Positions 1 to 64,000 of a stretch of DNA of 64,000 bases are shown in pieces. Source of the DNA: Faecalibacterium sp. An121 (GTDB taxonomy: Bacteria > Bacillota > Clostridia > Oscillospirales > Ruminococcaceae); contig NZ_NFLM01000012.1 of assembly GCF_002160915.1 (NCBI RefSeq), positions 1 through 64,000 on the forward strand, read 5' to 3'. The notes under the pieces were generated by a model. That model saw only the letters and a list, made by a program, of their open reading frames with translations. It was not told the origin of the DNA and did not search any database. Both the position numbers and the translations under genes were made by a program. The number at the start of each line of letters is the position of its first letter. Position 1 is the first letter of the stretch.

Positions 1-143
1 AAAAGATAGAGACCCAAAACAGGTTCAAAGGAAGGTCCTTTCCTTTGTGTGCCTATCATAACATACCCCCCCCGGTGTCAAGACCCAATTTCAAAATTTC
101 CCATTTTTTCTTTATTTTCTTTAGTTCGTGTGCTCTAACTTTG
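1..143 (-). repeat. Cassette copy A: promoter/leader repeat of an off-window gene
   Basis: Positions 1-143 match 46065-46209 almost base for base. I see one length difference (8 versus 9 C in a homopolymer) and two substitutions near the outer end. In copy B this sequence is the promoter and 5' leader of a small lipoprotein gene, so a similar gene should start about 30-40 bases left of the window. The outer 39 bases (about 105-143) recur a third time at 55518-55556. An 8-bp inverted repeat (26-33 with 40-47) lies at the predicted 5' end of the transcript. Confidence 0.85.
55..81 (-). promoter_or_regulatory. Promoter of cassette copy A with poly-G spacer
   Basis: On the minus strand TTGACA (76-81) and TATGAT (55-60) are separated by 15 bp that include a run of eight G. 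Copy B has nine G and a 16-bp spacer. The homopolymer lies between the two core elements, where slipped-strand changes would alter promoter strength. Confidence 0.65.
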
Positions 144-156
144 GAAGCAAAAGAAA

Positions 157-183
157 AAACGCCCCGCTTTCGCAGGGCGCTCG
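157..183 (-). terminator. Terminator of the ATP-grasp/esterase operon
   Basis: On the minus strand a GC-rich stem (CGCCC ... GGGCG) is followed by a run of six T, 24 bases after the stop of the 401-aa ATP-grasp gene. Confidence 0.75.
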
Positions 184-206
184 TTTGTGTTTGGTTTTGC
201 GTTTCG

Positions 207-1412
207 TTACTCGTTGCAGGCCAGCACGTCGTGGTAGAACTGGTTCATCTCCTCCTCGGTGGAGAAGTTGGCCACATACATCTGGTTGCCCATGGCGTCG
301 GCCAGGGCATCGGGGATGCGGCCTACCATCCGCATATTGTCCTGATACTTCTGCATGATCTGCTCATGGCTGTAATGGAAGGGCTTGCCGTCCCGGCGGC
401 CGGCGTAAGCGCAGAAATAGTGCTCGCCCACCGGCATATCGGTGCCCCCAAAGGCCACCATGTCGGCCCAGATCTTGTAGACGTTGGTGGAGCGGGCAAA
501 GTTGATCATATCGGGGGTGAAGCCGCCGCAGGGGCGCATATTCACCTCCAGGGCCACGATCTTGCCCTTTTCGCCCATGCTGGGCTGGTCCTCGGTCATC
601 CGGAAGAACTCAAAGTGAACGAACCGGCTCTTGACCCCGAAACTCTTGACGGCGGCGCGGCCGGCGGCGCGGGTGTCGTCGGGCAGGTCCTTGACGATGT
701 AGTAAATGGAGTTGTCGTTGTTGTTGACGATGTCCATGATGGACATGGGGGTCACGTTGCCCGCCTCAAAGATGGGGTTGCCGTGGGCGTCGATGATGGC
801 GTCGTAGCTGTTCACCTCGGCGTGGACGAACTCCTCCATGATGTAGGGGGCAAAGGGATGGGCCACATACTTGTAGGCCAGGAAATCCCGCAGCTCCTGG
901 TCCGAGGAGAGCTTGTAGGTATCCGAAGCGCCCACGCCGTTGTCCGGCTTGACCACCACCGGATAGCCCACCTGGTCGATGAACTTGCGGCAGCCGTCGA
1001 AGTTGTCCACCATGTGGTAGCGGGCGGTGGTGATGCCCGCCTTCTGGTAGTATGCCTTCATCTTGCTCTTGTACTTGATGCGGGGCATATCCTCCAGGTG
1101 GAAGCCGGTGTTGATGTTGAAGTCGGTGCGCAGCCGGGCGTCCTGCTCCAGCCAGTACTCATTGTTGGATTCCAGCCAGTCGATCTTGCCGTATTTGAAG
1201 GCAAAGAAGGCCACCGCCCGGTATACCTCGTCGTAATTCTCCAGGCTGTCCACCTTGTAGTATTCCTGCAGGCTGTCCTTCAGCTCGTCCATCAGCTCGT
1301 CGTAGGGCTGGTCGCCGATGCCCAGCACGTTCATGCCGTTGTTTTTCAGCTCATGGCAGAACTGCCAGTAGTTGGTGGGAAAGTTCGGGGAGATGAAGAT
1401 GAAGTTTTTCAT
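207..1412 (-). CDS. ATP-grasp domain protein
   Basis: A 401-residue soluble protein of the ATP-grasp ligase superfamily. The N-terminal 100 residues look like a pre-ATP-grasp domain. The segment YPVVVKPDNGVGASDTY (about residues 152-168) is the glycine-rich ATP-binding region, and ALEVNMRPCGGFTPD (about 290-304) carries the metal-binding Glu/Asn pair of the family. Such enzymes join a carboxylate to an amine or similar nucleophile through an acyl phosphate. It is the last gene of a three-gene minus-strand operon after two alpha/beta-hydrolases, 27 bp from the preceding stop, with GGAGG ahead of the ATG. The substrate cannot be read from sequence; a role in making or recycling a peptide or ester metabolite is inference. 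Confidence 0.75.
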   Translation of the reverse strand: MKNFIFISPNFPTNYWQFCHELKNNGMNVLGIGDQPYDELMDELKDSLQEYYKVDSLENYDEVYRAVAFFAFKYGKIDWLESNNEYWLEQDARLRTDFNINTGFHLEDMPRIKYKSKMKAYYQKAGITTARYHMVDNFDGCRKFIDQVGYPVVVKPDNGVGASDTYKLSSDQELRDFLAYKYVAHPFAPYIMEEFVHAEVNSYDAIIDAHGNPIFEAGNVTPMSIMDIVNNNDNSIYYIVKDLPDDTRAAGRAAVKSFGVKSRFVHFEFFRMTEDQPSMGEKGKIVALEVNMRPCGGFTPDMINFARSTNVYKIWADMVAFGGTDMPVGEHYFCAYAGRRDGKPFHYSHEQIMQKYQDNMRMVGRIPDALADAMGNQMYVANFSTEEEMNQFYHDVLACNE

Positions 1413-1439
1413 ACAGATTCCTCCTTGTGTATGCCCCGC

Positions 1440-2192
1440 TCAGCCCAGCAGATAGGGCATGTAATAAATGACCTGCTTATACCACCAGGGCCAGTCGTGG
1501 CAGACGTCGTGCCCCCACAGATCCACCCAGACGGGGATCCCTTTCTGCTCCAGGATCTCTTTCAGCCGCCAGGTGGTGGCGGGCATTTCCCAGTCGCCCT
1601 GGCCGCAGCAGATCACCTCTTTCTTGGCCCGGTAGTAGTCCATGAAGGGGTGATCGGCGGGGAAGTTGGCCATATAATCCACCGGCGAATTGCGGTAGAC
1701 CACATCGTCCATATAATCCCCGAAGCCATAGCTGGCGGTATAGATGCCGCTGAGGGCCAGGCACCCGTCGAACAGGTCGGGGTGGCGCAGATAGAGGTTG
1801 ACCGCATGGGTGGCCCCCAGGCTACATCCAAAGGGGATGATGCCGGGCAGGCTGTCCCAGCCGTTCTTTTCGCAGGCGATGTGCTGCAGCATGGGGCCCG
1901 CCTGCCCCACGATGTAGTCCAGCCACTGCTCGTAGCGGCGGATCCGCCAGTAGGGGTCGCCCCCCTTGTCCGACCAGCTCTCGGCGTCCATGGTGTCGAT
2001 GGACAGCACCATCACCTGGCCCGACTCGATCCAGGGCGCCAGGGTGCCGGCCATGTGGTAATTCTCAAAATCGAAAAAGCGTCCGTCCTGGCAGGGGATA
2101 AAGAGCATGGGCCGGCCTTTGTGGCCGTACAGCTTGCACTCCATCTCCCGGCCCAAAGCCGGGCTGTATTCCTTGAAATATTGGGTCTCCAT
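1440..2192 (-). CDS. Esterase-like alpha/beta-hydrolase
   Basis: A 250-residue alpha/beta-hydrolase-fold protein of the putative esterase group. The nucleophile elbow reads FGCSLGATHA (Ser within a GxSxG motif), and WGHDVCHDWPWW near the C-terminus supplies the likely catalytic His. There is no signal peptide, so it should be cytoplasmic. It sits 10 bp downstream of another esterase gene and upstream of an ATP-grasp gene on the same transcript, with AGGAGG before the ATG. Proteins of this type are often annotated simply as esterase; the natural ester is unknown. Confidence 0.72.
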   Translation of the reverse strand: METQYFKEYSPALGREMECKLYGHKGRPMLFIPCQDGRFFDFENYHMAGTLAPWIESGQVMVLSIDTMDAESWSDKGGDPYWRIRRYEQWLDYIVGQAGPMLQHIACEKNGWDSLPGIIPFGCSLGATHAVNLYLRHPDLFDGCLALSGIYTASYGFGDYMDDVVYRNSPVDYMANFPADHPFMDYYRAKKEVICCGQGDWEMPATTWRLKEILEQKGIPVWVDLWGHDVCHDWPWWYKQVIYYMPYLLG

Positions 2193-2202
2193 TGCAGCCT
2201 CC

Positions 2203-2973
2203 TTACAGCTCCAGATCGTAGAACAGGGTCTCCATCACAAAGGGCAGCTGCCGCTCCCAGCTGGCCTCGCTGTGGGTGCCTCCCGGCACGATGCGCATGG
2301 TCAGATGGACCCCGCGCGCCATCACCTTGGCCCCGAAGGCCCCAAAATCCCGGCGCATCCCGTTGTGGCTGCCCATCTCCCGGGAGCCGTAGTCCATATA
2401 CAGCACAGTCCCCGGCTGCAGGGCGGCCCGGGCCACCAGGGCCTTCAGCTTTTCGGGGGCCACCCAGATGGACGGGGACAAAGCCGCCGCCCGGCCATAG
2501 ATGTGGTTGTAGCGGAACAGGGCGTACAGGCTCATCAGGCCGCCCATCGAGCTGCCCGCGATGAAGGTGTGCTCCCGGTCGGGCAGGGTGCGGCAGTTCT
2601 GGTCCACCCAGGGCTTGAACTCCCGGATGAACCACTCCATGGTGTCATCCCCGTGGCCGTCAAAGTGGCCCCAATGGTCGTCGTCAAAGCGGTAGGGCGA
2701 GTATTCGTCCAGCCGCTCGTTGTTGCGGCCGGTGTTGCACTCCAGGGCCGCCACGATCAGGGGCACCTGGTTGTCATCCAGAAACCGCTCCATCCCCCAG
2801 CTTTTGCCGTAGGTGGCGTCCTCGTCCCAAAAGACGTTCTGCCCGTCGAACATATACAGCACCGGATAGCGGCGGCCGGGCTCCTCCTCGTACCCCACAG
2901 GCAGGTAAAGATATGCGTCCCGCTCCTCCTGTCCTCCCACCGCAGGATAGGGGACGCTCCATTTTCTGACCAT
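2203..2973 (-). CDS. Esterase D/enterochelin esterase-like hydrolase
   Basis: A 256-residue member of the PF00756-type esterases (esterase D, IroE, Fes C-terminal domain). The nucleophile motif is AGSSMGGLMS (about residues 141-150), VLYMFDGQNVF near residue 38 is the typical first core strand of the family, and GGTHSEASW (about 234-242) contains the catalytic His. No signal peptide is visible. It is the first gene of the operon with the second esterase and the ATP-grasp ligase, behind a promoter at 3021-3049. Hydrolysis of an ester-linked conjugate is expected; iron-siderophore processing is one option but no siderophore genes are present here. Confidence 0.74.
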   Translation of the reverse strand: MVRKWSVPYPAVGGQEERDAYLYLPVGYEEEPGRRYPVLYMFDGQNVFWDEDATYGKSWGMERFLDDNQVPLIVAALECNTGRNNERLDEYSPYRFDDDHWGHFDGHGDDTMEWFIREFKPWVDQNCRTLPDREHTFIAGSSMGGLMSLYALFRYNHIYGRAAALSPSIWVAPEKLKALVARAALQPGTVLYMDYGSREMGSHNGMRRDFGAFGAKVMARGVHLTMRIVPGGTHSEASWERQLPFVMETLFYDLEL

Positions 2974-3020
2974 AGTCCAGCTCCCTCCCGGCCCGGCCCA
3001 AAGGCCGGTCCGCTTCTGTT

Positions 3021-3049
3021 AGTTTATCACAGTAAAGCAAAGAAGTAAA
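3021..3049 (-). promoter_or_regulatory. Promoter of esterase/ATP-grasp operon
   Basis: Minus strand TTTACT (3044-3049), 17-bp spacer, TAAACT (3021-3026). It lies just upstream of the 256-aa esterase gene and after the ilvE terminator. Confidence 0.55.
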
Positions 3050-3059
3050 GACCTTTGCC

Positions 3060-3094
3060 ACCAAAAAACTCCCGCCTTTGTGCGGGGCGGGAGT
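3060..3094 (-). terminator. ilvE terminator
   Basis: Minus-strand stem ACTCCCGCC/GGCGGGAGT followed by six T, about 20 bp after the ilvE stop. Confidence 0.85.
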
Positions 3095-3114
3095 CAGGAT
3101 GGCTGTGCAGAGGC

Positions 3115-4194
3115 TCAATAGACCGGTTTGACCGGGACGATCCAGCCCTTGGTGTCGGGCAGGCGGCCCCACTGCATACCGGTCATGGTGTCATACAGTT
3201 TCTGGGTGACGGGGCCGATCTTGCCGTCGCCGATGTAGGCGTGCTCGCCCTTCCACACCAGCTCCTTGACGGGGCTGACCACGGCGGCGGTGCCGGTGCC
3301 AAAGACTTCTTCCAGCTTGCCGTCCCGGGCGGCCTGCATCACGTCGGCGATGGCCAGCTTGCCCTCGATCACCTCATAGCCCCAGTCCTTCAGCAGCTCG
3401 ATGCAGCTGCGGCGGGTGACGCCGGGCAGGACGGTGCCGACGGTGGCGGCGGTATAGACCTTGCCGTCGATCTTGAACATGATGTTCATGCTGCCGACTT
3501 CTTCCACATACTTCTTTTCCACGCCGTCCAGCCAGAGGACCTGGGCGTAGCCCTGCTCCTCGGCCAGTTCGCCGGCCTTGATGGAAGCTGCGTAGTTGCC
3601 GCCGCACTTGGTGAAGCCGGTCAGGCCGGGAGCGGCGCGGATGTAGTCATCCTCCACATAGATGCGCACCGGGTCGATGCCCTCGGCGTAATAAGCGCCC
3701 GAGGGGGAGCAGATGATGCAGAAGGTGTAGTGGCGGGAGGCATGGACCCCCAGACCCACGTCGGTGGCAAAGGCAAAGGGGCGGATGTACAGCGAAGCGC
3801 CAAAGGTGTGGGGCACCCAGTCGCGGTCCACGTCCACGATGGCCTCCACGGCCTGGATATAATCCTCCTCCGGGATGGCGGGGATGCACAGGCGGTCGGC
3901 GGAATCCTGCATCCGCTTGGCGTTGCAGTCGGGGCGGAACAGCTGCACGGTGCCGTCGGCGGTGCGGTAGGCCTTCATGCCCTCAAAGATCTCCTGGGCA
4001 TAGTGCAGCACGGCGGTGGCGGGGTCCAGCTGGAAGGGGCCGTAGGGCACGATGCGCGCATCATGCCAGCCCTGACCGGCGGTGTAATCCATGACGAACA
4101 TATGGTCGGTAAAGATCTTGCCGAAGCCCAGCTTTGACTCATCCTCAGGCTTTGCCTTGGGGGTGGAAGTTCGGGTGATTTTGATATCCAACAT
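3115..4194 (-). CDS. ilvE: Branched-chain amino acid aminotransferase
   Basis: A 359-residue fold-type IV PLP enzyme that interconverts Leu, Ile or Val and their 2-oxo acids using 2-oxoglutarate/glutamate. LHYAQEIFEGMKAYR (about residues 63-77) is the family N-terminal signature and FTKCGGNYAAS carries the PLP lysine (K196). VFGTGTAAVVSP (about 296-307) binds the cofactor phosphate. A longer open frame exists upstream, but the ATG at 4194 is preceded by GAGGGAG and gives the usual family length (about 355-360). The gene stands alone, with its own promoter and terminator and a 70-nt leader with a small hairpin. Confidence 0.95.
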   Translation of the reverse strand: MLDIKITRTSTPKAKPEDESKLGFGKIFTDHMFVMDYTAGQGWHDARIVPYGPFQLDPATAVLHYAQEIFEGMKAYRTADGTVQLFRPDCNAKRMQDSADRLCIPAIPEEDYIQAVEAIVDVDRDWVPHTFGASLYIRPFAFATDVGLGVHASRHYTFCIICSPSGAYYAEGIDPVRIYVEDDYIRAAPGLTGFTKCGGNYAASIKAGELAEEQGYAQVLWLDGVEKKYVEEVGSMNIMFKIDGKVYTAATVGTVLPGVTRRSCIELLKDWGYEVIEGKLAIADVMQAARDGKLEEVFGTGTAAVVSPVKELVWKGEHAYIGDGKIGPVTQKLYDTMTGMQWGRLPDTKGWIVPVKPVY

Positions 4195-4241
4195 GATACT
4201 CCCTCTTTTCTGCAAGTCGGGAAAGCCGCAAAGGCCCACCG

Positions 4242-4260
4242 GCCTTCGCTTTCGCCGAAG
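4242..4260 (-). promoter_or_regulatory. Hairpin in ilvE leader
   Basis: CCTTCG and CGAAGG pair across a 7-nt loop, near the predicted 5' end of the ilvE transcript (TSS about 4264). There is no T run, so it is not a terminator. It could stabilise the mRNA; no leader peptide is evident. Confidence 0.35.
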
Positions 4261-4270
4261 GTTTATTCCA

Positions 4271-4298
4271 ATTATAATTGCAAGTACAAATTTTACAA
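4271..4298 (-). promoter_or_regulatory. ilvE promoter
   Basis: Minus strand TTGTAA (4293-4298), 16-bp spacer, perfect TATAAT (4271-4276). Confidence 0.7.
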
Positions 4299-4453
4299 GA
4301 GGGGCGGCAAATATTTTCATCTTTTCATAATGTAAGTTGCGGCGAATTGTGCTATAATAAAAGTGAGATCCGCCGCCCGGATACGGCCGCGGCAGGCGGA
4401 AAACGACCACGACCATGAGGGCATCTCCTGGAGTTTGCCCCGCAAGAGGATCT

Positions 4454-5107
4454 ATGATACAAGGTGTTCTTTTTGATATGGACGGCCTGATGTTCGACAC
4501 CGAGCCGCTGTGGGGCCAGTCCTGGGAGCCGGCCCTGGCGGCCCATGGGCTGTCCTATAAACCCGGCCTGGCCGAAGCCTGCCGGGGGGCCGGCAGCTCG
4601 GTGAACCGCCAGCGTCTGCTGGACTGGTACGGTCCCGACTGTCCCGCCGACGCGGTGATCCGCGATATGCACGACATCGCAGAGGCCAAATTTGCCGCGC
4701 CGGTGCCCAAAAAGCCGGGCCTCGACCCGCTTTTGGCCTGGCTGGCCGGGCAGCGCATCCCGATGGCGGTGGTGTCCTCCAGCCGGGAGGCGGTGGTCCG
4801 CCGCAACCTGGACAACTGGGCGCTGGGCCCGTATTTTTCCGCCCTGGTGGCGGGGGACAAGGTGACCCGGCCCAAGCCCGATCCCCAGCCCTTCCTGCTG
4901 GGGGCGCAGATGCTGGGCCTCGAGCCCGGCCGGTGCCTGGTGCTGGAGGACAGCTACAACGGCGTCCGGGCGGGGGCGGCAGGGGGGTTCGTCACCATCA
5001 TGGTGCCCGACCTGATGCCCCCCACCCCCGAGATCCGGGCTCTGTGCACCGCGGTCTGTCCCAGCCTGCACCAGGTCCTGGAACTGCTGCGGGCAGGGGA
5101 GGTGTGA
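4454..5107 (+). CDS. HAD-superfamily hydrolase, beta-phosphoglucomutase-like
   Basis: A 217-residue cytoplasmic HAD phosphatase or mutase. Motif I is FDMDGLMFDTEP (catalytic Asp8 and Asp10), motif II is AVVSSSR (about residue 108), the motif III lysine lies in KVTRPKPDPQPF, and VLEDSYNGVRAG is motif IV. The helical cap between motifs I and II identifies the subclass that includes beta-phosphoglucomutase and small phosphosugar phosphatases. I chose the ATG at 4454 because AAGAGGA lies just upstream and the HAD motif then starts at residue 7. It is coupled to the next gene by a 3-bp gap. The substrate is not predictable. Confidence 0.85.
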   Translation: MIQGVLFDMDGLMFDTEPLWGQSWEPALAAHGLSYKPGLAEACRGAGSSVNRQRLLDWYGPDCPADAVIRDMHDIAEAKFAAPVPKKPGLDPLLAWLAGQRIPMAVVSSSREAVVRRNLDNWALGPYFSALVAGDKVTRPKPDPQPFLLGAQMLGLEPGRCLVLEDSYNGVRAGAAGGFVTIMVPDLMPPTPEIRALCTAVCPSLHQVLELLRAGEV

Positions 5108-5110
5108 CCG

Positions 5111-5914
5111 GTGCAGCCGATACGAGCCGCCTTTTTTGACATCGACGGCACCTTGCTCCACTTTGAAAGCCATCGGGCCGCCCCCTCCACCCTGCGGGCG
5201 CTGGAGCAGATGCGCGCGGCGGGGATGCTGCTGTTCATCGCCAGCGGCCGCGCGCCCCTCATGCTGGACGCCCTCCGCGACGCCCTTGCTTTCCGCTTTG
5301 ACGGCTATGTGCTGACCAACGGCCAGTGCTGCACCGACGCGGACCTGGTGCCCTTTTACAATCAGGCCCTGCCCGCCGCATCCATCCCCCTTTTGCTGGA
5401 CTGGCTGGAACGCCATCCCGAGGTGGTGTGCACCTTCTTCGAGGAGGCCAGCTTTTACGACAACCGCCGCTCGGCCCAGGTGGACGCCGTCTGTGCCGCC
5501 CACCGGCTCAAGCCGCCCCGGCATCCCATCCAGGACCCCGTCCGGGCCCTGACCCATCCCACATACCAGCTGAACGCCTACATGCCCCCCGAAATGGACG
5601 CCCCCTTTGCGGCGGCGGTGCCTGGGGTCAAAGCGGTGCGGTGGAATCCGGTCTTTGCGGACATCATCCCCGCCGACGGGGGCAAAGCCGAGGGTATGGC
5701 CCGGATGCTGGCCCGTTTCGGGCTGCGGATGGATCAGTGCATCGCCTTTGGGGACGGCGGCAACGATATGGGGATGCTCCGGGCCGCCGGCATCGGCGTA
5801 GCCATGGGCAATGCGGCTCCCGCCGTCCAGGCCGCCGCCGACTATGTCACCGCCCCGGTGGAAGAAGGCGGCATCTGGCAGGCCGCCGTCCATTTCGGGC
5901 TGATCCCAGGGTGA
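5111..5914 (+). CDS. Cof-type HAD-IIB phosphatase
   Basis: A 267-residue HAD hydrolase of the Cof/YidA group. FFDIDGTLLHFES starts the protein (catalytic Asp10/Asp12), LFIASGRAP (about 40-48) is motif II, and FGDGGNDMGML (about 213-223) is motif IV. The roughly 80-residue C2B cap is in the middle. The start is GTG with GGGGAGG inside the end of the preceding HAD gene, implying translational coupling. The family dephosphorylates small phosphorylated sugars and cofactors; the pairing of two HAD enzymes suggests one phosphosugar pathway, which is inference. Confidence 0.88.
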   Translation: MQPIRAAFFDIDGTLLHFESHRAAPSTLRALEQMRAAGMLLFIASGRAPLMLDALRDALAFRFDGYVLTNGQCCTDADLVPFYNQALPAASIPLLLDWLERHPEVVCTFFEEASFYDNRRSAQVDAVCAAHRLKPPRHPIQDPVRALTHPTYQLNAYMPPEMDAPFAAAVPGVKAVRWNPVFADIIPADGGKAEGMARMLARFGLRMDQCIAFGDGGNDMGMLRAAGIGVAMGNAAPAVQAAADYVTAPVEEGGIWQAAVHFGLIPG

Positions 5915-5922
5915 TGCAGTCA

Positions 5923-5952
5923 CGGACAAAGGGGCCGGCAGTGGGGTATACT
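5923..5952 (+). promoter_or_regulatory. Probable desulfoferrodoxin promoter
   Basis: CGGACA (5923-5928), 18-bp spacer, TATACT (5947-5952), about 105 bp upstream of the start codon. The -35 is a weak match. Confidence 0.4.
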
Positions 5953-6056
5953 GTTGTCACAAGGCGGGCACAAAGCCCCCTGCAAACCAAAACATACAGG
6001 CCGCACCCGGCGGCCCGCAGTCATATTCAACATCGTATCGCAAAGGAGAGAATACC

Positions 6057-6440
6057 ATGAAAGACCTGAAGTTCTATGTTTGCACCCACTGCGGCAACCT
6101 GATCGAGACCATCCACAGCTCCGGCGTTCCCATGATCTGCTGCGGCGAGCCCATGAAGGAGCTGGTCCCCAACACCGTTGAGGCCGCCGGCGAGAAGCAC
6201 AAGCCGGTCATCGCCGTGGAGGGCAGCACCGTCACCGTTACCGTCGGTTCGGTGGCCCATCCCATGACCGACGCCCACCTGATCCAGTGGGTGGTCCTGG
6301 AGACCGAGCAGGGCGTCCAGCGCAAGACTCTGACCGCCGACGCCGAGCCCAAGGCTGTGTTTGCCCTGGCCGAGGGCGACAAGGTGGTCGCCGCCTATGC
6401 GTACTGCAACCTGCACGGCCTGTGGAAGACCGAAGCCTAA
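6057..6440 (+). CDS. dfx: Desulfoferrodoxin (superoxide reductase)
   Basis: A 127-residue two-domain superoxide reductase that reduces superoxide to peroxide without making oxygen, an anaerobe's defence. The N-terminal desulforedoxin-like domain shows CTHCGN (Cys9, Cys12) and the CC pair at about 28-29 for a rubredoxin-type iron. The catalytic domain contains HKPVI, VAHPMTDAH and CNLHGLW, giving the His4Cys ligands of the reactive iron centre. The usual GExHP glutamate loop appears as GEKHKP. A strong AAAGGAG site precedes the ATG. It is monocistronic, between its own promoter and a terminator. Confidence 0.93.
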   Translation: MKDLKFYVCTHCGNLIETIHSSGVPMICCGEPMKELVPNTVEAAGEKHKPVIAVEGSTVTVTVGSVAHPMTDAHLIQWVVLETEQGVQRKTLTADAEPKAVFALAEGDKVVAAYAYCNLHGLWKTEA

Positions 6441-6455
6441 ACCAAAGACCCATCC

Positions 6456-6490
6456 GCCCCTGCTTTCCTCCGGGAAGGCGGGGGCTTTTT
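6456..6490 (+). terminator. dfx terminator
   Basis: GCCCCTGC and GCGGGGGC pair with an internal TTTCC/GGGAA extension, followed by five T. Confidence 0.75.
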
Positions 6491-6506
6491 GGGTGCCGCC
6501 CGCAGC

Positions 6507-6533
6507 GCACAGAAATGGGTCCACTCTAAAGCG
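6507..6533. repeat. Dispersed short repeat, copy 1
   Basis: About 25 bases around AGAAATGGGTCCACTCTAAA. It recurs with few changes at 11045-11067 and 23376-23402, always in intergenic DNA next to transcription terminators. Confidence 0.6.
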
Positions 6534-6551
6534 CCCCGCCCCCTGTTCTTC

Positions 6552-6580
6552 TTGACACAGGCCGGCGGGCGTGGTATTCT
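6552..6580 (+). promoter_or_regulatory. Promoter of the membrane protein gene
   Basis: Perfect TTGACA (6552-6557), 17-bp spacer, TATTCT (6575-6580). Confidence 0.75.
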
Positions 6581-6588
6581 TTTGGTGC

Positions 6589-6603
6589 ACCTGTAATACA
6601 GGT
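6589..6603. promoter_or_regulatory. Palindromic operator candidate
   Basis: ACCTGTA-A-TACAGGT is a perfect 7-bp inverted repeat one base apart, placed at the predicted transcription start of the 177-aa membrane protein gene. Its size and TGTA/TACA arms fit GntR-family operators, and a GntR-type gene lies 650 bp downstream. It may therefore be that protein's binding site (inference). Confidence 0.5.
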
Positions 6604-6665
6604 ATACAATCAAACCCGGCAGGGCGGGTGTTTCACCCTGCCGCCGGCAACACAGGGAGGCCTTT

Positions 6666-7199
6666 ATGTCTATCTTCCACAAACCCACCCGTCATCAGGT
6701 CATCGTCACCAGCTGCGTGCTGGCATGGATCTTCCTCGTCAACGTGGCCGCTGTCGCCCTTGGCATCACCGCCTGGGCGCTGTATTTCGTCACCATCTTC
6801 TTTTTCGCCCTGGGGGCGGACAAAAAGAACATCCCCTCCATCTTTGCGGGGGGCAGCCTGGGCCTGCTGGCCGCTCTGGGCCTGCACGCGGGCACCTTCG
6901 GCCTGGCGCCTTCTCTGGGCGCGCTGGGCGCTTTCTCGCTCAGCATCGGCGTGGTGCTGGCCGTGATCATCCTGGGCGGCACCGTCTGCCCAGTGGCCTG
7001 CAACAATGTGGCCTTTGCCTACCTGACGGTGGCCACCGTCAACTTTGAGTCCGTCAGCCTCGCCTCGACCGGCTATAACCTGCTGGTGCTGTGGCTGGGC
7101 GGCGCCGTCATCCTGGGCGGCTCGGTGGTGGCCGCCGGCATCGGGGAGAAACTGGCCGCCCGCCGCGCCGCCGTCCCGGAAGAAACCCCAGAATTGTAA
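6666..7199 (+). CDS. DUF1097-like integral membrane protein
   Basis: A 177-residue, very hydrophobic protein with about five transmembrane helices (approximate residues 15-35, 38-60, 62-82, 88-112, 133-158) and a short charged C-terminal tail. Length and topology resemble DUF1097 proteins such as E. coli YcdZ, whose function is unknown; I cannot make a firm assignment. GGGAGG precedes the ATG. It has a strong promoter overlapped by a palindrome and is followed by the GntR-ANL fusion gene, which has a separate promoter. A transporter for the acid recognised by the downstream ANL enzymes is possible, but only from proximity. Confidence 0.6.
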   Translation: MSIFHKPTRHQVIVTSCVLAWIFLVNVAAVALGITAWALYFVTIFFFALGADKKNIPSIFAGGSLGLLAALGLHAGTFGLAPSLGALGAFSLSIGVVLAVIILGGTVCPVACNNVAFAYLTVATVNFESVSLASTGYNLLVLWLGGAVILGGSVVAAGIGEKLAARRAAVPEETPEL

Positions 7200-7222
7200 A
7201 ATCGGCCGCCGGATGCTACAAT
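7194..7222 (+). promoter_or_regulatory. Promoter of the GntR-ANL fusion gene
   Basis: TTGTAA (7194-7199, overlapping the upstream stop codon), 17-bp spacer, TACAAT (7217-7222). Confidence 0.6.
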
Positions 7223-7255
7223 AGAAGTATATTTCTCAAAAAGGAGCGTCCGGCT

Positions 7256-9373
7256 ATGGCAATCAAGAAAGTGGTAAAGAGCAGCGTCAGCCAGCAGGTC
7301 TTTGACCAGCTGCGGGAGCAGATCCTCTCGGGCAGCTGGAAACCCGGGCAGAAGCTGCCCTCAGAAAACGAGCTGGCCGCCCAGTTTGGGGTCAGCCGGG
7401 TGACGGTGCGCAACGCCCTGCAAAAGCTCAGCGGCCTGGGGCTGCTGGAGACCCGCTTTGGAGAGGGCTCCTTTGTGCGGGGCGCGGGGGCGCAGGCCGC
7501 CCTCAACCAGCTGGTGCCCATGCTGTACCTGGGGCAGGAGACGCTGCGGGATATCCTGACCTTCCGCCGGATGGTGGAGGGCCCCATCTGCGAGATCGCC
7601 TGCCGCCGGGCCACCGACCGGGAGATCGCCGGGCTGCGGCAGCTGGTGGATCAGATGGAGCGGGCGGTGGGAGACCTGGCCGCCTTTGCCCGGCTGGACA
7701 GCGCCTTCCACGAGCAGCTGGCCCAGCTGACCCGCAGCACCATGATGCAGCAGATCTACCAGATCATCGACGACGCCATGCAGTCGGCCTACCGCCAGAA
7801 CGTCCGCCAGCAGAGCGCCCAGGTGGCCCTGCACTGGTACCGGGAGATCCTGGACGCCTTTGAGGCGCGGGAGTCGGTCCGGGCCCGCCAGGCCATGGAG
7901 CAGTCCCTGGCCCAGACCTTCTGGATCTCCACCGTCTACCAGAACGTGGTGAACATGGAGTCCGCCTGGCCGGACCGGGTGGCCGTGCGCTATTACGACG
8001 AGGCCGCCGGCGGGGTGCGGGAGATCCTGTACAAAGAGTACGCCGCCGACATCCGCCGGATGGTGGGCTGGCTGCAGCGCTCGGTGCCGCAGGTGCAGGG
8101 CCGCCACATCGGGCTGCTGGCCCCCAGCGGCTATCCCTATGCGGTGGCCATTTTCGGGTGCATCCTGGCGGGCGCGGTGGCCGTGCCCCTGAACAGCGAG
8201 AAAAGCTGGCCCGAGCTTGCCGCCGAGCTGGACCGGGCCGACGTGGACTGCCTGCTCACCGACGGCAGCTATGCCGCCCGGGAACCCGATTTCGCCCAAT
8301 TTGCAGGCCAGGTGCTGGAGATCGGGGCCTTTGCCCGCTGCACCGAACTGGCCCAGCTGTCCGAATGTCCCGACCAGGACGCTTTGGCCCTCATCCTGTT
8401 CACCTCCGACACCACCGGCCGCAGCAAAGGGGTGATGCTGAGCCAGCGCAACCTCTTTGCGCCCATGCGGCTGTTCACCGAGCCCTTCGGGGCGGTGCGC
8501 CGCCAGCTGGAGCTGGGGGAGGACTACCGGTTCTCCTGCCTCAGCGTGCTGCCTCTGTTCCACATCGCGGCCCTGACCAGCCTGGTATCCTGGAGCATCA
8601 GCGGCAACACGGTGCATTTCTGCACCGACCTGCGCCGCCTGTACCGGGACCTGGCCGCCATGCCCAGCGACGCCATGGCGGTGGTGCCCACCCTGCTCAA
8701 GTCCATCCACCACGATGTGATGAAGGGCCGCGCCGCCCGCCTGGGCAAGCTGCGGATCTTCACCTGCGGGGCCGCCACCTACGACCCCCAGATGCTGGCC
8801 GACCTGACCGGCAAGGGCTTTCTCATCATCCAGACCTACGGCCTGACCGAGACGGTGGGGGACGGGGGCTGGAACAGCGCCCAGGACGAGGCGCACCTGC
8901 CCTCGGTGGGCCTGCGCGACCCCGACATGGAATACCGTCTGGAGGACGGCGAGCTGTGCATGAAGGGGGACGCGGTGATGCTGGGCTATTACAAGGACCC
9001 CGAGGCCACCGCCGCCGTGCTGCGGGACGGCTGGTTCCACACCGGGGACCTGGCCCGCATCGACGAGGACGGCTACATCTACCTGACCGGCCGCAAGAAC
9101 AACCTGATGGTCCTGCCCAGCGGCGAGAACGTCAGCCCCGAGGAGCTGGAGGCCAAGCTGGCCCGCTGCCCCGCCGTGCGGGAAGCCCTGGTCTGCCAGA
9201 AGAAGGGCCGCATCTGCGCCCGCATCCTCTGCCGCGCCGCCCTCCAGCCCCAGGTGCGGGCCTATATCCATACCCTCAACCGCACGCTGCCGCTGTACAA
9301 GCGGATCACGGCGGTGGAATTTACCGATCAACCTCTGCCCCGCAACGCCCTGGGCAAACTGCAAAGAGAGTGA
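7256..9373 (+). CDS. GntR/FadR-type regulator fused to an ANL adenylating enzyme
   Basis: A 705-residue continuous reading frame with two unrelated halves. Residues 1-75 are a GntR winged helix (LPSENELAAQFGVSRVTVRN). Residues about 90-225 are an FCD effector domain, with LDSAFHEQL and HWYREILDAF giving Asp and two His of the usual metal site; the last expected His is replaced (AMEQSL). Residues about 230-705 are an ANL (acyl-CoA synthetase/adenylation) module with YGLTETVGDG, WFHTGDLARIDEDG and PRNALGK (catalytic lysine). The ATP P-loop reads TSDTTGRSKG, with Asp385 where Gly is expected. A more upstream start is open, but the ATG at 7256 follows AAAAAGGAG. The ANL half is closely similar to the next gene. 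Acid- or acyl-adenylate-sensing repression is inferred. Confidence 0.85.
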   Translation: MAIKKVVKSSVSQQVFDQLREQILSGSWKPGQKLPSENELAAQFGVSRVTVRNALQKLSGLGLLETRFGEGSFVRGAGAQAALNQLVPMLYLGQETLRDILTFRRMVEGPICEIACRRATDREIAGLRQLVDQMERAVGDLAAFARLDSAFHEQLAQLTRSTMMQQIYQIIDDAMQSAYRQNVRQQSAQVALHWYREILDAFEARESVRARQAMEQSLAQTFWISTVYQNVVNMESAWPDRVAVRYYDEAAGGVREILYKEYAADIRRMVGWLQRSVPQVQGRHIGLLAPSGYPYAVAIFGCILAGAVAVPLNSEKSWPELAAELDRADVDCLLTDGSYAAREPDFAQFAGQVLEIGAFARCTELAQLSECPDQDALALILFTSDTTGRSKGVMLSQRNLFAPMRLFTEPFGAVRRQLELGEDYRFSCLSVLPLFHIAALTSLVSWSISGNTVHFCTDLRRLYRDLAAMPSDAMAVVPTLLKSIHHDVMKGRAARLGKLRIFTCGAATYDPQMLADLTGKGFLIIQTYGLTETVGDGGWNSAQDEAHLPSVGLRDPDMEYRLEDGELCMKGDAVMLGYYKDPEATAAVLRDGWFHTGDLARIDEDGYIYLTGRKNNLMVLPSGENVSPEELEAKLARCPAVREALVCQKKGRICARILCRAALQPQVRAYIHTLNRTLPLYKRITAVEFTDQPLPRNALGKLQRE

Positions 9374-9424
9374 ACCCTCCCTTTCTGCGCCGGGGCGGCC
9401 CGGCTCACAGAAAGGATTTGCTCT

Positions 9425-10894
9425 ATGGCTCAGATCAAGATCCCCGTATCCACCATCGATCAGCTCGTCGCCCGGATGGAGACCGTCTATGCGGACCGGG
9501 TGGCCATGCGCTACTACGACGAGGCCGCCGGCACGGTGCGCGAAGTGCTGTACCGGGACTACGCCGCCGACATCCGCCGGATGTCCGCCCTGCTGACGGA
9601 CAAAGTACCCGGCATCCGGGGCCGGCGGGTCTGCGTGCTGGCGGCCAACAGCTACCACTATGCGGTCAGCATCTTCGGCACCATCCTGTCGGGGGCGGTG
9701 CTGGTGCCCCTCAACCTGCAAAAGCCTCTTGCGGACATCCGCTACGAGCTGGAGCTGGTGGAAGCCAGCCTCATCCTTCACGACGGCCGGTATCTCGAAC
9801 GGGAGAGCGGCCTGGAGCAGCTGGCAGGGGACCGGCTGGTGTCCATCACCGCCTACCGGGACTATGCCCCCGGCCCCATCACGCCCTGCGCCGACCGGGA
9901 CGCTCTGATGGCCATTCTGTTCACCTCGGGCACCACCGGCCACAGCAAAGGGGTGATGCTGAGCCAGCGCAATCTCTTTGCGCCCATGCCCGCCTTCTGT
10001 GACCCCTTCCGTGTGATGCTGGAGCAGATGGGGGTGGACCACTACGACTTCTGTCACTTCACGGTGCTGCCCATGTTCCACATCGCGGCGTTCACCAGCC
10101 TGGTGTCCTGGGCCATCATGGGGATGGCCCACAACCTCTGCCTGGACCTGCGCAACTTCTACCGGGATCTGGAGCTGATGCCCAGCGACGCCATCGCCGT
10201 GGTGCCGGTGCTGCTGGAGACCATCCACCGGGACGTGATGCGGGGACGCCGGGACCGGTACGGCCGCATCCGCATCCTCAGCTGCGGCGCGGCGGCCTAT
10301 CCCCCCGCTACCCTCATCGACCTGATGCGCCAGGGCTTCTTTGTCATGCAGATGTACGGCCTGACCGAGACGGCCGGGGACGGCACCTGGAACAACGCCC
10401 AGGACGAGGCGCACCTGTCCTCGGTGGGCATCGGGGATGAGCCCACCTGCCAGTATTCCATCCAGGAGGGCGAATTGTGCATCAAGGGCGACCCCGTCAT
10501 GCTGGGCTACTACAAGGAACCGGAGCAGACCGCCGAAGTGCTGGTGGACGGCTGGTTCCACACCGGCGACCTGGTGCGCCAGGACCCCGACGGCTACTAC
10601 TACATCACCGGCCGCAAAAAGAACCTGATCATCCTGGCCAGCGGCGAGAACGTCAGCCCCGAGGAGCTGGAAAAGCTGGTGCTGGCCTGTCCCGAGGCTC
10701 TGGAGTGCCAGGTGATGGAGAAGGAGGAACGCATCTGCGCCCAGGTGTACGCGCCCGATGACCCGGACAAGGTGCGGGCCCACATCACCGGGATCAACCG
10801 CACCCTGCCTCTTTACAAGCGGATCACCAAGGTGGAGTTCCGCGCCGAACCCTTCCCCCGCAACGCCGCCGGCAAACAGATCCGGGTCCCATAA
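9425..10894 (+). CDS. AMP-dependent acid ligase (ANL superfamily)
   Basis: A 489-residue stand-alone adenylate-forming enzyme. Motifs in order: FTSGTTGHSKGVMLSQ (P-loop; Gly169 intact), YGLTETAGDG, GWFHTGDLVRQDPDG, ITGRKKNLI, and PRNAAGKQIR with the catalytic lysine close to the C-terminus. The family activates a carboxylic acid with ATP and usually transfers it to CoA or a carrier thiol. Very high similarity to the second half of the preceding fusion protein points to a recent tandem duplication. AGAAAGGA lies 8 bp upstream of the ATG, 51 bp after the fusion gene's stop, so the two are probably co-transcribed. No carrier protein or CoA-pathway gene nearby reveals the acid. Confidence 0.85.
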   Translation: MAQIKIPVSTIDQLVARMETVYADRVAMRYYDEAAGTVREVLYRDYAADIRRMSALLTDKVPGIRGRRVCVLAANSYHYAVSIFGTILSGAVLVPLNLQKPLADIRYELELVEASLILHDGRYLERESGLEQLAGDRLVSITAYRDYAPGPITPCADRDALMAILFTSGTTGHSKGVMLSQRNLFAPMPAFCDPFRVMLEQMGVDHYDFCHFTVLPMFHIAAFTSLVSWAIMGMAHNLCLDLRNFYRDLELMPSDAIAVVPVLLETIHRDVMRGRRDRYGRIRILSCGAAAYPPATLIDLMRQGFFVMQMYGLTETAGDGTWNNAQDEAHLSSVGIGDEPTCQYSIQEGELCIKGDPVMLGYYKEPEQTAEVLVDGWFHTGDLVRQDPDGYYYITGRKKNLIILASGENVSPEELEKLVLACPEALECQVMEKEERICAQVYAPDDPDKVRAHITGINRTLPLYKRITKVEFRAEPFPRNAAGKQIRVP

Positions 10895-10910
10895 ATTCTC
10901 CCCTGCCCCC

Positions 10911-10946
10911 GCCTTGCTCCCTTCGGAGGCGGGGGCTTTTTCTGTC
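10911..10946 (+). terminator. Terminator of the GntR-ANL/ANL operon
   Basis: GCCCCCGCCT pairs with AGGCGGGGGC across a 12-nt loop, followed by five T. Confidence 0.9.
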
Positions 10947-11002
10947 CGCCGCCGTTTGTCAAGAGGGGAAAAAGCGTCAAAATGCGTCGGGGGCGGGCAA
11001 AC

Positions 11003-11027
11003 AAAAAGCGCCCGCCGGAGCGGACGC
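11003..11027 (-). terminator. Terminator of flippase operon
   Basis: Minus strand GCGTCCGC-TCCG-GCGGGCGC followed by TTTTTG, about 50 bp after the flippase stop. Confidence 0.75.
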
Positions 11028-11044
11028 ATCGCAGGATCGCGGCA

Positions 11045-11067
11045 GACAGAAATTGGTCCACCCTAAA
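11045..11067. repeat. Dispersed short repeat, copy 2
   Basis: GACAGAAATTGGTCCACCCT followed by AAA; nearly identical to 23376-23402 and similar to 6507-6533. Confidence 0.65.
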
Positions 11068-11074
11068 TCTCATT

Positions 11075-12574
11075 TCAGTGGTAGACCTTCTGCACCACGC
11101 CGTCCACCAGGCGCACCAGGGGCGCGGCGCGCCGGCCCAGCAGACGGGGCAGGATGGCGCGGCCCAGGGTCCATACGCCGTCAAAGTTATAGGCGATCAC
11201 CACAGCGCACAAAAGGCCGGTCCACAGGCCGTACCAGGGCACTTCGGCCAGGGTGATGCCCGCCTCGGCCACCAGCAGGACCACGTTCACCCCCATGTGG
11301 GGCAGGTGCAGCCGCAGGCGGATCATCGAGCGGCTGTCGATCACACGCAGCACGAATACCAGCACCATGGCCAGGAAGGACGCATAGGTGACCCCCACCG
11401 GGCCAAACCACACGATGCCCAGATAGTTCATGACGCAGTTGGCCACCGCTCCCGCCATCATGGTGTACAGGCTGTGGGTGGACTGCTTGTAGACCACATA
11501 GATGCTGTTCATAAACTGGGTGAAGCAGGAGAACACCGCCGCCAGCGTCAGGTAGGGCACGAACTGCCAGGCATCGAAATAGCTGGACTTCATGATCAGC
11601 ATGACCGGGCGGCAGAGCCACAGGATGCCGCCGGCGCAGCAGAACATGACGCTGGCGTAGCTCTTGAACACGTTGGAGTAAAACCGGCTGCGGCCGTGCT
11701 CCTCGGTGACGGCGGACAGCTGCCAGGCGTCGTAAAAGATGGTGCCCAGGGTGGTGAGGATGGTGGGCAGGAAATAGCCGGTGGACAAAAGGCCGCTCCA
11801 CTCGGTGCCCGAGCGGCCTCCATAGCCCACGCACAGGGCGTTGACAAAGAACATATCCGAGGCGTTGATGATCCAGAAGCTGATCTGTGCCGGGATCATG
11901 GGCAGGGAAAAGCGGAGCATCTCCCGCCACAGGGTGCGGTTGATGCGGCTGAAATCGATGTAGCGCCACAGGGTGCCGGTGACAAACAGGAACAGGCTGC
12001 TGGCGGCGTCCCCGCAGATGATGGCCAGCAGGTAACCCTCGGCGCCCATATCCAGCACCACCAGGTACAGCACATAGAACATCAGCGTGGCGAAGGTGCA
12101 CAGCACCCCGTCCACCCCCACCAGGCGGTTCATCTCACGGCTGCGGATGAACTGGGTGCAGAGGGTGCGCAGGCAGCTGGTGAGCACATAGATGCACAGC
12201 AGCACCCCGTACCCGGCCACCCCCGGCACCCGCTGCAGCAGCGGCCAGCACAGCAGCAGCACGCCATAGCCCAGCAGGATGGTCAGCAGGCCGTTGGTGA
12301 ACACCTGCTTTTTGCTGTTGCCCTTGTCCAGGCCAAAGCGGATGATGGCGTTGCTCATCCCCATCGAGACAAAGGGGATGAGGAGGTTGGCGCACTGGCT
12401 GAGCAGCTTGGAGATGCCCATGCTCGCGACGTCCCGCATGGCGTAGGTCAAAAAGGGCTGTACGATCAGGGTGAGCAGCTTGGATGAAAAGCTGCTGATG
12501 GCAAAGATCATGGTGTTGCCCGCCAGCTTTTCGTATTTGTTCTGCCCCCGGGCGGGGGCCTTTTTTTCTTCCAA
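11075..12574 (-). CDS. Oligosaccharide flippase (MATE/Wzx-like)
   Basis: A 499-residue polytopic membrane protein with about 12-14 hydrophobic segments, resembling the polysaccharide-biosynthesis branch of the MOP flippases that move lipid-linked sugars across the membrane. The start is read as TTG at 12574 because a perfect AAGGAGGT lies 8 bp upstream and overlaps the stop of the preceding gene; the first 25 residues (EEKKAPARGQNKYEKLAGNT) are cytoplasmic and charged. It ends a four-gene operon with a SprT-like protease, an EamA permease and a lipoprotein. No glycosyltransferases are next to it, so the exported lipid-linked sugar is unknown. Confidence 0.8.
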   Translation of the reverse strand: MEEKKAPARGQNKYEKLAGNTMIFAISSFSSKLLTLIVQPFLTYAMRDVASMGISKLLSQCANLLIPFVSMGMSNAIIRFGLDKGNSKKQVFTNGLLTILLGYGVLLLCWPLLQRVPGVAGYGVLLCIYVLTSCLRTLCTQFIRSREMNRLVGVDGVLCTFATLMFYVLYLVVLDMGAEGYLLAIICGDAASSLFLFVTGTLWRYIDFSRINRTLWREMLRFSLPMIPAQISFWIINASDMFFVNALCVGYGGRSGTEWSGLLSTGYFLPTILTTLGTIFYDAWQLSAVTEEHGRSRFYSNVFKSYASVMFCCAGGILWLCRPVMLIMKSSYFDAWQFVPYLTLAAVFSCFTQFMNSIYVVYKQSTHSLYTMMAGAVANCVMNYLGIVWFGPVGVTYASFLAMVLVFVLRVIDSRSMIRLRLHLPHMGVNVVLLVAEAGITLAEVPWYGLWTGLLCAVVIAYNFDGVWTLGRAILPRLLGRRAAPLVRLVDGVVQKVYH

Positions 12575-12588
12575 GGCGGAATACCTCC

Positions 12589-13140
12589 TTATTCGTCCCG
12601 CAGCAGGGCGCGGCGGGCCTTCCAGTCGGGCAGCCGCCGGGCCACCTGCTCCCAAAAGGCCGGGCTGTGGCCGGGCACCAGCAGATGGCACAGCTCGTGC
12701 ACCACCACATATTCCTGCGCGGCCAGGGGCATCCCGTACAGCGCCAGCGCAAAGGTGACCTGCCGCTTGGCCGGGGCGCACACGCCCCAGCGGCTGGTCA
12801 TGGCGCGCACCCTGACGGCCGGGGGCTGCGGCCCCAGGCGGGACGCAAAGGCGGGCCAGGCCGCCTCCACCAGGGCGGTGAAGCGGTCCAAAGCCTCCTG
12901 CCGGTCGGGCAGGGGACGCGCGGCGCGCCGGGCCGCACGCTGGCGGGCCTGTTCGATCCAGGCGGCGTGGGATGCCACAAAGGCGTCGGCCTGGGCCGCC
13001 GGGACCCGCAGGGGGATGCTGACCGCTACCGTGCCGTCCGCCCGCACCCGCAGGTTCAGATTCTTGACGCGGCGGCGGGTCAGCTGGTAGCAGATCTCCC
13101 CCACCTGGCGCCGGCTGACCGCGCCGTCCTTAGCTCCCAT
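12589..13140 (-). CDS. SprT/YgjP-family zinc metallopeptidase
   Basis: A 183-residue protein of the YgjP-like (DUF45, M48-type) metallopeptidases. The zinc motif is VVHELCHLLVPGHSPAFW, preceded by the family signature TSRWGVCAPAKRQVTFALAL that leads into it. These proteins are presumed proteases; substrates are not known. I prefer the ATG at 13140 although the frame extends further, since residues before it are arginine-rich and unlike the family. This start overlaps the upstream EamA stop by 11 bp, and the stop overlaps the ribosome binding site of the flippase, so the four genes are tightly coupled. Confidence 0.8.
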   Translation of the reverse strand: MGAKDGAVSRRQVGEICYQLTRRRVKNLNLRVRADGTVAVSIPLRVPAAQADAFVASHAAWIEQARQRAARRAARPLPDRQEALDRFTALVEAAWPAFASRLGPQPPAVRVRAMTSRWGVCAPAKRQVTFALALYGMPLAAQEYVVVHELCHLLVPGHSPAFWEQVARRLPDWKARRALLRDE

Positions 13141-14062
13141 GGCTTTCTTTGGCGCGGCGGCAAAGCAACCGGCCCAGCGGCAGCTGCGCCGCCACCACCG
13201 CCGCAAAGATCAGCGCACAGCCCGCGATCTCCCGGGCCGTCAGGCTCTGGCGCAGCAGCAGCCAGCCGCCCAGCGCCCCGAACACGCTCTCCAGGCACAT
13301 GGCGAGGCTGGCGATGGCGGGGTCAAGGTCCTTCTGGCCCAGGATCTGCAGCGTATAGCCCACCCCGCTGGACAGCACCCCGCAGTAGAGCACCGGCAGG
13401 GCGTTGGCCGTGATGTCGGCCAGCGTCACCGTTTCGGTCAGCAGGGAAGCGGCGGTGCTCTCCACCGCCACCACCAGAAACTGCACCAGGCTCAGACGCA
13501 CCCCGTCGGTCCGGGGGGCAAAGTGGTCCACCGCCATGATCTGGAAGGTGAACAGCACCGCGCACAGCAGCAGCACGCCGTCGCTGGGGCGGATGCTCCC
13601 AAAGCCGTCCTGCATACACAGCAGGTACAGCCCCGCCACCGACGCCGCCACACAGCCCCAGATCTGCACCGGGCTGCGGCGGCCAAAGACAAGCCCCGCC
13701 ACCGGCACCAGCACCACATACATGGCGGTGATGAAACTGGCCTTGGCGGTGGAGGGGTCGAGGGTGATGCCGGTCTGCTGGGCCGCCGACGCGGCGAACA
13801 AAAGGGTACCGCACACGCACCCGCCGGTCAGCAGAAAGCGGCGGTCCGGGCTTTGGGGCGCGGCGGACGGGGGCGCTTTGCGGCGGCGCATCGCGTCAAA
13901 GAGATGGCAGACCGGCCACAGAGCCGCCACAGCCAGCCAGCTGCGGCAGGCCAGAAAAGCAAAGGGGGCCAGCGACGCCCCGGCGCTCTGGGCCACGAAG
14001 GCCAGGCCCCAGATCAGGGCGCAGAGCACCAGCAGCAGGGTATTGCGGGTCTGTGTCCTCAT
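13130..14062 (-). CDS. EamA/DMT-family permease
   Basis: A 310-residue drug/metabolite-transporter family protein with ten predicted helices in two EamA repeats. The first contains LIWGLAFVAQ near residue 20 (the typical start of an EamA repeat), the second contains LSSGVGYTLQILGQ and PAIASLAMCLESVFGALGGW (about residues 235-275). The ATG at 14062 overlaps the stop of the upstream lipoprotein gene by 4 bp. Family members export amino acids, nucleotides or other small molecules; no substrate can be given. Confidence 0.85.
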   Translation of the reverse strand: MRTQTRNTLLLVLCALIWGLAFVAQSAGASLAPFAFLACRSWLAVAALWPVCHLFDAMRRRKAPPSAAPQSPDRRFLLTGGCVCGTLLFAASAAQQTGITLDPSTAKASFITAMYVVLVPVAGLVFGRRSPVQIWGCVAASVAGLYLLCMQDGFGSIRPSDGVLLLCAVLFTFQIMAVDHFAPRTDGVRLSLVQFLVVAVESTAASLLTETVTLADITANALPVLYCGVLSSGVGYTLQILGQKDLDPAIASLAMCLESVFGALGGWLLLRQSLTAREIAGCALIFAAVVAAQLPLGRLLCRRAKESHGS

Positions 14063-14607
14063 CCTGCCACCCCCTGGGCCGCAAACATCCCGTACAGGTA
14101 GTAGCGGCTGGAATCGTAGGAGACGGTCAGGCGGTACTGGGCCGCCGGGTCCAGCCCGCCGATGGTGAATTGGTAGTTGGTGCCGTCGGTGGGGATATAG
14201 CCGGTGGAGCCGTCGATGTACTGGGCCCCGCCGTCCACCTTTTTCCACAGGGCGATCTTATAGCGCTGGGTGCCCTCGGCGGTGCCGCAGGCGGTGATGG
14301 TCAGGCTGTCCCCCGACACCTGGAAATAGCCGGTGTTCCTCGTCCAGATGCCGTTGTACACCCCGTACAGGGTGCCGTTCGACACCACGTTGGTCCACTG
14401 GGCGGTGGCGTCGGTCCCTTCGGGCAGCAGGATGGGGTCGGTGGTGGCCGCGGCCCAGTTGGTGGTGTCCTCCTCCTGCTGGGCGTTGCTGGAAAAGCCC
14501 AGGGCATTGGCCACCCCGTTTTTGATGCTCTCGCAGCCCGCCAGGCTCAGGGCCAAAGCCCCCGCCAGCGCCAGCGCGCAGAGCGCACGGATGATGCTTC
14601 TGTTCAT
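14059..14607 (-). CDS. Small lipoprotein of unknown function
   Basis: A 182-residue lipoprotein. The N-terminus has NRSIIR, a hydrophobic stretch and the lipobox LAGC at about residues 22-25. The mature part is rich in Thr, Gly, Tyr and Asn and looks like a beta-sandwich; I recognise no family. AAGAGG precedes the ATG. It is the first gene of the operon with the EamA permease, protease and flippase, and its 5' leader contains an unusual 9-bp tandem repeat array. Confidence 0.7.
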   Translation of the reverse strand: MNRSIIRALCALALAGALALSLAGCESIKNGVANALGFSSNAQQEEDTTNWAAATTDPILLPEGTDATAQWTNVVSNGTLYGVYNGIWTRNTGYFQVSGDSLTITACGTAEGTQRYKIALWKKVDGGAQYIDGSTGYIPTDGTNYQFTIGGLDPAAQYRLTVSYDSSRYYLYGMFAAQGVAG

Positions 14608-14621
14608 AGAAAAACCTCTTA

Positions 14622-14682
14622 AAACATGGAAACCATTCAAATCATTGAAAACATTGAAACCATTGATTTCGTTGATCGGTTC
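14622..14682 (-). repeat. 9-bp tandem repeat array, copy 1
   Basis: Read on the minus strand: a 16-bp head GAACCGATCAACGAAA followed by five 9-bp units of the type TCAATGTTT. The same head and five units occur in opposite orientation at 16284-16344, with the unit variants in a different order. The array lies in the transcribed leader of the lipoprotein operon. Confidence 0.85.
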
Positions 14683-14719
14683 AGAGCCTGACAAACTGCG
14701 GCGTGCGCAGATACGCCTT

Positions 14720-14748
14720 ATTATACCGCACTTTTGCCTTTTAGACAA
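14720..14748 (-). promoter_or_regulatory. Promoter of lipoprotein-EamA-protease-flippase operon
   Basis: Minus strand TTGTCT (14743-14748, within the end of the GHL10 gene), 17-bp spacer, TATAAT (14720-14725). Confidence 0.75.
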
Positions 14749-16018
14749 CCTCTGCGGCGCTGTTTGCCGCCTGCAAAGCCTGGCATTCGGCCTGGGCGAG
14801 CTGAGGCCAGGCGCTGTTTGCGAACAGCGAGCCATACCGGTACAGGGCATAGCCCCCCGCGCCCTGTGCGCGCAGTTCATCCACCTGCCGGGCCAGAGCC
14901 TGCCCGGTGGACCACTGGGCCGTGCTGTCGGGGTTGGCGCCGCCGTCCCCGTCTCCGATCCGGTAGGCGCCCAGCCCGATGTAAAGGGCCGCAGAGCCCC
15001 GGGGCATGGCCAGCCACTCGGCCAGGATATTGGGATAGGCAAAGCGCTCCGAGCCGCCGGACAGGGTATACCCATACCCCCAGTAGAGCTGGGGGCACAG
15101 GTAATCCACCACGGCGTCCTCACCCTCGGCCGCCAGCCAGCTGTATACGTCACTGTACTGCTGGTGGACGTCGTTGTCGGGGTTGCCCTGGGGGCTGACC
15201 CCAAACCGCAGGGTAGGGTCCTGGGCCTTGACGGCGTCGTGGGCCGCCTTGACCAGGGCGGTGACGTTCTGCCGCCGCCAGGCTTCCAGGTCCTGCGCGC
15301 CGCTGGCCGCAAACTGGGCCGCGTCGATGGACGGGTCGGTGGTGGGGTAGAAGTAATCGTCAAAGTGTACCCCATCCACCGCATAGCGGGACACCAGTTC
15401 CGCCACCCCGTCCACCACATAGGCGGCCGCCTCAGGGATGGCCGGGTTCAGATAGACGCCGTCGGCCACCGTCACCACCCATTCGGGGTGGGTGCTGGCC
15501 AGGCTGGCGGGGCACAGCTGGGCGGGCTGGCTGGCCGAACCCCGCAGCCGGTAGGGGTTGATCCAGCCTTCCAGGGACAGCCCGCAGCTGTGGGCCTCCG
15601 CGATCAGGGTATCCAGCGGGTCAAAGCCGGGGTCCTGCCCCTGTACGCCGGTGCACAGGTGGCTCCAGGGGAACAGGGCGCTGGGGTACAGCGCGTCCCC
15701 GAAGGGCCGCACCTGCACGATGACGGTATTGAGCCCCAGGGCGGCGCAGTGGTCCATCATAGCCTCCGCCGACGCCCGGAACGCGTCCGCCGAGGTATAG
15801 TCCATCCCCTGCAGCTCGATGTAACTGATCCACGCCGCACGGTATTCGCCCGGCGCCGGCTGCTGCGGGGCGGTGGGCTGCGCTTTGCTTTGGCTGCGGC
15901 TTGCCCATACCAGGCCGGCCCCGGCTGCCGCCCCTGCGCCCAGCAGGAAAGCCCGCCGCGTCAGACGCCCCCTGGCAGCACGGCGGGGCGCGGTGCGTTT
16001 CGTTCTCTTGCGGCTCAT
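14741..16018 (-). CDS. GHL10 (DUF187-type) glycosyl-hydrolase-like protein
   Basis: A 425-residue secreted protein of the glycosyl hydrolase-like 10 family. The N-terminus carries a twin-arginine-like signal (LTRRAFLLGAGAAAGAG). The TIM-barrel domain begins with EYRAAWISYIELQGM (about 57-71); LNTVIVQVRPFGDALYPS, GWINPYR, DGVHFDDYFYP and YWGYGY are characteristic barrel motifs with acidic and aromatic residues at strand ends. Members are presumed to cleave cell-wall or extracellular glycans. It is transcribed separately from the downstream operon, whose promoter overlaps its stop codon. Confidence 0.85.
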   Translation of the reverse strand: MSRKRTKRTAPRRAARGRLTRRAFLLGAGAAAGAGLVWASRSQSKAQPTAPQQPAPGEYRAAWISYIELQGMDYTSADAFRASAEAMMDHCAALGLNTVIVQVRPFGDALYPSALFPWSHLCTGVQGQDPGFDPLDTLIAEAHSCGLSLEGWINPYRLRGSASQPAQLCPASLASTHPEWVVTVADGVYLNPAIPEAAAYVVDGVAELVSRYAVDGVHFDDYFYPTTDPSIDAAQFAASGAQDLEAWRRQNVTALVKAAHDAVKAQDPTLRFGVSPQGNPDNDVHQQYSDVYSWLAAEGEDAVVDYLCPQLYWGYGYTLSGGSERFAYPNILAEWLAMPRGSAALYIGLGAYRIGDGDGGANPDSTAQWSTGQALARQVDELRAQGAGGYALYRYGSLFANSAWPQLAQAECQALQAANSAAEVV

Positions 16019-16085
16019 CCCATCCGCCTCCTTCGGTGATACTATAACACATCCGCCCCTGGAAGGACAGGTTTCTCATAAAAGC

Positions 16086-16114
16086 TTTGCATTTTCTTCA
16101 AAATCTGCTATAAT
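16086..16114 (+). promoter_or_regulatory. tRNA promoter
   Basis: TTTGCA (16086-16091), 17-bp spacer, extended TGC-TATAAT (16109-16114), 55 bp before the tRNA. Confidence 0.7.
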
Positions 16115-16168
16115 GTAAATCGTTCCTGTTCGTCCGCTCTCTGCATCCAGCATATGCGGCACGACCAT

Positions 16169-16245
16169 GGGCCAGTAGCTCAGCTGGTCAGAGCTGGCGG
16201 CTCATAACCGCTTGGTCCCGGGTTCAAGTCCTGGCTGGCCCACCA
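16169..16245 (+). tRNA. tRNA with CAU anticodon (Ile2 or elongator Met)
   Basis: A complete 77-nt cloverleaf with encoded CCA. The acceptor stem is GGGCCAG/CTGGCCC, the D stem GCTC/GAGC, the anticodon loop CTCATAA (anticodon CAT), and the T stem/loop CCGGG-TTCAAGT-CCTGG. The paired first base excludes initiator tRNA. The anticodon arm (GGCTCATAACC) and the CGCTTGGTC segment resemble tRNA-Ile2, whose C34 becomes lysidine, more than elongator tRNA-Met, but the two cannot be separated with certainty here. Confidence 0.93.
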
Positions 16246-16277
16246 CCCCCCGCCGATACCGGCGGGGCTTTTTGTTT
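16246..16277 (+). terminator. tRNA terminator
   Basis: CCCCGCCG-ATAC-CGGCGGGG followed by CTTTTTG immediately after the tRNA CCA end. Confidence 0.9.
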
Positions 16278-16283
16278 GCCCCC

Positions 16284-16344
16284 GAACCGATCAACGAAAT
16301 CAATGTTTTCAATGTTTTCAATGGTTTCAATGTTTTCAATGATT
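16284..16344 (+). repeat. 9-bp tandem repeat array, copy 2
   Basis: GAACCGATCAACGAAA followed by TCAATGTTT, TCAATGTTT, TCAATGGTT, TCAATGTTT, TCAATGATT. It is the inverted partner of 14622-14682. It lies between the tRNA terminator and the promoter of the flavoprotein gene. Confidence 0.85.
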
Positions 16345-16416
16345 TGCACGAACGGCGCAGCTCTGTAAGCCGGTCACGGAAAAGCGGGCAAAAAGATGCC
16401 ATACTATACAAAATAT

Positions 16417-16425
16417 GCTATACTA
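16417..16425 (+). promoter_or_regulatory. Extended -10 promoter of the flavoprotein gene
   Basis: TGC-TATACT (-10 at 16420-16425), 35 bp upstream of the start codon. No good -35 is seen at the right distance, which is common for extended -10 promoters. Confidence 0.5.
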
Positions 16426-16459
16426 AAGAAAAACCAAACACCGAAAGGGAGGCTTTACC

Positions 16460-17332
16460 ATGGCAAATGTTGTGATCATCGGCGCCGGGCCGGCGGGCGT
16501 ATCCGCCGCGCTGTATACCGCCCGGGCCGGAGTGGATACCACCGTCCTCACCAAGGGCCCCGGGGCGCTGGCGCGGGCCGAGGGCATCGAGAACTACTAC
16601 GGCGTGCCCGGGCCGGTCTCGGGGGCCGAGCTGGAGCGCCGCGGCATCGAGGGGGCCGAAGCGGTGGGGGTCAAGTTCGTGCACACCGAAGCGGTGGGCC
16701 TGACCTTCACCGACAAGCTGACGGTGGAGACCCTGGCCGGGGATTTTCCCGCCGACGCGGTCATCCTGGCCACCGGGGCTTCCCGCGCTGCACCGCCGGT
16801 GCCGGGCCTGGCCGCCCTGGAGGGCCGGGGCGTCAGCTATTGCGCCACCTGCGACGCCTTCTTTTACCGCGGCAAGGATGTGGCGGTGCTGGGCAGCGGC
16901 GAGTACGCCCTGCATGAGATCGCGGCCCTGCTGCCCCTGGCCAAAAGCGTCACCCTGCTGACCGGCGGGGCGGAATTGACCGCCAGCTTTCCCGCACAGG
17001 TCGCCGTCCGCACCCAAAAGGTGGAGGCCATCCTGGGTCCGGACAAGGTATCCGGCGTGCAGCTGGCCGGCGGCGAGGTCCTGCCGGTGGACGGCGTGTT
17101 CGTGGCCATGGGCGTGGCGGGCAGCACCGCCCTGGCCCGCAAGATGGGCGCCCAGGTGGAGGGCAACAAGATCGTCGTGGACGACAAGATGATGACCACC
17201 ATTCCCGGGCTGTTTGCCGCAGGGGACTGCACCGGCGGCCTGCTGCAGGTGGCCAAGGCAGTATACGAAGGGGCCGTGGCCGGCAACGAGGCCGCCAAAG
17301 CCCTGCGAAAGGGTGGTTTTTATGGAGCGTAA
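16460..17332 (+). CDS. Thioredoxin-reductase-like FAD/NAD(P) flavoprotein
   Basis: A 290-residue flavoprotein of the TrxB family. VVIIGAGPAGVSAALYTARAG is the FAD-binding Rossmann start, SYCATCDAFF holds the redox CxxC, VLGSGEYALHE (about 145-155) is the pyridine-nucleotide fold, and GLFAAGDCTGG is the second FAD motif. The nucleotide fold lacks the canonical GGGxSA sequence (GSGEYA here), and the protein is about 20 residues shorter than classical TrxB. It could be a ferredoxin- or flavin-linked variant rather than an NADPH enzyme. GGGAGG precedes the ATG. It overlaps the following Crp/Fnr gene by 11 bp. Confidence 0.82.
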   Translation: MANVVIIGAGPAGVSAALYTARAGVDTTVLTKGPGALARAEGIENYYGVPGPVSGAELERRGIEGAEAVGVKFVHTEAVGLTFTDKLTVETLAGDFPADAVILATGASRAAPPVPGLAALEGRGVSYCATCDAFFYRGKDVAVLGSGEYALHEIAALLPLAKSVTLLTGGAELTASFPAQVAVRTQKVEAILGPDKVSGVQLAGGEVLPVDGVFVAMGVAGSTALARKMGAQVEGNKIVVDDKMMTTIPGLFAAGDCTGGLLQVAKAVYEGAVAGNEAAKALRKGGFYGA

Positions 17333-18038
17333 CGAGGCCGCGGAAAAGGGCTGCCTGGCCTGCAGCTTCCCGTTCTGGGACAAGCTGACCGAAGCCCAGC
17401 AGGAATATCTGTGCCGCTTTGCCCGGCCGGTACACTACGAGAAGGGGGCCCATGTCCACAGCCCCACCGAGAACTGCGTGGGCATCCTGCTGCTGCGTTC
17501 CGGGCAGCTGCGGGCCTACCTGCTGAGCGAGGACGGCCGGGACGTCACGCTGTACCGGCTGTTCGCGGGGGATGTGTGCATCCTTTCGGCCAGCTGTGTG
17601 CTGGACGCGGTGACCTTCGACGTCCACATCGACGCCGAGGAGCCGGTGGAAGCCTACTGCATCGGCGCGGGCGCGTTCAAGCGGGTGATGGATGAGAACA
17701 TCTACGTCCGCTGCTACGCCTACCAGATGACCACCGAGAGCTATTCCGAGACCATGTGGGCCATGCAGCAGATCCTGTTCATGAGCGCCGACCGGCGGCT
17801 GGCCATCTTCCTTTCGGACGAACTGGCCAAGAGCGGCGGCAGCGACATCGCCATGACCCACGACCAGATCGCCCGCTACATGGGCAGCGCCCGGGAAGTG
17901 GTGAGCCGGATGCTGAAATACTTTGCCCAGGAGGGCCTGGTCAAGCTGTGGCGGGGCGGCCTGACCGTCCTGGACAAGCCCCGCCTGCAGCGTCTGGCCC
18001 GGGGCGAAGCCGGCCCCCGCTCCCGCAAACGCGGCTAA
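17322..18038 (+). CDS. Crp/Fnr-family transcription regulator
   Basis: A 238-residue regulator with an N-terminal cyclic-nucleotide-binding-like beta barrel (about 25-130), a dimer helix and a C-terminal winged helix (MTHDQIARYMGSAREVVSRMLKYF, about 185-208, includes the recognition helix). A CLAC motif at residues 11-14 and further Cys residues at about 31 and 48 could bind an Fe-S cluster or sense redox state, but they do not match the E. coli FNR spacing. The start overlaps the flavoprotein gene, so the pair is co-translated, which suggests redox control of or by the flavoprotein (inference). Confidence 0.87.
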   Translation: MERNEAAEKGCLACSFPFWDKLTEAQQEYLCRFARPVHYEKGAHVHSPTENCVGILLLRSGQLRAYLLSEDGRDVTLYRLFAGDVCILSASCVLDAVTFDVHIDAEEPVEAYCIGAGAFKRVMDENIYVRCYAYQMTTESYSETMWAMQQILFMSADRRLAIFLSDELAKSGGSDIAMTHDQIARYMGSAREVVSRMLKYFAQEGLVKLWRGGLTVLDKPRLQRLARGEAGPRSRKRG

Positions 18039-18052
18039 AACCAAAATAGAAA

Positions 18053-18084
18053 GCCTCTATCCGTACGATAGGGGCTTTTTTGCA
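18053..18084. terminator. Bidirectional terminator between convergent genes
   Basis: AAGCCTCTATC/GATAGGGGCTT stem with TTTTTT on the plus side and a T-rich tract on the minus side. It separates the Crp/Fnr gene from the M50 protease gene. Confidence 0.8.
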
Positions 18085-18098
18085 TGTCTGGTTTTGCA

Positions 18099-19226
18099 TC
18101 AAGATACGCGGCTCCGTTTTTCCTCGTACCACTCCCATTGCTGCCGCACGGCCTCGTTCTCGCCGGGGTAGGGCCACGACGCCAGCGCCGTTTCGAGGGC
18201 CCTGCGCTCTTTCCGGGCCTGGGCGGCGTCCCCCTGGGCCTCGGCGCCCGCCCAGCGCACCAGGGCCACCCCGGGATTGTTCTTCATCTGCCGGGCGAAC
18301 GCCTTGAGGGTACGGTCCTGCAGAGCCTTCGCCACCGCATCCTTTTCGCCGTCCGCCAGACGGAAAAACGCCTGGTCCAGCTGGAGGGCGCAGCGGTGTG
18401 CCAGCACCAGATCCCCGGTCTTGAGCAGGGTATCGCACAGGGCGGCGGCCTCCCGGTAGCGCCCCTGGTCCAACAGGCGGCTGTAACGGCAGACCCATAC
18501 GGCGCTTTTCAGGGGGTCGGTGGGGCCCGCGTCCCCCGGCAGGCTGAACCAGTCCTCCGGCACTTCGCCCAGCCGCAGGCCCTGGGTCTGGGCCATGTTG
18601 ATGGCCAGCTGCGCCCATACCGCCCGCAGGCTCGCCTTGTCCCGGCGCAGGCGCAGGGCGTTGTAGCCGTCGTTGGGCATCCCCTGGATCTTCATGGGAA
18701 TGCCGTTCAGCAGACCCAGATACGCCCCCACCAGCGCCCAGACCCCCAGCAGCAGGGCGGCCAGAGGGGCCTTTTCCCGGCAGAGCCAGGCCGCTGCACC
18801 GCAGCCGGCGGCGGCCAGGAGATTGGCCAGGGGGCCGCTCAGATTGTACAGCAGGGCGGGGAAGCCGTCCTCCTTCCAGGGCGGCGGGGCCATCAGGCAC
18901 TGGCCCCCGGTGCCCGGCAGGGTGTAGCGGCCCAGGTGCAGGCGGCCGTCCCGCTTGAGCAGCATCCAGCTGCCCACCCGGAACGACACAAAGGCATAGC
19001 CGGTGGCAAGGCCCCCCAGCAGGTGCCCGGCCTCGTGGAGGATGATCTGGCCCATCATGCCCGCCGCCGCCAGGACCAGAGTCCCCGCCAGCAGCAGCGG
19101 GCTGAAGTCGATGCGGTCGGCAGCCCATGCGCCCAGCCAGCCGGCCCCGGCGCCCAGCGCCAGCGCACAGGCCAGGGTGATCACCCCGCTTGCAGCGGGC
19201 TTGTTCCGTTTTTTGCCCTCTTTCAT
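18099..19226 (-). CDS. M50-family membrane metalloprotease-like protein
   Basis: A 375-residue protein with an N-terminal membrane half and a C-terminal soluble half. The zinc motif HEAGH (His64, His68) lies in a hydrophobic helix. NLSGPLANLL (about 127-136) and GMPNDGYNAL (about 183-192) fit the S2P-family PLAN and NxxPxxxxDG elements, with altered spacing. About residues 205-375 are helical and resemble TPR-like repeats. It probably cleaves proteins within the membrane, but the target is unknown. It is 12 bp downstream of the asparaginase gene and co-transcribed with it. Confidence 0.75.
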   Translation of the reverse strand: MKEGKKRNKPAASGVITLACALALGAGAGWLGAWAADRIDFSPLLLAGTLVLAAAGMMGQIILHEAGHLLGGLATGYAFVSFRVGSWMLLKRDGRLHLGRYTLPGTGGQCLMAPPPWKEDGFPALLYNLSGPLANLLAAAGCGAAAWLCREKAPLAALLLGVWALVGAYLGLLNGIPMKIQGMPNDGYNALRLRRDKASLRAVWAQLAINMAQTQGLRLGEVPEDWFSLPGDAGPTDPLKSAVWVCRYSRLLDQGRYREAAALCDTLLKTGDLVLAHRCALQLDQAFFRLADGEKDAVAKALQDRTLKAFARQMKNNPGVALVRWAGAEAQGDAAQARKERRALETALASWPYPGENEAVRQQWEWYEEKRSRVS

Positions 19227-19238
19227 AAAAGCCTCCTG

Positions 19239-20246
19239 TCAATGGTAAAAGGTATCGAAGTTGATCTGCCAATAGAACTGCCGCTGGAGCGCCTCAAAGG
19301 TGGGGCAGTTCTGGGCCAGCAGCCACATACTCTTGGTGACGGCGGCCTCGATGGTCATATCATGGGCCTCCAGAAAGGCGAACCGGTCCCGCACCCGGCG
19401 GCCCACTTCATAGATGCCCACGTCGCTGCCCTCGTAGGTCACCTGGGTGGTGAGGATCAGCACCTTGCGGGTCTCCTCATAGCGGCCCAGACCCTGGGCA
19501 AAGCCGTCCATCAGGGCCTGGGGGATGCCCCCCGCGCCAAAGCTCTCCACAATGACGCAGTCGTACAGGCGGAAGATGGCGGGCAGCAGGTCGGGGGCCA
19601 TGCCGGGGGTCAGCTTGAGCAGGAACACCTTCTGGTCCAGCTTGTGGCTGAACAGCACCGGGCCGGTAGGCCGGGGCGTCTCGATGTAGCGCACCAGACG
19701 GTCCCCCTGCACCTGGGCCAGGTGGGGAAAGTTGACCGACGCAAAGGCGTCGTAGCTGATGGTCTTGTTCTTTTTGGCGCGGGTGCCCGCAATGACCAGC
19801 CCCCCGAACACCACCATCACCCCGCGGCTGCCGGGGTCCAGGGCGCACAAGACGCTGTCCCGCAGGTTCTTTTTGGCGTCGGTGATCTGGCCCGAGATGG
19901 GCTGCTGGGAACCGGTGAGGATGATGGGCTTGTCGGCGTTCTGCACCAGGTAGCTGAGGGCGGCCGCCGAATAGGCCAATGTATCGGTGCCGTGGCAGAG
20001 GATGAAGCCGTCGTAGCGGTCGTAGTTGTCCTCGATGGCCCGGGCCATGTCCAGCCAGTGGGCGGGGCTCATGTCGGTGCTGTCGATGCTGCACAAAGCC
20101 AGCGTCTCGGGCTGGCACAGGCTCGCCAGGCCGGGCAGGTGGGCCAGCAGTTCCTCGCTGGTCAGTACAGGGCGCAGCCCCTGATCGGTGCGCACGCTGG
20201 CAATGGTGCCCCCGGTGGTGATGAACAGGATCTTCTTTTTGGACAT
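19239..20246 (-). CDS. ansA: Type I L-asparaginase
   Basis: A 335-residue cytoplasmic asparaginase converting Asn to Asp and ammonia. ITTGGTIAS places the catalytic Thr pair at residues 11/14. SIDSTDMSP (about 53-61) and ILCHGTDTLAYSA (about 82-94) provide the Ser/Thr-Asp and Thr-Asp-Lys catalytic elements. The absence of a signal peptide and the length fit the AnsA (low-affinity, allosteric) branch rather than the periplasmic type II enzyme. It leads the two-gene operon with the M50 protease gene. Confidence 0.92.
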   Translation of the reverse strand: MSKKKILFITTGGTIASVRTDQGLRPVLTSEELLAHLPGLASLCQPETLALCSIDSTDMSPAHWLDMARAIEDNYDRYDGFILCHGTDTLAYSAAALSYLVQNADKPIILTGSQQPISGQITDAKKNLRDSVLCALDPGSRGVMVVFGGLVIAGTRAKKNKTISYDAFASVNFPHLAQVQGDRLVRYIETPRPTGPVLFSHKLDQKVFLLKLTPGMAPDLLPAIFRLYDCVIVESFGAGGIPQALMDGFAQGLGRYEETRKVLILTTQVTYEGSDVGIYEVGRRVRDRFAFLEAHDMTIEAAVTKSMWLLAQNCPTFEALQRQFYWQINFDTFYH

Positions 20247-20275
20247 AAGCCGCCTCCAGTCGTGATGTATGTCCT

Positions 20276-20281
20276 ATTATA
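20276..20281 (-). promoter_or_regulatory. ansA promoter -10
   Basis: Minus-strand TGC-TATAAT extended -10, 30 bp upstream of the ansA start; the -35 (TGCCCA) is poor. Confidence 0.5.
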
Positions 20282-20311
20282 GCACAAACGGCGGCAAATG
20301 GGCAGACTGTC

Positions 20312-20346
20312 AAAAAAGCCCCCATCCCCGGGTAGGGGACAGGGGC
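20312..20346 (-). terminator. Terminator of the metal-efflux operon
   Basis: Minus strand GCCCCTGTCCCC pairs with GGGGATGGGGGC, then TTTTTT; it lies just past the P-type ATPase stop. Confidence 0.8.
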
Positions 20347-20358
20347 AAAGGCTGTGTC

Positions 20359-22269
20359 TTACGCGAGGCCGTTGCGGCGCGCCAGGTCTTTGGTGTAGAG
20401 GGCGCGGGTGGCGTTCAGCACCGCCAGCACCATCACGCCCACGTCGGCAAAGATGGCAAGCCACATCCCCGCCAGGCCCAATGCGCCCAGCAGCAGGCAG
20501 GCGGCCTTGATGGCCAGGGCGAACACGATGTTCTGGTACACGATCCGCACCGTCCGCCGGGAAATATCCATCGCCAGGGCGATGCGGGCGGGATCGTCGT
20601 CCATCAGCACGATGTCGGCGGCCTCGATGGCGGCATCCGAGCCCAAAGCGCCCATCGCGATGCCGATATCCGCCCGGGACAGCACCGGCGCGTCGTTGAT
20701 GCCGTCCCCTACAAAGGCCAGGTTTTCACGGGGGGCTTTTTCGGCCAGCAGGGCCTCTACCTGGGTCACCTTGTCCTCCGGCAGCAGCCCGGCCCGGTAC
20801 TCGGTGATCCCCAGCTGCCCGGCCACCGCCTGGGCCACCGCCTGGGTATCGCCGGTCAGCATGACGGTGCGGCGCACCCCGGCCCGCTTGAGGGCCGCGA
20901 TGGCGCTGGCCGCCGAGGGTTTCACCACGTCCGAGATGAGGATATACCCCGCATAAGCGCCCTCAATGGCCAGATAGATGGCGGTGGCGCTCTCGCTGGC
21001 CGGCGGCGGGGTCAGCCCCAGCTTTTCCATCAGGCGGGCGTTGCCCACCGCCACCGCTTTGCCGTCCACCCGGGCGGTGATGCCGTAGCCGCCCAGCTCC
21101 TCCACGCCGGATACCCGGGCGGGGTCCAGCGCTTTGCCAAAGGCTTTTTTGAGGCTCTGGGAGATGGGGTGTTTGGAATAGCTCTCGGCCAGGGCCGCCG
21201 TCTCAAGCAGGAAGTCCTTGTCCATCCCCGGGGCAGGGAACACCCCGGTCACCTCAAAGACGCCCTGGGTCAGGGTGCCGGTCTTGTCAAAGACCACCGT
21301 GCCGGTGCGGGACAGCTCCTCCAGATAGGTGGAGCCTTTGACCAGGATGCCGCAGGTACTGGCCCCGCCGATCCCCCCAAAGAAAGACAGGGGGATGGAG
21401 ATGACCAGCGCACAGGGGCAGCTGATGACCAGGAAGGTCAGCGCGCGGTAGATCCAGTCCCCGAAGGCCGCGTCCCGGCCCGCCAGCAGCAGCACCAGGG
21501 GCGGCAGGAACGCCAGGGCCAGGGCGCTGTAACAGACCGCCGGGGTATACACCCGGGCAAACCGGGTGATGAAGTTTTCGGCCCGGGCCTTTTTCATGCT
21601 GGAGTTCTCCACCAGATCCAGGATGCGGGAGACGGTGGACTCCCCAAACGCACGGGTGGTGCGCACCCGCAGCAGGCCGCTGAGGTTGACGCATCCACTG
21701 ACCACCTCGTCCCCGGCTTTGACCTCCCGGGGCAGGCTCTCGCCGGTGAGGGCGGCGGTATTCAGGGTGGACGCCCCTTCCAGGACCACCCCGTCGATGG
21801 GCACTTTCTCGCCCGGCTCCACCACGATCACCGCGCCCGGCTCTACCTCGTCCGGGTCCACCCGCTCAAAACTGCCGTCCGGCTTTTCCAGGTTGGCATA
21901 GTCGGGGCGAATGTCCATCAGGGCGGCAATGTTGCGGCGGCTCTTGCCCACCGCCACGCTCTGGAACAGCTCGCCCACCTGATAGAACAGGATGACCGCG
22001 CAGCCCTCCATATACTCCCCCAGGGCAAAGGCGCCCACCGTGGCCACCGCCATCAGGAAGCACTCGTCAAAGGGCTGCCGGTTCTTGACGCCCTTGGCCG
22101 CCTTGACCAGAACATCCCAGCCCACCACCAGATAGGGGACCAGGTACAAAAACGCCGCGGGCACCGGCGCCGCCAGCAGCGCCCCTGTGGCCGCCGCAGC
22201 CTGGATCAGCAGGATGAGCACCGCCGCGGCGATGATCCTGTACAGCATTTTTTTCTGCTTGGGGTTCAT
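20359..22269 (-). CDS. Heavy-metal (Zn/Cd/Pb-type) P1B ATPase
   Basis: A 636-residue metal-exporting ATPase. It shows the membrane CPC motif (SCPCALVIS), phosphorylation site DKTGTLT, KHPIS of the nucleotide domain, TGES of the actuator domain and GDGINDAP of the hinge. There are about eight helices. It has no N-terminal metal-binding domain; that role may be taken by the separate 72-aa HMA protein encoded upstream. The ATG at 22269 is preceded by AAGGAGG; a longer open frame upstream runs through a non-coding tract. CPC with an ArsR regulator of the DxH-HxxE type argues for Zn/Cd/Pb rather than copper. Confidence 0.92.
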   Translation of the reverse strand: MNPKQKKMLYRIIAAAVLILLIQAAAATGALLAAPVPAAFLYLVPYLVVGWDVLVKAAKGVKNRQPFDECFLMAVATVGAFALGEYMEGCAVILFYQVGELFQSVAVGKSRRNIAALMDIRPDYANLEKPDGSFERVDPDEVEPGAVIVVEPGEKVPIDGVVLEGASTLNTAALTGESLPREVKAGDEVVSGCVNLSGLLRVRTTRAFGESTVSRILDLVENSSMKKARAENFITRFARVYTPAVCYSALALAFLPPLVLLLAGRDAAFGDWIYRALTFLVISCPCALVISIPLSFFGGIGGASTCGILVKGSTYLEELSRTGTVVFDKTGTLTQGVFEVTGVFPAPGMDKDFLLETAALAESYSKHPISQSLKKAFGKALDPARVSGVEELGGYGITARVDGKAVAVGNARLMEKLGLTPPPASESATAIYLAIEGAYAGYILISDVVKPSAASAIAALKRAGVRRTVMLTGDTQAVAQAVAGQLGITEYRAGLLPEDKVTQVEALLAEKAPRENLAFVGDGINDAPVLSRADIGIAMGALGSDAAIEAADIVLMDDDPARIALAMDISRRTVRIVYQNIVFALAIKAACLLLGALGLAGMWLAIFADVGVMVLAVLNATRALYTKDLARRNGLA

Positions 22270-22507
22270 ACGAAACGCCTCCTTATACCGTCGCGCTCCC
22301 GGGCGAAAACGCCCTTTTCCACAGCTTTTTGGGAAAAATCCGGGGTTTCTCCACCGATTCCACAAGTTTTCCCCAAAAAAACGGGGGCAAAAACCACTTT
22401 TTCCCGCTATTTTTGGCTTTCCTCAAAAATTTAGTGGAAAAAGCGGTGGAAAACGTTGAAAACTCCACCTTTTTCACAGCCAGCCCCTGTGGAAAATCCG
22501 GCCCGCC
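22270..22507. other. Intergenic tract with a cluster of DnaA-box-like 9-mers
   Basis: A 238-bp gap inside the metal-efflux operon. It holds TTTTCCACA at 22315-22323 and its exact inverse TGTGGAAAA at 22488-22496, plus ATTCCACAA (22357-22365), GTGGAAAAA (22434-22442) and GGTGGAAAA (22445-22453), set in A/T homopolymer runs. The style matches the dnaA-dnaN intergenic region of this window. No coding frame is convincing. Confidence 0.6.
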
Positions 22508-22726
22508 TTACAAAAAGATCTCGCAGTCATCCTCCACCCGCTTGCAGTTGGCACGCACCTGCTGCATCACGGCCTTGGGGTCCTGGCCCTCCTCAAACTC
22601 CACGCTCATTTTCAGGGTCATAAAGTTGACCGCAGCCGCCTTGACGCCAGGGGTCTTTTGGGCGGCAGCCTCCATCTTGTTGGCGCAGTTGGCGCAGTCC
22701 ACGTCGATCTTGTAGGTCTTTTTCAT
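22508..22726 (-). CDS. Heavy-metal-associated (HMA) domain protein
   Basis: A 72-residue metallochaperone-like protein with a single HMA fold. The metal site is DVDCANCANKME (Cys10 and Cys13). The core-positive loop residue is Asp rather than the usual Met or Gly-Met of copper chaperones, which fits a Zn/Cd relative of the ZntA N-domain. It lies between the ArsR regulator and the P-type ATPase that lacks this domain, so it is likely the ATPase's detached metal-binding domain. AAAGGA precedes the ATG. Confidence 0.88.
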   Translation of the reverse strand: MKKTYKIDVDCANCANKMEAAAQKTPGVKAAAVNFMTLKMSVEFEEGQDPKAVMQQVRANCKRVEDDCEIFL

Positions 22727-22755
22727 CGTGTATCCGTCCTTTCTGATGCAGGGTG

Positions 22756-23082
22756 TCATTCTTCGATATGCTCCATTCCCAGCGACAGGATGCTCCGCAC
22801 ATGGTCGTCATCCAGCGCATAATAAACGGTCTTGCCCTCCCGGCGGAACCGCACCAGCTTGGAATCCTTCAGCACCCGCAGCTGGTGGCTCACCGCCGAT
22901 TGGCTCAGCGCCACCGCCGCAGCGATATCCTGGACGCACAGCTCCTGGTCGTGCAAAGCATACAGGATCTTGATCCGGGTGGAATCTCCAAACACCCGGA
23001 ACAGATCCGCCAGCTCATACAGCACCTCATCGTCCGGCATCGCTTCGGGCACGGCGGCCCGGGCCTGTTCGTTCTGCTCCAT
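22756..23082 (-). CDS. ArsR/SmtB-family metal-sensing repressor
   Basis: A 108-residue winged-helix repressor. LSQSAVSHQLRVLKDS (about 59-74) is the DNA-recognition region. The C-terminal helix carries Asp92-x-His94 and, ten residues on, His105-x-x-Glu108, which is the complete alpha5 zinc site of SmtB/CzrA-type sensors. ELCVQD (47-52) replaces the ELCVCD of cadmium sensors and has one Cys, so an alpha3 site is unlikely. Zinc-responsive derepression of its own operon is the expected role. It is the first gene of the operon. Confidence 0.93.
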   Translation of the reverse strand: MEQNEQARAAVPEAMPDDEVLYELADLFRVFGDSTRIKILYALHDQELCVQDIAAAVALSQSAVSHQLRVLKDSKLVRFRREGKTVYYALDDDHVRSILSLGMEHIEE

Positions 23083-23100
23083 GGTCAGCCTCCTTCGTTT

Positions 23101-23156
23101 TGATATGTGAGCATCTGTTCATATGTACAGTATAGCACGCCCTTTTCAAATGTCAA
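23101..23156 (-). promoter_or_regulatory. ArsR-regulated promoter and operator
   Basis: Minus strand TTGACA (23151-23156), 16-bp spacer, TGC-TATACT (23129-23134). Overlapping the start site, 23101-23125 reads CATATGAACA-GATGC-TCACATATCA, an imperfect inverted repeat of the kind bound by SmtB/CzrA repressors. Confidence 0.75.
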
Positions 23157-23188
23157 TAGAATCACAAAGAAAATTCCATCAAATGAAC

Positions 23189-23229
23189 AAAAAAGTCCTG
23201 TCCAGCCGACATATGCGGATGGACAGGAC
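23189..23229 (-). terminator. Orphan terminator-like hairpin
   Basis: Minus strand GTCCTGTCC pairs with GGACAGGAC across a 17-nt loop and is followed by six T. No minus-strand gene lies upstream within 1 kb, so it may end a non-coding transcript. Confidence 0.6.
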
Positions 23230-23375
23230 ACATACAGGACAGCGAAGCTGAGGCGCGTCCTGCGGACGAAACAGCCGAAGCGGAGCTGGGGCAGCCGTCC
23301 AAATTTACGAGCGCGCTGCGAAAATCGGCTAAGCGCAAGAGAGCCAGGGGGAAGAATTTCTGACCTGCGCATGCA

Positions 23376-23402
23376 GGCAGAAATTGGTCCACCCTAAAGC
23401 GT
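23376..23402. repeat. Dispersed short repeat, copy 3
   Basis: GCAGAAATTGGTCCACCCT followed by AAAGCG. It matches 11045-11067 over at least 20 bases and 6507-6533 with a few changes. Confidence 0.65.
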
Positions 23403-23491
23403 GTCAAACGACACGCTCAAGCGCCCCGCTTTTGCAGCAAAACAGGCATACATTGCTGTAAAAAGCGGAGGCGCACATTCTGAAATTGTGG

Positions 23492-23497
23492 TATACT
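23492..23497 (+). promoter_or_regulatory. Probable thioesterase promoter -10
   Basis: TATACT 54 bp upstream of the start codon; no clear -35. Confidence 0.35.
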
Positions 23498-23550
23498 GGT
23501 ATCATCAGCGCCGGGTATGGCCCGGCTGTGCATCAAAGGAGGAAACAACT

Positions 23551-23937
23551 ATGCTGGAAGCTGGCATCAGCGGCCAGGCCGCTGTCATCGTTACGTCCGC
23601 CAATACCGCCCGGGCTATGGGCAGCGGCACGTTGGAAGTATTCGCTACACCGGCCCTGGCCGCCCTGGCTGAACGGACCTGCTGGGAGAGCGTGGCCCCC
23701 CATCTGGCGCCGGGACAGGGCACTGTGGGCACCAAACTGTCCCTGGAGCACACCGCCCCCACCCCTGTGGGGATGACGGTCACCTGTACCAGTGAACTGC
23801 TGGCGGTCAATGGGCGGACCCTGGTTTTTTCGGTCTCGATGGCGGACGACAAGGGCCCGGTGGGCCATGGCGTCCATGAGCGGGTCATCATCGACGAGGC
23901 GCGGTTTTTGTCCAAGGCGCAGGCCAAGCTGGGCTGA
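23551..23937 (+). CDS. FlK-like hotdog thioesterase
   Basis: A 128-residue single hotdog-fold protein similar to fluoroacetyl-CoA thioesterase FlK. FATPALAALAERTCWESVAPHL contains the Thr-x-Glu-type positions of the family, and GTVGTKLSLEHTAPTPVG contains the conserved His and the APTPVG strand. The frame is open for 50 codons upstream, but AAAGGAGG lies 7 bp before the ATG at 23551, and the family length is about 130. It probably hydrolyses a small acyl-CoA; fluoroacetate is not implied. It appears monocistronic. Confidence 0.82.
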   Translation: MLEAGISGQAAVIVTSANTARAMGSGTLEVFATPALAALAERTCWESVAPHLAPGQGTVGTKLSLEHTAPTPVGMTVTCTSELLAVNGRTLVFSVSMADDKGPVGHGVHERVIIDEARFLSKAQAKLG

Positions 23938-23939
23938 AT

Positions 23940-24155
23940 TTACTGCGGCGGCGGCTCCTTTTCCTGCAAGCGGAGGGGAGGGGGTTCCTGGGCCAGGTAG
24001 GCCGCCTCGGCCCGGGCCTGGGCCTGCTGCAGCAGACGGATGGCCGCCTCATTGGCGCGGAACATCTCCAGGTAAAGCTCTCTGTAATCCGGCGCGGCAA
24101 TGCGCCCCCTTTCTGCCAGAATACTTGTAGGGTGCCCCGCGCCGGCCCGGTCCAT
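23940..24155 (-). CDS. Possible small protein
   Basis: A 71-codon frame converging with the thioesterase gene (2 bp between stops). The product is predicted helical with Ala/Glu/Gln-rich EAAIRLLQQAQARAEAAYL and a Pro-rich tail. A good minus-strand promoter exists at 24253-24281, but a terminator-like hairpin lies between, and I see no clear ribosome binding site at the chosen ATG. I do not recognise it; it may not be translated. Confidence 0.35.
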   Translation of the reverse strand: MDRAGAGHPTSILAERGRIAAPDYRELYLEMFRANEAAIRLLQQAQARAEAAYLAQEPPPLRLQEKEPPPQ

Positions 24156-24183
24156 CCGGGGGAAGGTTTTCCAGCCGGCCGGG

Positions 24184-24228
24184 CAAAAAGAAAAGCCGTT
24201 TTGAAAAGGTATACCTTTCCAAAAGCGG
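24184..24228 (-). terminator. Long palindrome with T-rich tail
   Basis: An imperfect 33-bp palindrome (24196-24228) centred on AAAGGTATACCTTT. On the minus strand it is followed by CTTTTCTTTTTG. Together with the promoter at 24253-24281 it would define a transcript of about 60 nt, or an attenuator. Confidence 0.5.
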
Positions 24229-24252
24229 CCCTGCCTGCGTCTTGCACATCGG

Positions 24253-24281
24253 ATTATAGCACACCAGCGCACGTCTTGCAA
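24253..24281 (-). promoter_or_regulatory. Strong minus-strand promoter
   Basis: TTGCAA (24276-24281), 17-bp spacer, TGC-TATAAT (24253-24258). It drives transcription into the palindrome at 24184-24228 and possibly the small frame beyond. Confidence 0.6.
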
Positions 24282-24370
24282 CCGGCGCGGCCCGAAGGCC
24301 CCCTGTTTTGCAGTGTATACCTTCCAAATCCGCCCCTGCCCATCCCATTCAACGATAAGGAGGAAGTTTC

Positions 24371-25732
24371 ATGCAAAAGATCGTAAGTTTTCTCACGGCC
24401 ATCGTCATGACCCTATCGGGCTTTTTCTTCCCGGGGTCCAGCGGACAGATCTACCTGTTGGGCGAATCCCACGGCGATTCTTCCATCATGGCCGTTGAAC
24501 TGGAGACCTGGGACCGGTACTACCAGCAGGGAATGCGGCATCTGTTCATCGAATGGCCCTACTACGATGCGGAATTCCTGAACCTGTGGATGCAGGCAGA
24601 GGATGACGCCATCCTGACCCAGCTGTTCGAGGATATGGCCGAAACCGCCGCAGCCCAACCGATCTACTGGGATTACTGGCACACCTTCAAGGAGAAGTAT
24701 CCCGAGACGGTGTTCCACGGCACCGACATCGGCCATACCTACCAGAACAGCGGCCCGCGCTATCTGCGCTATCTCGAGCAGACCGGACAAAAGGACTCGG
24801 AGGCCTACCGCATCACCCTGGAAGTGATCGAGCAGGGCAGAGCCTATTATGAGGACCACGGCGGCAGTTATGCCTTCCGGGAGCCTCTGATGGTCCACAA
24901 CTTCCAGCGCGCCTACGACGCTTTGCCCGCCGGCACCAGCATCATGGGCATCTACGGCGCGGCCCACACCAACCCCGGCGATACCGTCGAGGGCACCAGC
25001 GACCCCAACATGGCCAGCCAGCTGCAGGAGATCTACGGCGACCGCCTGCACACCACCGACCTCACCGCCTATACCATCGACGACAGCCAGACCGGCCAGA
25101 CCCAGCCCGTAACCATTGGCGGCCAGGACTTCACCGCCGTGCAGGTGCTCCGGGCCGTCCGGCAGTCCACCGGTGAGAGCTATACCTACTGGCTGGTGCC
25201 CGACGCCTACACCGCCGCACTGGGTCAGCCCCGCAACGAGACGTTCTCACCCATTTCCAATTTCCCGGCCGCACTGGAAGTCGGTCAGGTGTTCCTCTAC
25301 GACCACAGCCTGCCGGATGGTTCCACCGAGCGCTTTTTCTATTATTACGATGGCTCGCAGTATTTGGATGTGCAGGTGGCCTGGGGCTTTGGCGCCGATC
25401 TGGAGCCGCTCCAAATCGGTCAGACCCGGACCCTCACCATTGCCGGCAAAGATTACACCGCCGTCAACCAGGGGACCACGGACCTGAGCGTTGTTTTTCC
25501 CCAGTACCGGAGCCGGACCTTCTGGCTGGTCCGGGACGCCTACGGCGATGTGAAAAACCTGCCCGCCATCGCCAATATGCTGCCCTATGACAACTACCCC
25601 GACGATGTGGAGGAGGGCCAGGTGTGGGCCATAGAGTACACGCTGCCCGACGGCAGCATCCAATGGGAATACTACCGGGCCGACGGCGCCTTGTACAACG
25701 GCCGGCCCGCCACCACCCAGTTTGAGGGCTGA
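24371..25732 (+). CDS. Secreted EreA/ChaN-like protein with duplicated C-terminal domain
   Basis: A 453-residue secreted protein: signal peptide (QKIVSFLTAIVMTLSGFFFPG), then an EreA/ChaN/TraB-like (Tiki superfamily) domain with LLGESHGDSSIM (about 29-40) and GIYGAAHTNPGD (about 193-204), which carry the paired Glu/His and His expected of the active site. The C-terminal part is two tandem copies of a roughly 90-residue unit (about 240-340 and 350-445), each with TI(G/A)G(Q/K)D(F/Y)TAV, WLV(P/R)DAY, GQV and LPDGS. No family name fits the repeat unit. AAGGAGG precedes the ATG. A hydrolytic or substrate-binding role outside the cell is likely; the target is unknown. Confidence 0.72.
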   Translation: MQKIVSFLTAIVMTLSGFFFPGSSGQIYLLGESHGDSSIMAVELETWDRYYQQGMRHLFIEWPYYDAEFLNLWMQAEDDAILTQLFEDMAETAAAQPIYWDYWHTFKEKYPETVFHGTDIGHTYQNSGPRYLRYLEQTGQKDSEAYRITLEVIEQGRAYYEDHGGSYAFREPLMVHNFQRAYDALPAGTSIMGIYGAAHTNPGDTVEGTSDPNMASQLQEIYGDRLHTTDLTAYTIDDSQTGQTQPVTIGGQDFTAVQVLRAVRQSTGESYTYWLVPDAYTAALGQPRNETFSPISNFPAALEVGQVFLYDHSLPDGSTERFFYYYDGSQYLDVQVAWGFGADLEPLQIGQTRTLTIAGKDYTAVNQGTTDLSVVFPQYRSRTFWLVRDAYGDVKNLPAIANMLPYDNYPDDVEEGQVWAIEYTLPDGSIQWEYYRADGALYNGRPATTQFEG

Positions 25733-25773
25733 CAGCCCGAAGAAAAGCCGGACTTTTCTCCCGGCAGGGGTTT

Positions 25774-25807
25774 CACTTTGTTCAAATTTGTGATATAATA
25801 CAAAGTG
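25774..25807 (+). promoter_or_regulatory. marR-type promoter framed by an inverted repeat
   Basis: TATAAT at 25794-25799. CACTTTGT (25774-25781) and ACAAAGTG (25800-25807) are perfect inverted repeats flanking the -10, consistent with autorepression by the encoded MarR protein. Confidence 0.6.
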
Positions 25808-25835
25808 TAGATATACCCAGAAAGGGGGAAAGTCC

Positions 25836-26330
25836 ATGCTGGAGGACGTGTTCCAGGCCGTATACACCAAATTCAAGCTGCATTTTTATCAAAAGGTGTT
25901 CCATCGGTTCGCCACACGGGAGGCCACCCTGACCACCGTGGAATCCTTTTGCATGGAGGGCATCATGGCCCTGGGGGAACCCACCATCGCGGAATTTTCC
26001 CGCATGATGCAGATCTCCACCCCCAACGCCGCCTATAAGATCGGCAGCCTTGTGCGCAAGGGCTATGTGGAGAAGATCCAGTCCACCACCGACCGGCGGG
26101 AATACCACCTGCGCCCCACCCAGAAGTATATCGACTATTACAGCATCAGCTATGCATACCTGCACACCGTCATCGAGCGGGTGCGCCAGCGCTTTTCGCC
26201 CGAGGACGTGGCCAAGCTGGAGGAGATGCTGACCATCATCAACGACGAGCTGATGCCCGAGCTGCAGCTGCCTCCCAAAAAAGAGGCGGGCGCCGGGGCC
26301 TCCAAACCTTCCGGCTCCGACCCGGAATGA
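25836..26330 (+). CDS. MarR-family transcription regulator
   Basis: A 164-residue winged-helix protein. PTIAEFSRMMQISTPNAAYKIGSLVRKGYVEKI (about 48-80) holds the helix-turn-helix, and the wing follows with STTDRREYHLRPT. Helices at both ends form the dimerisation region and the C-terminus is a disordered Pro/Ala/Ser tail. AAAGGGGGAAA precedes the ATG. It is transcribed alone; the inverted repeat around its promoter suggests negative autoregulation. The ligand and other targets cannot be seen; the convergent EamA exporter is one possibility. Confidence 0.85.
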   Translation: MLEDVFQAVYTKFKLHFYQKVFHRFATREATLTTVESFCMEGIMALGEPTIAEFSRMMQISTPNAAYKIGSLVRKGYVEKIQSTTDRREYHLRPTQKYIDYYSISYAYLHTVIERVRQRFSPEDVAKLEEMLTIINDELMPELQLPPKKEAGAGASKPSGSDPE

Positions 26331-26345
26331 CCATCCCACCCAAAA

Positions 26346-26392
26346 CAGCAACACCGCTCCGGCGCGATCGGCGCCGGGGCGGTTTGTTTTTG
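26346..26392 (+). terminator. Terminator of the MarR gene
   Basis: ACCGCTCCGGCGC-GATC-GGCGCCGGGGCGGT followed by TTGTTTTTG. Confidence 0.85.
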
Positions 26393-26422
26393 TCCGCAAA
26401 GGGCAGGGGCGGCGGGCAAAAC

Positions 26423-26448
26423 AAAAAGCGCCACGCTTTCGCGGGCGC
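26423..26448 (-). terminator. Terminator of the EamA gene
   Basis: Minus strand GCGCCCGC-GAAA-GCGTGGCGC followed by TTTTTG, 21 bp past the stop. Confidence 0.75.
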
Positions 26449-26469
26449 ATACGGCGCATCCATTCTATT

Positions 26470-26883
26470 TTACAGCACCATCAGCAGGGTGCCCGCGCCG
26501 ATCAGGACGCAGCCGAACAGGCTCTTGGATGTGAAGGGCTCATGCAGAAAGACAAAGGCCAGCACCAGAGTGATCACCACACTGAGCTTATCCACCGGCA
26601 CCACCTTGCTGGCCGCGCCGATCTGCAGCGCATGGTAATAGCACAGCCAGGATGCCCCTGTGGCCAGGCCCGACAGGATCAAAAACAGCCAGCTTTTGGG
26701 GCCGATGCCCTGGATGCCCTTCTGGGCGCCGGTCAAAAAGACCATCCCCCAGGCCAGCGCCAGGACCACGGCCGTCCGTATGGCGGTGGCCAGGTTGGAG
26801 TCCACCCCCTCGATGCCCACCTTGGCCAGGATGGATGTCAGGGCCGCGAACACCGCCGACCCCAAAGCAAACAGAAACCACAT
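26470..26883 (-). CDS. Half-length EamA-family transporter
   Basis: A 137-residue membrane protein equal to one EamA repeat, with five helices. It starts WFLFALGSAVFAALTSILAKVGI, has WLCYYHALQIGAASKVVPVDKLSVV (about 79-103) typical of the repeat's end, and closes with HEP and a final helix. Such single-domain members act as dimers. AGGTG lies upstream of the ATG. It is monocistronic with its own promoter and terminator. Confidence 0.85.
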   Translation of the reverse strand: MWFLFALGSAVFAALTSILAKVGIEGVDSNLATAIRTAVVLALAWGMVFLTGAQKGIQGIGPKSWLFLILSGLATGASWLCYYHALQIGAASKVVPVDKLSVVITLVLAFVFLHEPFTSKSLFGCVLIGAGTLLMVL

Positions 26884-26905
26884 TCCGTATCACCTCGATG
26901 TTTTT

Positions 26906-26934
26906 ATTATAGCGCTGCTCATCCTCCTGTACAA
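26906..26934 (-). promoter_or_regulatory. Promoter of the half-length EamA gene
   Basis: Minus strand TTGTAC (26929-26934), 17-bp spacer, TATAAT (26906-26911). Confidence 0.75.
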
Positions 26935-26940
26935 GAGCAC

Positions 26941-26972
26941 AAAAACGCCCCCATGTTCAAAACACGGGGGCG
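26941..26972 (-). terminator. Terminator after the GH154-like gene
   Basis: Minus strand GCCCCCGTGTT/AACATGGGGGC stem then TTTTTG; end of the glycan-utilisation operon. Confidence 0.85.
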
Positions 26973-26977
26973 CCGTT

Positions 26978-28663
26978 TTAACCCTGGGCTTTGATCTCGG
27001 TTTCGAGAACGGTGTGGCCCTGGGGGATGTCATAGCGCACCGCCGGGATGCGGACGTTGGGGCTGTACAGGCTGACGTTGGGGTCGCACTGGATGACGGT
27101 CCCTTCGCCGCTGCCGCTGACGGTGCAGCTCAAAGTCCGGTTGCGGGCGCTGGCCTGGCCGCCGGCGGTGGACTCCAGATAGCCGGGGGCAAAGCAGGGG
27201 ACCGCAAAGCCGCAGTCATACGCTTCGCACGCCCAGCTGCTGTCGATCTCGTGGCGGCGGATGTGGCCCTGGGGGGTGGGTATGATGGTGGTGGTCACCT
27301 GGATGCCCGGGAAGGGGCTCCACCGGCTGACCACGCGGTCCTCCTGGATCTGGTGGGAGAGGGATACCTTCCGCACAAACACATTGTCGTCGATGACAAA
27401 GGCCAGCATACTGTCGGGAGCCGCCTGCCAGATCACCTCGCGGCTGCGGGAGGCGCAGAACCCAAACCGGGTATCGTAGGCGAACTTGGCGTATTTCTCG
27501 GGGAACTGGCCGTGGCCATGTCCCTCGTTGACCCCGGCGGCATAGGCGGTCACCCGGCCGCCGGAGCGGGCCACCAGCATATTGGCATGGGGCATGGGCT
27601 TGACCGCGTCCAGCTCGGGCAGGGGCAGGGCCTCCGCCTGCCAGAAGGGGTGGTCATCCGGCAAAGCCAGCAGAATGAAGCTCTTCATCCCCCAGTAGGG
27701 GCTGCCGGGGGCGTTGTACCGCTCGGCCATGTACATCTGGGGATAGCAGTAGCCGATGGTCAGGATGCCGTCCCGGTCGAACATCTTCTGCTCCAGCCAC
27801 CAGTGGAAGTTGCGGACGATCAGCCCCTTCATCACCCCCAGGGGGAAGGGCTCCAGCCCGGCCCAGACGCAGGCCGCCCAGAAGCAGTTTTGGGCGAAGC
27901 GGTAGGTCAGGCTGCGGCCATAGGGCAGGGCCGCGCCGTTCTCGTCGAACCAGTAGATGAACTGCTGTGCGAACAGCTCCGCCCGGCCGCGGTAGAGCGC
28001 CGCCCGCTCGGGGTCGGTGTCCGCGGCGAATTTGGAGTAGAGCACCCCGTAATACTGGATGGCCCAGGGGATGTAGTAATCCTTCTGGGGGCTGGCGCCG
28101 TCGGTGGACCAGCCGTCCCCGCTGTAATAGCTGTCGATCCGGGCCAGGCCCCGGGCCATGTTGTCGGGGTCGTAGGGCATCCCGCACTTTTTCAGGGCCA
28201 GGTTGACCAGGATCATAAAGAACTGCCAGTTGCACTCGGGGATCTGGTGGTGGTTGATTTGGTCCAGCCAGCGGGCCAGGTTCTGCTTTTCGGTGTCCGA
28301 GAGGGGGTCCCACAGCTTTTCGGGGACGGTGAGCAGGCCGCAGGCGATGGCGGCCATCTCGACAAAGCACTGGTCGTAGTCCCCGCACTCCCCCCAGTAT
28401 TCGGGGTTCTGGGGGTCCGCGCCGGCGGCCAGGCCGCGGCGGTAGATCTCCTCAAAGGCGGGGTCCGAACCGCCCCCCGCCCAGAAGGGCACCAGCGCCC
28501 ACAAAGGCCGGCTGAACGCCTCCAGCTCGATGGCGGCCTGGCCATAGGTGACGCCGGTCTCCCCCAGGTGGAGCCGGGCCCGCCCCGCCGAATAGCAGGG
28601 CTTGAGAGGGTCAAGGAACAGGTGCATCAGCGCCTGGAAATCCTGTTTGGAAGAAAGCTGCAT
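26978..28663 (-). CDS. DUF2264 / GH154-like protein
   Basis: A 561-residue protein with an (alpha/alpha) barrel N-terminal domain (about 1-370) and a beta-rich C-terminal domain. Family-typical segments are YWGECGDYDQCFVEMAAIACG, WQFFMILVNLALKKCG, YYSGDGWSTDGASPQKDYYIPWA and NEGHGHGQFPEKYAKFAY. DUF2264 proteins include enzymes classed as GH154 beta-glucuronidases, so an exo-acting uronidase is plausible. There is no signal peptide; it should act on imported oligosaccharides. The ATG at 28663 follows GTGAGG. It is the last gene of the operon with the GH88-like enzyme and the ABC transporter. Confidence 0.82.
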   Translation of the reverse strand: MQLSSKQDFQALMHLFLDPLKPCYSAGRARLHLGETGVTYGQAAIELEAFSRPLWALVPFWAGGGSDPAFEEIYRRGLAAGADPQNPEYWGECGDYDQCFVEMAAIACGLLTVPEKLWDPLSDTEKQNLARWLDQINHHQIPECNWQFFMILVNLALKKCGMPYDPDNMARGLARIDSYYSGDGWSTDGASPQKDYYIPWAIQYYGVLYSKFAADTDPERAALYRGRAELFAQQFIYWFDENGAALPYGRSLTYRFAQNCFWAACVWAGLEPFPLGVMKGLIVRNFHWWLEQKMFDRDGILTIGYCYPQMYMAERYNAPGSPYWGMKSFILLALPDDHPFWQAEALPLPELDAVKPMPHANMLVARSGGRVTAYAAGVNEGHGHGQFPEKYAKFAYDTRFGFCASRSREVIWQAAPDSMLAFVIDDNVFVRKVSLSHQIQEDRVVSRWSPFPGIQVTTTIIPTPQGHIRRHEIDSSWACEAYDCGFAVPCFAPGYLESTAGGQASARNRTLSCTVSGSGEGTVIQCDPNVSLYSPNVRIPAVRYDIPQGHTVLETEIKAQG

Positions 28664-28715
28664 ACAGTTTGCCTCACTTATCGTTTCTAGGTCCAAAAGC
28701 AGGCAGAGCGCCTGC

Positions 28716-29876
28716 TCACCAATACATCTCCCAGTCTTTGGTCAGACGGGTCAGCGCTTCCATATAGAAGTAGTCGCCCCAGCTGGTACACTCATCCACG
28801 CCCTCAGGGGTGCAGGTGTTGTAGGGGCTCTTTTTGCTGTAAGTGCCGTGGAGCAGCTGCCCCGAACCCAGGGTGCCGGGCCGGACGGCGTAGTGGTCCC
28901 ACAAAGAGGCCACCATCTGCCGGGCCAGGGTGCGCCAGCTCTCGGCCTCGGCGGGGTCGGCATACTTGGCCGCCTCTAGCAGGCCGCAGGCCACGATGGC
29001 CGCCGAGGAGGAGTCCCGGGGCTCGCCGCTCTCGGGGGCAAAGATCATATCCCAGCAGGGCACCAGGTCGTCGGGCAGCCGGGAGAGGTAGAACGCCAGC
29101 GCCTTGCGGAACACCTCCAGGAATTTGGGGTCGTGGGTGTAGGTGTAGCCGATGGCGCTGCCATAGACCCCCCAGGCCTGGCCCCGGGCCCAGAAGCTGT
29201 CGTCCTTGTAGCCCTGGCAGGTACGGCCTCCCTTGGGGGTGCCGTCGGGGTTCATGTAGAAGGTGTGGTAGGTGCTGCCGTCCGACCGGAAGGAATAGGC
29301 CAGGCAGGTGGCCGTGTGGGCCGCGGCGATCCGGCGGTATTTGTCATCCCCGGTCTCCTCCGAGGCCCAGTAGAGCAGGGGCACATTGAGCATACAGTCG
29401 ATGATGAAGCGGTAGTTCTCGGGGTCGTCCATGGTGCCCCAGGCCTGGAGAAAGCGCCCGCTGGGCTGGTAGCGGGTCAGCAGCTGGTCCGCCGCCGCAA
29501 GGGCGGCCGCCCGGCCCTTTTCGCTGCCCACCAGCTTCCAGGCTGCCACGCAGGAAGGGCTGTACAGAAAGCCCATGTCGTGGTGGTCCACCTCCACCTT
29601 CCGGCGGATGCGGTCGGCAAAGCTGTCCACCTGGGCCAGGGCGGCGGCTTTCAGGGTCTCCTGGCCGGTGGCCTCATAGGCCAGCCAGATCTCCCCGGGC
29701 CAGAAGCCGCAGGTCCACTGGTTGTTGGGGCAGCCGGGGTAGACGCCGCCCACGCTGGAGTGGTTCTGGCACTGCCAGGTGTACAGGGGAAGGTTGGTCT
29801 CCACCTGGCGGCAGGCGTCGGCCAGGGCCTGCCGGGCCTCGGAGTCGGTGAGGACGCGGTTTGGGAAGGTGCGCAT
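28716..29876 (-). CDS. GH88-family unsaturated glucuronyl hydrolase
   Basis: A 386-residue (alpha/alpha)6-barrel enzyme that removes the 4,5-unsaturated uronic acid left by polysaccharide lyases. The two conserved acids fall at Asp100 (DHHDMGFLYS) and Asp160 (FIIDCMLNVPLLYWA), matching the catalytic Asp pair spaced about 60 residues apart in characterised UGLs. GYKDDSFWARGQAWGVYG (about 248-265) is another signature. No signal peptide, so it is intracellular. AAGGAGG lies before the ATG at 29876. It complements the heparinase-like lyase encoded at 38 kb. Confidence 0.9.
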   Translation of the reverse strand: MRTFPNRVLTDSEARQALADACRQVETNLPLYTWQCQNHSSVGGVYPGCPNNQWTCGFWPGEIWLAYEATGQETLKAAALAQVDSFADRIRRKVEVDHHDMGFLYSPSCVAAWKLVGSEKGRAAALAAADQLLTRYQPSGRFLQAWGTMDDPENYRFIIDCMLNVPLLYWASEETGDDKYRRIAAAHTATCLAYSFRSDGSTYHTFYMNPDGTPKGGRTCQGYKDDSFWARGQAWGVYGSAIGYTYTHDPKFLEVFRKALAFYLSRLPDDLVPCWDMIFAPESGEPRDSSSAAIVACGLLEAAKYADPAEAESWRTLARQMVASLWDHYAVRPGTLGSGQLLHGTYSKKSPYNTCTPEGVDECTSWGDYFYMEALTRLTKDWEMYW

Positions 29877-29895
29877 ACAATGCCTCCTTGCAGAC

Positions 29896-29937
29896 AAAAG
29901 AAGGCGGGGCCGGGCAAACGCCCCGGCCCCGCCCCGT
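29896..29937 (-). terminator. Intra-operon hairpin between permease and hydrolase genes
   Basis: Minus strand GGCGGGGCCGGGGC/GCCCGGCCCCGCC stem followed by TTCTTTTG. The imperfect T-run suggests partial termination that lowers enzyme expression relative to the transporter. Confidence 0.6.
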
Positions 29938-29982
29938 TGATGTTGGGATATCGTCAAAGACAGGGTCCCTCGCGGGCGGATC

Positions 29983-30843
29983 TCAGCCCTTGATGCCGCT
30001 GGAAGCGACGCCCTGGACGAAGTATTTCTGGAGGGACAGGAATACGATCAGCACCGGGATCAGCACCACGACCGACGCGGCCATGATCAGGCCATATTCC
30101 GCCGAATACTGGGAGATGAACATGCGCAGGCCGATCTGGATGGTCTTGAGCTCGGTCCGGGTCAGGTAGATCAGGGGACCAAGGAAGTCGTTCCAGGTGT
30201 TGACGAAGGTGAAGATGGTCAAGGTGGACAGGGCCGGCAGGCTGAGGGGCAGCATGATGTGCCACCAGATGCCGTATTCCGTCAGGCCGTCGATCCGGGC
30301 GGCCTCGCACAGCTCGCTGGGCACCCCTTCATAGAACTGCTTCATCAAAAAGACGCCGAAGGCGCTGAACGCCTGCAGGCACATGATGGCCAGGTGGGTG
30401 TTGTTCAGTCCCCAGGAGCTCATCATCATGAACTGGGGCACCATGTAGGCCTGCCAGGGCACCGCGATGGTGGCGATGTAGCCCAGGAACAGGACGTTCT
30501 TGCCCTTGAACTGCATCTTGGCGAAGGCGTAAGCCGCAAAGGACGAGGTGAACAGCTGCAGCAGGGTGACCACGATGGTGATCTTGGCGGTGTTCTTGAT
30601 GAAGGTCAGCAGGGGGATCTCGGTCCAGATGTCCACATAGTTCTGCCAGCGGGGGTTTGCGGGGATCCACTGGATGGGGAAGCCGAACACGTCCTTGTTC
30701 TCTTTGAAGGAGGAGGAGAGCATCCACAAAAAGGGCAGCAGCATGAAGGCGGTAATGACGATCAGGAAGAAGTAGATCATGAACCGCATGATGGCGTTGC
30801 GCCGCTTCTGGGACGCATGATCTTTGACAGCAGAAACAGCCAT
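29983..30843 (-). CDS. Sugar ABC transporter permease (MalG type)
   Basis: A 286-residue inner-membrane permease with six helices. The cytoplasmic EAA loop reads EAARIDGLTEYGIWWHIMLP (about 192-211), which contacts the ATPase. FKENKDVFGFP near residue 47 is typical of the carbohydrate CUT1 family. It pairs with the MalF-type permease encoded 15 bp upstream. No ATPase gene is present in the locus, so a shared MsmK-like ATPase encoded elsewhere must energise it (established for several Firmicutes CUT1 systems; inferred here). Confidence 0.92.
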   Translation of the reverse strand: MAVSAVKDHASQKRRNAIMRFMIYFFLIVITAFMLLPFLWMLSSSFKENKDVFGFPIQWIPANPRWQNYVDIWTEIPLLTFIKNTAKITIVVTLLQLFTSSFAAYAFAKMQFKGKNVLFLGYIATIAVPWQAYMVPQFMMMSSWGLNNTHLAIMCLQAFSAFGVFLMKQFYEGVPSELCEAARIDGLTEYGIWWHIMLPLSLPALSTLTIFTFVNTWNDFLGPLIYLTRTELKTIQIGLRMFISQYSAEYGLIMAASVVVLIPVLIVFLSLQKYFVQGVASSGIKG

Positions 30844-30858
30844 GGTTATCCTCCTCCC

Positions 30859-31785
30859 TTAATTTTCGCCCCGCGAGCCGCGGAACTGGATGACGGTCAC
30901 GATCAGCACCAGTACGAACAGCACCATGGCGATGGCGCTGGCATAGCCATACTTGGGGGTGTTGACGAACGCGACGTTGTAGATGTAGTACACCAGGGTC
31001 ATGGTGGCGTTGCCGGGACCGCCCTGGGTGATCATGTACATCTGGTCGTAGACCTTGAAGCCCGAGATGGTCAGCATGATGACCACAAAGAAGGTGGTGG
31101 GGCGCAGCTGGGGCAGGGTGATGTGCCAGAACTGCTGCCAGCGGTTGGCGCCGTCCAGTTCAGCGGCCTCGTTCAGGTCGGGGTTGCAGCCCTGCAGGCC
31201 GGCCAGATAGATGACCATATAGTAGCCCATGTTCTTCCACACGCTGAACAGGATGACCGTCAGCATGGCAGTATCCTTGCCCGCAGCCCAGCGGGGCAGG
31301 TTCTCCACGCCCAGGGCGGCCAGCAGCGAGTTGACCGGACCCATGGCGGGGTTGAAGATCATGTTCCACACGGCGGCCACCGCGACCAGCGATGCCACGT
31401 AGGGGAAGAAGGCCACGGTGCGGAAGAAGTTGCGCAGGCGGACGTTCTGGTTGAGCAGAACCGCCATGGCCAGGCTGCACACCAGCGTCAGGGGCACCGT
31501 GCCCACCACATAGACGATGGTGTTGACCAGAGCCGCCTGGAAGATGCGGTCGGTCTGGAACAGTCGGATGAAGTTGGAAATGCCCACAAACTCGATGGCG
31601 TGGCGGCCGTCCCAGGAGCAGAAGGCCAGCGCGATGGCAAAGACCATGGGCACCAGTGTAAAGACACAGAAGCCGATGAAGTTGGGGGCGATGAAGGTGT
31701 AAGCGGTCAAAGTATCCCGCACCGATTTCCGCAGCACTTTGCGGGGCGGCTTGTCCGCCTTGACGGCAGCGGCAGGATTGGCCAT
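30859..31785 (-). CDS. Sugar ABC transporter permease (MalF/UgpA type)
   Basis: A 308-residue permease with six helices after a charged N-terminus (AAVKADKPPRKVLRKSV). AYTFIAPNFIGFCVFTLVP is the first helix and EAAELDGANRWQQFWHITLP (about 210-229) is the EAA loop. It forms the heterodimeric channel with the MalG-type protein. A GGAGGAA site lies upstream of the ATG. It is downstream of the binding-protein gene, separated by a strong hairpin. Confidence 0.92.
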   Translation of the reverse strand: MANPAAAVKADKPPRKVLRKSVRDTLTAYTFIAPNFIGFCVFTLVPMVFAIALAFCSWDGRHAIEFVGISNFIRLFQTDRIFQAALVNTIVYVVGTVPLTLVCSLAMAVLLNQNVRLRNFFRTVAFFPYVASLVAVAAVWNMIFNPAMGPVNSLLAALGVENLPRWAAGKDTAMLTVILFSVWKNMGYYMVIYLAGLQGCNPDLNEAAELDGANRWQQFWHITLPQLRPTTFFVVIMLTISGFKVYDQMYMITQGGPGNATMTLVYYIYNVAFVNTPKYGYASAIAMVLFVLVLIVTVIQFRGSRGEN

Positions 31786-31816
31786 AGGGGAGTTCCTCCT
31801 TTCCGAGTCACTTACA

Positions 31817-31851
31817 AATAAAGCGGGGCGGGCGTCAGATGCCCGCCCCGC
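31817..31851 (-). terminator. Hairpin between binding-protein and permease genes
   Basis: Minus strand GCGGGGCGGGC/GCCCGCCCCGC stem then TTTATTTG. It likely gives partial termination and excess binding protein over permease. Confidence 0.75.
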
Positions 31852-31886
31852 ACCGGTACAAAAGGATCAGGCGCTCCGCACAGCAA

Positions 31887-33209
<1,323 letters not shown>

Positions 33210-33313
33210 GATCTTTGCCTCCTGTGGAAATCTTCTTCTCTTTCTTCTTGGGACCTTTGGGGAATCCCGGCGTCCCGCCCGGGTCTCGATGGGCGGGCGC
33301 CTTCTTTATCTAT

Positions 33314-33342
33314 ACTATAATGCGGCGGGCTTTTGTTCGGAA
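33314..33342 (-). promoter_or_regulatory. Promoter of the sugar transporter operon
   Basis: Minus strand TTCCGA (33337-33342), 17-bp spacer, TATAGT (33314-33319). The weak -35 fits an activator-dependent promoter, possibly the AraC-type YesN-like regulator encoded at 36.8 kb. Confidence 0.45.
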
Positions 33343-33376
33343 TGGAAAATCCCCAAAACGGCCTGCAATATTTTTA

Positions 33377-33447
33377 GGATTTGCAGAAAAGATGCAATAT
33401 CTTCAGCTCAAAGCTGTAAATCCTTCATCTTTTGCACAAAAGCAATT
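33377..33447. other. Stem-loop between MFS gene and transporter promoter
   Basis: AAAAGATG and CATCTTTT enclose a smaller CAGCT-CAA-AGCTG hairpin. It lies directly after the MFS gene stop on the minus strand. It has no T run; it may protect the 3' end or act as a regulator site for the adjacent promoter. Confidence 0.35.
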
Positions 33448-33450
33448 GTC

Positions 33451-34653
33451 TTATTCGATATTTTCGGTACTATATATACAAAGACCTTCCCGTCCGATGG
33501 TCCGGGCGGCCCAGGCGCCGCAGCCGGCCAGGGCGGCGCCCACCGCCCAAAAGCAGGCGGCGGCCCCGGCTGCCGCCACCGCCGACGAGCCCGCCAGGAA
33601 GGCCGCCTCCAGGGCGCTGCTGCTCATGTGAAAGACCGACAGCGCCCAGGCCCGGTCGTCCTGCAGGCCCCGGGCGTCGATGAAGGCGTTCTCGCCGGCC
33701 TCCAGCAGACAGGCGGGCAGCTGCAGCAGCAAGGGCAGCGCCAGCATCAGCGCCAGGGCAGGCCCGGCCCGGCGCACAAGGCCCAGCGCCGCCATGACCG
33801 CGCCGGCCGCGCCGCAGCACAGTCCCAGCGCCCGGCTGCGCCAGGCGGCGGGAAGGCGCCGCAGCAGAGGAGCGGCCAGCATCTGCAGGGCCGAATACCC
33901 CAGGATGACCGGGGTCATCCACTCAGGGCGCAGGCCGCAGGCCGCCAGCTTGTCCGCATAGAAAAAGTTGACCAGCAGCTGCCCCATGCTCAGCGCCGCC
34001 AGGGCCGCCATCAGAGCCAGGGACCGGCGGTCCAGCAGCTGCCCGATCCGGGCGCGGCCGCTTCCGGGGCGGGAGGGGGCAGGGGACTTTTTCTCGGCGG
34101 GCAGGGTACAGGCGGCCAAAAAGGCCACCCCCGCCGTGCACACGGTGGCGGCCAGCAGGCCGGTCAGCCCCTGCCAGGCGTACAGCCCCGCATACAGGAC
34201 GGTGCTGGTGATGAAGCCCGCCGTCTCCCGGTTTTCCACCTGGGCGGTGCGGGCCAGGAAGGCCTCGGGGGGCACAGTCGCGTAGAGATAGGCGCTGCGG
34301 GTGCCCGAATCAAAACCAAGGGCCACCCCTTCCACCGCCGCTTCCAGCCCGAACAGGGCCGGCGAGCCGCACAGAAAAGCCGTCAGCAGCAGCGTCCGGG
34401 CCAGCAGGAACAGCCCTTCGCACAAAACCAGGGTGTTGCGGTAGCCGATCCGGTCGGTCAGACGGCCGGCCGGCAGTTCGGACAGCAGCGCGGCGCAGGC
34501 CAGCGCCGCCTGCAGCAGAAAGAACTGCCCCACCGTCACGCCGGCGGCGGTCCGCACCAGCAGCGCCACCGGCCCAAAAAAGACAAGCCCGTCAAAAAAG
34601 GACTTGACGTCCAGGCCGTCCAGCGGGCGGCCTGCTTTTCCAGCGTATTCCAT
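33451..34653 (-). CDS. MFS transporter
   Basis: A 400-residue major facilitator protein with 12 predicted helices. The loop 2-3 signature is LPAGRLTDRIGYRNT (about 60-74). I chose the ATG at 34653 because GGAGG lies 8 bp upstream; the open frame continues 36 codons further but through a leader. It resembles multidrug exporters of gut Firmicutes, but the substrate is unknown. It stands between the two halves of the glycan locus with its own promoter (34880-34908) and a 220-nt leader with a short upstream peptide frame, so it may be a drug-inducible pump unrelated to the locus. Confidence 0.8.
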   Translation of the reverse strand: MEYAGKAGRPLDGLDVKSFFDGLVFFGPVALLVRTAAGVTVGQFFLLQAALACAALLSELPAGRLTDRIGYRNTLVLCEGLFLLARTLLLTAFLCGSPALFGLEAAVEGVALGFDSGTRSAYLYATVPPEAFLARTAQVENRETAGFITSTVLYAGLYAWQGLTGLLAATVCTAGVAFLAACTLPAEKKSPAPSRPGSGRARIGQLLDRRSLALMAALAALSMGQLLVNFFYADKLAACGLRPEWMTPVILGYSALQMLAAPLLRRLPAAWRSRALGLCCGAAGAVMAALGLVRRAGPALALMLALPLLLQLPACLLEAGENAFIDARGLQDDRAWALSVFHMSSSALEAAFLAGSSAVAAAGAAACFWAVGAALAGCGAWAARTIGREGLCIYSTENIE

Positions 34654-34813
34654 TGTACGATCCTCCAGTGCAGCGCACAGGGCGGGCCGGCAGAAGGCCG
34701 CGCACCGCTCTTGCGCATCCGTCAAAGCAGCAAAAAAACACCGCCGCGCACCCAAAAGCACGCCCTTTGGCAGCGGGCGTCCGGGAGCGGGGCAGAGCGC
34801 TTTCAGACAGATG

Positions 34814-34840
34814 TCAAGGCAGGATCACATGGAACAGCAT
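34814..34840 (-). CDS. Leader peptide upstream of the MFS gene
   Basis: An 8-codon frame, MLFHVILP followed by TGA, with AAAGGA 8 bp before the ATG, located 40 nt after the predicted start of the MFS transcript. A run of seven T after GC-rich sequence follows at 34732-34738 (plus-strand A run). The layout resembles ribosome-stalling attenuators of antibiotic-inducible pumps, but I cannot show pairing alternatives with confidence. Confidence 0.45.
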   Translation of the reverse strand: MLFHVILP

Positions 34841-34879
34841 GGTCAGGTTCCTTTCTTCACGGGCTGATGATCTGGCCTC

Positions 34880-34908
34880 ATTATAGCACGGCGCCCTTGT
34901 CTGCGCAA
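34880..34908 (-). promoter_or_regulatory. MFS gene promoter
   Basis: Minus strand TTGCGC (34903-34908), 17-bp spacer, TGC-TATAAT (34880-34885), 220 bp upstream of the start codon and divergent from the yesM-like promoter. Confidence 0.7.
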
Positions 34909-34922
34909 GCCGGGAATGAAGG

Positions 34923-34951
34923 TTGACATCCCGGCCAAAAAAAGCTACTTT
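34923..34951 (+). promoter_or_regulatory. Promoter of the two-component/lyase operon
   Basis: TTGACA (34923-34928), 17-bp spacer, TACTTT (34946-34951), 45 bp before the sensor kinase start. Confidence 0.6.
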
Positions 34952-34995
34952 ATAAAAAGACCGATCCGCATGTTCCACAAAAAGGGGGGAGCGCC

Positions 34996-36777
34996 ATGAA
35001 GTTTGCGTGGATCCGCAGGATGTCCCTGCGCCGTCAGATCCTGTGGGGGACCCAGCTGTTCACCGCCGTTGTCAGCCTGCTGGTGGGCCTTGTGCTGTTT
35101 TATGTGTCCGACGCCAACATCCGCTCCAACACCCTGCGTTCGGTGGAGTTCAACCTTCAGCAGATGGCCACCTCGGTGCAGACCAGCATCAAGACCGCCA
35201 ACGATCTGCTGAACTGGGCCTCCACCGACAGCACCCTCCGCCGCTATCTGTCGGTGGACACCCTGGACGGCCTGCTGACCTCCTCGGCCTACAATACGTT
35301 CCAGGACCGGTATCTCTCCAGCCAGCTGCAGACCCGGATCACCCGGTTTTTCATCACCAACGGCACCGACCGCTTTTTGCAGCAGGGCAGCCTGAGCAGT
35401 TCGGTGGCCCTGAACGCCCAGACCCTGCCCCTGTTTGAAGGCTTCCCGGCGGGGCAGCTGTCCTTTGCCCAGGACCCGCTTCTGGCCACCCACCCCGACT
35501 GCCTGGTGATGGTGCGGGAGATCCGCTCCAACCGCGTCAACGTGGGCTGGGTGTACCTGGGCCTGGACACCGCCGTCATCACCGGCGCGGCCGACAATTA
35601 CATCATGCCCGAAAACGGCGCCCTCTACTGGAAGCTGGGGGAGCAGCTGTGGCGGATCGACGGACGGCACCTCTCCGCCCTGGAGGAGGGCCTGGACGCC
35701 TCCTCCTACCACGCCAGCGGGCTGGCCTCCCCCGATACCCGGGTCTACCGTGTGATGCGCAACGGCAACCCCTTTCTGGCGGTGGAAGTGCGCCTGGACG
35801 GCTGGGACGCCGGGCTGGTGCAGCTTTTCCCCGAGAGCACCCTGCTCAGCCAGCGGATGATCTATCTGGTGCTGATCGGGATGGGGATCCTGCTTTTGTG
35901 GCTGATGGACGCGCTGCTGCTGCGCTGGCTGGACGCGGTCATCACCCGGCCGGTGGCCGCCCTGCGGCACCGCATCGACCAGATCAGCGAGGGGAACTTC
36001 ACCATCGACCACGACATCGAGTGGACCAACGAGCTGGGGGACATCGGCCGGGGCATCAACCACCTGGCCGGCAACATCGAGGGCCTGCTGGCCCGCCGCC
36101 TGGAGGACCAGAAGCGGAAGCAGGACCTGGAATACCAGATGCTGCAGACCGAGATCAACCCCCACTTCATCTACAACACCCTCAATTCCATCCGGTGGAT
36201 GGCCACCATCCAGAACGCGCCCGGCATCGCCGAGATGGTCACCGCCTTTGCCCGGCTGACCAAGAGCGTCTCCAAGAGCACCCAAAAGCTGGTGACCCTG
36301 CAGGAAGAACTGGCCCTCCTCAACGATTACTTTACCATCCAGCAGTACCGCTATGGCGGGGATATCCAGATCGAGGTGGCCCACATCGATGACGAAGCCA
36401 TCTGCCGGGACTGCATGATCCCCCGGTTCACCCTGCAGCCCCTGGCCGAGAACGCCATCTTCCACGGGCTGGAGCCCCGGGGCGGCTACGGCAGCGTCCT
36501 GCTGGAGATCCGCACCAGCCCCGACAACGGGGACGTACTGGTGACCATGACCGACGACGGGGTGGGGATGCCGCCCCACCAGGTGGCCCATCTGCTGGAC
36601 CCGCCCGAGACCCAGGCCGACGCACAGGACAAGATCCGCCATGTGGGCCTGTGGAACGTCCACCGGCGGCTGCAATATTCCTTTGGGCCGAATTATGGGC
36701 TGGCCATCGAGAGCGAGCCGGGGGTGGGCACCGCCGTGACCATCCGTCTGCCCTACCGCAAGAAGGAAGGAGGCTGA
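34996..36777 (+). CDS. YesM-type sensor histidine kinase
   Basis: A 593-residue membrane kinase. One helix at about 18-38, an extracellular sensing domain to about 285, a second helix (about 288-308), then HAMP (about 310-365). The phosphoacceptor is His390 in QTEINPHFIYNTLNSIRW, and PLAENAIFHGLEP and DDGVGMP form the ATP site. This is the 5TM-less YesM subfamily that pairs with AraC-type response regulators to sense extracellular glycans or transporter states. GGGGGGAG precedes the ATG. The stop is 4 bp from the regulator start. Confidence 0.92.
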   Translation: MKFAWIRRMSLRRQILWGTQLFTAVVSLLVGLVLFYVSDANIRSNTLRSVEFNLQQMATSVQTSIKTANDLLNWASTDSTLRRYLSVDTLDGLLTSSAYNTFQDRYLSSQLQTRITRFFITNGTDRFLQQGSLSSSVALNAQTLPLFEGFPAGQLSFAQDPLLATHPDCLVMVREIRSNRVNVGWVYLGLDTAVITGAADNYIMPENGALYWKLGEQLWRIDGRHLSALEEGLDASSYHASGLASPDTRVYRVMRNGNPFLAVEVRLDGWDAGLVQLFPESTLLSQRMIYLVLIGMGILLLWLMDALLLRWLDAVITRPVAALRHRIDQISEGNFTIDHDIEWTNELGDIGRGINHLAGNIEGLLARRLEDQKRKQDLEYQMLQTEINPHFIYNTLNSIRWMATIQNAPGIAEMVTAFARLTKSVSKSTQKLVTLQEELALLNDYFTIQQYRYGGDIQIEVAHIDDEAICRDCMIPRFTLQPLAENAIFHGLEPRGGYGSVLLEIRTSPDNGDVLVTMTDDGVGMPPHQVAHLLDPPETQADAQDKIRHVGLWNVHRRLQYSFGPNYGLAIESEPGVGTAVTIRLPYRKKEGG

Positions 36778-36781
36778 TTTC

Positions 36782-38044
36782 ATGCTGCGGATCTTACTGG
36801 CTGACGACGAACCCCTGGTGCTGATCGGGCTGCAGGGGATGATCGACTGGGAAAAACAGGGCTACACCATCTGTGCCACCGCCCGGAACGGCAAGCTGGC
36901 CCAGGAGGCCATCCAGCGGGAAAAGCCGGATATCGTCATTGCCGACGTCAAGATGCCGGTGCTGGACGGGCTGACCCTGGCCCGGGCCTGCCATGAAAAA
37001 GGGCCCCTGCCGGTGTTCATCCTGCTGACCAGCCTGGAGGACTTCACCTATGCCCGGCGGGCCATCGAAGCCGGGGTGGTGGATTACCTCGTCAAGATGG
37101 AACTGACCGCCCAGAGCCTCTGTTCCGCCCTGGCCCGGGCCGCCGACCAGGTGAACAAGGAAAAGGCCCTGACCGGCCAGATGCCCAGTCAGAAGGTGGT
37201 GGCCGAGGGCCTGCGCACCATGCAGGACCGGTTTCTGATCCAGCTGTATGCCGGGCTGATCCCCGACGAAAAGCATCTGGAGCGGGAGATGAACGCCCTG
37301 AACCTCCACCTGGACCACCCCACCCTGGTGGTGGCCTTCTGCGAGATACGCCCCGCCAACCCCAACATGACCAGCGAGCAGCAGCTCAAGCTGAACCTGG
37401 CCTGCTGCCAGATGGTGGAGACCACCCTCCAGAACTACCTGTCCTGCCGGGCCACCGGCACCGACGTGCTCCATTTCAATGTGCTGTTCGGTGTGACCGA
37501 GGAGCAGGGCCAGGCCGTCAAGCCCCTGCTGGAACCCCTGCTGCAAAAGGCCAGCCAGATCGTCTACAACTATTTTTCGGCCCGGCTGCTGTGGGCGGTG
37601 GGCCGGCCGGCCACAGCTCCCCTCAGCCTGTCCCGGCGGTGCCGGGAGCTGGACAATTTCCGTCCGCTCCTGTCCGAGCGCAATCCCATCCTCTTTGCCG
37701 AAGAGATGGAGACCGATGCCAGCGCCTCCAAGCTCCAGACCGTGGCCCAGGTCAAAGCCTACATCCGGGAGCATCTGTCCGAAAAGCTGACCCTGGCCGA
37801 TGTGGCGGCGGTGTTCAATTTCTCCCCGGGCTACCTCAGCCAGCTCTTTGGCAAATACGGGGGCGGCTTTGTGGAATACATCACCGAGGCCCGGGTGGCC
37901 GCCGCCAAAGAGATGCTGGAAAAAGGGGACAAGAAGATCTATGAGATCGCCGAGGAGCTTGGATTTGAGAGTTCCTTCTATTTTTCCAAGGTCTTTAAAA
38001 AGTCCACCGGCTTGAGCCCCCGGGAATACCAACAGAACCTTTGA
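36782..38044 (+). CDS. YesN-type AraC response regulator
   Basis: A 420-residue regulator: receiver domain (1-120) with Asp55 in VIADVKMPVLDG as phosphoacceptor, a middle domain of about 180 residues, and an AraC-type double helix-turn-helix (about 320-420) ending with ELGFESSFYFSKVFKKSTGLSPREY. It likely activates the glycan-utilisation promoters on both sides of it. Its stop overlaps the ribosome binding region of the lyase gene, and AAGGAGG precedes its start. Confidence 0.93.
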   Translation: MLRILLADDEPLVLIGLQGMIDWEKQGYTICATARNGKLAQEAIQREKPDIVIADVKMPVLDGLTLARACHEKGPLPVFILLTSLEDFTYARRAIEAGVVDYLVKMELTAQSLCSALARAADQVNKEKALTGQMPSQKVVAEGLRTMQDRFLIQLYAGLIPDEKHLEREMNALNLHLDHPTLVVAFCEIRPANPNMTSEQQLKLNLACCQMVETTLQNYLSCRATGTDVLHFNVLFGVTEEQGQAVKPLLEPLLQKASQIVYNYFSARLLWAVGRPATAPLSLSRRCRELDNFRPLLSERNPILFAEEMETDASASKLQTVAQVKAYIREHLSEKLTLADVAAVFNFSPGYLSQLFGKYGGGFVEYITEARVAAAKEMLEKGDKKIYEIAEELGFESSFYFSKVFKKSTGLSPREYQQNL

Positions 38045-38055
38045 GGAGGTGCGCC

Positions 38056-39855
38056 ATGATCTCTGAATGCCTGCCCTTTCTGCCTGAGGTGCTGCCCTCT
38101 TTCAGGCCGTGCCCGCCCGCCCATGACCGGGCCGGGTGGGAGACCCTGCCCCCCGCCGCCAAAAAGCGGCTGATGGCCGCCGGCGCCGCCGAGGCAGCCA
38201 AGCCCCTGCCCGCCCTGCCCCTGTCCCTCTGGCTGGACTTTGCCCGCACCGGGAAGCGGTCTGAATGGGAGGAAGCCTGCTTTGCCCGCCGGGCCCGGCT
38301 GTGCGCCCTGGCCGCCGCCGAGTGCGTGGAATACCAGGGCCGCTTTTTGGACGCCATCGCCGACACGGTGTGGGCCATCTGCGAGGAGAGCGCCTGGCAG
38401 CTGCCGGCCCACAATTCCTATGTGCGGGACACCCCCCAGCTGCCTTTGCCCGACACCGCCCGGCCCCTGATCGACCTGTTCGCCGCCGAGGCGGGGGCTT
38501 TGCTGTCCACCGTCCACTATCTCCTGGGCGCCGAGCTGGAGCAGGCCTACCCGGGCCTTGCCACCCGGATGGAGCGGGAGGTCCGCGCCCGCATCCTGAC
38601 GCCCTACCTCCGGGACCACTTCTGGTGGATGGGCAACCGGGACGAGCCCATGTGCAACTGGACCAGCTGGTGCACCCAGAACGTGCTGCTGTGCTTTTTC
38701 CTGCTGCCCGACGTCAGCCAGGAGGAGCGGCGGGACGCCGTCCGTCAGGCCGCCTACAGCCTGGACTGCTTTTTGAAGGACTACGGCCCCGACGGCTGCT
38801 GCAACGAGGGCGCCCAGTATTACCGGCACGCCGGGCTGACGCTGTGGGGGGCGCTGCGCATTTTGTCCAGCGCCGCGCCCGAGGCTTTCGGACCCGTCTT
38901 CCGGGAGGAAAAGATCCGGAACATCGCCGAATACATCCTGAACGTCCATGTGGACGGGCCTTATTATCTCAACTTCGGGGATTGCAGCCCCCTGGCCGGC
39001 CGCTGCGGCGCCCGGGAATACCTGTTTGCCCGGGCAGTGGGCAGCCCCGCGCTGGAGGCTTTGGCCGCCGCGGATTTCCGGGCCGACCCCGACCCCGACC
39101 GCCTCACCGCCCAGGACGCCAGCAGCCGGATCAACCTGTGGTACCGCCTGCTGACCGCCTTCACCCAGCGGGAAATGATGGACTGTCCCGATCCAGGCCC
39201 CGCCCCGGCCGGAGATGTATGGTATCCCAGCGTGGGGATCTTCGCGGCCCGCCGGGGAAGCTGGGTGCTGGGGGCCAAGATGGGAGGCAACGGGGACAGC
39301 CACAACCACAACGACACCGGCAGCGTCACCGTCTACAAGGACGGCTGCCCCTTCCTCATCGACGTCGGGGTGGAGAGCTACACCCGCAAGACCTTCAGCC
39401 CCCAGCGGTACGAGATCTGGACCATGCAGAGCGGCTGGCACAACCTGCCCACCTTTGACGGGGTGATGCAGCTGCCCGGCGCGGCCTACGCGGCCCGGGA
39501 CATCCGGGTGGGGGAGGGATGCATCTCGGCCGAGCTGTCCGGGGCTTACCCGCCCATCCGGGGGCTTGGCAGCTACCGGCGCACCGTGTCGGTGACCGAA
39601 GAAGGGGTGGCCCTTTCGGACCGGACCGACTGGGACGGCGAAGTGGAGCTGACCCTGATGACCCAGCGCCGGCCCCAGCTGAGCCCGGGCGGTCTGGCGC
39701 TGGAGGATCTGGGGGTGATCCGGATCAGCAGCGGCGCCGAGATCAGCCTGCAGCCGGTGCCGGTGGAAGACCCCCGGCTGCGCACCGCCTGGCCCGATAC
39801 GCTGTGGAAGATCAGCATCTATTTTTACAAATCCCTCGACCTGTTCCTCGAGTAA
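38056..39855 (+). CDS. Heparinase II/III-like polysaccharide lyase
   Basis: A 599-residue protein with an (alpha/alpha) toroid N-terminal half and a beta-sandwich C-terminal half, as in heparinase II/III and oligo-alginate lyases. MCNWTSWCTQN (Asn), CCNEGAQYYRHAG (Tyr) and GDSHNHNDTGSV (His) are at the expected catalytic positions (about 210, 260 and 420). It should cleave uronate-containing polymers by beta-elimination, giving the unsaturated ends that the GH88-like enzyme removes. No signal peptide is visible, so the substrate is probably an imported oligosaccharide. ATG at 38056 with GAGGAGG; a TTG at 38041 is less likely. Confidence 0.87.
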   Translation: MISECLPFLPEVLPSFRPCPPAHDRAGWETLPPAAKKRLMAAGAAEAAKPLPALPLSLWLDFARTGKRSEWEEACFARRARLCALAAAECVEYQGRFLDAIADTVWAICEESAWQLPAHNSYVRDTPQLPLPDTARPLIDLFAAEAGALLSTVHYLLGAELEQAYPGLATRMEREVRARILTPYLRDHFWWMGNRDEPMCNWTSWCTQNVLLCFFLLPDVSQEERRDAVRQAAYSLDCFLKDYGPDGCCNEGAQYYRHAGLTLWGALRILSSAAPEAFGPVFREEKIRNIAEYILNVHVDGPYYLNFGDCSPLAGRCGAREYLFARAVGSPALEALAAADFRADPDPDRLTAQDASSRINLWYRLLTAFTQREMMDCPDPGPAPAGDVWYPSVGIFAARRGSWVLGAKMGGNGDSHNHNDTGSVTVYKDGCPFLIDVGVESYTRKTFSPQRYEIWTMQSGWHNLPTFDGVMQLPGAAYAARDIRVGEGCISAELSGAYPPIRGLGSYRRTVSVTEEGVALSDRTDWDGEVELTLMTQRRPQLSPGGLALEDLGVIRISSGAEISLQPVPVEDPRLRTAWPDTLWKISIYFYKSLDLFLE

Positions 39856-39878
39856 ACAGCAGAAAAGGAGATCCTACG

Positions 39879-40697
39879 ATGGAAACCATCAAGCTCAAAG
39901 TTCTGGACCAGGCAGGCCACACCCTGATGACCTGCCCCGGCAGCCAGGAAGTATCCCTGGTCTACACCGGCGCCTATCAGCCGGGGGACCGCATTGCCCT
40001 GGAGATCGACCACCCGGGCCAGTTCTGCGTCATCCAGCTGGAGGACACCATGCTGCCCGCCCTGGTGTATGTGGTCAAGCGGGAGATCAACTTCCACATC
40101 CCCTTTGGGGAGCAGGCCATCACCTATTCCCCCAAGAGCTTCCAGGGCAGCCGCCACCTGATCCGGGCCCGGCTGGCCAGCCCGGAAGAGCTGGCCGCAC
40201 GCCGCAACCTGGCCTTCAACTGCTACGACCAGCACGGGGACACCGGTTTTTACCCCCACGCTTCCGCCAACGTCGAGACCCGGGGGGAGGCGGTGTTTGC
40301 CGCGCGCAACGCCATCGACGGCATCTTTGAGAACACCGCCCACGGGGAATACCCCTACCAGAGCTGGGGGATCAACCGGGACCCCAACGCGGCCCTGACT
40401 TTGGATTTTGGCCGGGAGGTGCTGCTGGACGAGCTGCGGATCACCGAGCGGGCGGACTTCCCCCACGACAATTACTGGGTGCAGGCCACCGTCACCTTCT
40501 CGGACGGCAGCCAGATGGAGCTGCCCCTGGTCAAGAGCGCCAAGCCCCAGTGCTTTTCCTTTGCGCCCCGGCGGGTGCGCAGCCTGGTGCTCAGCCAGCT
40601 GATCCAGGCCGAAGGGCCGTCCCCTTTCCCGGCCCTGACCCAGATCGAGGCCTGGGGCAGAGAATGCCTGCCTGAAAAGGAAGGTGTCCAGGCATGA
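39879..40697 (+). CDS. F5/8C-like carbohydrate-associated protein
   Basis: A 272-residue cytoplasmic protein. About residues 1-100 look like a small beta domain. The C-terminal half resembles a discoidin/F5-8C fold: ARNAIDGIFENTAHGEYPYQSWG, LTLDFGREVLLDELRI and VRSLVLSQL occupy the places of the conserved strands. No catalytic motif is apparent. AAAAGGAG precedes the ATG. It sits between the lyase and the YesL-like gene in one operon; binding of the locus's glycan is the natural guess but not proven. Confidence 0.65.
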   Translation: METIKLKVLDQAGHTLMTCPGSQEVSLVYTGAYQPGDRIALEIDHPGQFCVIQLEDTMLPALVYVVKREINFHIPFGEQAITYSPKSFQGSRHLIRARLASPEELAARRNLAFNCYDQHGDTGFYPHASANVETRGEAVFAARNAIDGIFENTAHGEYPYQSWGINRDPNAALTLDFGREVLLDELRITERADFPHDNYWVQATVTFSDGSQMELPLVKSAKPQCFSFAPRRVRSLVLSQLIQAEGPSPFPALTQIEAWGRECLPEKEGVQA

Positions 40698-42118
40698 GCT
40701 GGTTCGACGCTTTCTACGGAGGTCCGGGCCGGGGGGTGGACCCCAACGAGCCCGAAAAGAAGGGGCTGCGGCGCTTTTTGCAGATGGTGGGCCGGGATTT
40801 CGGACAGTTGGTCGGCACCAACTTCCTGGCCTGCGTCCTGCTTTTGCCCGCGTCCCTGGGGGTGTCCCTGGGGGTCATCCTGCTCAACTTTCCCTTCACC
40901 CTGCTGATGGGCCTGGTGTCCGGCCTGACAGGCGGGCTGGGTCTGCTGCTGCTGGCGGACTGCGGCCTGCGCAGCCTCTGCAACGACCCTTCCCCCTGGC
41001 TGCACCGGGCCTGGCAGACGGTGAAAGCCAAATGGAAAACCACCCTGCCCCTGGGTTCTCTGATCATCACCCTGCTGGGGGCTCTGTGTTTTGTGTGGGC
41101 CTACATCTTTGAGGTGATGCAGGCCACCGGGCAGTATCCAGGCAGCGCGGTGGTGGTGTTCCTGGGCTTTGATATGCTGGTGCTGGCGGTGGGAGGCACC
41201 CTCTGTGTGGCTGTACTGGCCGCCGCGGCCCCCGAAGGGCTGCGCTTCCGGGACCTGTTCCGGGGGGCGGGGTCTATGCTGCTGGCCGCCCCGGGGCGGT
41301 GCATCGCCGGAGGCGCCGTCTCGATGGCGGGCGTGGCGGTGCTGATCCTGTTTTTCCCGGTCAGTACCTTCTGGGCCATGCTGTTCGGGTTCTGGCTGCC
41401 GGCCCTGGTTGCCATGCAGCTGCTGTTCCCCCTGCTGCGGGAGGGGTACGACCTGACGGTGCAGCGCCGTTCGGACGCCATGCCCGGCGCTGATGCGCCC
41501 CTGACTGAAAAAGAGAAAAAAGCCCGGGCCCGGGCCAACTGGTGGTATTACAACTGGGGCGTGGTGGTGCTGGCCATCGTCCTGGCGGCCGGCGTAGCCT
41601 ATGTGATCTACGGGCTGAACACGGAAGTGGACCCCGACTACTCGGTGGCGGTGGTCACCGCCGACACGCTGCCGGACGCCTCGGCCCTGCAGCTGCAGCA
41701 GGTCCTGGAAAGCTACGGCCAGGACCGCAACCAGGACGGCGCGGTGGTGGTCAGCCTCAACGTATACACCTGGAGTGCCAACGCCTCCCTCACCGACATG
41801 AACAGCCAGATGGCGGGCGCCACCCGGATGAACACCGACCTGGCCAACGGGGACAGCGGCATCTGGGTGCTGGCCGACCCCGAGGGCTTTGAGGAAGCCT
41901 ACGGCGCCCTGAGCGAGCATCTGGGGGAGAACTGGCGGGACCAGCTGTATAACTGGACCGACGTGCCCGCCCTGGCCGGGGCCGACCTTGGCAGCTACAA
42001 CACCTCCGCCGACGGCTCTGCCAGCCAGTCGGTGCAGGAACTGTTCGCCTCCTACAAGATCGCGGTGCTGGACGCCTCCGACGGACTGTGGGATGCCATC
42101 CAGGACGCCGCCTCCTGA
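40694..42118 (+). CDS. YesL/DUF624-like membrane protein with extra extracellular domain
   Basis: A 474-residue protein. The first 260 residues have about six helices and resemble DUF624 (YesL) proteins, which accompany YesMN systems and sugar transporters. A further helix (about 287-308) then leads to a 165-residue hydrophilic domain (DYSVAVVTADTLPDASALQL onward) that ordinary YesL proteins (about 210 residues) lack. Its start overlaps the preceding stop by 4 bp (ATGA). It is the last gene of the operon. The role of YesL is unknown; the extra domain may bind glycan or a partner. Confidence 0.72.
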   Translation: MSWFDAFYGGPGRGVDPNEPEKKGLRRFLQMVGRDFGQLVGTNFLACVLLLPASLGVSLGVILLNFPFTLLMGLVSGLTGGLGLLLLADCGLRSLCNDPSPWLHRAWQTVKAKWKTTLPLGSLIITLLGALCFVWAYIFEVMQATGQYPGSAVVVFLGFDMLVLAVGGTLCVAVLAAAAPEGLRFRDLFRGAGSMLLAAPGRCIAGGAVSMAGVAVLILFFPVSTFWAMLFGFWLPALVAMQLLFPLLREGYDLTVQRRSDAMPGADAPLTEKEKKARARANWWYYNWGVVVLAIVLAAGVAYVIYGLNTEVDPDYSVAVVTADTLPDASALQLQQVLESYGQDRNQDGAVVVSLNVYTWSANASLTDMNSQMAGATRMNTDLANGDSGIWVLADPEGFEEAYGALSEHLGENWRDQLYNWTDVPALAGADLGSYNTSADGSASQSVQELFASYKIAVLDASDGLWDAIQDAAS

Positions 42119-42167
42119 CGGGAGTTGTATTTTGTCGGTTTTTTAATAGTTTTAGTCCAAAAAGAGA

Positions 42168-42196
42168 TTGTATTCCACCCGTGCCGGATGTATCCT
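42168..42196 (+). promoter_or_regulatory. Promoter of the acetyltransferase gene
   Basis: TTGTAT (42168-42173), 17-bp spacer, TATCCT (42191-42196). The leader to 42354 is GC-rich with minor hairpins and no recognised element. Confidence 0.45.
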
Positions 42197-42354
42197 AAAG
42201 GTGCGGAACGGAGCAACGGCCGGGACGCGATTCTCCAAAAAATCAACACACACACGCTGATAGGGGACGGGACACACCGCCCCTTATTGGTGTTTGCGCC
42301 CGTGCGGCGCGGGCGGCGTTTCAGCGGATTTTCCGCACAAAAGGAGGACCCCTT

Positions 42355-42936
42355 ATGACGGAACGGGAAAAGATGGACCTGGGCCTTTGGTACGATGCCA
42401 ACTTCGACCAGGACCTGGTGGAGGAGCGCTGGAAGGCCGCATCCCTCTGCCTGGCTTTCAACAACTGCGACCCCATGGACACCCAAAAGCAGAGCGAGCT
42501 CAAGCGCCAGCTTCTGCCCCATGCGTCCGAGACGGTGGGCATCGCGGCCCCCTTTCAGACCGACTACGGCTGGAACTGCTACATTGGGGAGGGCACCGAC
42601 ATCAACCGGGGCGCTTACCTGATGGACGGCGGCCGCATCACCATCGGCGCCCACTGCTTTATCGGACCCAACTGTGGGATGTACACGGCCAACCACCCCC
42701 TGTGCTACCAGGAGCGGAACCGCGGCTTTGAGAAGGCCGGCCCCATCACCATCGGGGACAACGTCTGGCTGGGCGGCGACGTGACCATCCTGCCCGGCGT
42801 CACCATCGGCAGCGGCGCGGTCATCGGGGCAGGCAGCGTGGTGACCCACGACATCCCCGCCAACACGGTGGCCTTTGGCAACCCCTGCAAACCCCATCGG
42901 GCCATCACCGACGCCGACCGGGTACTGGAGGAGTAA
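42355..42936 (+). CDS. Sugar O-acetyltransferase (Maa/LacA family)
   Basis: A 193-residue hexapeptide-repeat acetyltransferase that uses acetyl-CoA. The N-terminal mac domain (MTEREKMDLGLWYDANFD) is followed by a left-handed beta helix with GRITIGAHCFIGPNCGMYTANHP (catalytic His in the NHP region, about 123), ITIGDNVWLGGDVTILPGVTIGSGAVIGAGSVVTHDIP and FGNPCK. AAAGGAGG lies 8 bp upstream. It acetylates sugars such as maltose or galactosides; physiological role is often detoxification of excess sugar. Confidence 0.92.
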   Translation: MTEREKMDLGLWYDANFDQDLVEERWKAASLCLAFNNCDPMDTQKQSELKRQLLPHASETVGIAAPFQTDYGWNCYIGEGTDINRGAYLMDGGRITIGAHCFIGPNCGMYTANHPLCYQERNRGFEKAGPITIGDNVWLGGDVTILPGVTIGSGAVIGAGSVVTHDIPANTVAFGNPCKPHRAITDADRVLEE

Positions 42937-42967
42937 AACCGGCCCGCAGGGCCCTGCATAACAGAAA

Positions 42968-43027
42968 CCCCCGGCTTGTTTTCCACATTTTGTCTGTGCA
43001 TCTGTGGAAAACGGGCCGGGGTTTTGT
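42968..43027. terminator. Bidirectional terminator with DnaA-box-like stem
   Basis: CCCCGGC-TTGTTTTCCACA and TGTGGAAAACGG-GCCGGGG form a long stem between the convergent acetyltransferase and mgtE genes, with TTTTG on the plus side. The stem carries TTTTCCACA (42979-42987) and its inverse (43003-43011). Confidence 0.75.
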
Positions 43028-43035
43028 ATTCAGTT

Positions 43036-44619
43036 TCACATCAGGCTGTGGAACACCACGGTGGCGATCTGGAAATAGATCAGCAGACTGCAGGCGTCCA
43101 CGATGGTGGACAGGAAGGGGTTTGCCATGATGGCCGGGTCGAAGCCCAGTTTTTTGGCGCCCAGGGGCAGCAGGCCGCCCACCAGCTTGGCCAGGATGAT
43201 GCTGAGGAACAGCGCCAGGCTGACCACCACCACATAATCCATCACGTTGGGGTATTGGCCGCCCCCAAACACGCCGTACATCAGCCAGATGCGCAGGCCG
43301 TTGGCCACGCCCAGCACGGCGCCCACAATGACCGCCACCCGCAGTTCCTTGTATACTACCTTGAGGAAGTCGCGGGGTTCGATCTCATCCAGGGCCAGGC
43401 CGCGCACCATCTGGGTGCTGACCTGGTTGCCGCAGTTGCCGGCGGTGCCCATCAGCATGGGCATGAAGGATACCAGCAGGGGCAGGGCCACAAAGGCCTG
43501 CTCGTAATGGGTGGTGACCATGCCGGTAAAGGTGGCGGACAGCATCAGGATCATCAGCCAGGGAATGCGCTGCTTGGCGTGGGTCCAGACGCTGGTGCCA
43601 AAGTAGGTGGTGGCCTCGTCGTCGGGGAGAATGGCCGCCATTTTCTGCATATCTTCGGTGGATTCTTCGGTCAGGACGTCGATGGCGTCATCGATGGTGA
43701 TGATACCCACGAACATCCCTTCGTTGTCCAGGACCGGCATGGCGGTGAAGTCGTAGCGCTGCATCTCACGGGAGACGAACTCCTGGTCGTCGTTGACGTG
43801 CACCGCGATGACGTTGTCGTCCATGATCTCAGTGATCGGGGTATCCAGTTCGGCCAGCAGCAAACTGCGCACCGACACGATGCCCAGCAGCCGGTTTTTG
43901 TCCACCACATAGCAGGTGTAGAGGGTCTCGGCCTGCTCGCCCTGCTGGCGGATGGCGGTGAACGCCTGGCGCACCGTCATCTCCCTGCGCAGGCGGACAT
44001 ACTCGAGGGTCATCAGACTGCCGGCCGAATTTTCGGGATAGTGCAGCAGCTTGTTCAGGCTCTCGCGGGTCTGCGGCGAGGACTTTTCCAGCACCCGCTT
44101 GACCACGCTGGCGGGCATATCCTCCAGCAAGTCGGCCGCGTCGTCCAGGCTCATCTCCTCAATGGCGCCGATCAGCTCCACGTCGGTGAATTCATCCACC
44201 AGCTCGTCCCGGGCCTCGTCCGACATATAGGTGAACACCTCGGTGGCCACCTCTTTTTTCAGCAGGCGGAACACCACCAGACGGTTGTTTTCATCCAGTT
44301 CTTCCAGCAGCTCGGCCAGGTCGGCGGGCTGCATATCCTCGGTGACCTCCCGCAGCTTGACATACTGCTTTTTGACCAGCAGCTTGAGCAGGCGGCTTTT
44401 GGTCAGCTTATTGGGGGCGGCGGGGGCCTCTCTGGCCTCCTCCCGCTCGGCCTCATGGATATCCTGCCGCAGATCCTCGGCGGCTTCCTTGTCGTTCAGA
44501 TCCCGCACCAGCTTTTCCCGCACCTCGGCGGGGATGTCGGCGGGCAGTTCCTGGACGGGCATCTGTACCAGATGTTCCAGAGCCTCGTGGTCCAGGGTGT
44601 CATTCTCCTTCTTGTCCAT
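43036..44619 (-). CDS. mgtE: Magnesium transporter MgtE
   Basis: A 527-residue Mg2+ channel/transporter. An acidic cytoplasmic N-domain (about 60-190, superhelical) is followed by paired CBS domains (about 200-325), a plug helix, and five membrane helices (about 345-525). MLMGTAGNCGNQVSTQMVRGLAL (about 402-424) is the ion-pore signature. The N-terminus has an extra charged 60-residue stretch. The ATG at 44619 follows GGAGG; the frame remains open upstream within the leader. Intracellular Mg2+ gates the channel through N and CBS domains. Confidence 0.95.
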   Translation of the reverse strand: MDKKENDTLDHEALEHLVQMPVQELPADIPAEVREKLVRDLNDKEAAEDLRQDIHEAEREEAREAPAAPNKLTKSRLLKLLVKKQYVKLREVTEDMQPADLAELLEELDENNRLVVFRLLKKEVATEVFTYMSDEARDELVDEFTDVELIGAIEEMSLDDAADLLEDMPASVVKRVLEKSSPQTRESLNKLLHYPENSAGSLMTLEYVRLRREMTVRQAFTAIRQQGEQAETLYTCYVVDKNRLLGIVSVRSLLLAELDTPITEIMDDNVIAVHVNDDQEFVSREMQRYDFTAMPVLDNEGMFVGIITIDDAIDVLTEESTEDMQKMAAILPDDEATTYFGTSVWTHAKQRIPWLMILMLSATFTGMVTTHYEQAFVALPLLVSFMPMLMGTAGNCGNQVSTQMVRGLALDEIEPRDFLKVVYKELRVAVIVGAVLGVANGLRIWLMYGVFGGGQYPNVMDYVVVVSLALFLSIILAKLVGGLLPLGAKKLGFDPAIMANPFLSTIVDACSLLIYFQIATVVFHSLM

Positions 44620-45098
44620 TGGTCTTTTCCTCCTCCGTTGGTTTTTACAGGAGGGTACAGTCCATCGGAAGATCGAAAAACAGAAAAAATGCGCGGCCTG
44701 CCCGGGAAAGCACTCCTCCATCCCGCCCTGAACCATTCCCCAAAAAGCACCGGCACAAAGCGTATCCACGCCATACCAAACGCGGCCCGCCCACCCGGGG
44801 CGCAAGCCAGCGCAGCCGATGTACTTTTCGGAAGGATCGAACCGCAGCGGGGGTTTTCAGAGTTGCCTATCCCTGCAAAGCTGCGCTTTGCCGCCTGTGT
44901 GCCCAGACGGGAACAGGGGAGACCCGCAGGCTCCCCTCACACAGCACGTCCAAGGCCAGGGCATGACCGCCTCAGGCCTTCCAGTCCACCCCAAAGGCGA
45001 ACGCAGCTTTTCCATTGTCCGATGCGCTGTACCGCTCGGATCTACTATGATCCGGGTCCATTTTCCTGCGTTCACCTCCCATTGTGTTTATCGTTTTG
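44620..45098 (-). promoter_or_regulatory. Long structured mgtE leader
   Basis: About 475 nt between the mgtE promoter and start codon. It contains a short frame (44972-45061), a nested stem CTGTGTG-AGGGGAG ... CTCCCCT ... CACACAG, and a perfect hairpin GCAAAGC-GCA-GCTTTGC. Outer segments near 45045 and 44840 (GATC-CG-AGCGG and CCGCT ... CG-GATC) can pair, closing a domain of about 200 nt. I looked for the M-box (ykoK) consensus GGTGAGGCTCCT and did not find it. Confidence 0.55.
44972..45061 (-). CDS. Possible mgtE leader peptide
   Basis: A 29-codon frame beginning Met-Asp-Pro-Asp-His-Ser near the 5' end of the mgtE leader. The Asp-Pro-Asp start recalls MgtL (Met-Glu-Pro-Asp-Pro), where acid/proline codons destabilise ribosomes at low Mg2+. 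The Shine-Dalgarno candidates are poorly spaced (GGAGG is 13 nt away, AGGA only 3 nt), so translation is uncertain. Confidence 0.35.
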   Translation of the reverse strand: MDPDHSRSERYSASDNGKAAFAFGVDWKA

Positions 45099-45127
45099 AT
45101 TATAACGCGGCGTGCAGAAAGGGTCAA
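45099..45127 (-). promoter_or_regulatory. mgtE promoter
   Basis: Minus strand TTGACC (45122-45127), 17-bp spacer, TATAAT (45099-45104). It begins 35 bp downstream of the cassette B 3' repeat. Confidence 0.75.
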
Positions 45128-45162
45128 CCCCCAACCGAAATTTTACGTATCTTTTCCAAAAG

Positions 45163-45395
45163 GCAAAACAATGCGGGGGCCGGCCGTATGGCCGACCCCC
45201 GCAGAGGGACCCTATCTTTCGTGACGCAAAAGTTCTTTTGTTTTGGTGCGATCAACAACAGAAGGAATATGGTTCTATTCCTCTTTGCCGCCACATCGGA
45301 TGGGTGTTTTACCCGAGCGTGCAGGTGGTCTCTGGCACCCGCACGCCCCTTATATCATCTCCCGGTATGGTGCCCCGGGGGTGTTATAAGTAATG
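45163..45395 (-). repeat. 233-bp 3' repeat of cassette B (structured RNA candidate)
   Basis: Identical to 54985-55217 except for five substitutions and no indels. On the minus strand it starts 7 bp after the lipoprotein stop and contains successive hairpins: CCCGG/CCGGG, an 11-bp stem GCGTGCGGGTG/CACCTGCACGC, GGGT-AAAAC-ACCC, GGAATA-GAACCA-TATTCC, and finally GCGGGGGTCGGCC/GGCCGGCCCCCGC followed by ATTGTTTT, which can serve as terminator. In the best open frame (plus strand) all five changes alter amino acids, which argues against protein coding. I do not recognise a known RNA class. Confidence 0.8.
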
Positions 45396-45402
45396 ATTTG
45401 TT

Positions 45403-46038
45403 TTAGACGTTGGTCTTGGAGGTTCCTTTCAGAACAGCCACCACATACGGCTCAGTCTTGTTGTCATTAGTAACCATGCTGCCCTCATAAACATACATGG
45501 TATAATCAATATTCACAGTCGTGTTAGCCGAGACAACAACATTCTCCAAGCCTTTCATACTTTCAGCAATCTGATTTGCTGCCAAGGTACGCACAGAATC
45601 AACAGAAGCGCCTGCACCATTAGAAACAACTGCATAACGCCAGAAGGTCTGACCATTCCCGGTGAAAGCATTCTCAAAATTAGTCATATCATCAGAATCA
45701 AGCAACTGATGAGCATCAGTGAAAGGATCAGCAGTAAATACCATATTCAGTACATTATTGCGTACAGTTGCTTCGACCACCTGGGTGTAAAGGTTCTGGT
45801 TGTTCTCGTTGTACTTCTTCATCGCATTGTTCAGAGCGGTATTCTCTTCAACAGTAATGACCAGATCACCGTTCTTATCAGCGATGGCATTCTTCACAGT
45901 GCTCACGACGCTAGCAGTGGTGGGCTGGCTGCTGGAAGAGCCACTATTGCCGTTGTTAGTTCCCTCACCGCAAGCGGCGAGCATGCTGACGGCCATGATG
46001 CCGGCCAGCGCCAGAGAAGCAATCTTCTTGAGTTTCAT
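45403..46038 (-). CDS. Small lipoprotein, cassette B cargo
   Basis: A 211-residue lipoprotein. The signal is KLKKIASLALAGIMAVSMLA with the lipobox Cys at about residue 23 (AACGEG), followed by an Asn/Ser/Gly-rich linker and a mature domain of alternating helices and strands (TALNNAMKKYNENNQNLY, NVLNMVFTADPF, TVNIDYTMYVY, EPYVVAVLKG). I recognise no family. Its base composition is clearly more AT-rich than all neighbouring genes. AAGGAGG lies 12 bp upstream. It is flanked by a promoter/leader repeat shared with copy A and a 3' repeat shared with copy C. The C-terminal helix-strand-strand order is similar to the copy C remnant. Confidence 0.75.
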   Translation of the reverse strand: MKLKKIASLALAGIMAVSMLAACGEGTNNGNSGSSSSQPTTASVVSTVKNAIADKNGDLVITVEENTALNNAMKKYNENNQNLYTQVVEATVRNNVLNMVFTADPFTDAHQLLDSDDMTNFENAFTGNGQTFWRYAVVSNGAGASVDSVRTLAANQIAESMKGLENVVVSANTTVNIDYTMYVYEGSMVTNDNKTEPYVVAVLKGTSKTNV

Positions 46039-46064
46039 AATGAATTTTTCCTCCTTATGGTGTA

Positions 46065-46209
46065 TAAAAGATAGAGACCCAAAACAGGTTCAAAGGAAGG
46101 TCCTTTCCTTTGTGTGCCTATCATAACATACCCCCCCCCGGTGTCAAGACCCAATTTCAAAATTTCCCATTTTTTCTTTATTTTCTTTAGTTCATGTACT
46201 CTAACTTTG
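46065..46209 (-). repeat. Promoter/leader repeat of cassette B
   Basis: Matches window positions 1-143 with one homopolymer length change and two substitutions. It includes the promoter (46120-46147) and a stem-loop CAAAGGAA/TTCCTTTG (46091-46112) at the predicted 5' end of the mRNA. Confidence 0.9.
46120..46147 (-). promoter_or_regulatory. Lipoprotein promoter with poly-G spacer
   Basis: Minus strand TTGACA (46142-46147) and TATGAT (46120-46125) with a 16-bp spacer containing nine consecutive G. Confidence 0.75.
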
Positions 46210-46232
46210 GGCGCAGGGGACTTGGAGGCAGC

Positions 46233-46271
46233 AAAAAAGCGCCCCGTCTGTCAGGGACAGACGGGGCGCTC
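46233..46271 (-). terminator. nifJ terminator
   Basis: Minus strand GCGCCCCGTCTGTC/GACAGACGGGGCGC followed by TTTTTTG. Confidence 0.9.
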
Positions 46272-46319
46272 TCGGTTTTTTCAGGGTACGGCCAAAGCCT
46301 TGCCCAAGGCGGACCTCAA

Positions 46320-49300
46320 TTACTTGTACAGATCCACCAGGCGGGTCAGGTGCTCATAGCGATCCTGGGCAGCCTTCTCGTTCTCAGCGAACAGCTTCTT
46401 GGCGCGCTCGGGGAAGGCGCGGGTCAGGCGGCTGTAACGGGTCTCGGTGGCCAGCAGGTTCTGATACTTCTCAGAATCAACAGGCTTGGAGGTGAGGGTG
46501 AAGGGGTTCTTGCCCTGGGCCTTCAGAGCGGGGTTGAAGGTGAACAGATTCCAGTAACCGGACTCCACAGCCTTCTTCATCTCGTTCTGGCAGTTGGTCA
46601 TGCCGCCCTTGATGCCGTGCAGCTCGCAGGGAGCGTAGCCGATGATCAGGGACGGGCCGGGGTAAGCCTCAGCCTCGGCGATTGCCTTGATGGCCTGGTT
46701 CATGTTGGCGCCCAGAGCGATCTGAGCCACATAGATATAGCCGTAGGTCATGCAGATCTCGGACAGGCTCTTCTTGCTAATCTCCTTGCCGGCAGCAGCG
46801 AACTGGCAGACCTCACCGATGTTGGAGGCCTTGGAAGCCTGTCCGCCGGTGTTGGAGTACATCTCGGTGTCGAAGACCATCACGTTGACATCCTCGCCGG
46901 AAGCCAGGACGTGATCCAGGCCGCCGTAGCCGATGTCGTAAGCCCAGCCGTCACCGCCGAAGATCCAGACGGACTTCTTGGCGATGTACTGCTTGCTCTT
47001 GAGCACCTCAGCGGACTTCTCGTAGCCGGCGGCAGCAGCCTTCTCCAGCTCAGCGATCAGAGCCTTGGCGGGCTGGTCGTTGGCGCGGGTGTTGTTCTTG
47101 GTCTCGATGAACTTGGCGTAAGCAGCCTTCAGATCCTCGGAAGCCTTGTCGGAGTTGACGATCTCGTCGATCTCACGGATCAGGTTCTCGCGGATGGTCT
47201 TCTGGCCCAGATACAGGCCCAGGCCGTGCTCAGCGTTGTCCTCGAACAGGGAGTTGATCCAGGCAGGACCATGGCCGCTGTCCTTGTTGACGGTGTAGGG
47301 AGAGATGGCCGCGGTGCCGCCCCAGATGGAGGAGCAGCCGGTGGCGTTGGTGATATACATCTTCTCGCCGAACAGCTGAGTGATCAGGCGGGCATAGGAA
47401 GTCTCGGCACAGCCAGCGCAGGAGCCGGAGAACTCCAGCAGGGGCTGGTTGAACTGGGAGCCGATGACGGTATCATCTGCAAACTTGCTGGGCTTCTTGG
47501 AGATGTTGGCCACGCAGTAGTCGAAGACTTCCTGCTCGGCAGCCTGGCTCTCCTGGGGCACCATGGTGATGGCCTTGGTGGGGCAGACGGTGACACACTC
47601 GCCGCAGCCCATGCAGTCCAGCGGAGAAACAGCCATGACGAACTGATACTCGTTGGCGGGACGGTTGTCGCGGTGCTTGGTCTGGGCGGGCGCAGCAGCC
47701 AGCTCCTCAGCGGTCAGCTGGAAGGGCCGGATGGTGGCGTGCGAGCAGACGAAGGCGCACTGGTTGCAGCCCACGCACTTGCCGGCATCCCACTCGGGGA
47801 CCATGACGGCGGTGCCGCGCTTCTCATAGGCGGAAGCACCCTGCTCCCACTGGCCGTTTGCATTGTGGGCAAAGGCCGAGACGGGCAGGCTGTCGCCGTC
47901 CATGCGGGCGATGGGCTCCATGACGTCGCGGATCTGCTTGACCAGCTCGGGACGGCCTGCCAGCTCCTTGGGAGCGGGATCGGCGTCGGGGTTGGACCAG
48001 CTTGCGGGCACGTCCACCTTGTGGATGGCGTCCACGCCGGCGTCGATGGCCTTCCAGTTCATCTCAACAACGTCCTGGCCCTTCTTGCCGTAGCTCTTCT
48101 GGGCGGCCTGCTTCATGAACTTGATGGCGTCGTCGATGGGCATGACCTCAGCCAGCTTGAAGAAAGCGGACTGCAGGATGGTGTTGGTGCGCTTGCCCAT
48201 GCCGATCTCGATGGCCTTGTCGATGGCGTTGATGGTATACAGCTGGATGTTGTTGTCAGCGATATACTTCTTGGCCTCGGCGTTCAGGTGATGGCCCAGC
48301 TCCTCATCGGTCCACTGGCAGTTGATCATGAACACGCCGCCGGGCTTGACGTCCTGGACCATCTTCATGCCCATGTTGACGTAAGCGGGGTTGTGGCAGG
48401 CCACGAAGTCAGCCTGGTTGATATAGTAGGGGCTGCGGATGGGCTTGTCGCCGAAACGCAGGTGGCTGATGGTCACGCCGCCGGTCTTCTTGGAGTCATA
48501 CTGGAAGTAAGCCTGAACGTACTTGTCGGTATGGTCGCCGATGATCTTGACCGAGTTCTTGTTTGCGCCGACGGTGCCGTCGCCGCCCAGGCCCCAGAAC
48601 TTGCACTCCTTGGTGCCTTCTGCAGCGGTGATGGGGGCGGGCTTGATCTCGGGCAGGGACAGGAAGGTGACGTCATCGGTGATGCCGATGGTGAAACGCT
48701 CCTTGGGCTGGTCCTTGGTCAGCTCGGTGTAGACGGCAAAGATGGAGGACGGCGGGGTGTCCTTGCTGCCCAGGCCGTAGCGGCCGCCGATGACGGTGAT
48801 GTCGTTCTTGCCGGCCTCACGCAGGGTGGCAGCCACATCCAGGTACAGGGGCTCGCCCAGGGCGCCGGGCTCCTTGGTGCGGTCCAGGACAGCGATCTTC
48901 TTGACGGTGTCGGGCAGGACCTTCAGCAGGGAAGCGGACACCCAGGGACGGTACAGGCGGACCTTGATGATACCGACCTTCTCGCCGCGGGCGTTCAGGT
49001 AGTCGATGACCTCGTCGGCCACGTCGCAGATGGAGCCCATGGCCACGATGACGCGGTCGGCATCGGGTGCGCCGTAGTAGTTGAACAGGTCGTAGTTGGT
49101 GCCGATCTTCTCGTTGATCTTGGCCATATACTTCTCAACGATCGCGGGCAGGGCATTGTAGACCGAGTTGCAGGCCTCACGATGCTGGAAGAAGACGTCG
49201 CCGTTCTCATGAGAGCCGCGCATCTTGGGATTCTCGGGGTTCAGCGCATTCTTGCGGAACTCCTCCACGGCCTCCATGTTGCACATTTCCTTCAGGTCGG

Positions 49301-49865
49301 CGTAATCCCACTTCTCGATCTTCTGATACTCGTGAGAAGTACGGAAGCCGTCGAAGAAGTTCAGGAAGGGAACATGGCCCTCGATGGCGCACAGATGGGC
49401 CACAGGGGACAGGTCCATGACTTCCTGCACAGAGCTCTCAGCCAGCATGGCAAAACCAGTCTGGCGGCAGGCCATGACGTCGCTGTGATCGCCGAAGATG
49501 TTCAAGGCCTGGGTGGCGACGGTACGGGCCGACACGTCGAACACGCAGGGCAGCTGCTCGGCTGCGATCTTGTACATATTGGGGATCATCAGCAGCAGGC
49601 CCTGCGATGCGGTGAAGGTGGTGGTGATGGCACCTGCACCCAGGGCGCCGTGGACAGCGCCAGCGGCGCCGGCCTCAGACTCCATCTCGACGACCTTGAC
49701 CTGATTGCCGAAAATATTCTTCTGGCCTGCTGCAGACCACTGGTCCACAGAGTCAGCCATCGGAGAAGAAGGGGTAATCGGATAGATGGCAGCAACGTCG
49801 GTGAACGCATAAGCTACATGCGCGGCCGCGGTGTTGCCATCCATGGTTTGCTTTGCTCTAGGCAT
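46320..49865 (-). CDS. nifJ: Pyruvate:ferredoxin (flavodoxin) oxidoreductase
   Basis: A 1181-residue single-chain PFOR that oxidises pyruvate to acetyl-CoA and CO2 and reduces ferredoxin, the central step of anaerobic energy metabolism. Domains in order: pyrimidine-binding domain I (AAAHVAYAFTDVAAIYPITPSSP), domain II, the gamma-type domain, an 8Fe ferredoxin domain (CVGCNQCAFVC and CMGCGECVTVCPTKAI, about 690-760), and the TPP-binding domain (GDGWAYDIGYGGLDHVL, about 965-981) with proximal-cluster Cys in GCAETSY. The ATG at 49865 follows GGAGGAAG and gives the family length. It is monocistronic. Confidence 0.97.
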   Translation of the reverse strand: MPRAKQTMDGNTAAAHVAYAFTDVAAIYPITPSSPMADSVDQWSAAGQKNIFGNQVKVVEMESEAGAAGAVHGALGAGAITTTFTASQGLLLMIPNMYKIAAEQLPCVFDVSARTVATQALNIFGDHSDVMACRQTGFAMLAESSVQEVMDLSPVAHLCAIEGHVPFLNFFDGFRTSHEYQKIEKWDYADLKEMCNMEAVEEFRKNALNPENPKMRGSHENGDVFFQHREACNSVYNALPAIVEKYMAKINEKIGTNYDLFNYYGAPDADRVIVAMGSICDVADEVIDYLNARGEKVGIIKVRLYRPWVSASLLKVLPDTVKKIAVLDRTKEPGALGEPLYLDVAATLREAGKNDITVIGGRYGLGSKDTPPSSIFAVYTELTKDQPKERFTIGITDDVTFLSLPEIKPAPITAAEGTKECKFWGLGGDGTVGANKNSVKIIGDHTDKYVQAYFQYDSKKTGGVTISHLRFGDKPIRSPYYINQADFVACHNPAYVNMGMKMVQDVKPGGVFMINCQWTDEELGHHLNAEAKKYIADNNIQLYTINAIDKAIEIGMGKRTNTILQSAFFKLAEVMPIDDAIKFMKQAAQKSYGKKGQDVVEMNWKAIDAGVDAIHKVDVPASWSNPDADPAPKELAGRPELVKQIRDVMEPIARMDGDSLPVSAFAHNANGQWEQGASAYEKRGTAVMVPEWDAGKCVGCNQCAFVCSHATIRPFQLTAEELAAAPAQTKHRDNRPANEYQFVMAVSPLDCMGCGECVTVCPTKAITMVPQESQAAEQEVFDYCVANISKKPSKFADDTVIGSQFNQPLLEFSGSCAGCAETSYARLITQLFGEKMYITNATGCSSIWGGTAAISPYTVNKDSGHGPAWINSLFEDNAEHGLGLYLGQKTIRENLIREIDEIVNSDKASEDLKAAYAKFIETKNNTRANDQPAKALIAELEKAAAAGYEKSAEVLKSKQYIAKKSVWIFGGDGWAYDIGYGGLDHVLASGEDVNVMVFDTEMYSNTGGQASKASNIGEVCQFAAAGKEISKKSLSEICMTYGYIYVAQIALGANMNQAIKAIAEAEAYPGPSLIIGYAPCELHGIKGGMTNCQNEMKKAVESGYWNLFTFNPALKAQGKNPFTLTSKPVDSEKYQNLLATETRYSRLTRAFPERAKKLFAENEKAAQDRYEHLTRLVDLYK

Positions 49866-49892
49866 TTTTCTTCCTCCATTACTTTTTATTGG

Positions 49893-49938
49893 GCGGCCCG
49901 CCGGGCCGGCATCTGACGATATGCCGGCTGGCCGCCCT
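49893..49938 (-). promoter_or_regulatory. Stable stem-loop in nifJ leader
   Basis: GGGCGGC...GCCGGCAT and ATGCCGGC...GCCGCCC form a long GC stem 30 nt before the nifJ start, with no T run. It could tune mRNA stability or translation. The rest of the 49866-50100 gap holds the promoter and nothing else I recognise. Confidence 0.5.
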
Positions 49939-50007
49939 GGGGTACTTTGCAGAACATTCCGCCCCCGCCGGCCACAGGTCCTGCCGGAAGGGCATGATTG
50001 CTCATCT

Positions 50008-50013
50008 ATTATA
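50008..50013 (-). promoter_or_regulatory. nifJ promoter -10
   Basis: Minus-strand TATAAT within GCTATTATAATAG; the -35 is not clear (candidate TTTACT at 50034-50039, 20 bp away). Confidence 0.45.
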
Positions 50014-50159
50014 ATAGCAAATTCCCGCCCCAAAGTAAACGCAATCCGTCTGGTAAAACACACCAATAATTTGATTAAAAATTTGTGAGGTTTTTATCTT
50101 TTTTCTTTTGATCTCCCTGGTTTTTGCCTTTTTGCACCCCGAAAGGCCCAAAAGAGCGG

Positions 50160-50188
50160 TTGACAGGCCGCCCCGGTGCAGGTAAACT
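50160..50188 (+). promoter_or_regulatory. NUDIX gene promoter
   Basis: TTGACA (50160-50165), 17-bp spacer, TAAACT (50183-50188). Two TTTTCCACC 9-mers (50213-50221 and 50232-50240, approximate) lie in the leader just after the start site. Confidence 0.65.
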
Positions 50189-50306
50189 GAAGATACAGGC
50201 CGGTACGGGTGTTTTCCACCCTTTCAACTTGTTTTCCACCCGCGGACGGTCTGGCGCCGGGCGCGGCCAGGCGCGCCGTTTCAGACCACTGAGAGGGGGA
50301 ACTTTT

Positions 50307-50855
50307 ATGCCAACGCATTTTGAAAAGACCATCCGCAGCCAGACCGTGTACGAAGGGCGTGTGATCACCGTCACCCAGGACACCGCCCTGCTGGAGAACG
50401 GCGAGACCGCCCTGCGGGACGTGGTGCACCACCACGGGGGCGCCTGCATTCTGCCCTATTTTGAGGACGGCACCATCTGCATGGTGCGGCAGTTCCGGTA
50501 CGCCATGCAGCAGGAGCTGTGGGAGCTGCCCGCCGGCAAGCTGGAAAAAGGGGAGGACCCCTTTGAGGCGGCCAAACGGGAATTGACCGAGGAGTGCGGC
50601 GTCACCGCCGACGAATATATCTCCCTGGGGCAGATCTATCCCACGGTGGGCTACGATACCGAGGTCATCTACATCTGGGCGGCCCGGGGGCTGCACCCCG
50701 CCGCCATGCACCTGGACGACGACGAGTTCCTGACCCCCGAGCGGGTGCCCCTGGAGAAAGCCATCGACATGGTGCTGTCGGGCGAGATCCGGGACGCCAA
50801 GACGGTGGCGGGCATCCTGAAATTCAAAGCCCTGCTGGACCGCGAGACGATCTGA
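50307..50855 (+). CDS. NUDIX hydrolase (ADP-ribose pyrophosphatase-like)
   Basis: A 182-residue NUDIX enzyme. The NUDIX box is GKLEKGEDPFEAA followed by KRELTEECG (about 72-93), matching Gx5Ex7REUxEExGU. VRQFRYAMQQELWELPAG upstream of the box is typical of the ADP-ribose pyrophosphatase (NudF/YqkG) branch, which cleaves ADP-ribose to AMP and ribose-5-phosphate. The frame is open upstream, but GAGAGGGGG precedes the ATG at 50307. It is monocistronic. Confidence 0.9.
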   Translation: MPTHFEKTIRSQTVYEGRVITVTQDTALLENGETALRDVVHHHGGACILPYFEDGTICMVRQFRYAMQQELWELPAGKLEKGEDPFEAAKRELTEECGVTADEYISLGQIYPTVGYDTEVIYIWAARGLHPAAMHLDDDEFLTPERVPLEKAIDMVLSGEIRDAKTVAGILKFKALLDRETI

Positions 50856-50868
50856 TCTTCATACCACC

Positions 50869-50897
50869 GGCCCCTGCCCTTGCGGCAGGGCTTTTTT
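50869..50897 (+). terminator. NUDIX gene terminator
   Basis: CCCTGCC-CTTG-CGGCAGGG stem followed by six T. Confidence 0.85.
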
Positions 50898-50912
50898 GTT
50901 TGGGCGGGGTGC

Positions 50913-50949
50913 AAAAACGCCCTGCCGGTCACCGGGACAGGCAGGGCGG
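50913..50949 (-). terminator. ABC exporter terminator
   Basis: Minus strand CCGCCCTGCCTG/CCGGCAGGGCG stem then TTTTTG, just past the stop of the 1006-aa gene. Confidence 0.8.
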
Positions 50950-50954
50950 ATGGG

Positions 50955-53900
50955 TCATTCGCTGCGCAGGGCCACCACAGGGTCTTTCTTGGCGGCGCTG
51001 CGGGAGGGGATCAGGCCCGAGATGAGCGTCAGCAGCATGCTGATGCCGATCAGGACCAGGGCGGCCGGCAAGGGAAGCACGGCGTTGAGGTTGCCCGCGC
51101 CGGTCACGGCGTGCATCACGGCGCTGATGGGGATGCACAGCAGATAGGTCACCACCACGCCGATGACGCCGGAGGAGAAGCCGATGATCACCGTCTCGGC
51201 GTTGAACATGATGGACACATCCCGCTTGGAGGCGCCGATGGCCCGCAGGATGCCGATCTCACGGGTGCGCTCCTGCACCGAGATGAGGGTGATGACCCCG
51301 ATCATGATGGAGGACACCACCAGGGAGATGGCCACGAACGCGATCAGCACATAGGTGATGGCGCTGATCATCGAGGTGACGGTGGACATCAGCAGGCCCA
51401 CATAGTCGGTGTAGGAGATCTGGTGCAGCTCATCCACCGTGCTGTTGTAGTCGGCGATCACCTGTTCCACCGTGTCCTTGCTCTCGAACGAGGCCGCATA
51501 CAGGTTGATGGAGGCGGGGGAATCCAGGTCGATGCTGCCCAGCATGGTCAGATTGTCCTCGTAGGTGGAGTCGGAAAACTCCATCACCAGGTCATAATAC
51601 CGGGCCCACTGGTCCGGGGTGTAGCCGTCCATGGCAAGCTCCAGGGCGTTGACCTTCTGAGCGTCGGGCACCATGGCCAGCTGCTGGCTCACCTGCTGGG
51701 CATACTGGTTCTGCATCTGCACTTCCAGCAGCTGGGAGAAGGTGCTGCGCAGATCCTCGTCGCTCATCTGCTGCACATAGCGGTCGATCTGTTCCTGGCT
51801 GACGCTCATCTGCTGGGTCAGCACCTGGGACAGGGTCGAGACGATCTCCTCGCGGCTCATCTCCGCCAGCATGGCGTCCACCTGCCGGGTGATCTCGTCC
51901 TGGTCGGGCTGGCTCATGATCCGGACATAGACCTGGGCCTTGCCCGCCTGGTCCAGCCCGTCGATATAGGCCCGCAGCTCCTGCTCTTTCTCCGCCCGGG
52001 TCAGGCTGTCGGCCCGGGAACGGAAGGGCAGCCCGGTCAGGATATCCCGGCTGGGATCGGCCTTCTGGGCCGCCACCGCCTGGGACTGTCCGGCCTGCTG
52101 CACGATGTAGTCGATCAGGTCCGCAGTGTAGCAGATCCGCCCCGAGATCATGCCGCTTTCCACATCGGGGTTTTTGCGGATGATGCCGGTGACGTGGAGT
52201 TTCAGGGCGTTGTCGTAGAGGTATTTCAGCCCCGCGTCGGTCTCCCGCAGGTCGGTATACAGGCCGGTGGCCTCGTCGTAGGTATAGCAGTCGGAGGGCA
52301 GGATGACCCGGAAATCGGTGGAGCAGATCTCCTCGTAGCTCCAGCTGGTTTTGGCGCCGGCGGAAGCCTCTTTGCCGTCGGCCAGGGCCTGCATCTCCTC
52401 CTCGGGGATGAGGCCGAGGGCATACAGGGTCATGTCGTCCAGTTCGTTGTTCTCGTCCACCACCAGGACGATCTGGTCATAGCTGGCCGGCCAGGAGCCG
52501 TAGATCAGGTCATACTGCCGGGTCAGCAGGGGGTTCACCGCCGCGCCGTTTTCCCCGGGCAAAAGCTCCTGCCAGAGGTTCATCATCCCGCCGCTCATCA
52601 TGGTGGTCATCCCGGCCGTGCCGGAGGTACCGCCCGACGCCGCGCCGCCCGTCCCGCCCATCAGGGTGGAGAGGCTGGAGGAATCCATCACCGACACCAG
52701 CAGTTCCTGCATCAGCTGGGTGGTGTCCGAGTGGATAATGGTGCCGTCCACGTTCTGGGTGTAGACGCTGGGCCGGATGCTGTAAGTGTACTGGATGCCG
52801 CTCAGCGCTTCCCGGAAGGGGGAGGAGGGGTCGGCCAGCTGGTTTTCCAGATAGGTCTTGAACGAGCGCAGGTCGTTCTGGGCCACGTCCAGGTTGTACA
52901 CCGCCGACACCAGATCCCGCACGGCAGGCCGCTCGTACACCGCGTCCCGCCCGTGGTCGCTCTCCCCGACGTTCAGATCCATGAAGGTCTGGATCAGACT
53001 GGTGAGGTCCACATTGGTGGCCTGGATGGAAAGGGGATAGGACGCAAGGGCGTCCTCCTGCATGACGTTGATGTAATCGGTCATCCCCTGGGACACCGAC
53101 AGGATCAGCGCGATGCCGATGATGCCGATGGACCCCGCAAAGGCAGTGAGGGTGGTGCGGCCCTTTTTGGTAAACAGGTTCTTGAGGGACAGCCCGAACG
53201 AGGTGGCGATGGACATGGTGGGCTTGCGGATCTTTTTGCCCCGGCTTGCCTCCACCTCGGCCTGGTCCTGGGCCCGGTTGGCCTCCAGTTCGGCGGGGGA
53301 GAGGGGGTCGGAGTCGTCGGTGATCACGCCGTCCAGCACCCGGATGATCCGGGAGGAATATTTCTGGGCCAGAGCCGGGTTATGGGTCACCATGACGATC
53401 AGGCGGTCCTTGCTGATCTCCTTCAGCAGTTCCATCACCTGGATGCTGGTCTCGGTGTCCAGCGCGCCGGTGGGCTCGTCGGCCAGGATGATATCGGGGT
53501 TGTTGACGATGGCCCGGGCAATGGCCACCCGCTGCATCTGGCCGCCCGACATCTCGCTGGGGCGCTTGTACAGCTGGTTGCCCAGGCCCACCTTTTCCAG
53601 GGCCTCCGCCGCCCGGTCCCGCCGCTCGGCCCGGCTGACCCCCGACAGGGTCAGGGCCAGCTCGACGTTGCGCAGCACCGTCTGGTGGGGGATCAGGTTG
53701 TAGCTCTGGAACACAAATCCTACCGAGTGGTTGCGGTAAGAATCCCAGTCCCGGTCCTGAAAGGATTTGGTGGAGCGCCCGTTGATGATCAGATCGCCGT
53801 CGGTATACTGGTCCAGCCCGCCGATGATGTTCAGCAGGGTGGTTTTGCCGCAGCCCGAAGGGCCCAGGATGGAGACGAACTCCGAGCGGCGGAACTGGAT

Positions 53901-53975
53901 GCTGACCCCTTTCAGGGCATGGACGGTGCCTGCGCCCATGGGATAATCTTTCTTGATGTCGCGTAACTCAAGCAT
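50955..53975 (-). CDS. MacB-like ABC ATPase-permease fusion
   Basis: A 1006-residue protein joining an ATPase to an FtsX-type permease. The ATPase (1-225) has GPSGCGKTT (Walker A), EMSGGQMQR (signature) and IILADEPTGALD (Walker B). One helix follows at about 280-300, then a 560-residue extracytoplasmic region, much larger than the MacB periplasmic domain and rich in Gln/Asp helices (about 690-790), then three helices (about 885-990). These machines drive export or transmembrane signalling rather than simple transport. The Met/Gly/Ser-rich patch GGTGGAASGGTSGTAGM lies in the external part. It is monocistronic with no partner lipoprotein nearby. Confidence 0.87.
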   Translation of the reverse strand: MLELRDIKKDYPMGAGTVHALKGVSIQFRRSEFVSILGPSGCGKTTLLNIIGGLDQYTDGDLIINGRSTKSFQDRDWDSYRNHSVGFVFQSYNLIPHQTVLRNVELALTLSGVSRAERRDRAAEALEKVGLGNQLYKRPSEMSGGQMQRVAIARAIVNNPDIILADEPTGALDTETSIQVMELLKEISKDRLIVMVTHNPALAQKYSSRIIRVLDGVITDDSDPLSPAELEANRAQDQAEVEASRGKKIRKPTMSIATSFGLSLKNLFTKKGRTTLTAFAGSIGIIGIALILSVSQGMTDYINVMQEDALASYPLSIQATNVDLTSLIQTFMDLNVGESDHGRDAVYERPAVRDLVSAVYNLDVAQNDLRSFKTYLENQLADPSSPFREALSGIQYTYSIRPSVYTQNVDGTIIHSDTTQLMQELLVSVMDSSSLSTLMGGTGGAASGGTSGTAGMTTMMSGGMMNLWQELLPGENGAAVNPLLTRQYDLIYGSWPASYDQIVLVVDENNELDDMTLYALGLIPEEEMQALADGKEASAGAKTSWSYEEICSTDFRVILPSDCYTYDEATGLYTDLRETDAGLKYLYDNALKLHVTGIIRKNPDVESGMISGRICYTADLIDYIVQQAGQSQAVAAQKADPSRDILTGLPFRSRADSLTRAEKEQELRAYIDGLDQAGKAQVYVRIMSQPDQDEITRQVDAMLAEMSREEIVSTLSQVLTQQMSVSQEQIDRYVQQMSDEDLRSTFSQLLEVQMQNQYAQQVSQQLAMVPDAQKVNALELAMDGYTPDQWARYYDLVMEFSDSTYEDNLTMLGSIDLDSPASINLYAASFESKDTVEQVIADYNSTVDELHQISYTDYVGLLMSTVTSMISAITYVLIAFVAISLVVSSIMIGVITLISVQERTREIGILRAIGASKRDVSIMFNAETVIIGFSSGVIGVVVTYLLCIPISAVMHAVTGAGNLNAVLPLPAALVLIGISMLLTLISGLIPSRSAAKKDPVVALRSE

Positions 53976-54033
53976 GGCGGATCTCTTTCACTTTCCTTTA
54001 CCGTAAAGCCTGTCGTGATGGATTCACTTTTGT

Positions 54034-54039
54034 AGTATA
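54034..54039 (-). promoter_or_regulatory. ABC exporter promoter -10
   Basis: Minus-strand TATACT 60 bp upstream of the start; no good -35 at 16-18 bp. Confidence 0.4.
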
Positions 54040-54098
54040 CCGTACAATTATGAACGTTTTCTATACATCCCACGCGACTTTTATGAAACTTTCACCGG

Positions 54099-54677
54099 TC
54101 ACAGGGAGGTGACGAAGATCTCCACCCCGATGAAGATCAGGATGGCGCCGCCCAGCAGCGAGGCCTTGCCCGCCAGTTTGGTGCCGAAGGTGCGGCCGAT
54201 CACCAGGCCCCCGGTGCAGATGACAAAGGTGACCGCCGCAATGATGGCGGCGCAGACCAGGGCCATCAGGGGGCCGTATTCCGCAATGGTAAAGCCCACC
54301 GACAGCGCGTCGATGGAGGTAGCCACCCCCTGCAGCACCAGGCCGCCCCGGCTCACCGCGCCGGCGTCGTCTTCTTCCTTGCTGCGGATGCCCTCCAGCA
54401 GCATCTTGCCGCCGATGTAGCACAGCAGGATCAGGGCGATCCAGGGGATCAGGACGGTGAAGCCCTCGAACAGCTGCACCACCGTGTGGACGCAGATCCA
54501 TCCCAGCAGGGGCATCAGGGCCTGGAAGCCCGCAAATACCCCCGCAATGCCGAACATCCGGCTGCGGCTCATGCCCGGTTCATGGAGGCCGTTGGCCATC
54601 GAGACCGAAAAGGCATCCATCGCCAATCCCACTCCCAGCAGGGCGCTGTTGATAAAAAAGACCAGATTCCATTCCAT
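54099..54677 (-). CDS. mntP: Manganese efflux pump MntP
   Basis: A 192-residue membrane protein with six helices in two repeats. The paired acidic motifs are GLAMDAFSVSMANG (about 15-28) and ATSIDALSVGFT (about 112-123), the conserved Asp residues of MntP. It exports Mn2+ and protects against manganese excess. The ATG at 54677 follows GGAGGAAA; the longer open frame runs through the riboswitch platform. Its leader carries a yybP-ykoY riboswitch and a terminator. Confidence 0.95.
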   Translation of the reverse strand: MEWNLVFFINSALLGVGLAMDAFSVSMANGLHEPGMSRSRMFGIAGVFAGFQALMPLLGWICVHTVVQLFEGFTVLIPWIALILLCYIGGKMLLEGIRSKEEDDAGAVSRGGLVLQGVATSIDALSVGFTIAEYGPLMALVCAAIIAAVTFVICTGGLVIGRTFGTKLAGKASLLGGAILIFIGVEIFVTSL

Positions 54678-54712
54678 TGTGCGTTTCCTCCGTCGCAGAA
54701 AGAGCGTTGCGC

Positions 54713-54745
54713 AAAAAAACCGGACACAGCGGCGGCTGTGCCCGG
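54713..54745 (-). terminator. Riboswitch-controlled terminator upstream of mntP
   Basis: Minus strand CCGGGCACAGC-CGCC-GCTGTGTCCGG followed by seven T, 36 bp before the mntP start. It is the expected expression platform: Mn2+ binding to the aptamer should prevent its formation. Confidence 0.88.
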
Positions 54746-54817
54746 AAGTCGGCGGAACAAAGATGCGGCGGCTCCATGTACACAGCCCGGGCGGCGTCAC
54801 CGCCCCAGCGCTGGGAA

Positions 54818-54916
54818 CATGAGTCTCGCAATGGGTATAAGCAAGCCAGGCCCGGCGGGCCAGTATGTTGACTTGCTGCGCCGCGGTTTGCAGGCGGCGC
54901 TTGCTACTCCCTCATG
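54818..54916 (-). ncRNA. yybP-ykoY manganese riboswitch
   Basis: A 99-nt aptamer on the minus strand. P1 is CATGAG/CTCATG. The conserved GGGAGTAGC box, the central AGTCAACATACTGG segment and the distal GCGAGAC box occur in the right order, with a GC-rich helix GCCGC/GCGGC between. It lies directly upstream of mntP, the usual partner gene of this Mn2+-sensing class. Confidence 0.88.
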
Positions 54917-54940
54917 GGTTTCTTTGGTTCTTGCAGCCAC

Positions 54941-54970
54941 AGGATACCATATGAGCCGCCGGTTTGTCCA
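54941..54970 (-). promoter_or_regulatory. mntP promoter
   Basis: Minus strand TGGACA (54965-54970), 18-bp spacer, TATCCT (54941-54946). It begins 15 bp downstream of the copy C 3' repeat. Confidence 0.55.
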
Positions 54971-54984
54971 TAGAAACCGCACAC

Positions 54985-55217
54985 GCAAAACAATGCGGGG
55001 GCCGGCCGCATGGCCGACCCCCGCAGAGGGACCCTATCTTTCGTGACGCAAAAGTTCTTTTGTTTTGGTGCGATCAACAACAGAAGGAATATGGTTCTAT
55101 TCCTCTTTGCCGCCACATCGGATGGGTGTTTTACCCGAGCGGGCAGGTGGTCTCTGGCACCTGTGCGCCCCTTATATCATCTCCCGGTATGGTGCCCCGG
55201 GGGTGTTATAAGTAATG
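54985..55217 (-). repeat. 233-bp 3' repeat of cassette C (structured RNA candidate)
   Basis: Same length as 45163-45395, with five base differences. One lies in the loop of the terminal hairpin and four in the arms of the 11-bp stem. Three of those weaken pairing in this copy (two C/C or A/C mismatches) and one turns G-U into A-U. The copy therefore may be partly decayed. It ends with the same GC hairpin (54995-55025). Confidence 0.8.
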
Positions 55218-55218
55218 T

Positions 55219-55518
55219 TTAGTGGTTATCTTTGGTAAAATCAAAATCTACCAGAATACCAATCACAAAACACTCGCCATTCTTTTTGACATCACCATCA
55301 TACTTGCCATCAGCAGTGACAATTCGAATGGACATATTGCAGTTTTCTTCATCAGAAACATTCTGCACATATTGATCAACATAATTCGCAAGATTACCTG
55401 CAATCCATTCGTCACTGCGTTCGCGGCTAACAATGAACAGGCCAGCATATGTTACGTCAGTATCATTCAAACTTCCGCCAAAATCATCGTTTGTTTCAAA
55501 CCGAGTGTAGTCACTAGT
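55219..55518 (-). pseudogene. Truncated cassette C cargo (lipoprotein remnant)
   Basis: About 99 codons remain open, with an in-frame TAA at 55525-55527 inside the outer repeat and no ATG; the only start is a TTG at 55470 (83 codons) lacking a ribosome binding site. The product end (helix DEWIAGNLANYVDQYVQNV, strands NMSIRIVTADG and ECFVIGILVDF) has the same layout as the end of the cassette B lipoprotein but little identity. The promoter, leader and signal peptide are missing: sequence passes directly from the 39-bp outer repeat into mid-gene. Composition is AT-rich. It is a deletion remnant or a silent cassette. Confidence 0.65.
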
Positions 55519-55556
55519 TTTTCTTTATTTTCTTTAGTTTGGAATCTCTAACTTTG
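55518..55556 (-). repeat. Outer 5' flank of cassette C
   Basis: Shares TTTTTCTTTATTTTCTTTAG and the CTCTAACTTTG end with 105-143 and 46171-46209. It marks the upstream border of the cassette just after the gyrA terminator. Confidence 0.75.
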
Positions 55557-55610
55557 AGGCAGGGAGGAATCGCCCGCCTTGCCGTCCGGCTGCCAGCCCG
55601 ATGACACGAC

Positions 55611-55652
55611 AAAAAGAGGGTATACACCTGCGCGGTGCATACCCTCTTTTGC
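55611..55652 (-). terminator. gyrA terminator
   Basis: Minus strand AAAAGAGGGTATGCACC/GGTGTATACCCTCTTTTT, a long stem whose 3' arm ends in T5. Confidence 0.88.
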
Positions 55653-55659
55653 TTTTCGT

Positions 55660-58233
55660 TTATTCCTCGTCCGGGGTGGTCTGGACGTCCTGTTCCGCCT
55701 GTTCGGCGGCTTCCAGGGCGGCCACTTCCTCGGCGGTGGGCTCGGTGTCGCCGGCCTCCTGCTCGGGCTTGGCCGTCTCGGCCTCGTCGTCATGGTCGGT
55801 GCGGGCCACCACCGTCACACAGTCGGTGTCGCCCAGGCGCATCACACGGACGCCGCTGCCATAGCGGCTCTGGACGGTGATATCCGCCGCGTGCATCCGG
55901 ATGATGACCCCTTCCTGACTGCTGAGCAGCACATCGTCGGTGTCATCCACGATCTTGATGCCCGCCACCTTGTCCTTGGAGACGTCGTAGTTGCGCACGC
56001 CCTTGCCGCCGCGTCCGGTCAGACGGTAATCCTCGATCTGGCTGCGCCGGCCCTTGCCGTGCTCGGTGACGGTCAGGACAGTGGCGCCCTCCCGGCAGAT
56101 GGACACACCCACTACCTGGTCGCCTTCCTCCAGACGGATGGCGCGGACGCCGTGGCCGCCGCGGCCCATCGGCCGTGCGTCGCTCTCGTAGAACCGGATG
56201 GCCTGGCCGTTGCGGGTGGCCACGATCAGGGTGTCGTTGCCGGTGGTCAGGCGGGTCCATGCGATGGAATCCCCCTCATTGAGGGCAATGGCGATCAGGC
56301 CGCTCTTGCGGATGTTGGCGTACTGGCTCAGCGGGGTCCGCTTGATCAGGCCCTGCCGGGTCACCATGGTCACATAGCCGCCCTCGGCTGTGTCCTTGGT
56401 GGACTGCCGCAGCATATTGGTCACCTTTTCGCCCTCGGCCAGCTGCAGCAGGTTGACGATGTGCGCCCCCTTGCTGGTGCGGCTGCCCTCGGGGATGGTG
56501 TAGCCCTTGAGCTGGAACAGCCTGCCCCGGTTGGTGACGAACAGCACATAGTCGTGGGTGGAGCCCACGAACATCTCCTGCACGATGTCCTCTTCCTTGC
56601 GGGTCAGGCCCAGGATGCCACGGCCGCCCCGGTGCTGGGCCTGGTAAATGGCCTTGGGCTGACGCTTGACATACCCTGCCTCGGTGAGGGTATAGACGCA
56701 CTGCTCCTCGGCGATCAGATCTTCGATGTCCACCTCGCCGGTCACCGTCTCAATCTCGGTACGGCGGGGGTCGGCAAAGCGGCGCCGGATCTCCAGCAGC
56801 TCCTCCTTGACGATGGCAAGCACACGGCTGTCATCCGCCAGCACGGCCTGCCAGTCCTCGATTTTGGCCCGCAGGCCCGCCAGTTCCTCCTCGATCTTGA
56901 GGATCTCCAGCCCGGCCAGGCGGCCCAGCTGCAGCTTGACGATGGCGTCTGCCTGGGGATCGTCAAAGCCGAACCGCTCCATGATGGCCGCCTTGGCCTC
57001 GGCCATGCCGCCCTTGCAGGCCCGGATGGTGGCGATCAGTTCGTCCACGATGTCGGTGGCCTTTTTCAGGCCCTCCAGGATGTGGGCGCGCTCCTGGGCC
57101 TTTTTCAGGTCGAAGCTGGTGCGCCGGCGGATCACCTCGTCCTGGAACTCCACATACTTGGCGATCATCTGCTTGAGGGTGAGGACCTTGGGCACCTTGT
57201 GGTCGATGGCCAGCATATTCACGCCCACCGTGTCCTGCAGCTGGGTGTAGCGGTAGAGCTGGTTGAGCACCACCTGAGGGTTTGCGTCCCGGCGCAGGTC
57301 CACCACGATTCGCATTCCCTTGCGGTTGGTCTCGTCGTTCAGGTCGGTGATCCCCTCGATCCGCTTGTCTTTCACCAGGTCCGCGATGTTCTCGATCAGG
57401 CGGGCCTTGTTGACCATATAAGGGATCTCGGTGATGACGATCTGGAACCGCCCGTTCTTTTTCTCCTCAATGACGGCCCGGCCCCGCAGGGTGATCTTGC
57501 CCCGGCCGGTGGCGTAGGCCGCCCGGATGCCGCTGCGGCCCATGATGATGCCGGCGGTGGGGAAGTCGGGGCCCTTGATGTGTTCCATCAGGCCGGCCAG
57601 GTCGATGTCGGGGTCGTCGATGTAGGCGATGCACCCGTCGATGACCTCGCCCAGGTTGTGGGGCGGGATGTTGGTGGCCATGCCCACCGCAATGCCCTGG
57701 CTGCCGTTGACCAGCAGGTTGGGGAAGCGGCAGGGCAAAACCTGGGGCTCCTTTTTGGTGTCGTCGTAGTTGGGGTCCCAGTTGACTGTATCCTTGTCGA
57801 TGTCGGTGAGCATCTCCACCGCCATCCGGCTCATGCGGGCCTCGGTGTAACGGTAGGCGGCAGGGGGATCGCCGTCCACCGAACCGAAGTTGCCCTGGCC
57901 GTCCACCAGGGGATAGCGCATCGAGAAATCCTGGGCCAGACGGACCATGGCGTCGTAGACCGACGCGTCGCCGTGGGGGTGGTAGGAACCCAGCACCGCG
58001 CCCACCGTGTCGGCCGACTTGCGGTAGGGATGGCTGGGGTCGTTGCCGCGCTCGTGCATGGTGTACAGGATGCGGCGGTGCACCGGCTTGAGGCCGTCCC
58101 GCACGTCGGGCAGGGCGCGGGATACGATGACCGACATGGAGTAATCCAGAAAGGCGGTCTCGATCTCCTTTTTCACGTCCCGGACGATCTTCTTGGTCCC
58201 GGTGCCGGGTATCATGACATAATCTTCTTCCAT
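55660..58233 (-). CDS. gyrA: DNA gyrase subunit A
   Basis: An 857-residue type II topoisomerase subunit that cuts and religates [23 protein letters not shown] is the N-terminal signature, [10 protein letters not shown] holds the catalytic Tyr (about residue 127), and the C-terminal beta-pinwheel includes the GyrA box (about [10 protein letters not shown], 560-570). The quinolone-resistance region reads [12 protein letters not shown]: Ala at the E. coli Ser83 position and Ser next to it, as in mycobacteria. The C-terminus is a long acidic tail. GGAGG lies before the ATG; it follows gyrB by 44 bp. Confidence 0.97.
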
Positions 58234-58277
58234 TCGTTCCTCCAGCTGAAAGCTCTTATTTGGACTGTACCCGGCTG

Positions 58278-60266
<1,989 letters not shown>

Positions 60267-60344
60267 TGTATCTCTCCCTCTTTAATCCAAATTCTCTGTT
60301 CGCTCAAACGTTCTTATCCTATCGCATGGATGCGGTCATTGCAG

Positions 60345-60638
60345 TCAGGCCGGCCCGTCTTTCCCCGGCCCGGGCAGCGCCTCTTCGGGCAGCAGCTGCT
60401 CGGCGCGGCGGCGCAAAGCGGCGCTGGACAGCTCCGACAGATACACGGTATCCACCGGGCTGTCGGCCAGCACATAACTCTGGGGCAGCTCGTCGGACAG
60501 GCTGACCACCGCCCCGTTTTTCTGGGCATAATCCAAAAAGGCCCGGCCCCGGGGGGAGACGGTGGTGGTCTCCAGGCTGAAGATCCCGATGATGTCCCGG
60601 GTATTCAGCACATAATCCCTTCCCAGATGCAGGTACAC
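60345..60638 (-). CDS. remB: RemB/DUF370 family protein
   Basis: A 97-residue protein of the extracellular-matrix-regulator family (RemB, DUF370), found between recF and gyrB in many Firmicutes. YLHLGRDYVLNTRDIIGIFSLE is the conserved N-terminal core. The last 15 residues are Pro/Gly-rich. RemA-type relatives bind DNA and control biofilm genes; the role of RemB is less clear. Its start is 17 bp after the recF stop, in the same operon, with AAGGAGG upstream. Confidence 0.88.
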   Translation of the reverse strand: MYLHLGRDYVLNTRDIIGIFSLETTTVSPRGRAFLDYAQKNGAVVSLSDELPQSYVLADSPVDTVYLSELSSAALRRRAEQLLPEEALPGPGKDGPA

Positions 60639-60654
60639 AAAGGCCGCCTCCTTC

Positions 60655-61758
60655 CTACAGCGTAGTCAGGACGCCGCCCTCCATCCGGCAGATCACCCCG
60701 TCGGTGTGGAGCAGGGCAGCGTCGTCGCAGCTGGTGACAAAGGTCTGACGCTCCCGCATCCGGGTCAGCAGGTAGGCCCTGCGGCCCTCGTCCAGCTCGC
60801 TGAGGACATCGTCCAGCAGCAGCACCGGCCGCTCGCCGGTGATGCGGGCCGAGGCGTCCGCCTCCGCCATTTTCAGACTGAGCACCACACTGCGCTGCTG
60901 GCCCTGGCTGGCAAAGCTGCGGGCCGGCTGCCCGTCCAGGCGGAACGCCAGGTCCTCCCGGTGGGGGCCGCACAGGCTCTGGCCGGCGCGCAGTTCCTCG
61001 TCCCGGCGCGCCGCCAGCAGGCCGGCCAGCCCCCCGGGCTCAAACTGGGCCTCATAGCCGATGCCCAGCTGCTCGGCTCCCCGGGACAGCGCCCGGTAAT
61101 TCTCGACGGCCATGGGGGCCAGCAGCCCCAGGTATTCCCGCCGCCTGGCCTGGATCTCCTCGCCGCAGGGGACCAGTTCCTCATTCAGCACCTCCAGCAG
61201 GTCCAGTTTTTCCCGCAGGGGGCGCTCCGGCCGGGCAGGGGAGCGGCGCAGCAGGCTGTTTTTCTGCTGCAGGATCCGCACATACCGCCGGTAGATGGCC
61301 AGATACCCGGGGTAGAGCTGGCACAGCGCGGCGTCCAGAAAGCGGCGGCGGCCGTCGGGCGGTCCCTTGACCAGGCTCAGGTGTCCGGGGTCGAACACCA
61401 CCGCCGGAAAGCTGCCCGCCAGGCTGGAGGCCCGCTTGGGGGGCGTGCCGTTCCACACCGCATAGCGGCCGGTGCGGGCTTCTCCCGCCGCCCCCACCGT
61501 CAGGCGGACCTCGTTTTCCTTGCCGCTGCCCGCCAGGGTGCGGGCCTCAAGGGCGGCATAGGGGGCGCCGCGGCGGACCAGTTCGGCGTCCTTGCCCCCG
61601 CGGAAGCTCTTGCCCCCGGTCAGCAGCCAGACCGCTTCCAAAAGGTTCGTTTTGCCCTGGCCGTTGTTGCCGCAGATGACGGTCAGCTCCGGGCCGGGGA
61701 CCAGTCGGGCCGACGCGATGTTGCGGTAATTTTCAAGGCTGAGTGCAAGCAGGCGCAT
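60655..61758 (-). CDS. recF: DNA replication and repair protein RecF
   Basis: A 367-residue SMC-like ATPase that loads RecA at gaps. ICGNNGQGKTNLLEAVWLL (Walker A, about 30-48), FASQGQQRSVVLSLKMAE (signature, about 285-302) and PVLLLDDVLSELDEGRR (Walker B, about 314-330) are in order. The start overlaps the region right after the YaaA stop (3-bp gap), indicating coupling within the dnaN-yaaA-recF operon. Confidence 0.96.
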   Translation of the reverse strand: MRLLALSLENYRNIASARLVPGPELTVICGNNGQGKTNLLEAVWLLTGGKSFRGGKDAELVRRGAPYAALEARTLAGSGKENEVRLTVGAAGEARTGRYAVWNGTPPKRASSLAGSFPAVVFDPGHLSLVKGPPDGRRRFLDAALCQLYPGYLAIYRRYVRILQQKNSLLRRSPARPERPLREKLDLLEVLNEELVPCGEEIQARRREYLGLLAPMAVENYRALSRGAEQLGIGYEAQFEPGGLAGLLAARRDEELRAGQSLCGPHREDLAFRLDGQPARSFASQGQQRSVVLSLKMAEADASARITGERPVLLLDDVLSELDEGRRAYLLTRMRERQTFVTSCDDAALLHTDGVICRMEGGVLTTL

Positions 61759-61761
61759 CCG

Positions 61762-61977
61762 TCACTGCCCCTCGGCGATCCGCACGGCGCGCCCTTCCAG
61801 CTCCACCGTATCCCCGGGGACGCACTTTTTGCCCCGCATGGTGCACACCTGGCCGTTCAGCAGCACCTGCCCGGCCTGGATCCGCTCCTTGGCCTCCCCG
61901 CCGGTCTCGCACAGGCCCGCAAACTTGAGCAGGGCGTCCAGCTTGATATAGTCGGTATGAATGACCACTCGTTCCAT
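61762..61977 (-). CDS. yaaA: S4-domain protein YaaA (RlbA)
   Basis: A 71-residue S4 RNA-binding protein found between dnaN and recF in Firmicutes. [20 protein letters not shown] and [19 protein letters not shown] match the S4 helix and loop. In B. subtilis YaaA assists 50S assembly. It starts 13 bp after dnaN stops, with AGGAGGGG upstream. Confidence 0.93.
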
Positions 61978-61990
61978 CCCACACCCCTCC

Positions 61991-63097
61991 TCAATCGTTG
62001 CGGAACCGCACCGGCAGCACCAGGTAGAGGAAATCTTCCCCCTCGGCCGGCAGGATCTTGACCGGGCTCAGCGGGCCGCTGAGCTGGATGCGGACCTGTT
62101 CGGTCCGGGCGTTGCGCAAGGCGTCCAGCAGATAGCGGTTGTTGAAGCCGATCTCCACTTCCTCCCCCTCGCAGCCGGCGGCAAACTCGTCCACCACCCG
62201 GCCCAGGCTGGTCTGGCAGCGGACGATCACTTTACCCTCTGTAAAGGTGATGCGGAGGGGATTTTTTAAACGCTCTGTAATAATCAGGGAAGCCCGCTCG
62301 ATGGTCTCGATAAACCCCTTGGTATCCAGGACTACCTGGGTACGGTATCCTTCGGGGATGACATTTTTGTAGTTGAGGAACTCGCCTTCGATCAGGCGGC
62401 TCATGATGGTATAACCAGCTGTAATAAACACCACATACCGCCGGTTGGCGCAGATGCGCACGTCGGCTTCATCGTCGTTGGCCAGCAGCCGGAGCACCTC
62501 GTTCATGGTCTTGCCGGGGACGATGATGCGGATCTCCTTGCTGGCCTCCACTTTCCGCTCCACGATGGCCAGCCGGAACCCGTCCAGGGCCACCACGGTC
62601 AGATGGTCGGGCTGGATCTCGAACAGCTCGCCGGTGTGGGCGGGGCGTTTTTCGTCCTGGCTGACCGCATAAAGGGTGCGCTCCACCATCTCGCGGAACA
62701 CGCCGGTCTTGATGGTCATGGTCTCCTCGGCGCCGGTGTTGGGCAGCTGGGGGAAATCGCTGGCCGGCATGCTCTGGATCTCGAACTGGGCAACACCGCC
62801 CTGGATCGTTGTTTTTCCGTTGTCCGCAGAGGAAATGCTGATCTGTCCGGCCGGCATCCGGCGGACCATGTCGCTGAGCAGCTTTGCATTCAGCACGATG
62901 TCGCCGGGCTCCAGTACGTTGGCCTCGATGGTGGTGACGATCCCCAGTTCCATGTCGTAGCCGGTGAGGGTCAGGTTGAAACCTTCGGCTTTCAACAGGA
63001 TGCCCTCCAGCACGGGGATGGTGGAACGGAGGGTAACGGCCCGGGATACGCCGTCGATGGCGGCGCCCAAAAGGGTCTTGTCGCAGATGATCTTCAA
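61991..63097 (-). CDS. dnaN: DNA polymerase III beta sliding clamp
   Basis: A 368-residue clamp with three repeated domains (about 1-120, 125-245, 250-368). [15 protein letters not shown] and FVERTL-type segments and the C-terminal YLVLPVRF motif of the partner-binding end are present. I place the start at the TTG at 63097 because GAAAGGGAG lies 7 bp upstream; the in-frame ATG at 63115 would put this site inside the gene. The length then matches other DnaN proteins. It is the first gene after the origin in the leftward operon. Confidence 0.95.
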
Positions 63098-63508
63098 GAT
63101 GTTTCTCCCTTTCATTGGCGGGGGCGCTGTCTGCGCCCCCTGTATTGGGTGTATGTCGTGGGGCAGGAAGGTTTGGGCTGCCCTCTTATTGAACTTGTTG
63201 CAGTAAAAGTAGTAGGGGCCGGGGAGAGTGTGGAAAACCCGGTATCTCCCTTTCCCGACAAGGGTTTTGCTTTTCCACCCGGATGTGAAGGGGATGTGGA
63301 CAGTTTGTGGAAAGGGGGATGGCTTTTCCGCTTTCCACATCCGCCGTGGAAAAGAGAAGTTGAATGTTGAAAACTCGGTTTAAAAAGTGGAGAACTTTTC
63401 CCTCATTTTTTTGTGTTTGCTGCAAAAAGGAGGGGGAAAGGGCAGATTTTCCTCTTTTTTTCGCCCGGTTGTGGAATTTTGGCCCCGCCAAAGGGTCTGT
63501 ACCCGGGG
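63098..63508. other. dnaA-dnaN intergenic origin region (oriC)
   Basis: A 411-bp AT-richer gap with a cluster of DnaA-box-like 9-mers: TGTGGAAAA (63229-63237), TTTTCCACC (63271-63279), TGTGGACAG (63295-63303), TGTGGAAAG (63306-63314), CTTTCCACA (63331-63339), GTGGAAAA (63346-63353) and TTGTGGAAT (63469-63477). A/T runs near 63380-63460 (TTTAAAAAG, TTTTTTTG) are unwinding candidates. The local box consensus is TTTTCCACA rather than TTATCCACA. The dnaN promoter should also lie here. Confidence 0.8.
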
Positions 63509-64000
63509 TCAGGACTTGACGTTTTTGATGATGTCGTCCACCGTTTCCCGCAGATGCTGGTCGTTTTTCATATCCCGCTCCATGGTCTTGAGGGAGTAGA
63601 CGATGGTGGAGTGATCCCGGCCCGAGAATTCCCGGCCGATGTCCTCCATGCTCATGCCGGTGACTTCCCGCAGGATGTAGATGGCCACCCGCCGTGCGCT
63701 GGCGATGGAAGCGTTCCGCTTGGTGCCCCGGATGTCGGCGGCGGAGACGTTGAAGGTGCGGGATACCTCCCCGATGATCTTCTCGACCGTCACCGGGATG
63801 GGCTGGGTCTCGTTCATGATGTCCTTGATGGCGTTCTGCGCCACCGAAATGACTGGCTGGATCCCTTCCAGCATATAGTAGGCGTTCAGCTTTTTGACGG
63901 CGCCTTCCAGCTGGCGGATGTTGTTTTTGAGATGGTTGGCGATGAATTCGGCCACGTTTTCGGGCAGGTCCAGGTGGAGCAGCTCGGCCTTCCGCTTGAC
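63509..64000 (-). CDS. dnaA: Chromosomal replication initiator DnaA (3' part)
   Basis: The C-terminal 163 residues of DnaA; the gene continues past the right edge of the window. The visible part begins VKRKAELLHLDLPENVAEFI (end of the AAA+ domain), IRQLEGAVKKLNAY is domain III/IV linker, and domain IV contains GREFSGRDHSTIVYSLKTM, the DNA-binding signature that recognises DnaA boxes. It initiates replication at the adjacent origin. Confidence 0.97.
   Translation of the reverse strand, partial: VKRKAELLHLDLPENVAEFIANHLKNNIRQLEGAVKKLNAYYMLEGIQPVISVAQNAIKDIMNETQPIPVTVEKIIGEVSRTFNVSAADIRGTKRNASIASARRVAIYILREVTGMSMEDIGREFSGRDHSTIVYSLKTMERDMKNDQHLRETVDDIIKNVKS

Follow-up and report, generated by a model that had tools for sequence, protein, structure and literature searches.

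The window analysed here is a stretch of 64,000 nucleotides from Faecalibacterium sp. An121 (positions 1 to 64,000 of contig NZ_NFLM01000012.1), and it holds three copies, A, B and C, of a small lipoprotein cassette (Table 1). Copy B is a complete cassette. Read 5' to 3', a full cassette consists of an A-rich flank with a hypervariable octamer, a promoter, a 5' UTR, a lipoprotein gene and a structured 3' RNA with a terminator. The promoter, assigned by its match to the consensus and therefore putative, takes the form TTGACA-spacer-TATGAT, the spacer being composed of CC, a G tract and TATGT. The 81 nt to the start codon hold a hairpin and a strong Shine-Dalgarno site, the mature protein is mostly 180–230 amino acids long, and the 3' RNA spans ~225 nt. 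In the leaders listed from the window's genome (hereafter G000), the outer flank is mostly kept, the octamer excepted, and in copy B it may function as an UP-like element. The octamer itself, between AAAGTTAG and AACTAAAG (46193-46200 on the minus strand, and in other leaders), differs in most copies.

Table 1. Features of cassette copies A, B and C in the window, with the records of the related anchor1/anchor2 locus.
Feature	Position	Strand	Remark
Copy A: outer flank, promoter (G8 tract) and partial 5' UTR	1..144	-	gene past contig start
Copy B outer flank: AAAGTTAG, variable octamer (46193-46200), AACTAAAGAAAATAAAGAAAAAA	46170..46208	-	A-rich, UP-element-like
Copy B promoter: TTGACA 46142-46147, 16-nt spacer, extended -10 TGTTATGAT with TATGAT 46120-46125	46120..46147	-	by consensus only
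Copy B G9 tract in promoter spacer	46131-46139	-	
Copy B 5' UTR, -10 box to start codon	46039..46119	-	hairpin 46091-46112; GGGTCTCTATCTTTT 46066-46080; Shine-Dalgarno AAGGAGG
Copy B lipoprotein gene, 211 aa (P0001)	45403..46038	-	variable mature part after signal peptide
Copy B signal peptide to lipobox cysteine	45970-46038	-	lipobox by eye
Copy B structured 3' RNA	45163..45395	-	terminator at about 45173-45203
Invariant 29-mer TTCCTTCTGTTGTTGATCGCACCAAAACA in copy B 3' RNA	45239..45267	-	antisense to anchor2 5' UTR
AAAGATAGGGTCCC in copy B 3' RNA	45206..45219	-	complements the cassette's own 5' UTR; one mismatch, one G-U
Copy C structured 3' RNA	54985..55217	-	
Copy C coding remnant, 3' half of a family gene	55222..55524	-	without start, signal peptide or promoter
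Copy C 39-bp outer flank	55518..55556	-	sole leftover of its leader
Terminator-like inverted repeat, 3' of the pyruvate:ferredoxin oxidoreductase gene	46239..46271	-	5' border of copy B insertion
anchor1/anchor2 records	L282 (G000:C23:67500-71000), L283, L284, L291, L292, L293		

Copy A starts its contig (C4), so that only a leader is present. The first-pass annotation of this DNA had described three partial copies with conserved flanks around variable cargo, and the sequence relations that it gave hold up. The leader shared by A and B is 97.9% identical over 145 columns, the 3' repeat common to B and C is 97.1% identical over 239 columns, and the outer flank occurs in all three copies (86% over 50 columns for C against B). 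The coding DNA of B and C is without real similarity (best BLASTN E 0.98, BLASTP E 2.9), and both stretches are AT-rich in GC-rich surroundings, with a GC content of 0.451 in the B cargo and 0.389 in the C remnant against 0.630 in the window. While cassettes and cargo variation were thus borne out, copy C is not a cassette like B. It is a remnant in which the outer flank is fused directly to the 3' coding half, the promoter, 5' UTR and signal peptide being gone, and it fits positions 139-203 of the family profile (21 bits). The poly-G promoter, the structured 3' RNA and the antisense match to anchor2 described below had no place in that annotation.

Other features of the window were observed near copies B and C. 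Downstream of copy B, 45000-45135 (-) contains a short ORF (MDPDHSRSERYSAS...) with GGATCATAGTAGATCC as well as a promoter-like site, and this stretch is conserved in G006, G010 and An122. At 54840-54877 (-), a 411-base search gave a sub-threshold match to the yybP-ykoY manganese riboswitch (26.2 bits, gathering score 45, E 1.9e-5), upstream of a gene at 54061-54501 (-) that resembles mntP by eye.

The genome of the window (G000; 2.71 Mb in 62 contigs) carries about 24 cassettes. A search of G000 with the 3' repeat gave 29 matches, which by our count represent 24 distinct 3' ends, and a search with the leader gave 34 matches, or 23 intact and 2 partial 5' ends; contig ends often fall within cassettes. 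Related genomes hold copies as well. Within the genus, the leader is present in 10 of 31 genomes and the 3' RNA in the same 10. A pattern made of the 5' UTR and Shine-Dalgarno site matched 48 stretches in named genomes, 47 titled Faecalibacterium and 1 Candidatus Gemmiger, and the Faecalibacterium-titled carriers are An122, Candidatus species with poultry names and uncultured bins. An122 is one of five Faecalibacterium isolates from chicken caecum (excerpt of PMC6069880). G000 itself is probably a Faecalibacterium of the poultry type. When 297 genomes of the family were searched with the 3' RNA model under stricter filters, three matches were returned, namely G000, An122 and one match of 27 bits that we regard as chance. 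The exact core of the 3' RNA had no match in viral contigs. The protein profile matches in 130 of 197 family genomes; among the matches listed, those outside the genus cover mostly the signal-peptide end, and full-length ones are confined to the ten cassette genomes.

Several cassettes depart from the standard layout. Some family genes are in tandem (L060, L066, L067 and L010): An122 and G000:C30 have two genes behind one leader, and G023 and G021 have arrays of two or three units. One cassette gene, L016 (G000:C8:57164-57811), contains an in-frame TGA. In G025, L073 and L082 have both an altered 5' UTR segment and an altered 3' RNA core.

The mature parts of the cassette proteins belong to one very divergent family, and the nearest relative of a member is often in another species. 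Thus the variation in cargo claimed by the first-pass annotation is real, while the cargo is not a set of unrelated proteins. Copy B has no Pfam or NCBIfam match above the curated cut-off. A comparison of 45 members with Pfam, NCBIfam and PHROGs yielded scattered weak matches, the widest being to a lipoprotein model in 7 of 45. The AlphaFold2 model of copy B is weak (pLDDT 66.9) and has no match in the PDB at E <= 0.001. For member L110 the model is better (pLDDT 83.3, pTM 0.77), and it too has no match at E <= 0.001 in the PDB or among viral models. Weak structure matches, for example to phage tail proteins and BabA, were taken as chance, and in a sequence search of solved structures the low end of E-values held designed helical proteins only. 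With no Pfam match above cut-off and no PDB fold at E <= 0.001, homology to the Opa beta-barrel was not found. The lipobox suggests that these lipoproteins are exposed at the surface.

The G tract is the variable part of the promoter. In 23 G000 promoters of the TTGACA/poly-G form, a form that the search pattern requires, the only differences are at the G tract, with G9 in 8, G8 in 13 and G7 in 2, one of the two G7 promoters also being without a C; these lengths, like all tract lengths here, are taken from draft assemblies. A 24th promoter belongs to the partial leader at C22; its tract is G6, and it carries one additional change. Among the G000 records in which the 81 nt following the -10 box can be read, this stretch shows no difference (8 of 8), and the corresponding stretch of the copy B 5' UTR is also conserved in other species. 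Over 8 genomes, 53 promoters have spacers of 12 (1), 13 (3), 14 (5), 15 (30), 16 (11) and 17 (3) nt, one G010 promoter having an A within its G tract. By eye, six promoters from G021, G022 and G023, in which G runs do not exceed six, have spacers of 17 (five) or 18 (one). As in promoters controlled by simple sequence repeats, the tract lies between -35 and -10 and its length varies among otherwise identical promoters.

From this anatomy and from known systems, we propose that slippage at the G tract may act as an expression switch. Each cassette would be transcribed from a separate sigma-70-type promoter whose -35/-10 spacer contains a slippery G tract, and gain or loss of G would move the spacer over about 12-17 bp and turn transcription of that copy up or down. 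Tracts of G7-G9 are short for very fast slippage. It is also conceivable, though we think it unlikely, that the genes are a constitutive multigene lipoprotein family under diversifying selection, with no switching and with an incidental G tract kept by concerted evolution. The sole near-identical pair of cassettes at one locus has G8 in both, with no tract change there, which is in keeping with a constitutive family. On the other hand, length changes in the 23 G000 promoters occur only at the tract while the 81 nt that follow do not vary among the 8 readable copies, and the most frequent spacer is 15, off the 17-18 bp of the relatives without a tract.

To compare flanks with cargo we used the 32 of 63 records that have a complete leader, a complete 3' RNA and >150 aa, from 9 genomes. 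Leaders had a mean identity of 0.98 within and 0.89 between genomes, 3' RNAs one of 0.85 and 0.78, and mature proteins one of 0.22 and 0.21. On the respective trees the genome label changes 11, 15 and 18 times, where the minimum is 8 and shuffled labels (300 shuffles each) give ~21. Between genomes, 21 pairs of cassettes have flanking DNA in common; their cargo identity is 0.20-0.32 in 20 pairs and 0.84 in one. Since the mean over all between-genome pairs is 0.27, pairs that share a flank resemble pairs in general. Flanks and cargo are therefore unlinked, through replacement, rearrangement or both.

Individual sites illustrate this. At the copy B site, G000 and An122 have cassettes with different cargo, bordered by the pyruvate:ferredoxin oxidoreductase gene on one side and by the same leader downstream. 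Both flanks match and cargo identity is 0.31, whereas the site is empty in G006 and G010. Comparison of the same loci across genomes, as the first-pass annotation had suggested, thus shows both presence or absence at one site and different cargo beside the same flank. Its proposal of a family with conserved flanks and variable cargo stands, and the combination that it named as refuting (no other copies, no variation, and cargo that follows the core genome) was not observed. A further case is L092, a 4.2-kb contig of a MAG titled Ca. Gemmiger excrementavium and the only cassette contig in that MAG, which is probably a misbinned contig of a strain close to G000. Compared with G000:C26, L092 is 97% identical along the 3.3 kb that lead up to the signal peptide and 99% identical along 196 nt of the 3' RNA, and the protein encoded in between differs; L092 stops within the 3' RNA, so that its downstream flank cannot be read, and the repeat may contain a wrong assembly join. 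The octamer also differs between L092 and G000:C26.

We propose that copies or strains recombine through the near-identical leader and 3' RNA, which would serve as homology arms; flanks and coding regions thereby become unlinked and sites change their protein. This outcome is observed; the route may be gene conversion, crossing-over or DNA uptake. A ComEC-type competence gene is present in G000 and would make DNA uptake possible.

One alternative is that the cargo pattern reflects chromosomal rearrangement by crossing-over between cassettes, in part misjoins in draft assemblies, and not replacement of coding regions at fixed sites. Both flanks are readable in 7 of the 21 flank-sharing pairs, and 4 of these match on one side only, which points to crossing-over or other rearrangement at cassettes. 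At the L005 site of G000, moreover, the two flanks match two different G010 cassettes, and contig ends are frequent in cassettes. Rearrangement between cassettes therefore appears to be at work besides replacement of cargo. Yet the other 3 of 7 pairs match at both flanks and still differ in cargo: copy B with its An122 counterpart and two pairs that lie within the tandem arrays of G023 and G021. As an explanation of the whole pattern, rearrangement is a possibility to be taken seriously, although we find it somewhat doubtful. As in an Opa-like family, conserved flanks are unlinked from a variable coding region, with both flanks shared in 3 of the 7 readable pairs.

A transposon-like cassette that inserts between terminators and promoters, with the lipoprotein as passenger and flank identity due to recent spread, would account for about 24 dispersed copies, for flanks that are very similar within a genome and for a B site occupied in some related genomes and empty in others. 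Recent spread, however, predicts similar cargo, and the observed mean identity within genomes is 22%. In addition, the DNA flanking cassettes is often common to species (21 pairs), and the cassettes read contain no transposase or recombinase gene. We consider this explanation quite improbable. The term mobile, which the first-pass annotation had offered beside recombining, is not supported as it stands: the cassettes read hold only the lipoprotein gene, and recombination at the flank repeats accounts for the cargo pattern.

The 3' RNA was analysed in an alignment (A1, model R1) of 31 of 40 sequences, the 9 left out being mostly near-duplicates, and it covaries. In the RNAalifold structure of A1, 96.7% of cells pair compared with 91.1% in shuffles, and two-sided changes affect 21 of 56 pairs and 112 cells, as against 12.2 pairs and 32.9 cells in shuffles. 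The covariation signal is lost when the pairing partners are slid, a comparison in which the unshifted structure is favoured over slid versions because it was derived from A1 itself. The RNA is probably co-transcribed with its gene. MicL provides a precedent for regulation by such a molecule, as it comes from the 3' end of one mRNA and pairs near the start of the lipoprotein mRNA lpp. The present case differs in that the RNA is carried by every full member of the very family it would regulate, and in the window Rfam at gathering score returns one tRNA only, with no match to the 3' RNA. Sub-threshold Rfam listings were low-scoring, the best being TD-1 over the terminator, and assignment to a known RNA family was rejected.

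A candidate target in trans is anchor2, which shares a fixed locus with anchor1; both are lipoprotein genes related to the cassette proteins, with other UTRs and with promoters that have no long G tract. The 5' UTR of anchor2 contains a segment, GTTTTGGTGCGAGTTACAAACAACAACAAGGAGGAAATTT, that is the same in six genomes (G000, G003, G004, G006, G010 and G016, which is An122) and complements the 29-mer of the cassette 3' RNA, the Shine-Dalgarno site included, with an unpaired stretch in between. In duplex tests of six leader and RNA pairs, which ignore the folding of the 3' RNA, the duplex with anchor2 reached -38.9 kcal/mol, where 1500 random windows had a mean of -22.9 (sd 2.9) and 0 of 1500 were as low. 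Perfect pairing extends over 13 bp, whereas no random window exceeded 11. Such conserved complementarity near the ribosome-binding site of a target is what is expected of a trans-acting 3'-UTR RNA. Three further combinations were neutral or spoke against action in trans. anchor1 against the cassette RNA was not unusual (1058 of 1500 random windows as low), nor was the cassette leader against the anchor2 3' UTR (1341 of 1500). anchor2 against its own 3' UTR was ordinary in energy (910 of 1500 as low) but had a 10-nt perfect match, as long in 10 of 1500.

The 29-mer is exact in 41 of 41 distinct 3' RNA sequences from the six anchor2 genomes, which may be one clade; a broader context-based count, in which some cassettes are perhaps counted twice, gives 55 of 55, and the 29-mer is also present in the L092 contig. 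anchor2 was not found in the stretches of G021, G022, G023 and G025 suggested by the profile matches listed. In these four genomes the 29-mer is exact in 1 of 8 (G022 1/1, G021 0/2, G023 0/2, G025 0/3) and the 13-mer is present in 2 of 8. Because G022 keeps the 29-mer without a detected anchor2, the 29-mer may have other duties.

The 3' RNA also complements the 5' UTR of its own cassette, in a register that differs from that of anchor2. This duplex has -36.8 kcal/mol, a value reached by 6 of 1909 random windows in one test and by 2 of 1500 in another, and the complete copy B mRNA is predicted to close 5' to 3' in its minimum-energy fold. It could therefore be that the 3' RNA is a transcript-stabilising or processing element only, or acts in cis only on its own 5' UTR, and has no target in trans. 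We give this close to an even chance. The persistence of the 29-mer in G022 fits this explanation as well. Arguing for a target in trans, the match with anchor2 is longer and stronger than the match with the own leader (13 bp perfect, 0 of 1500), and the own-leader duplex varies over the tested pairs from z -5.0 to -0.7, being weakest in G025.

If the RNA does act in trans, its invariant segment would cover the ribosome-binding region of anchor2, so that a cassette that is ON may silence this default lipoprotein. A stronger form of the proposal is exclusive expression enforced by RNA, in which slippage switches a cassette ON, its 3' RNA silences anchor2 by one antisense segment and the sibling cassettes by another (GAAAGATAGGGTCCC against their 5' UTR), and flank recombination renews the repertoire. 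We regard it as tentative and rather unlikely. If true, this would be antigenic variation with an RNA arbiter in every full variant gene.

Taken together, these results are best explained by a dispersed, recombining family in which hypervariable surface lipoproteins vary in phase individually and the 3' RNA is a candidate regulator in trans; we assign this explanation a probability of roughly 0.7. Phages or host IgA would be the likely selective agents.

Large phase- or antigen-variable families are best known from pathogens and mycoplasmas. In Neisseria, porA is switched through a poly-G spacer, opa genes switch through repeats in their coding regions, and recombination takes place among the opa genes. 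The Vlp lipoproteins of Mycoplasma hyorhinis vary in phase independently of each other and have a poly-A tract in the promoter spacer; their genes are few and clustered, and are not known to exchange cargo via conserved flanks of this kind. The cassettes are therefore like Vlp in being a lipoprotein family with a homopolymer in the promoter spacer, and differ from that system of few, clustered genes.

The neisserial opc gene is switched through its promoter region, where a poly-C tract varies, and gonococci have as many as 11 opa genes at separate loci (excerpt of PMC3960869). The cassettes share with opa the scattered complete surface-protein genes and with opc the tract in the promoter. They differ from opa, which switches through coding repeats, in that a promoter-spacer tract and a recombining dispersed family occur together, in a Firmicute commensal and with a conserved 3' RNA. 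Phase variation of lipoproteins is also described in mycoplasmas (excerpt of PMC11868660). Mycoplasma gallisepticum, a poultry bacterium, has many variable vlhA lipoprotein genes with promoter-proximal repeats between conserved flanks (excerpt of PMC6258824). In vlhA the repeat unit is GAA and lies some 40 nt before the transcription start, whereas here a G tract lies between -35 and -10; the organism is unrelated, and the abstract of that paper is silent on a structured 3' RNA. By analogy, the cassettes appear to resemble the opa, opc and vlhA systems in their working, and they are not members of Opa.

In the literature searched, the nearest gut-commensal precedent for G-tract slippage is Bifidobacterium breve, in which, as far as the excerpt of PMC9187656 goes, a pilus is switched by slippage of a G tract and further tracts occur in promoter spacers. 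The B. breve tract lies inside a gene and concerns two pilus clusters, whereas the cassettes form a multigene family with an RNA. For Faecalibacterium, phase or antigenic variation did not come up in the literature searched, whose scope left out most subscription papers and included others in excerpt.

A family of two dozen copies in a commensal of a butyrate-producing genus would mean that selection by phages or antibodies is comparable there. The cassette repeats also help to explain why surfaces are hard to read from draft genomes, and the conserved 3' RNA offers a candidate, open to direct test, for the coordinated choice of variants.
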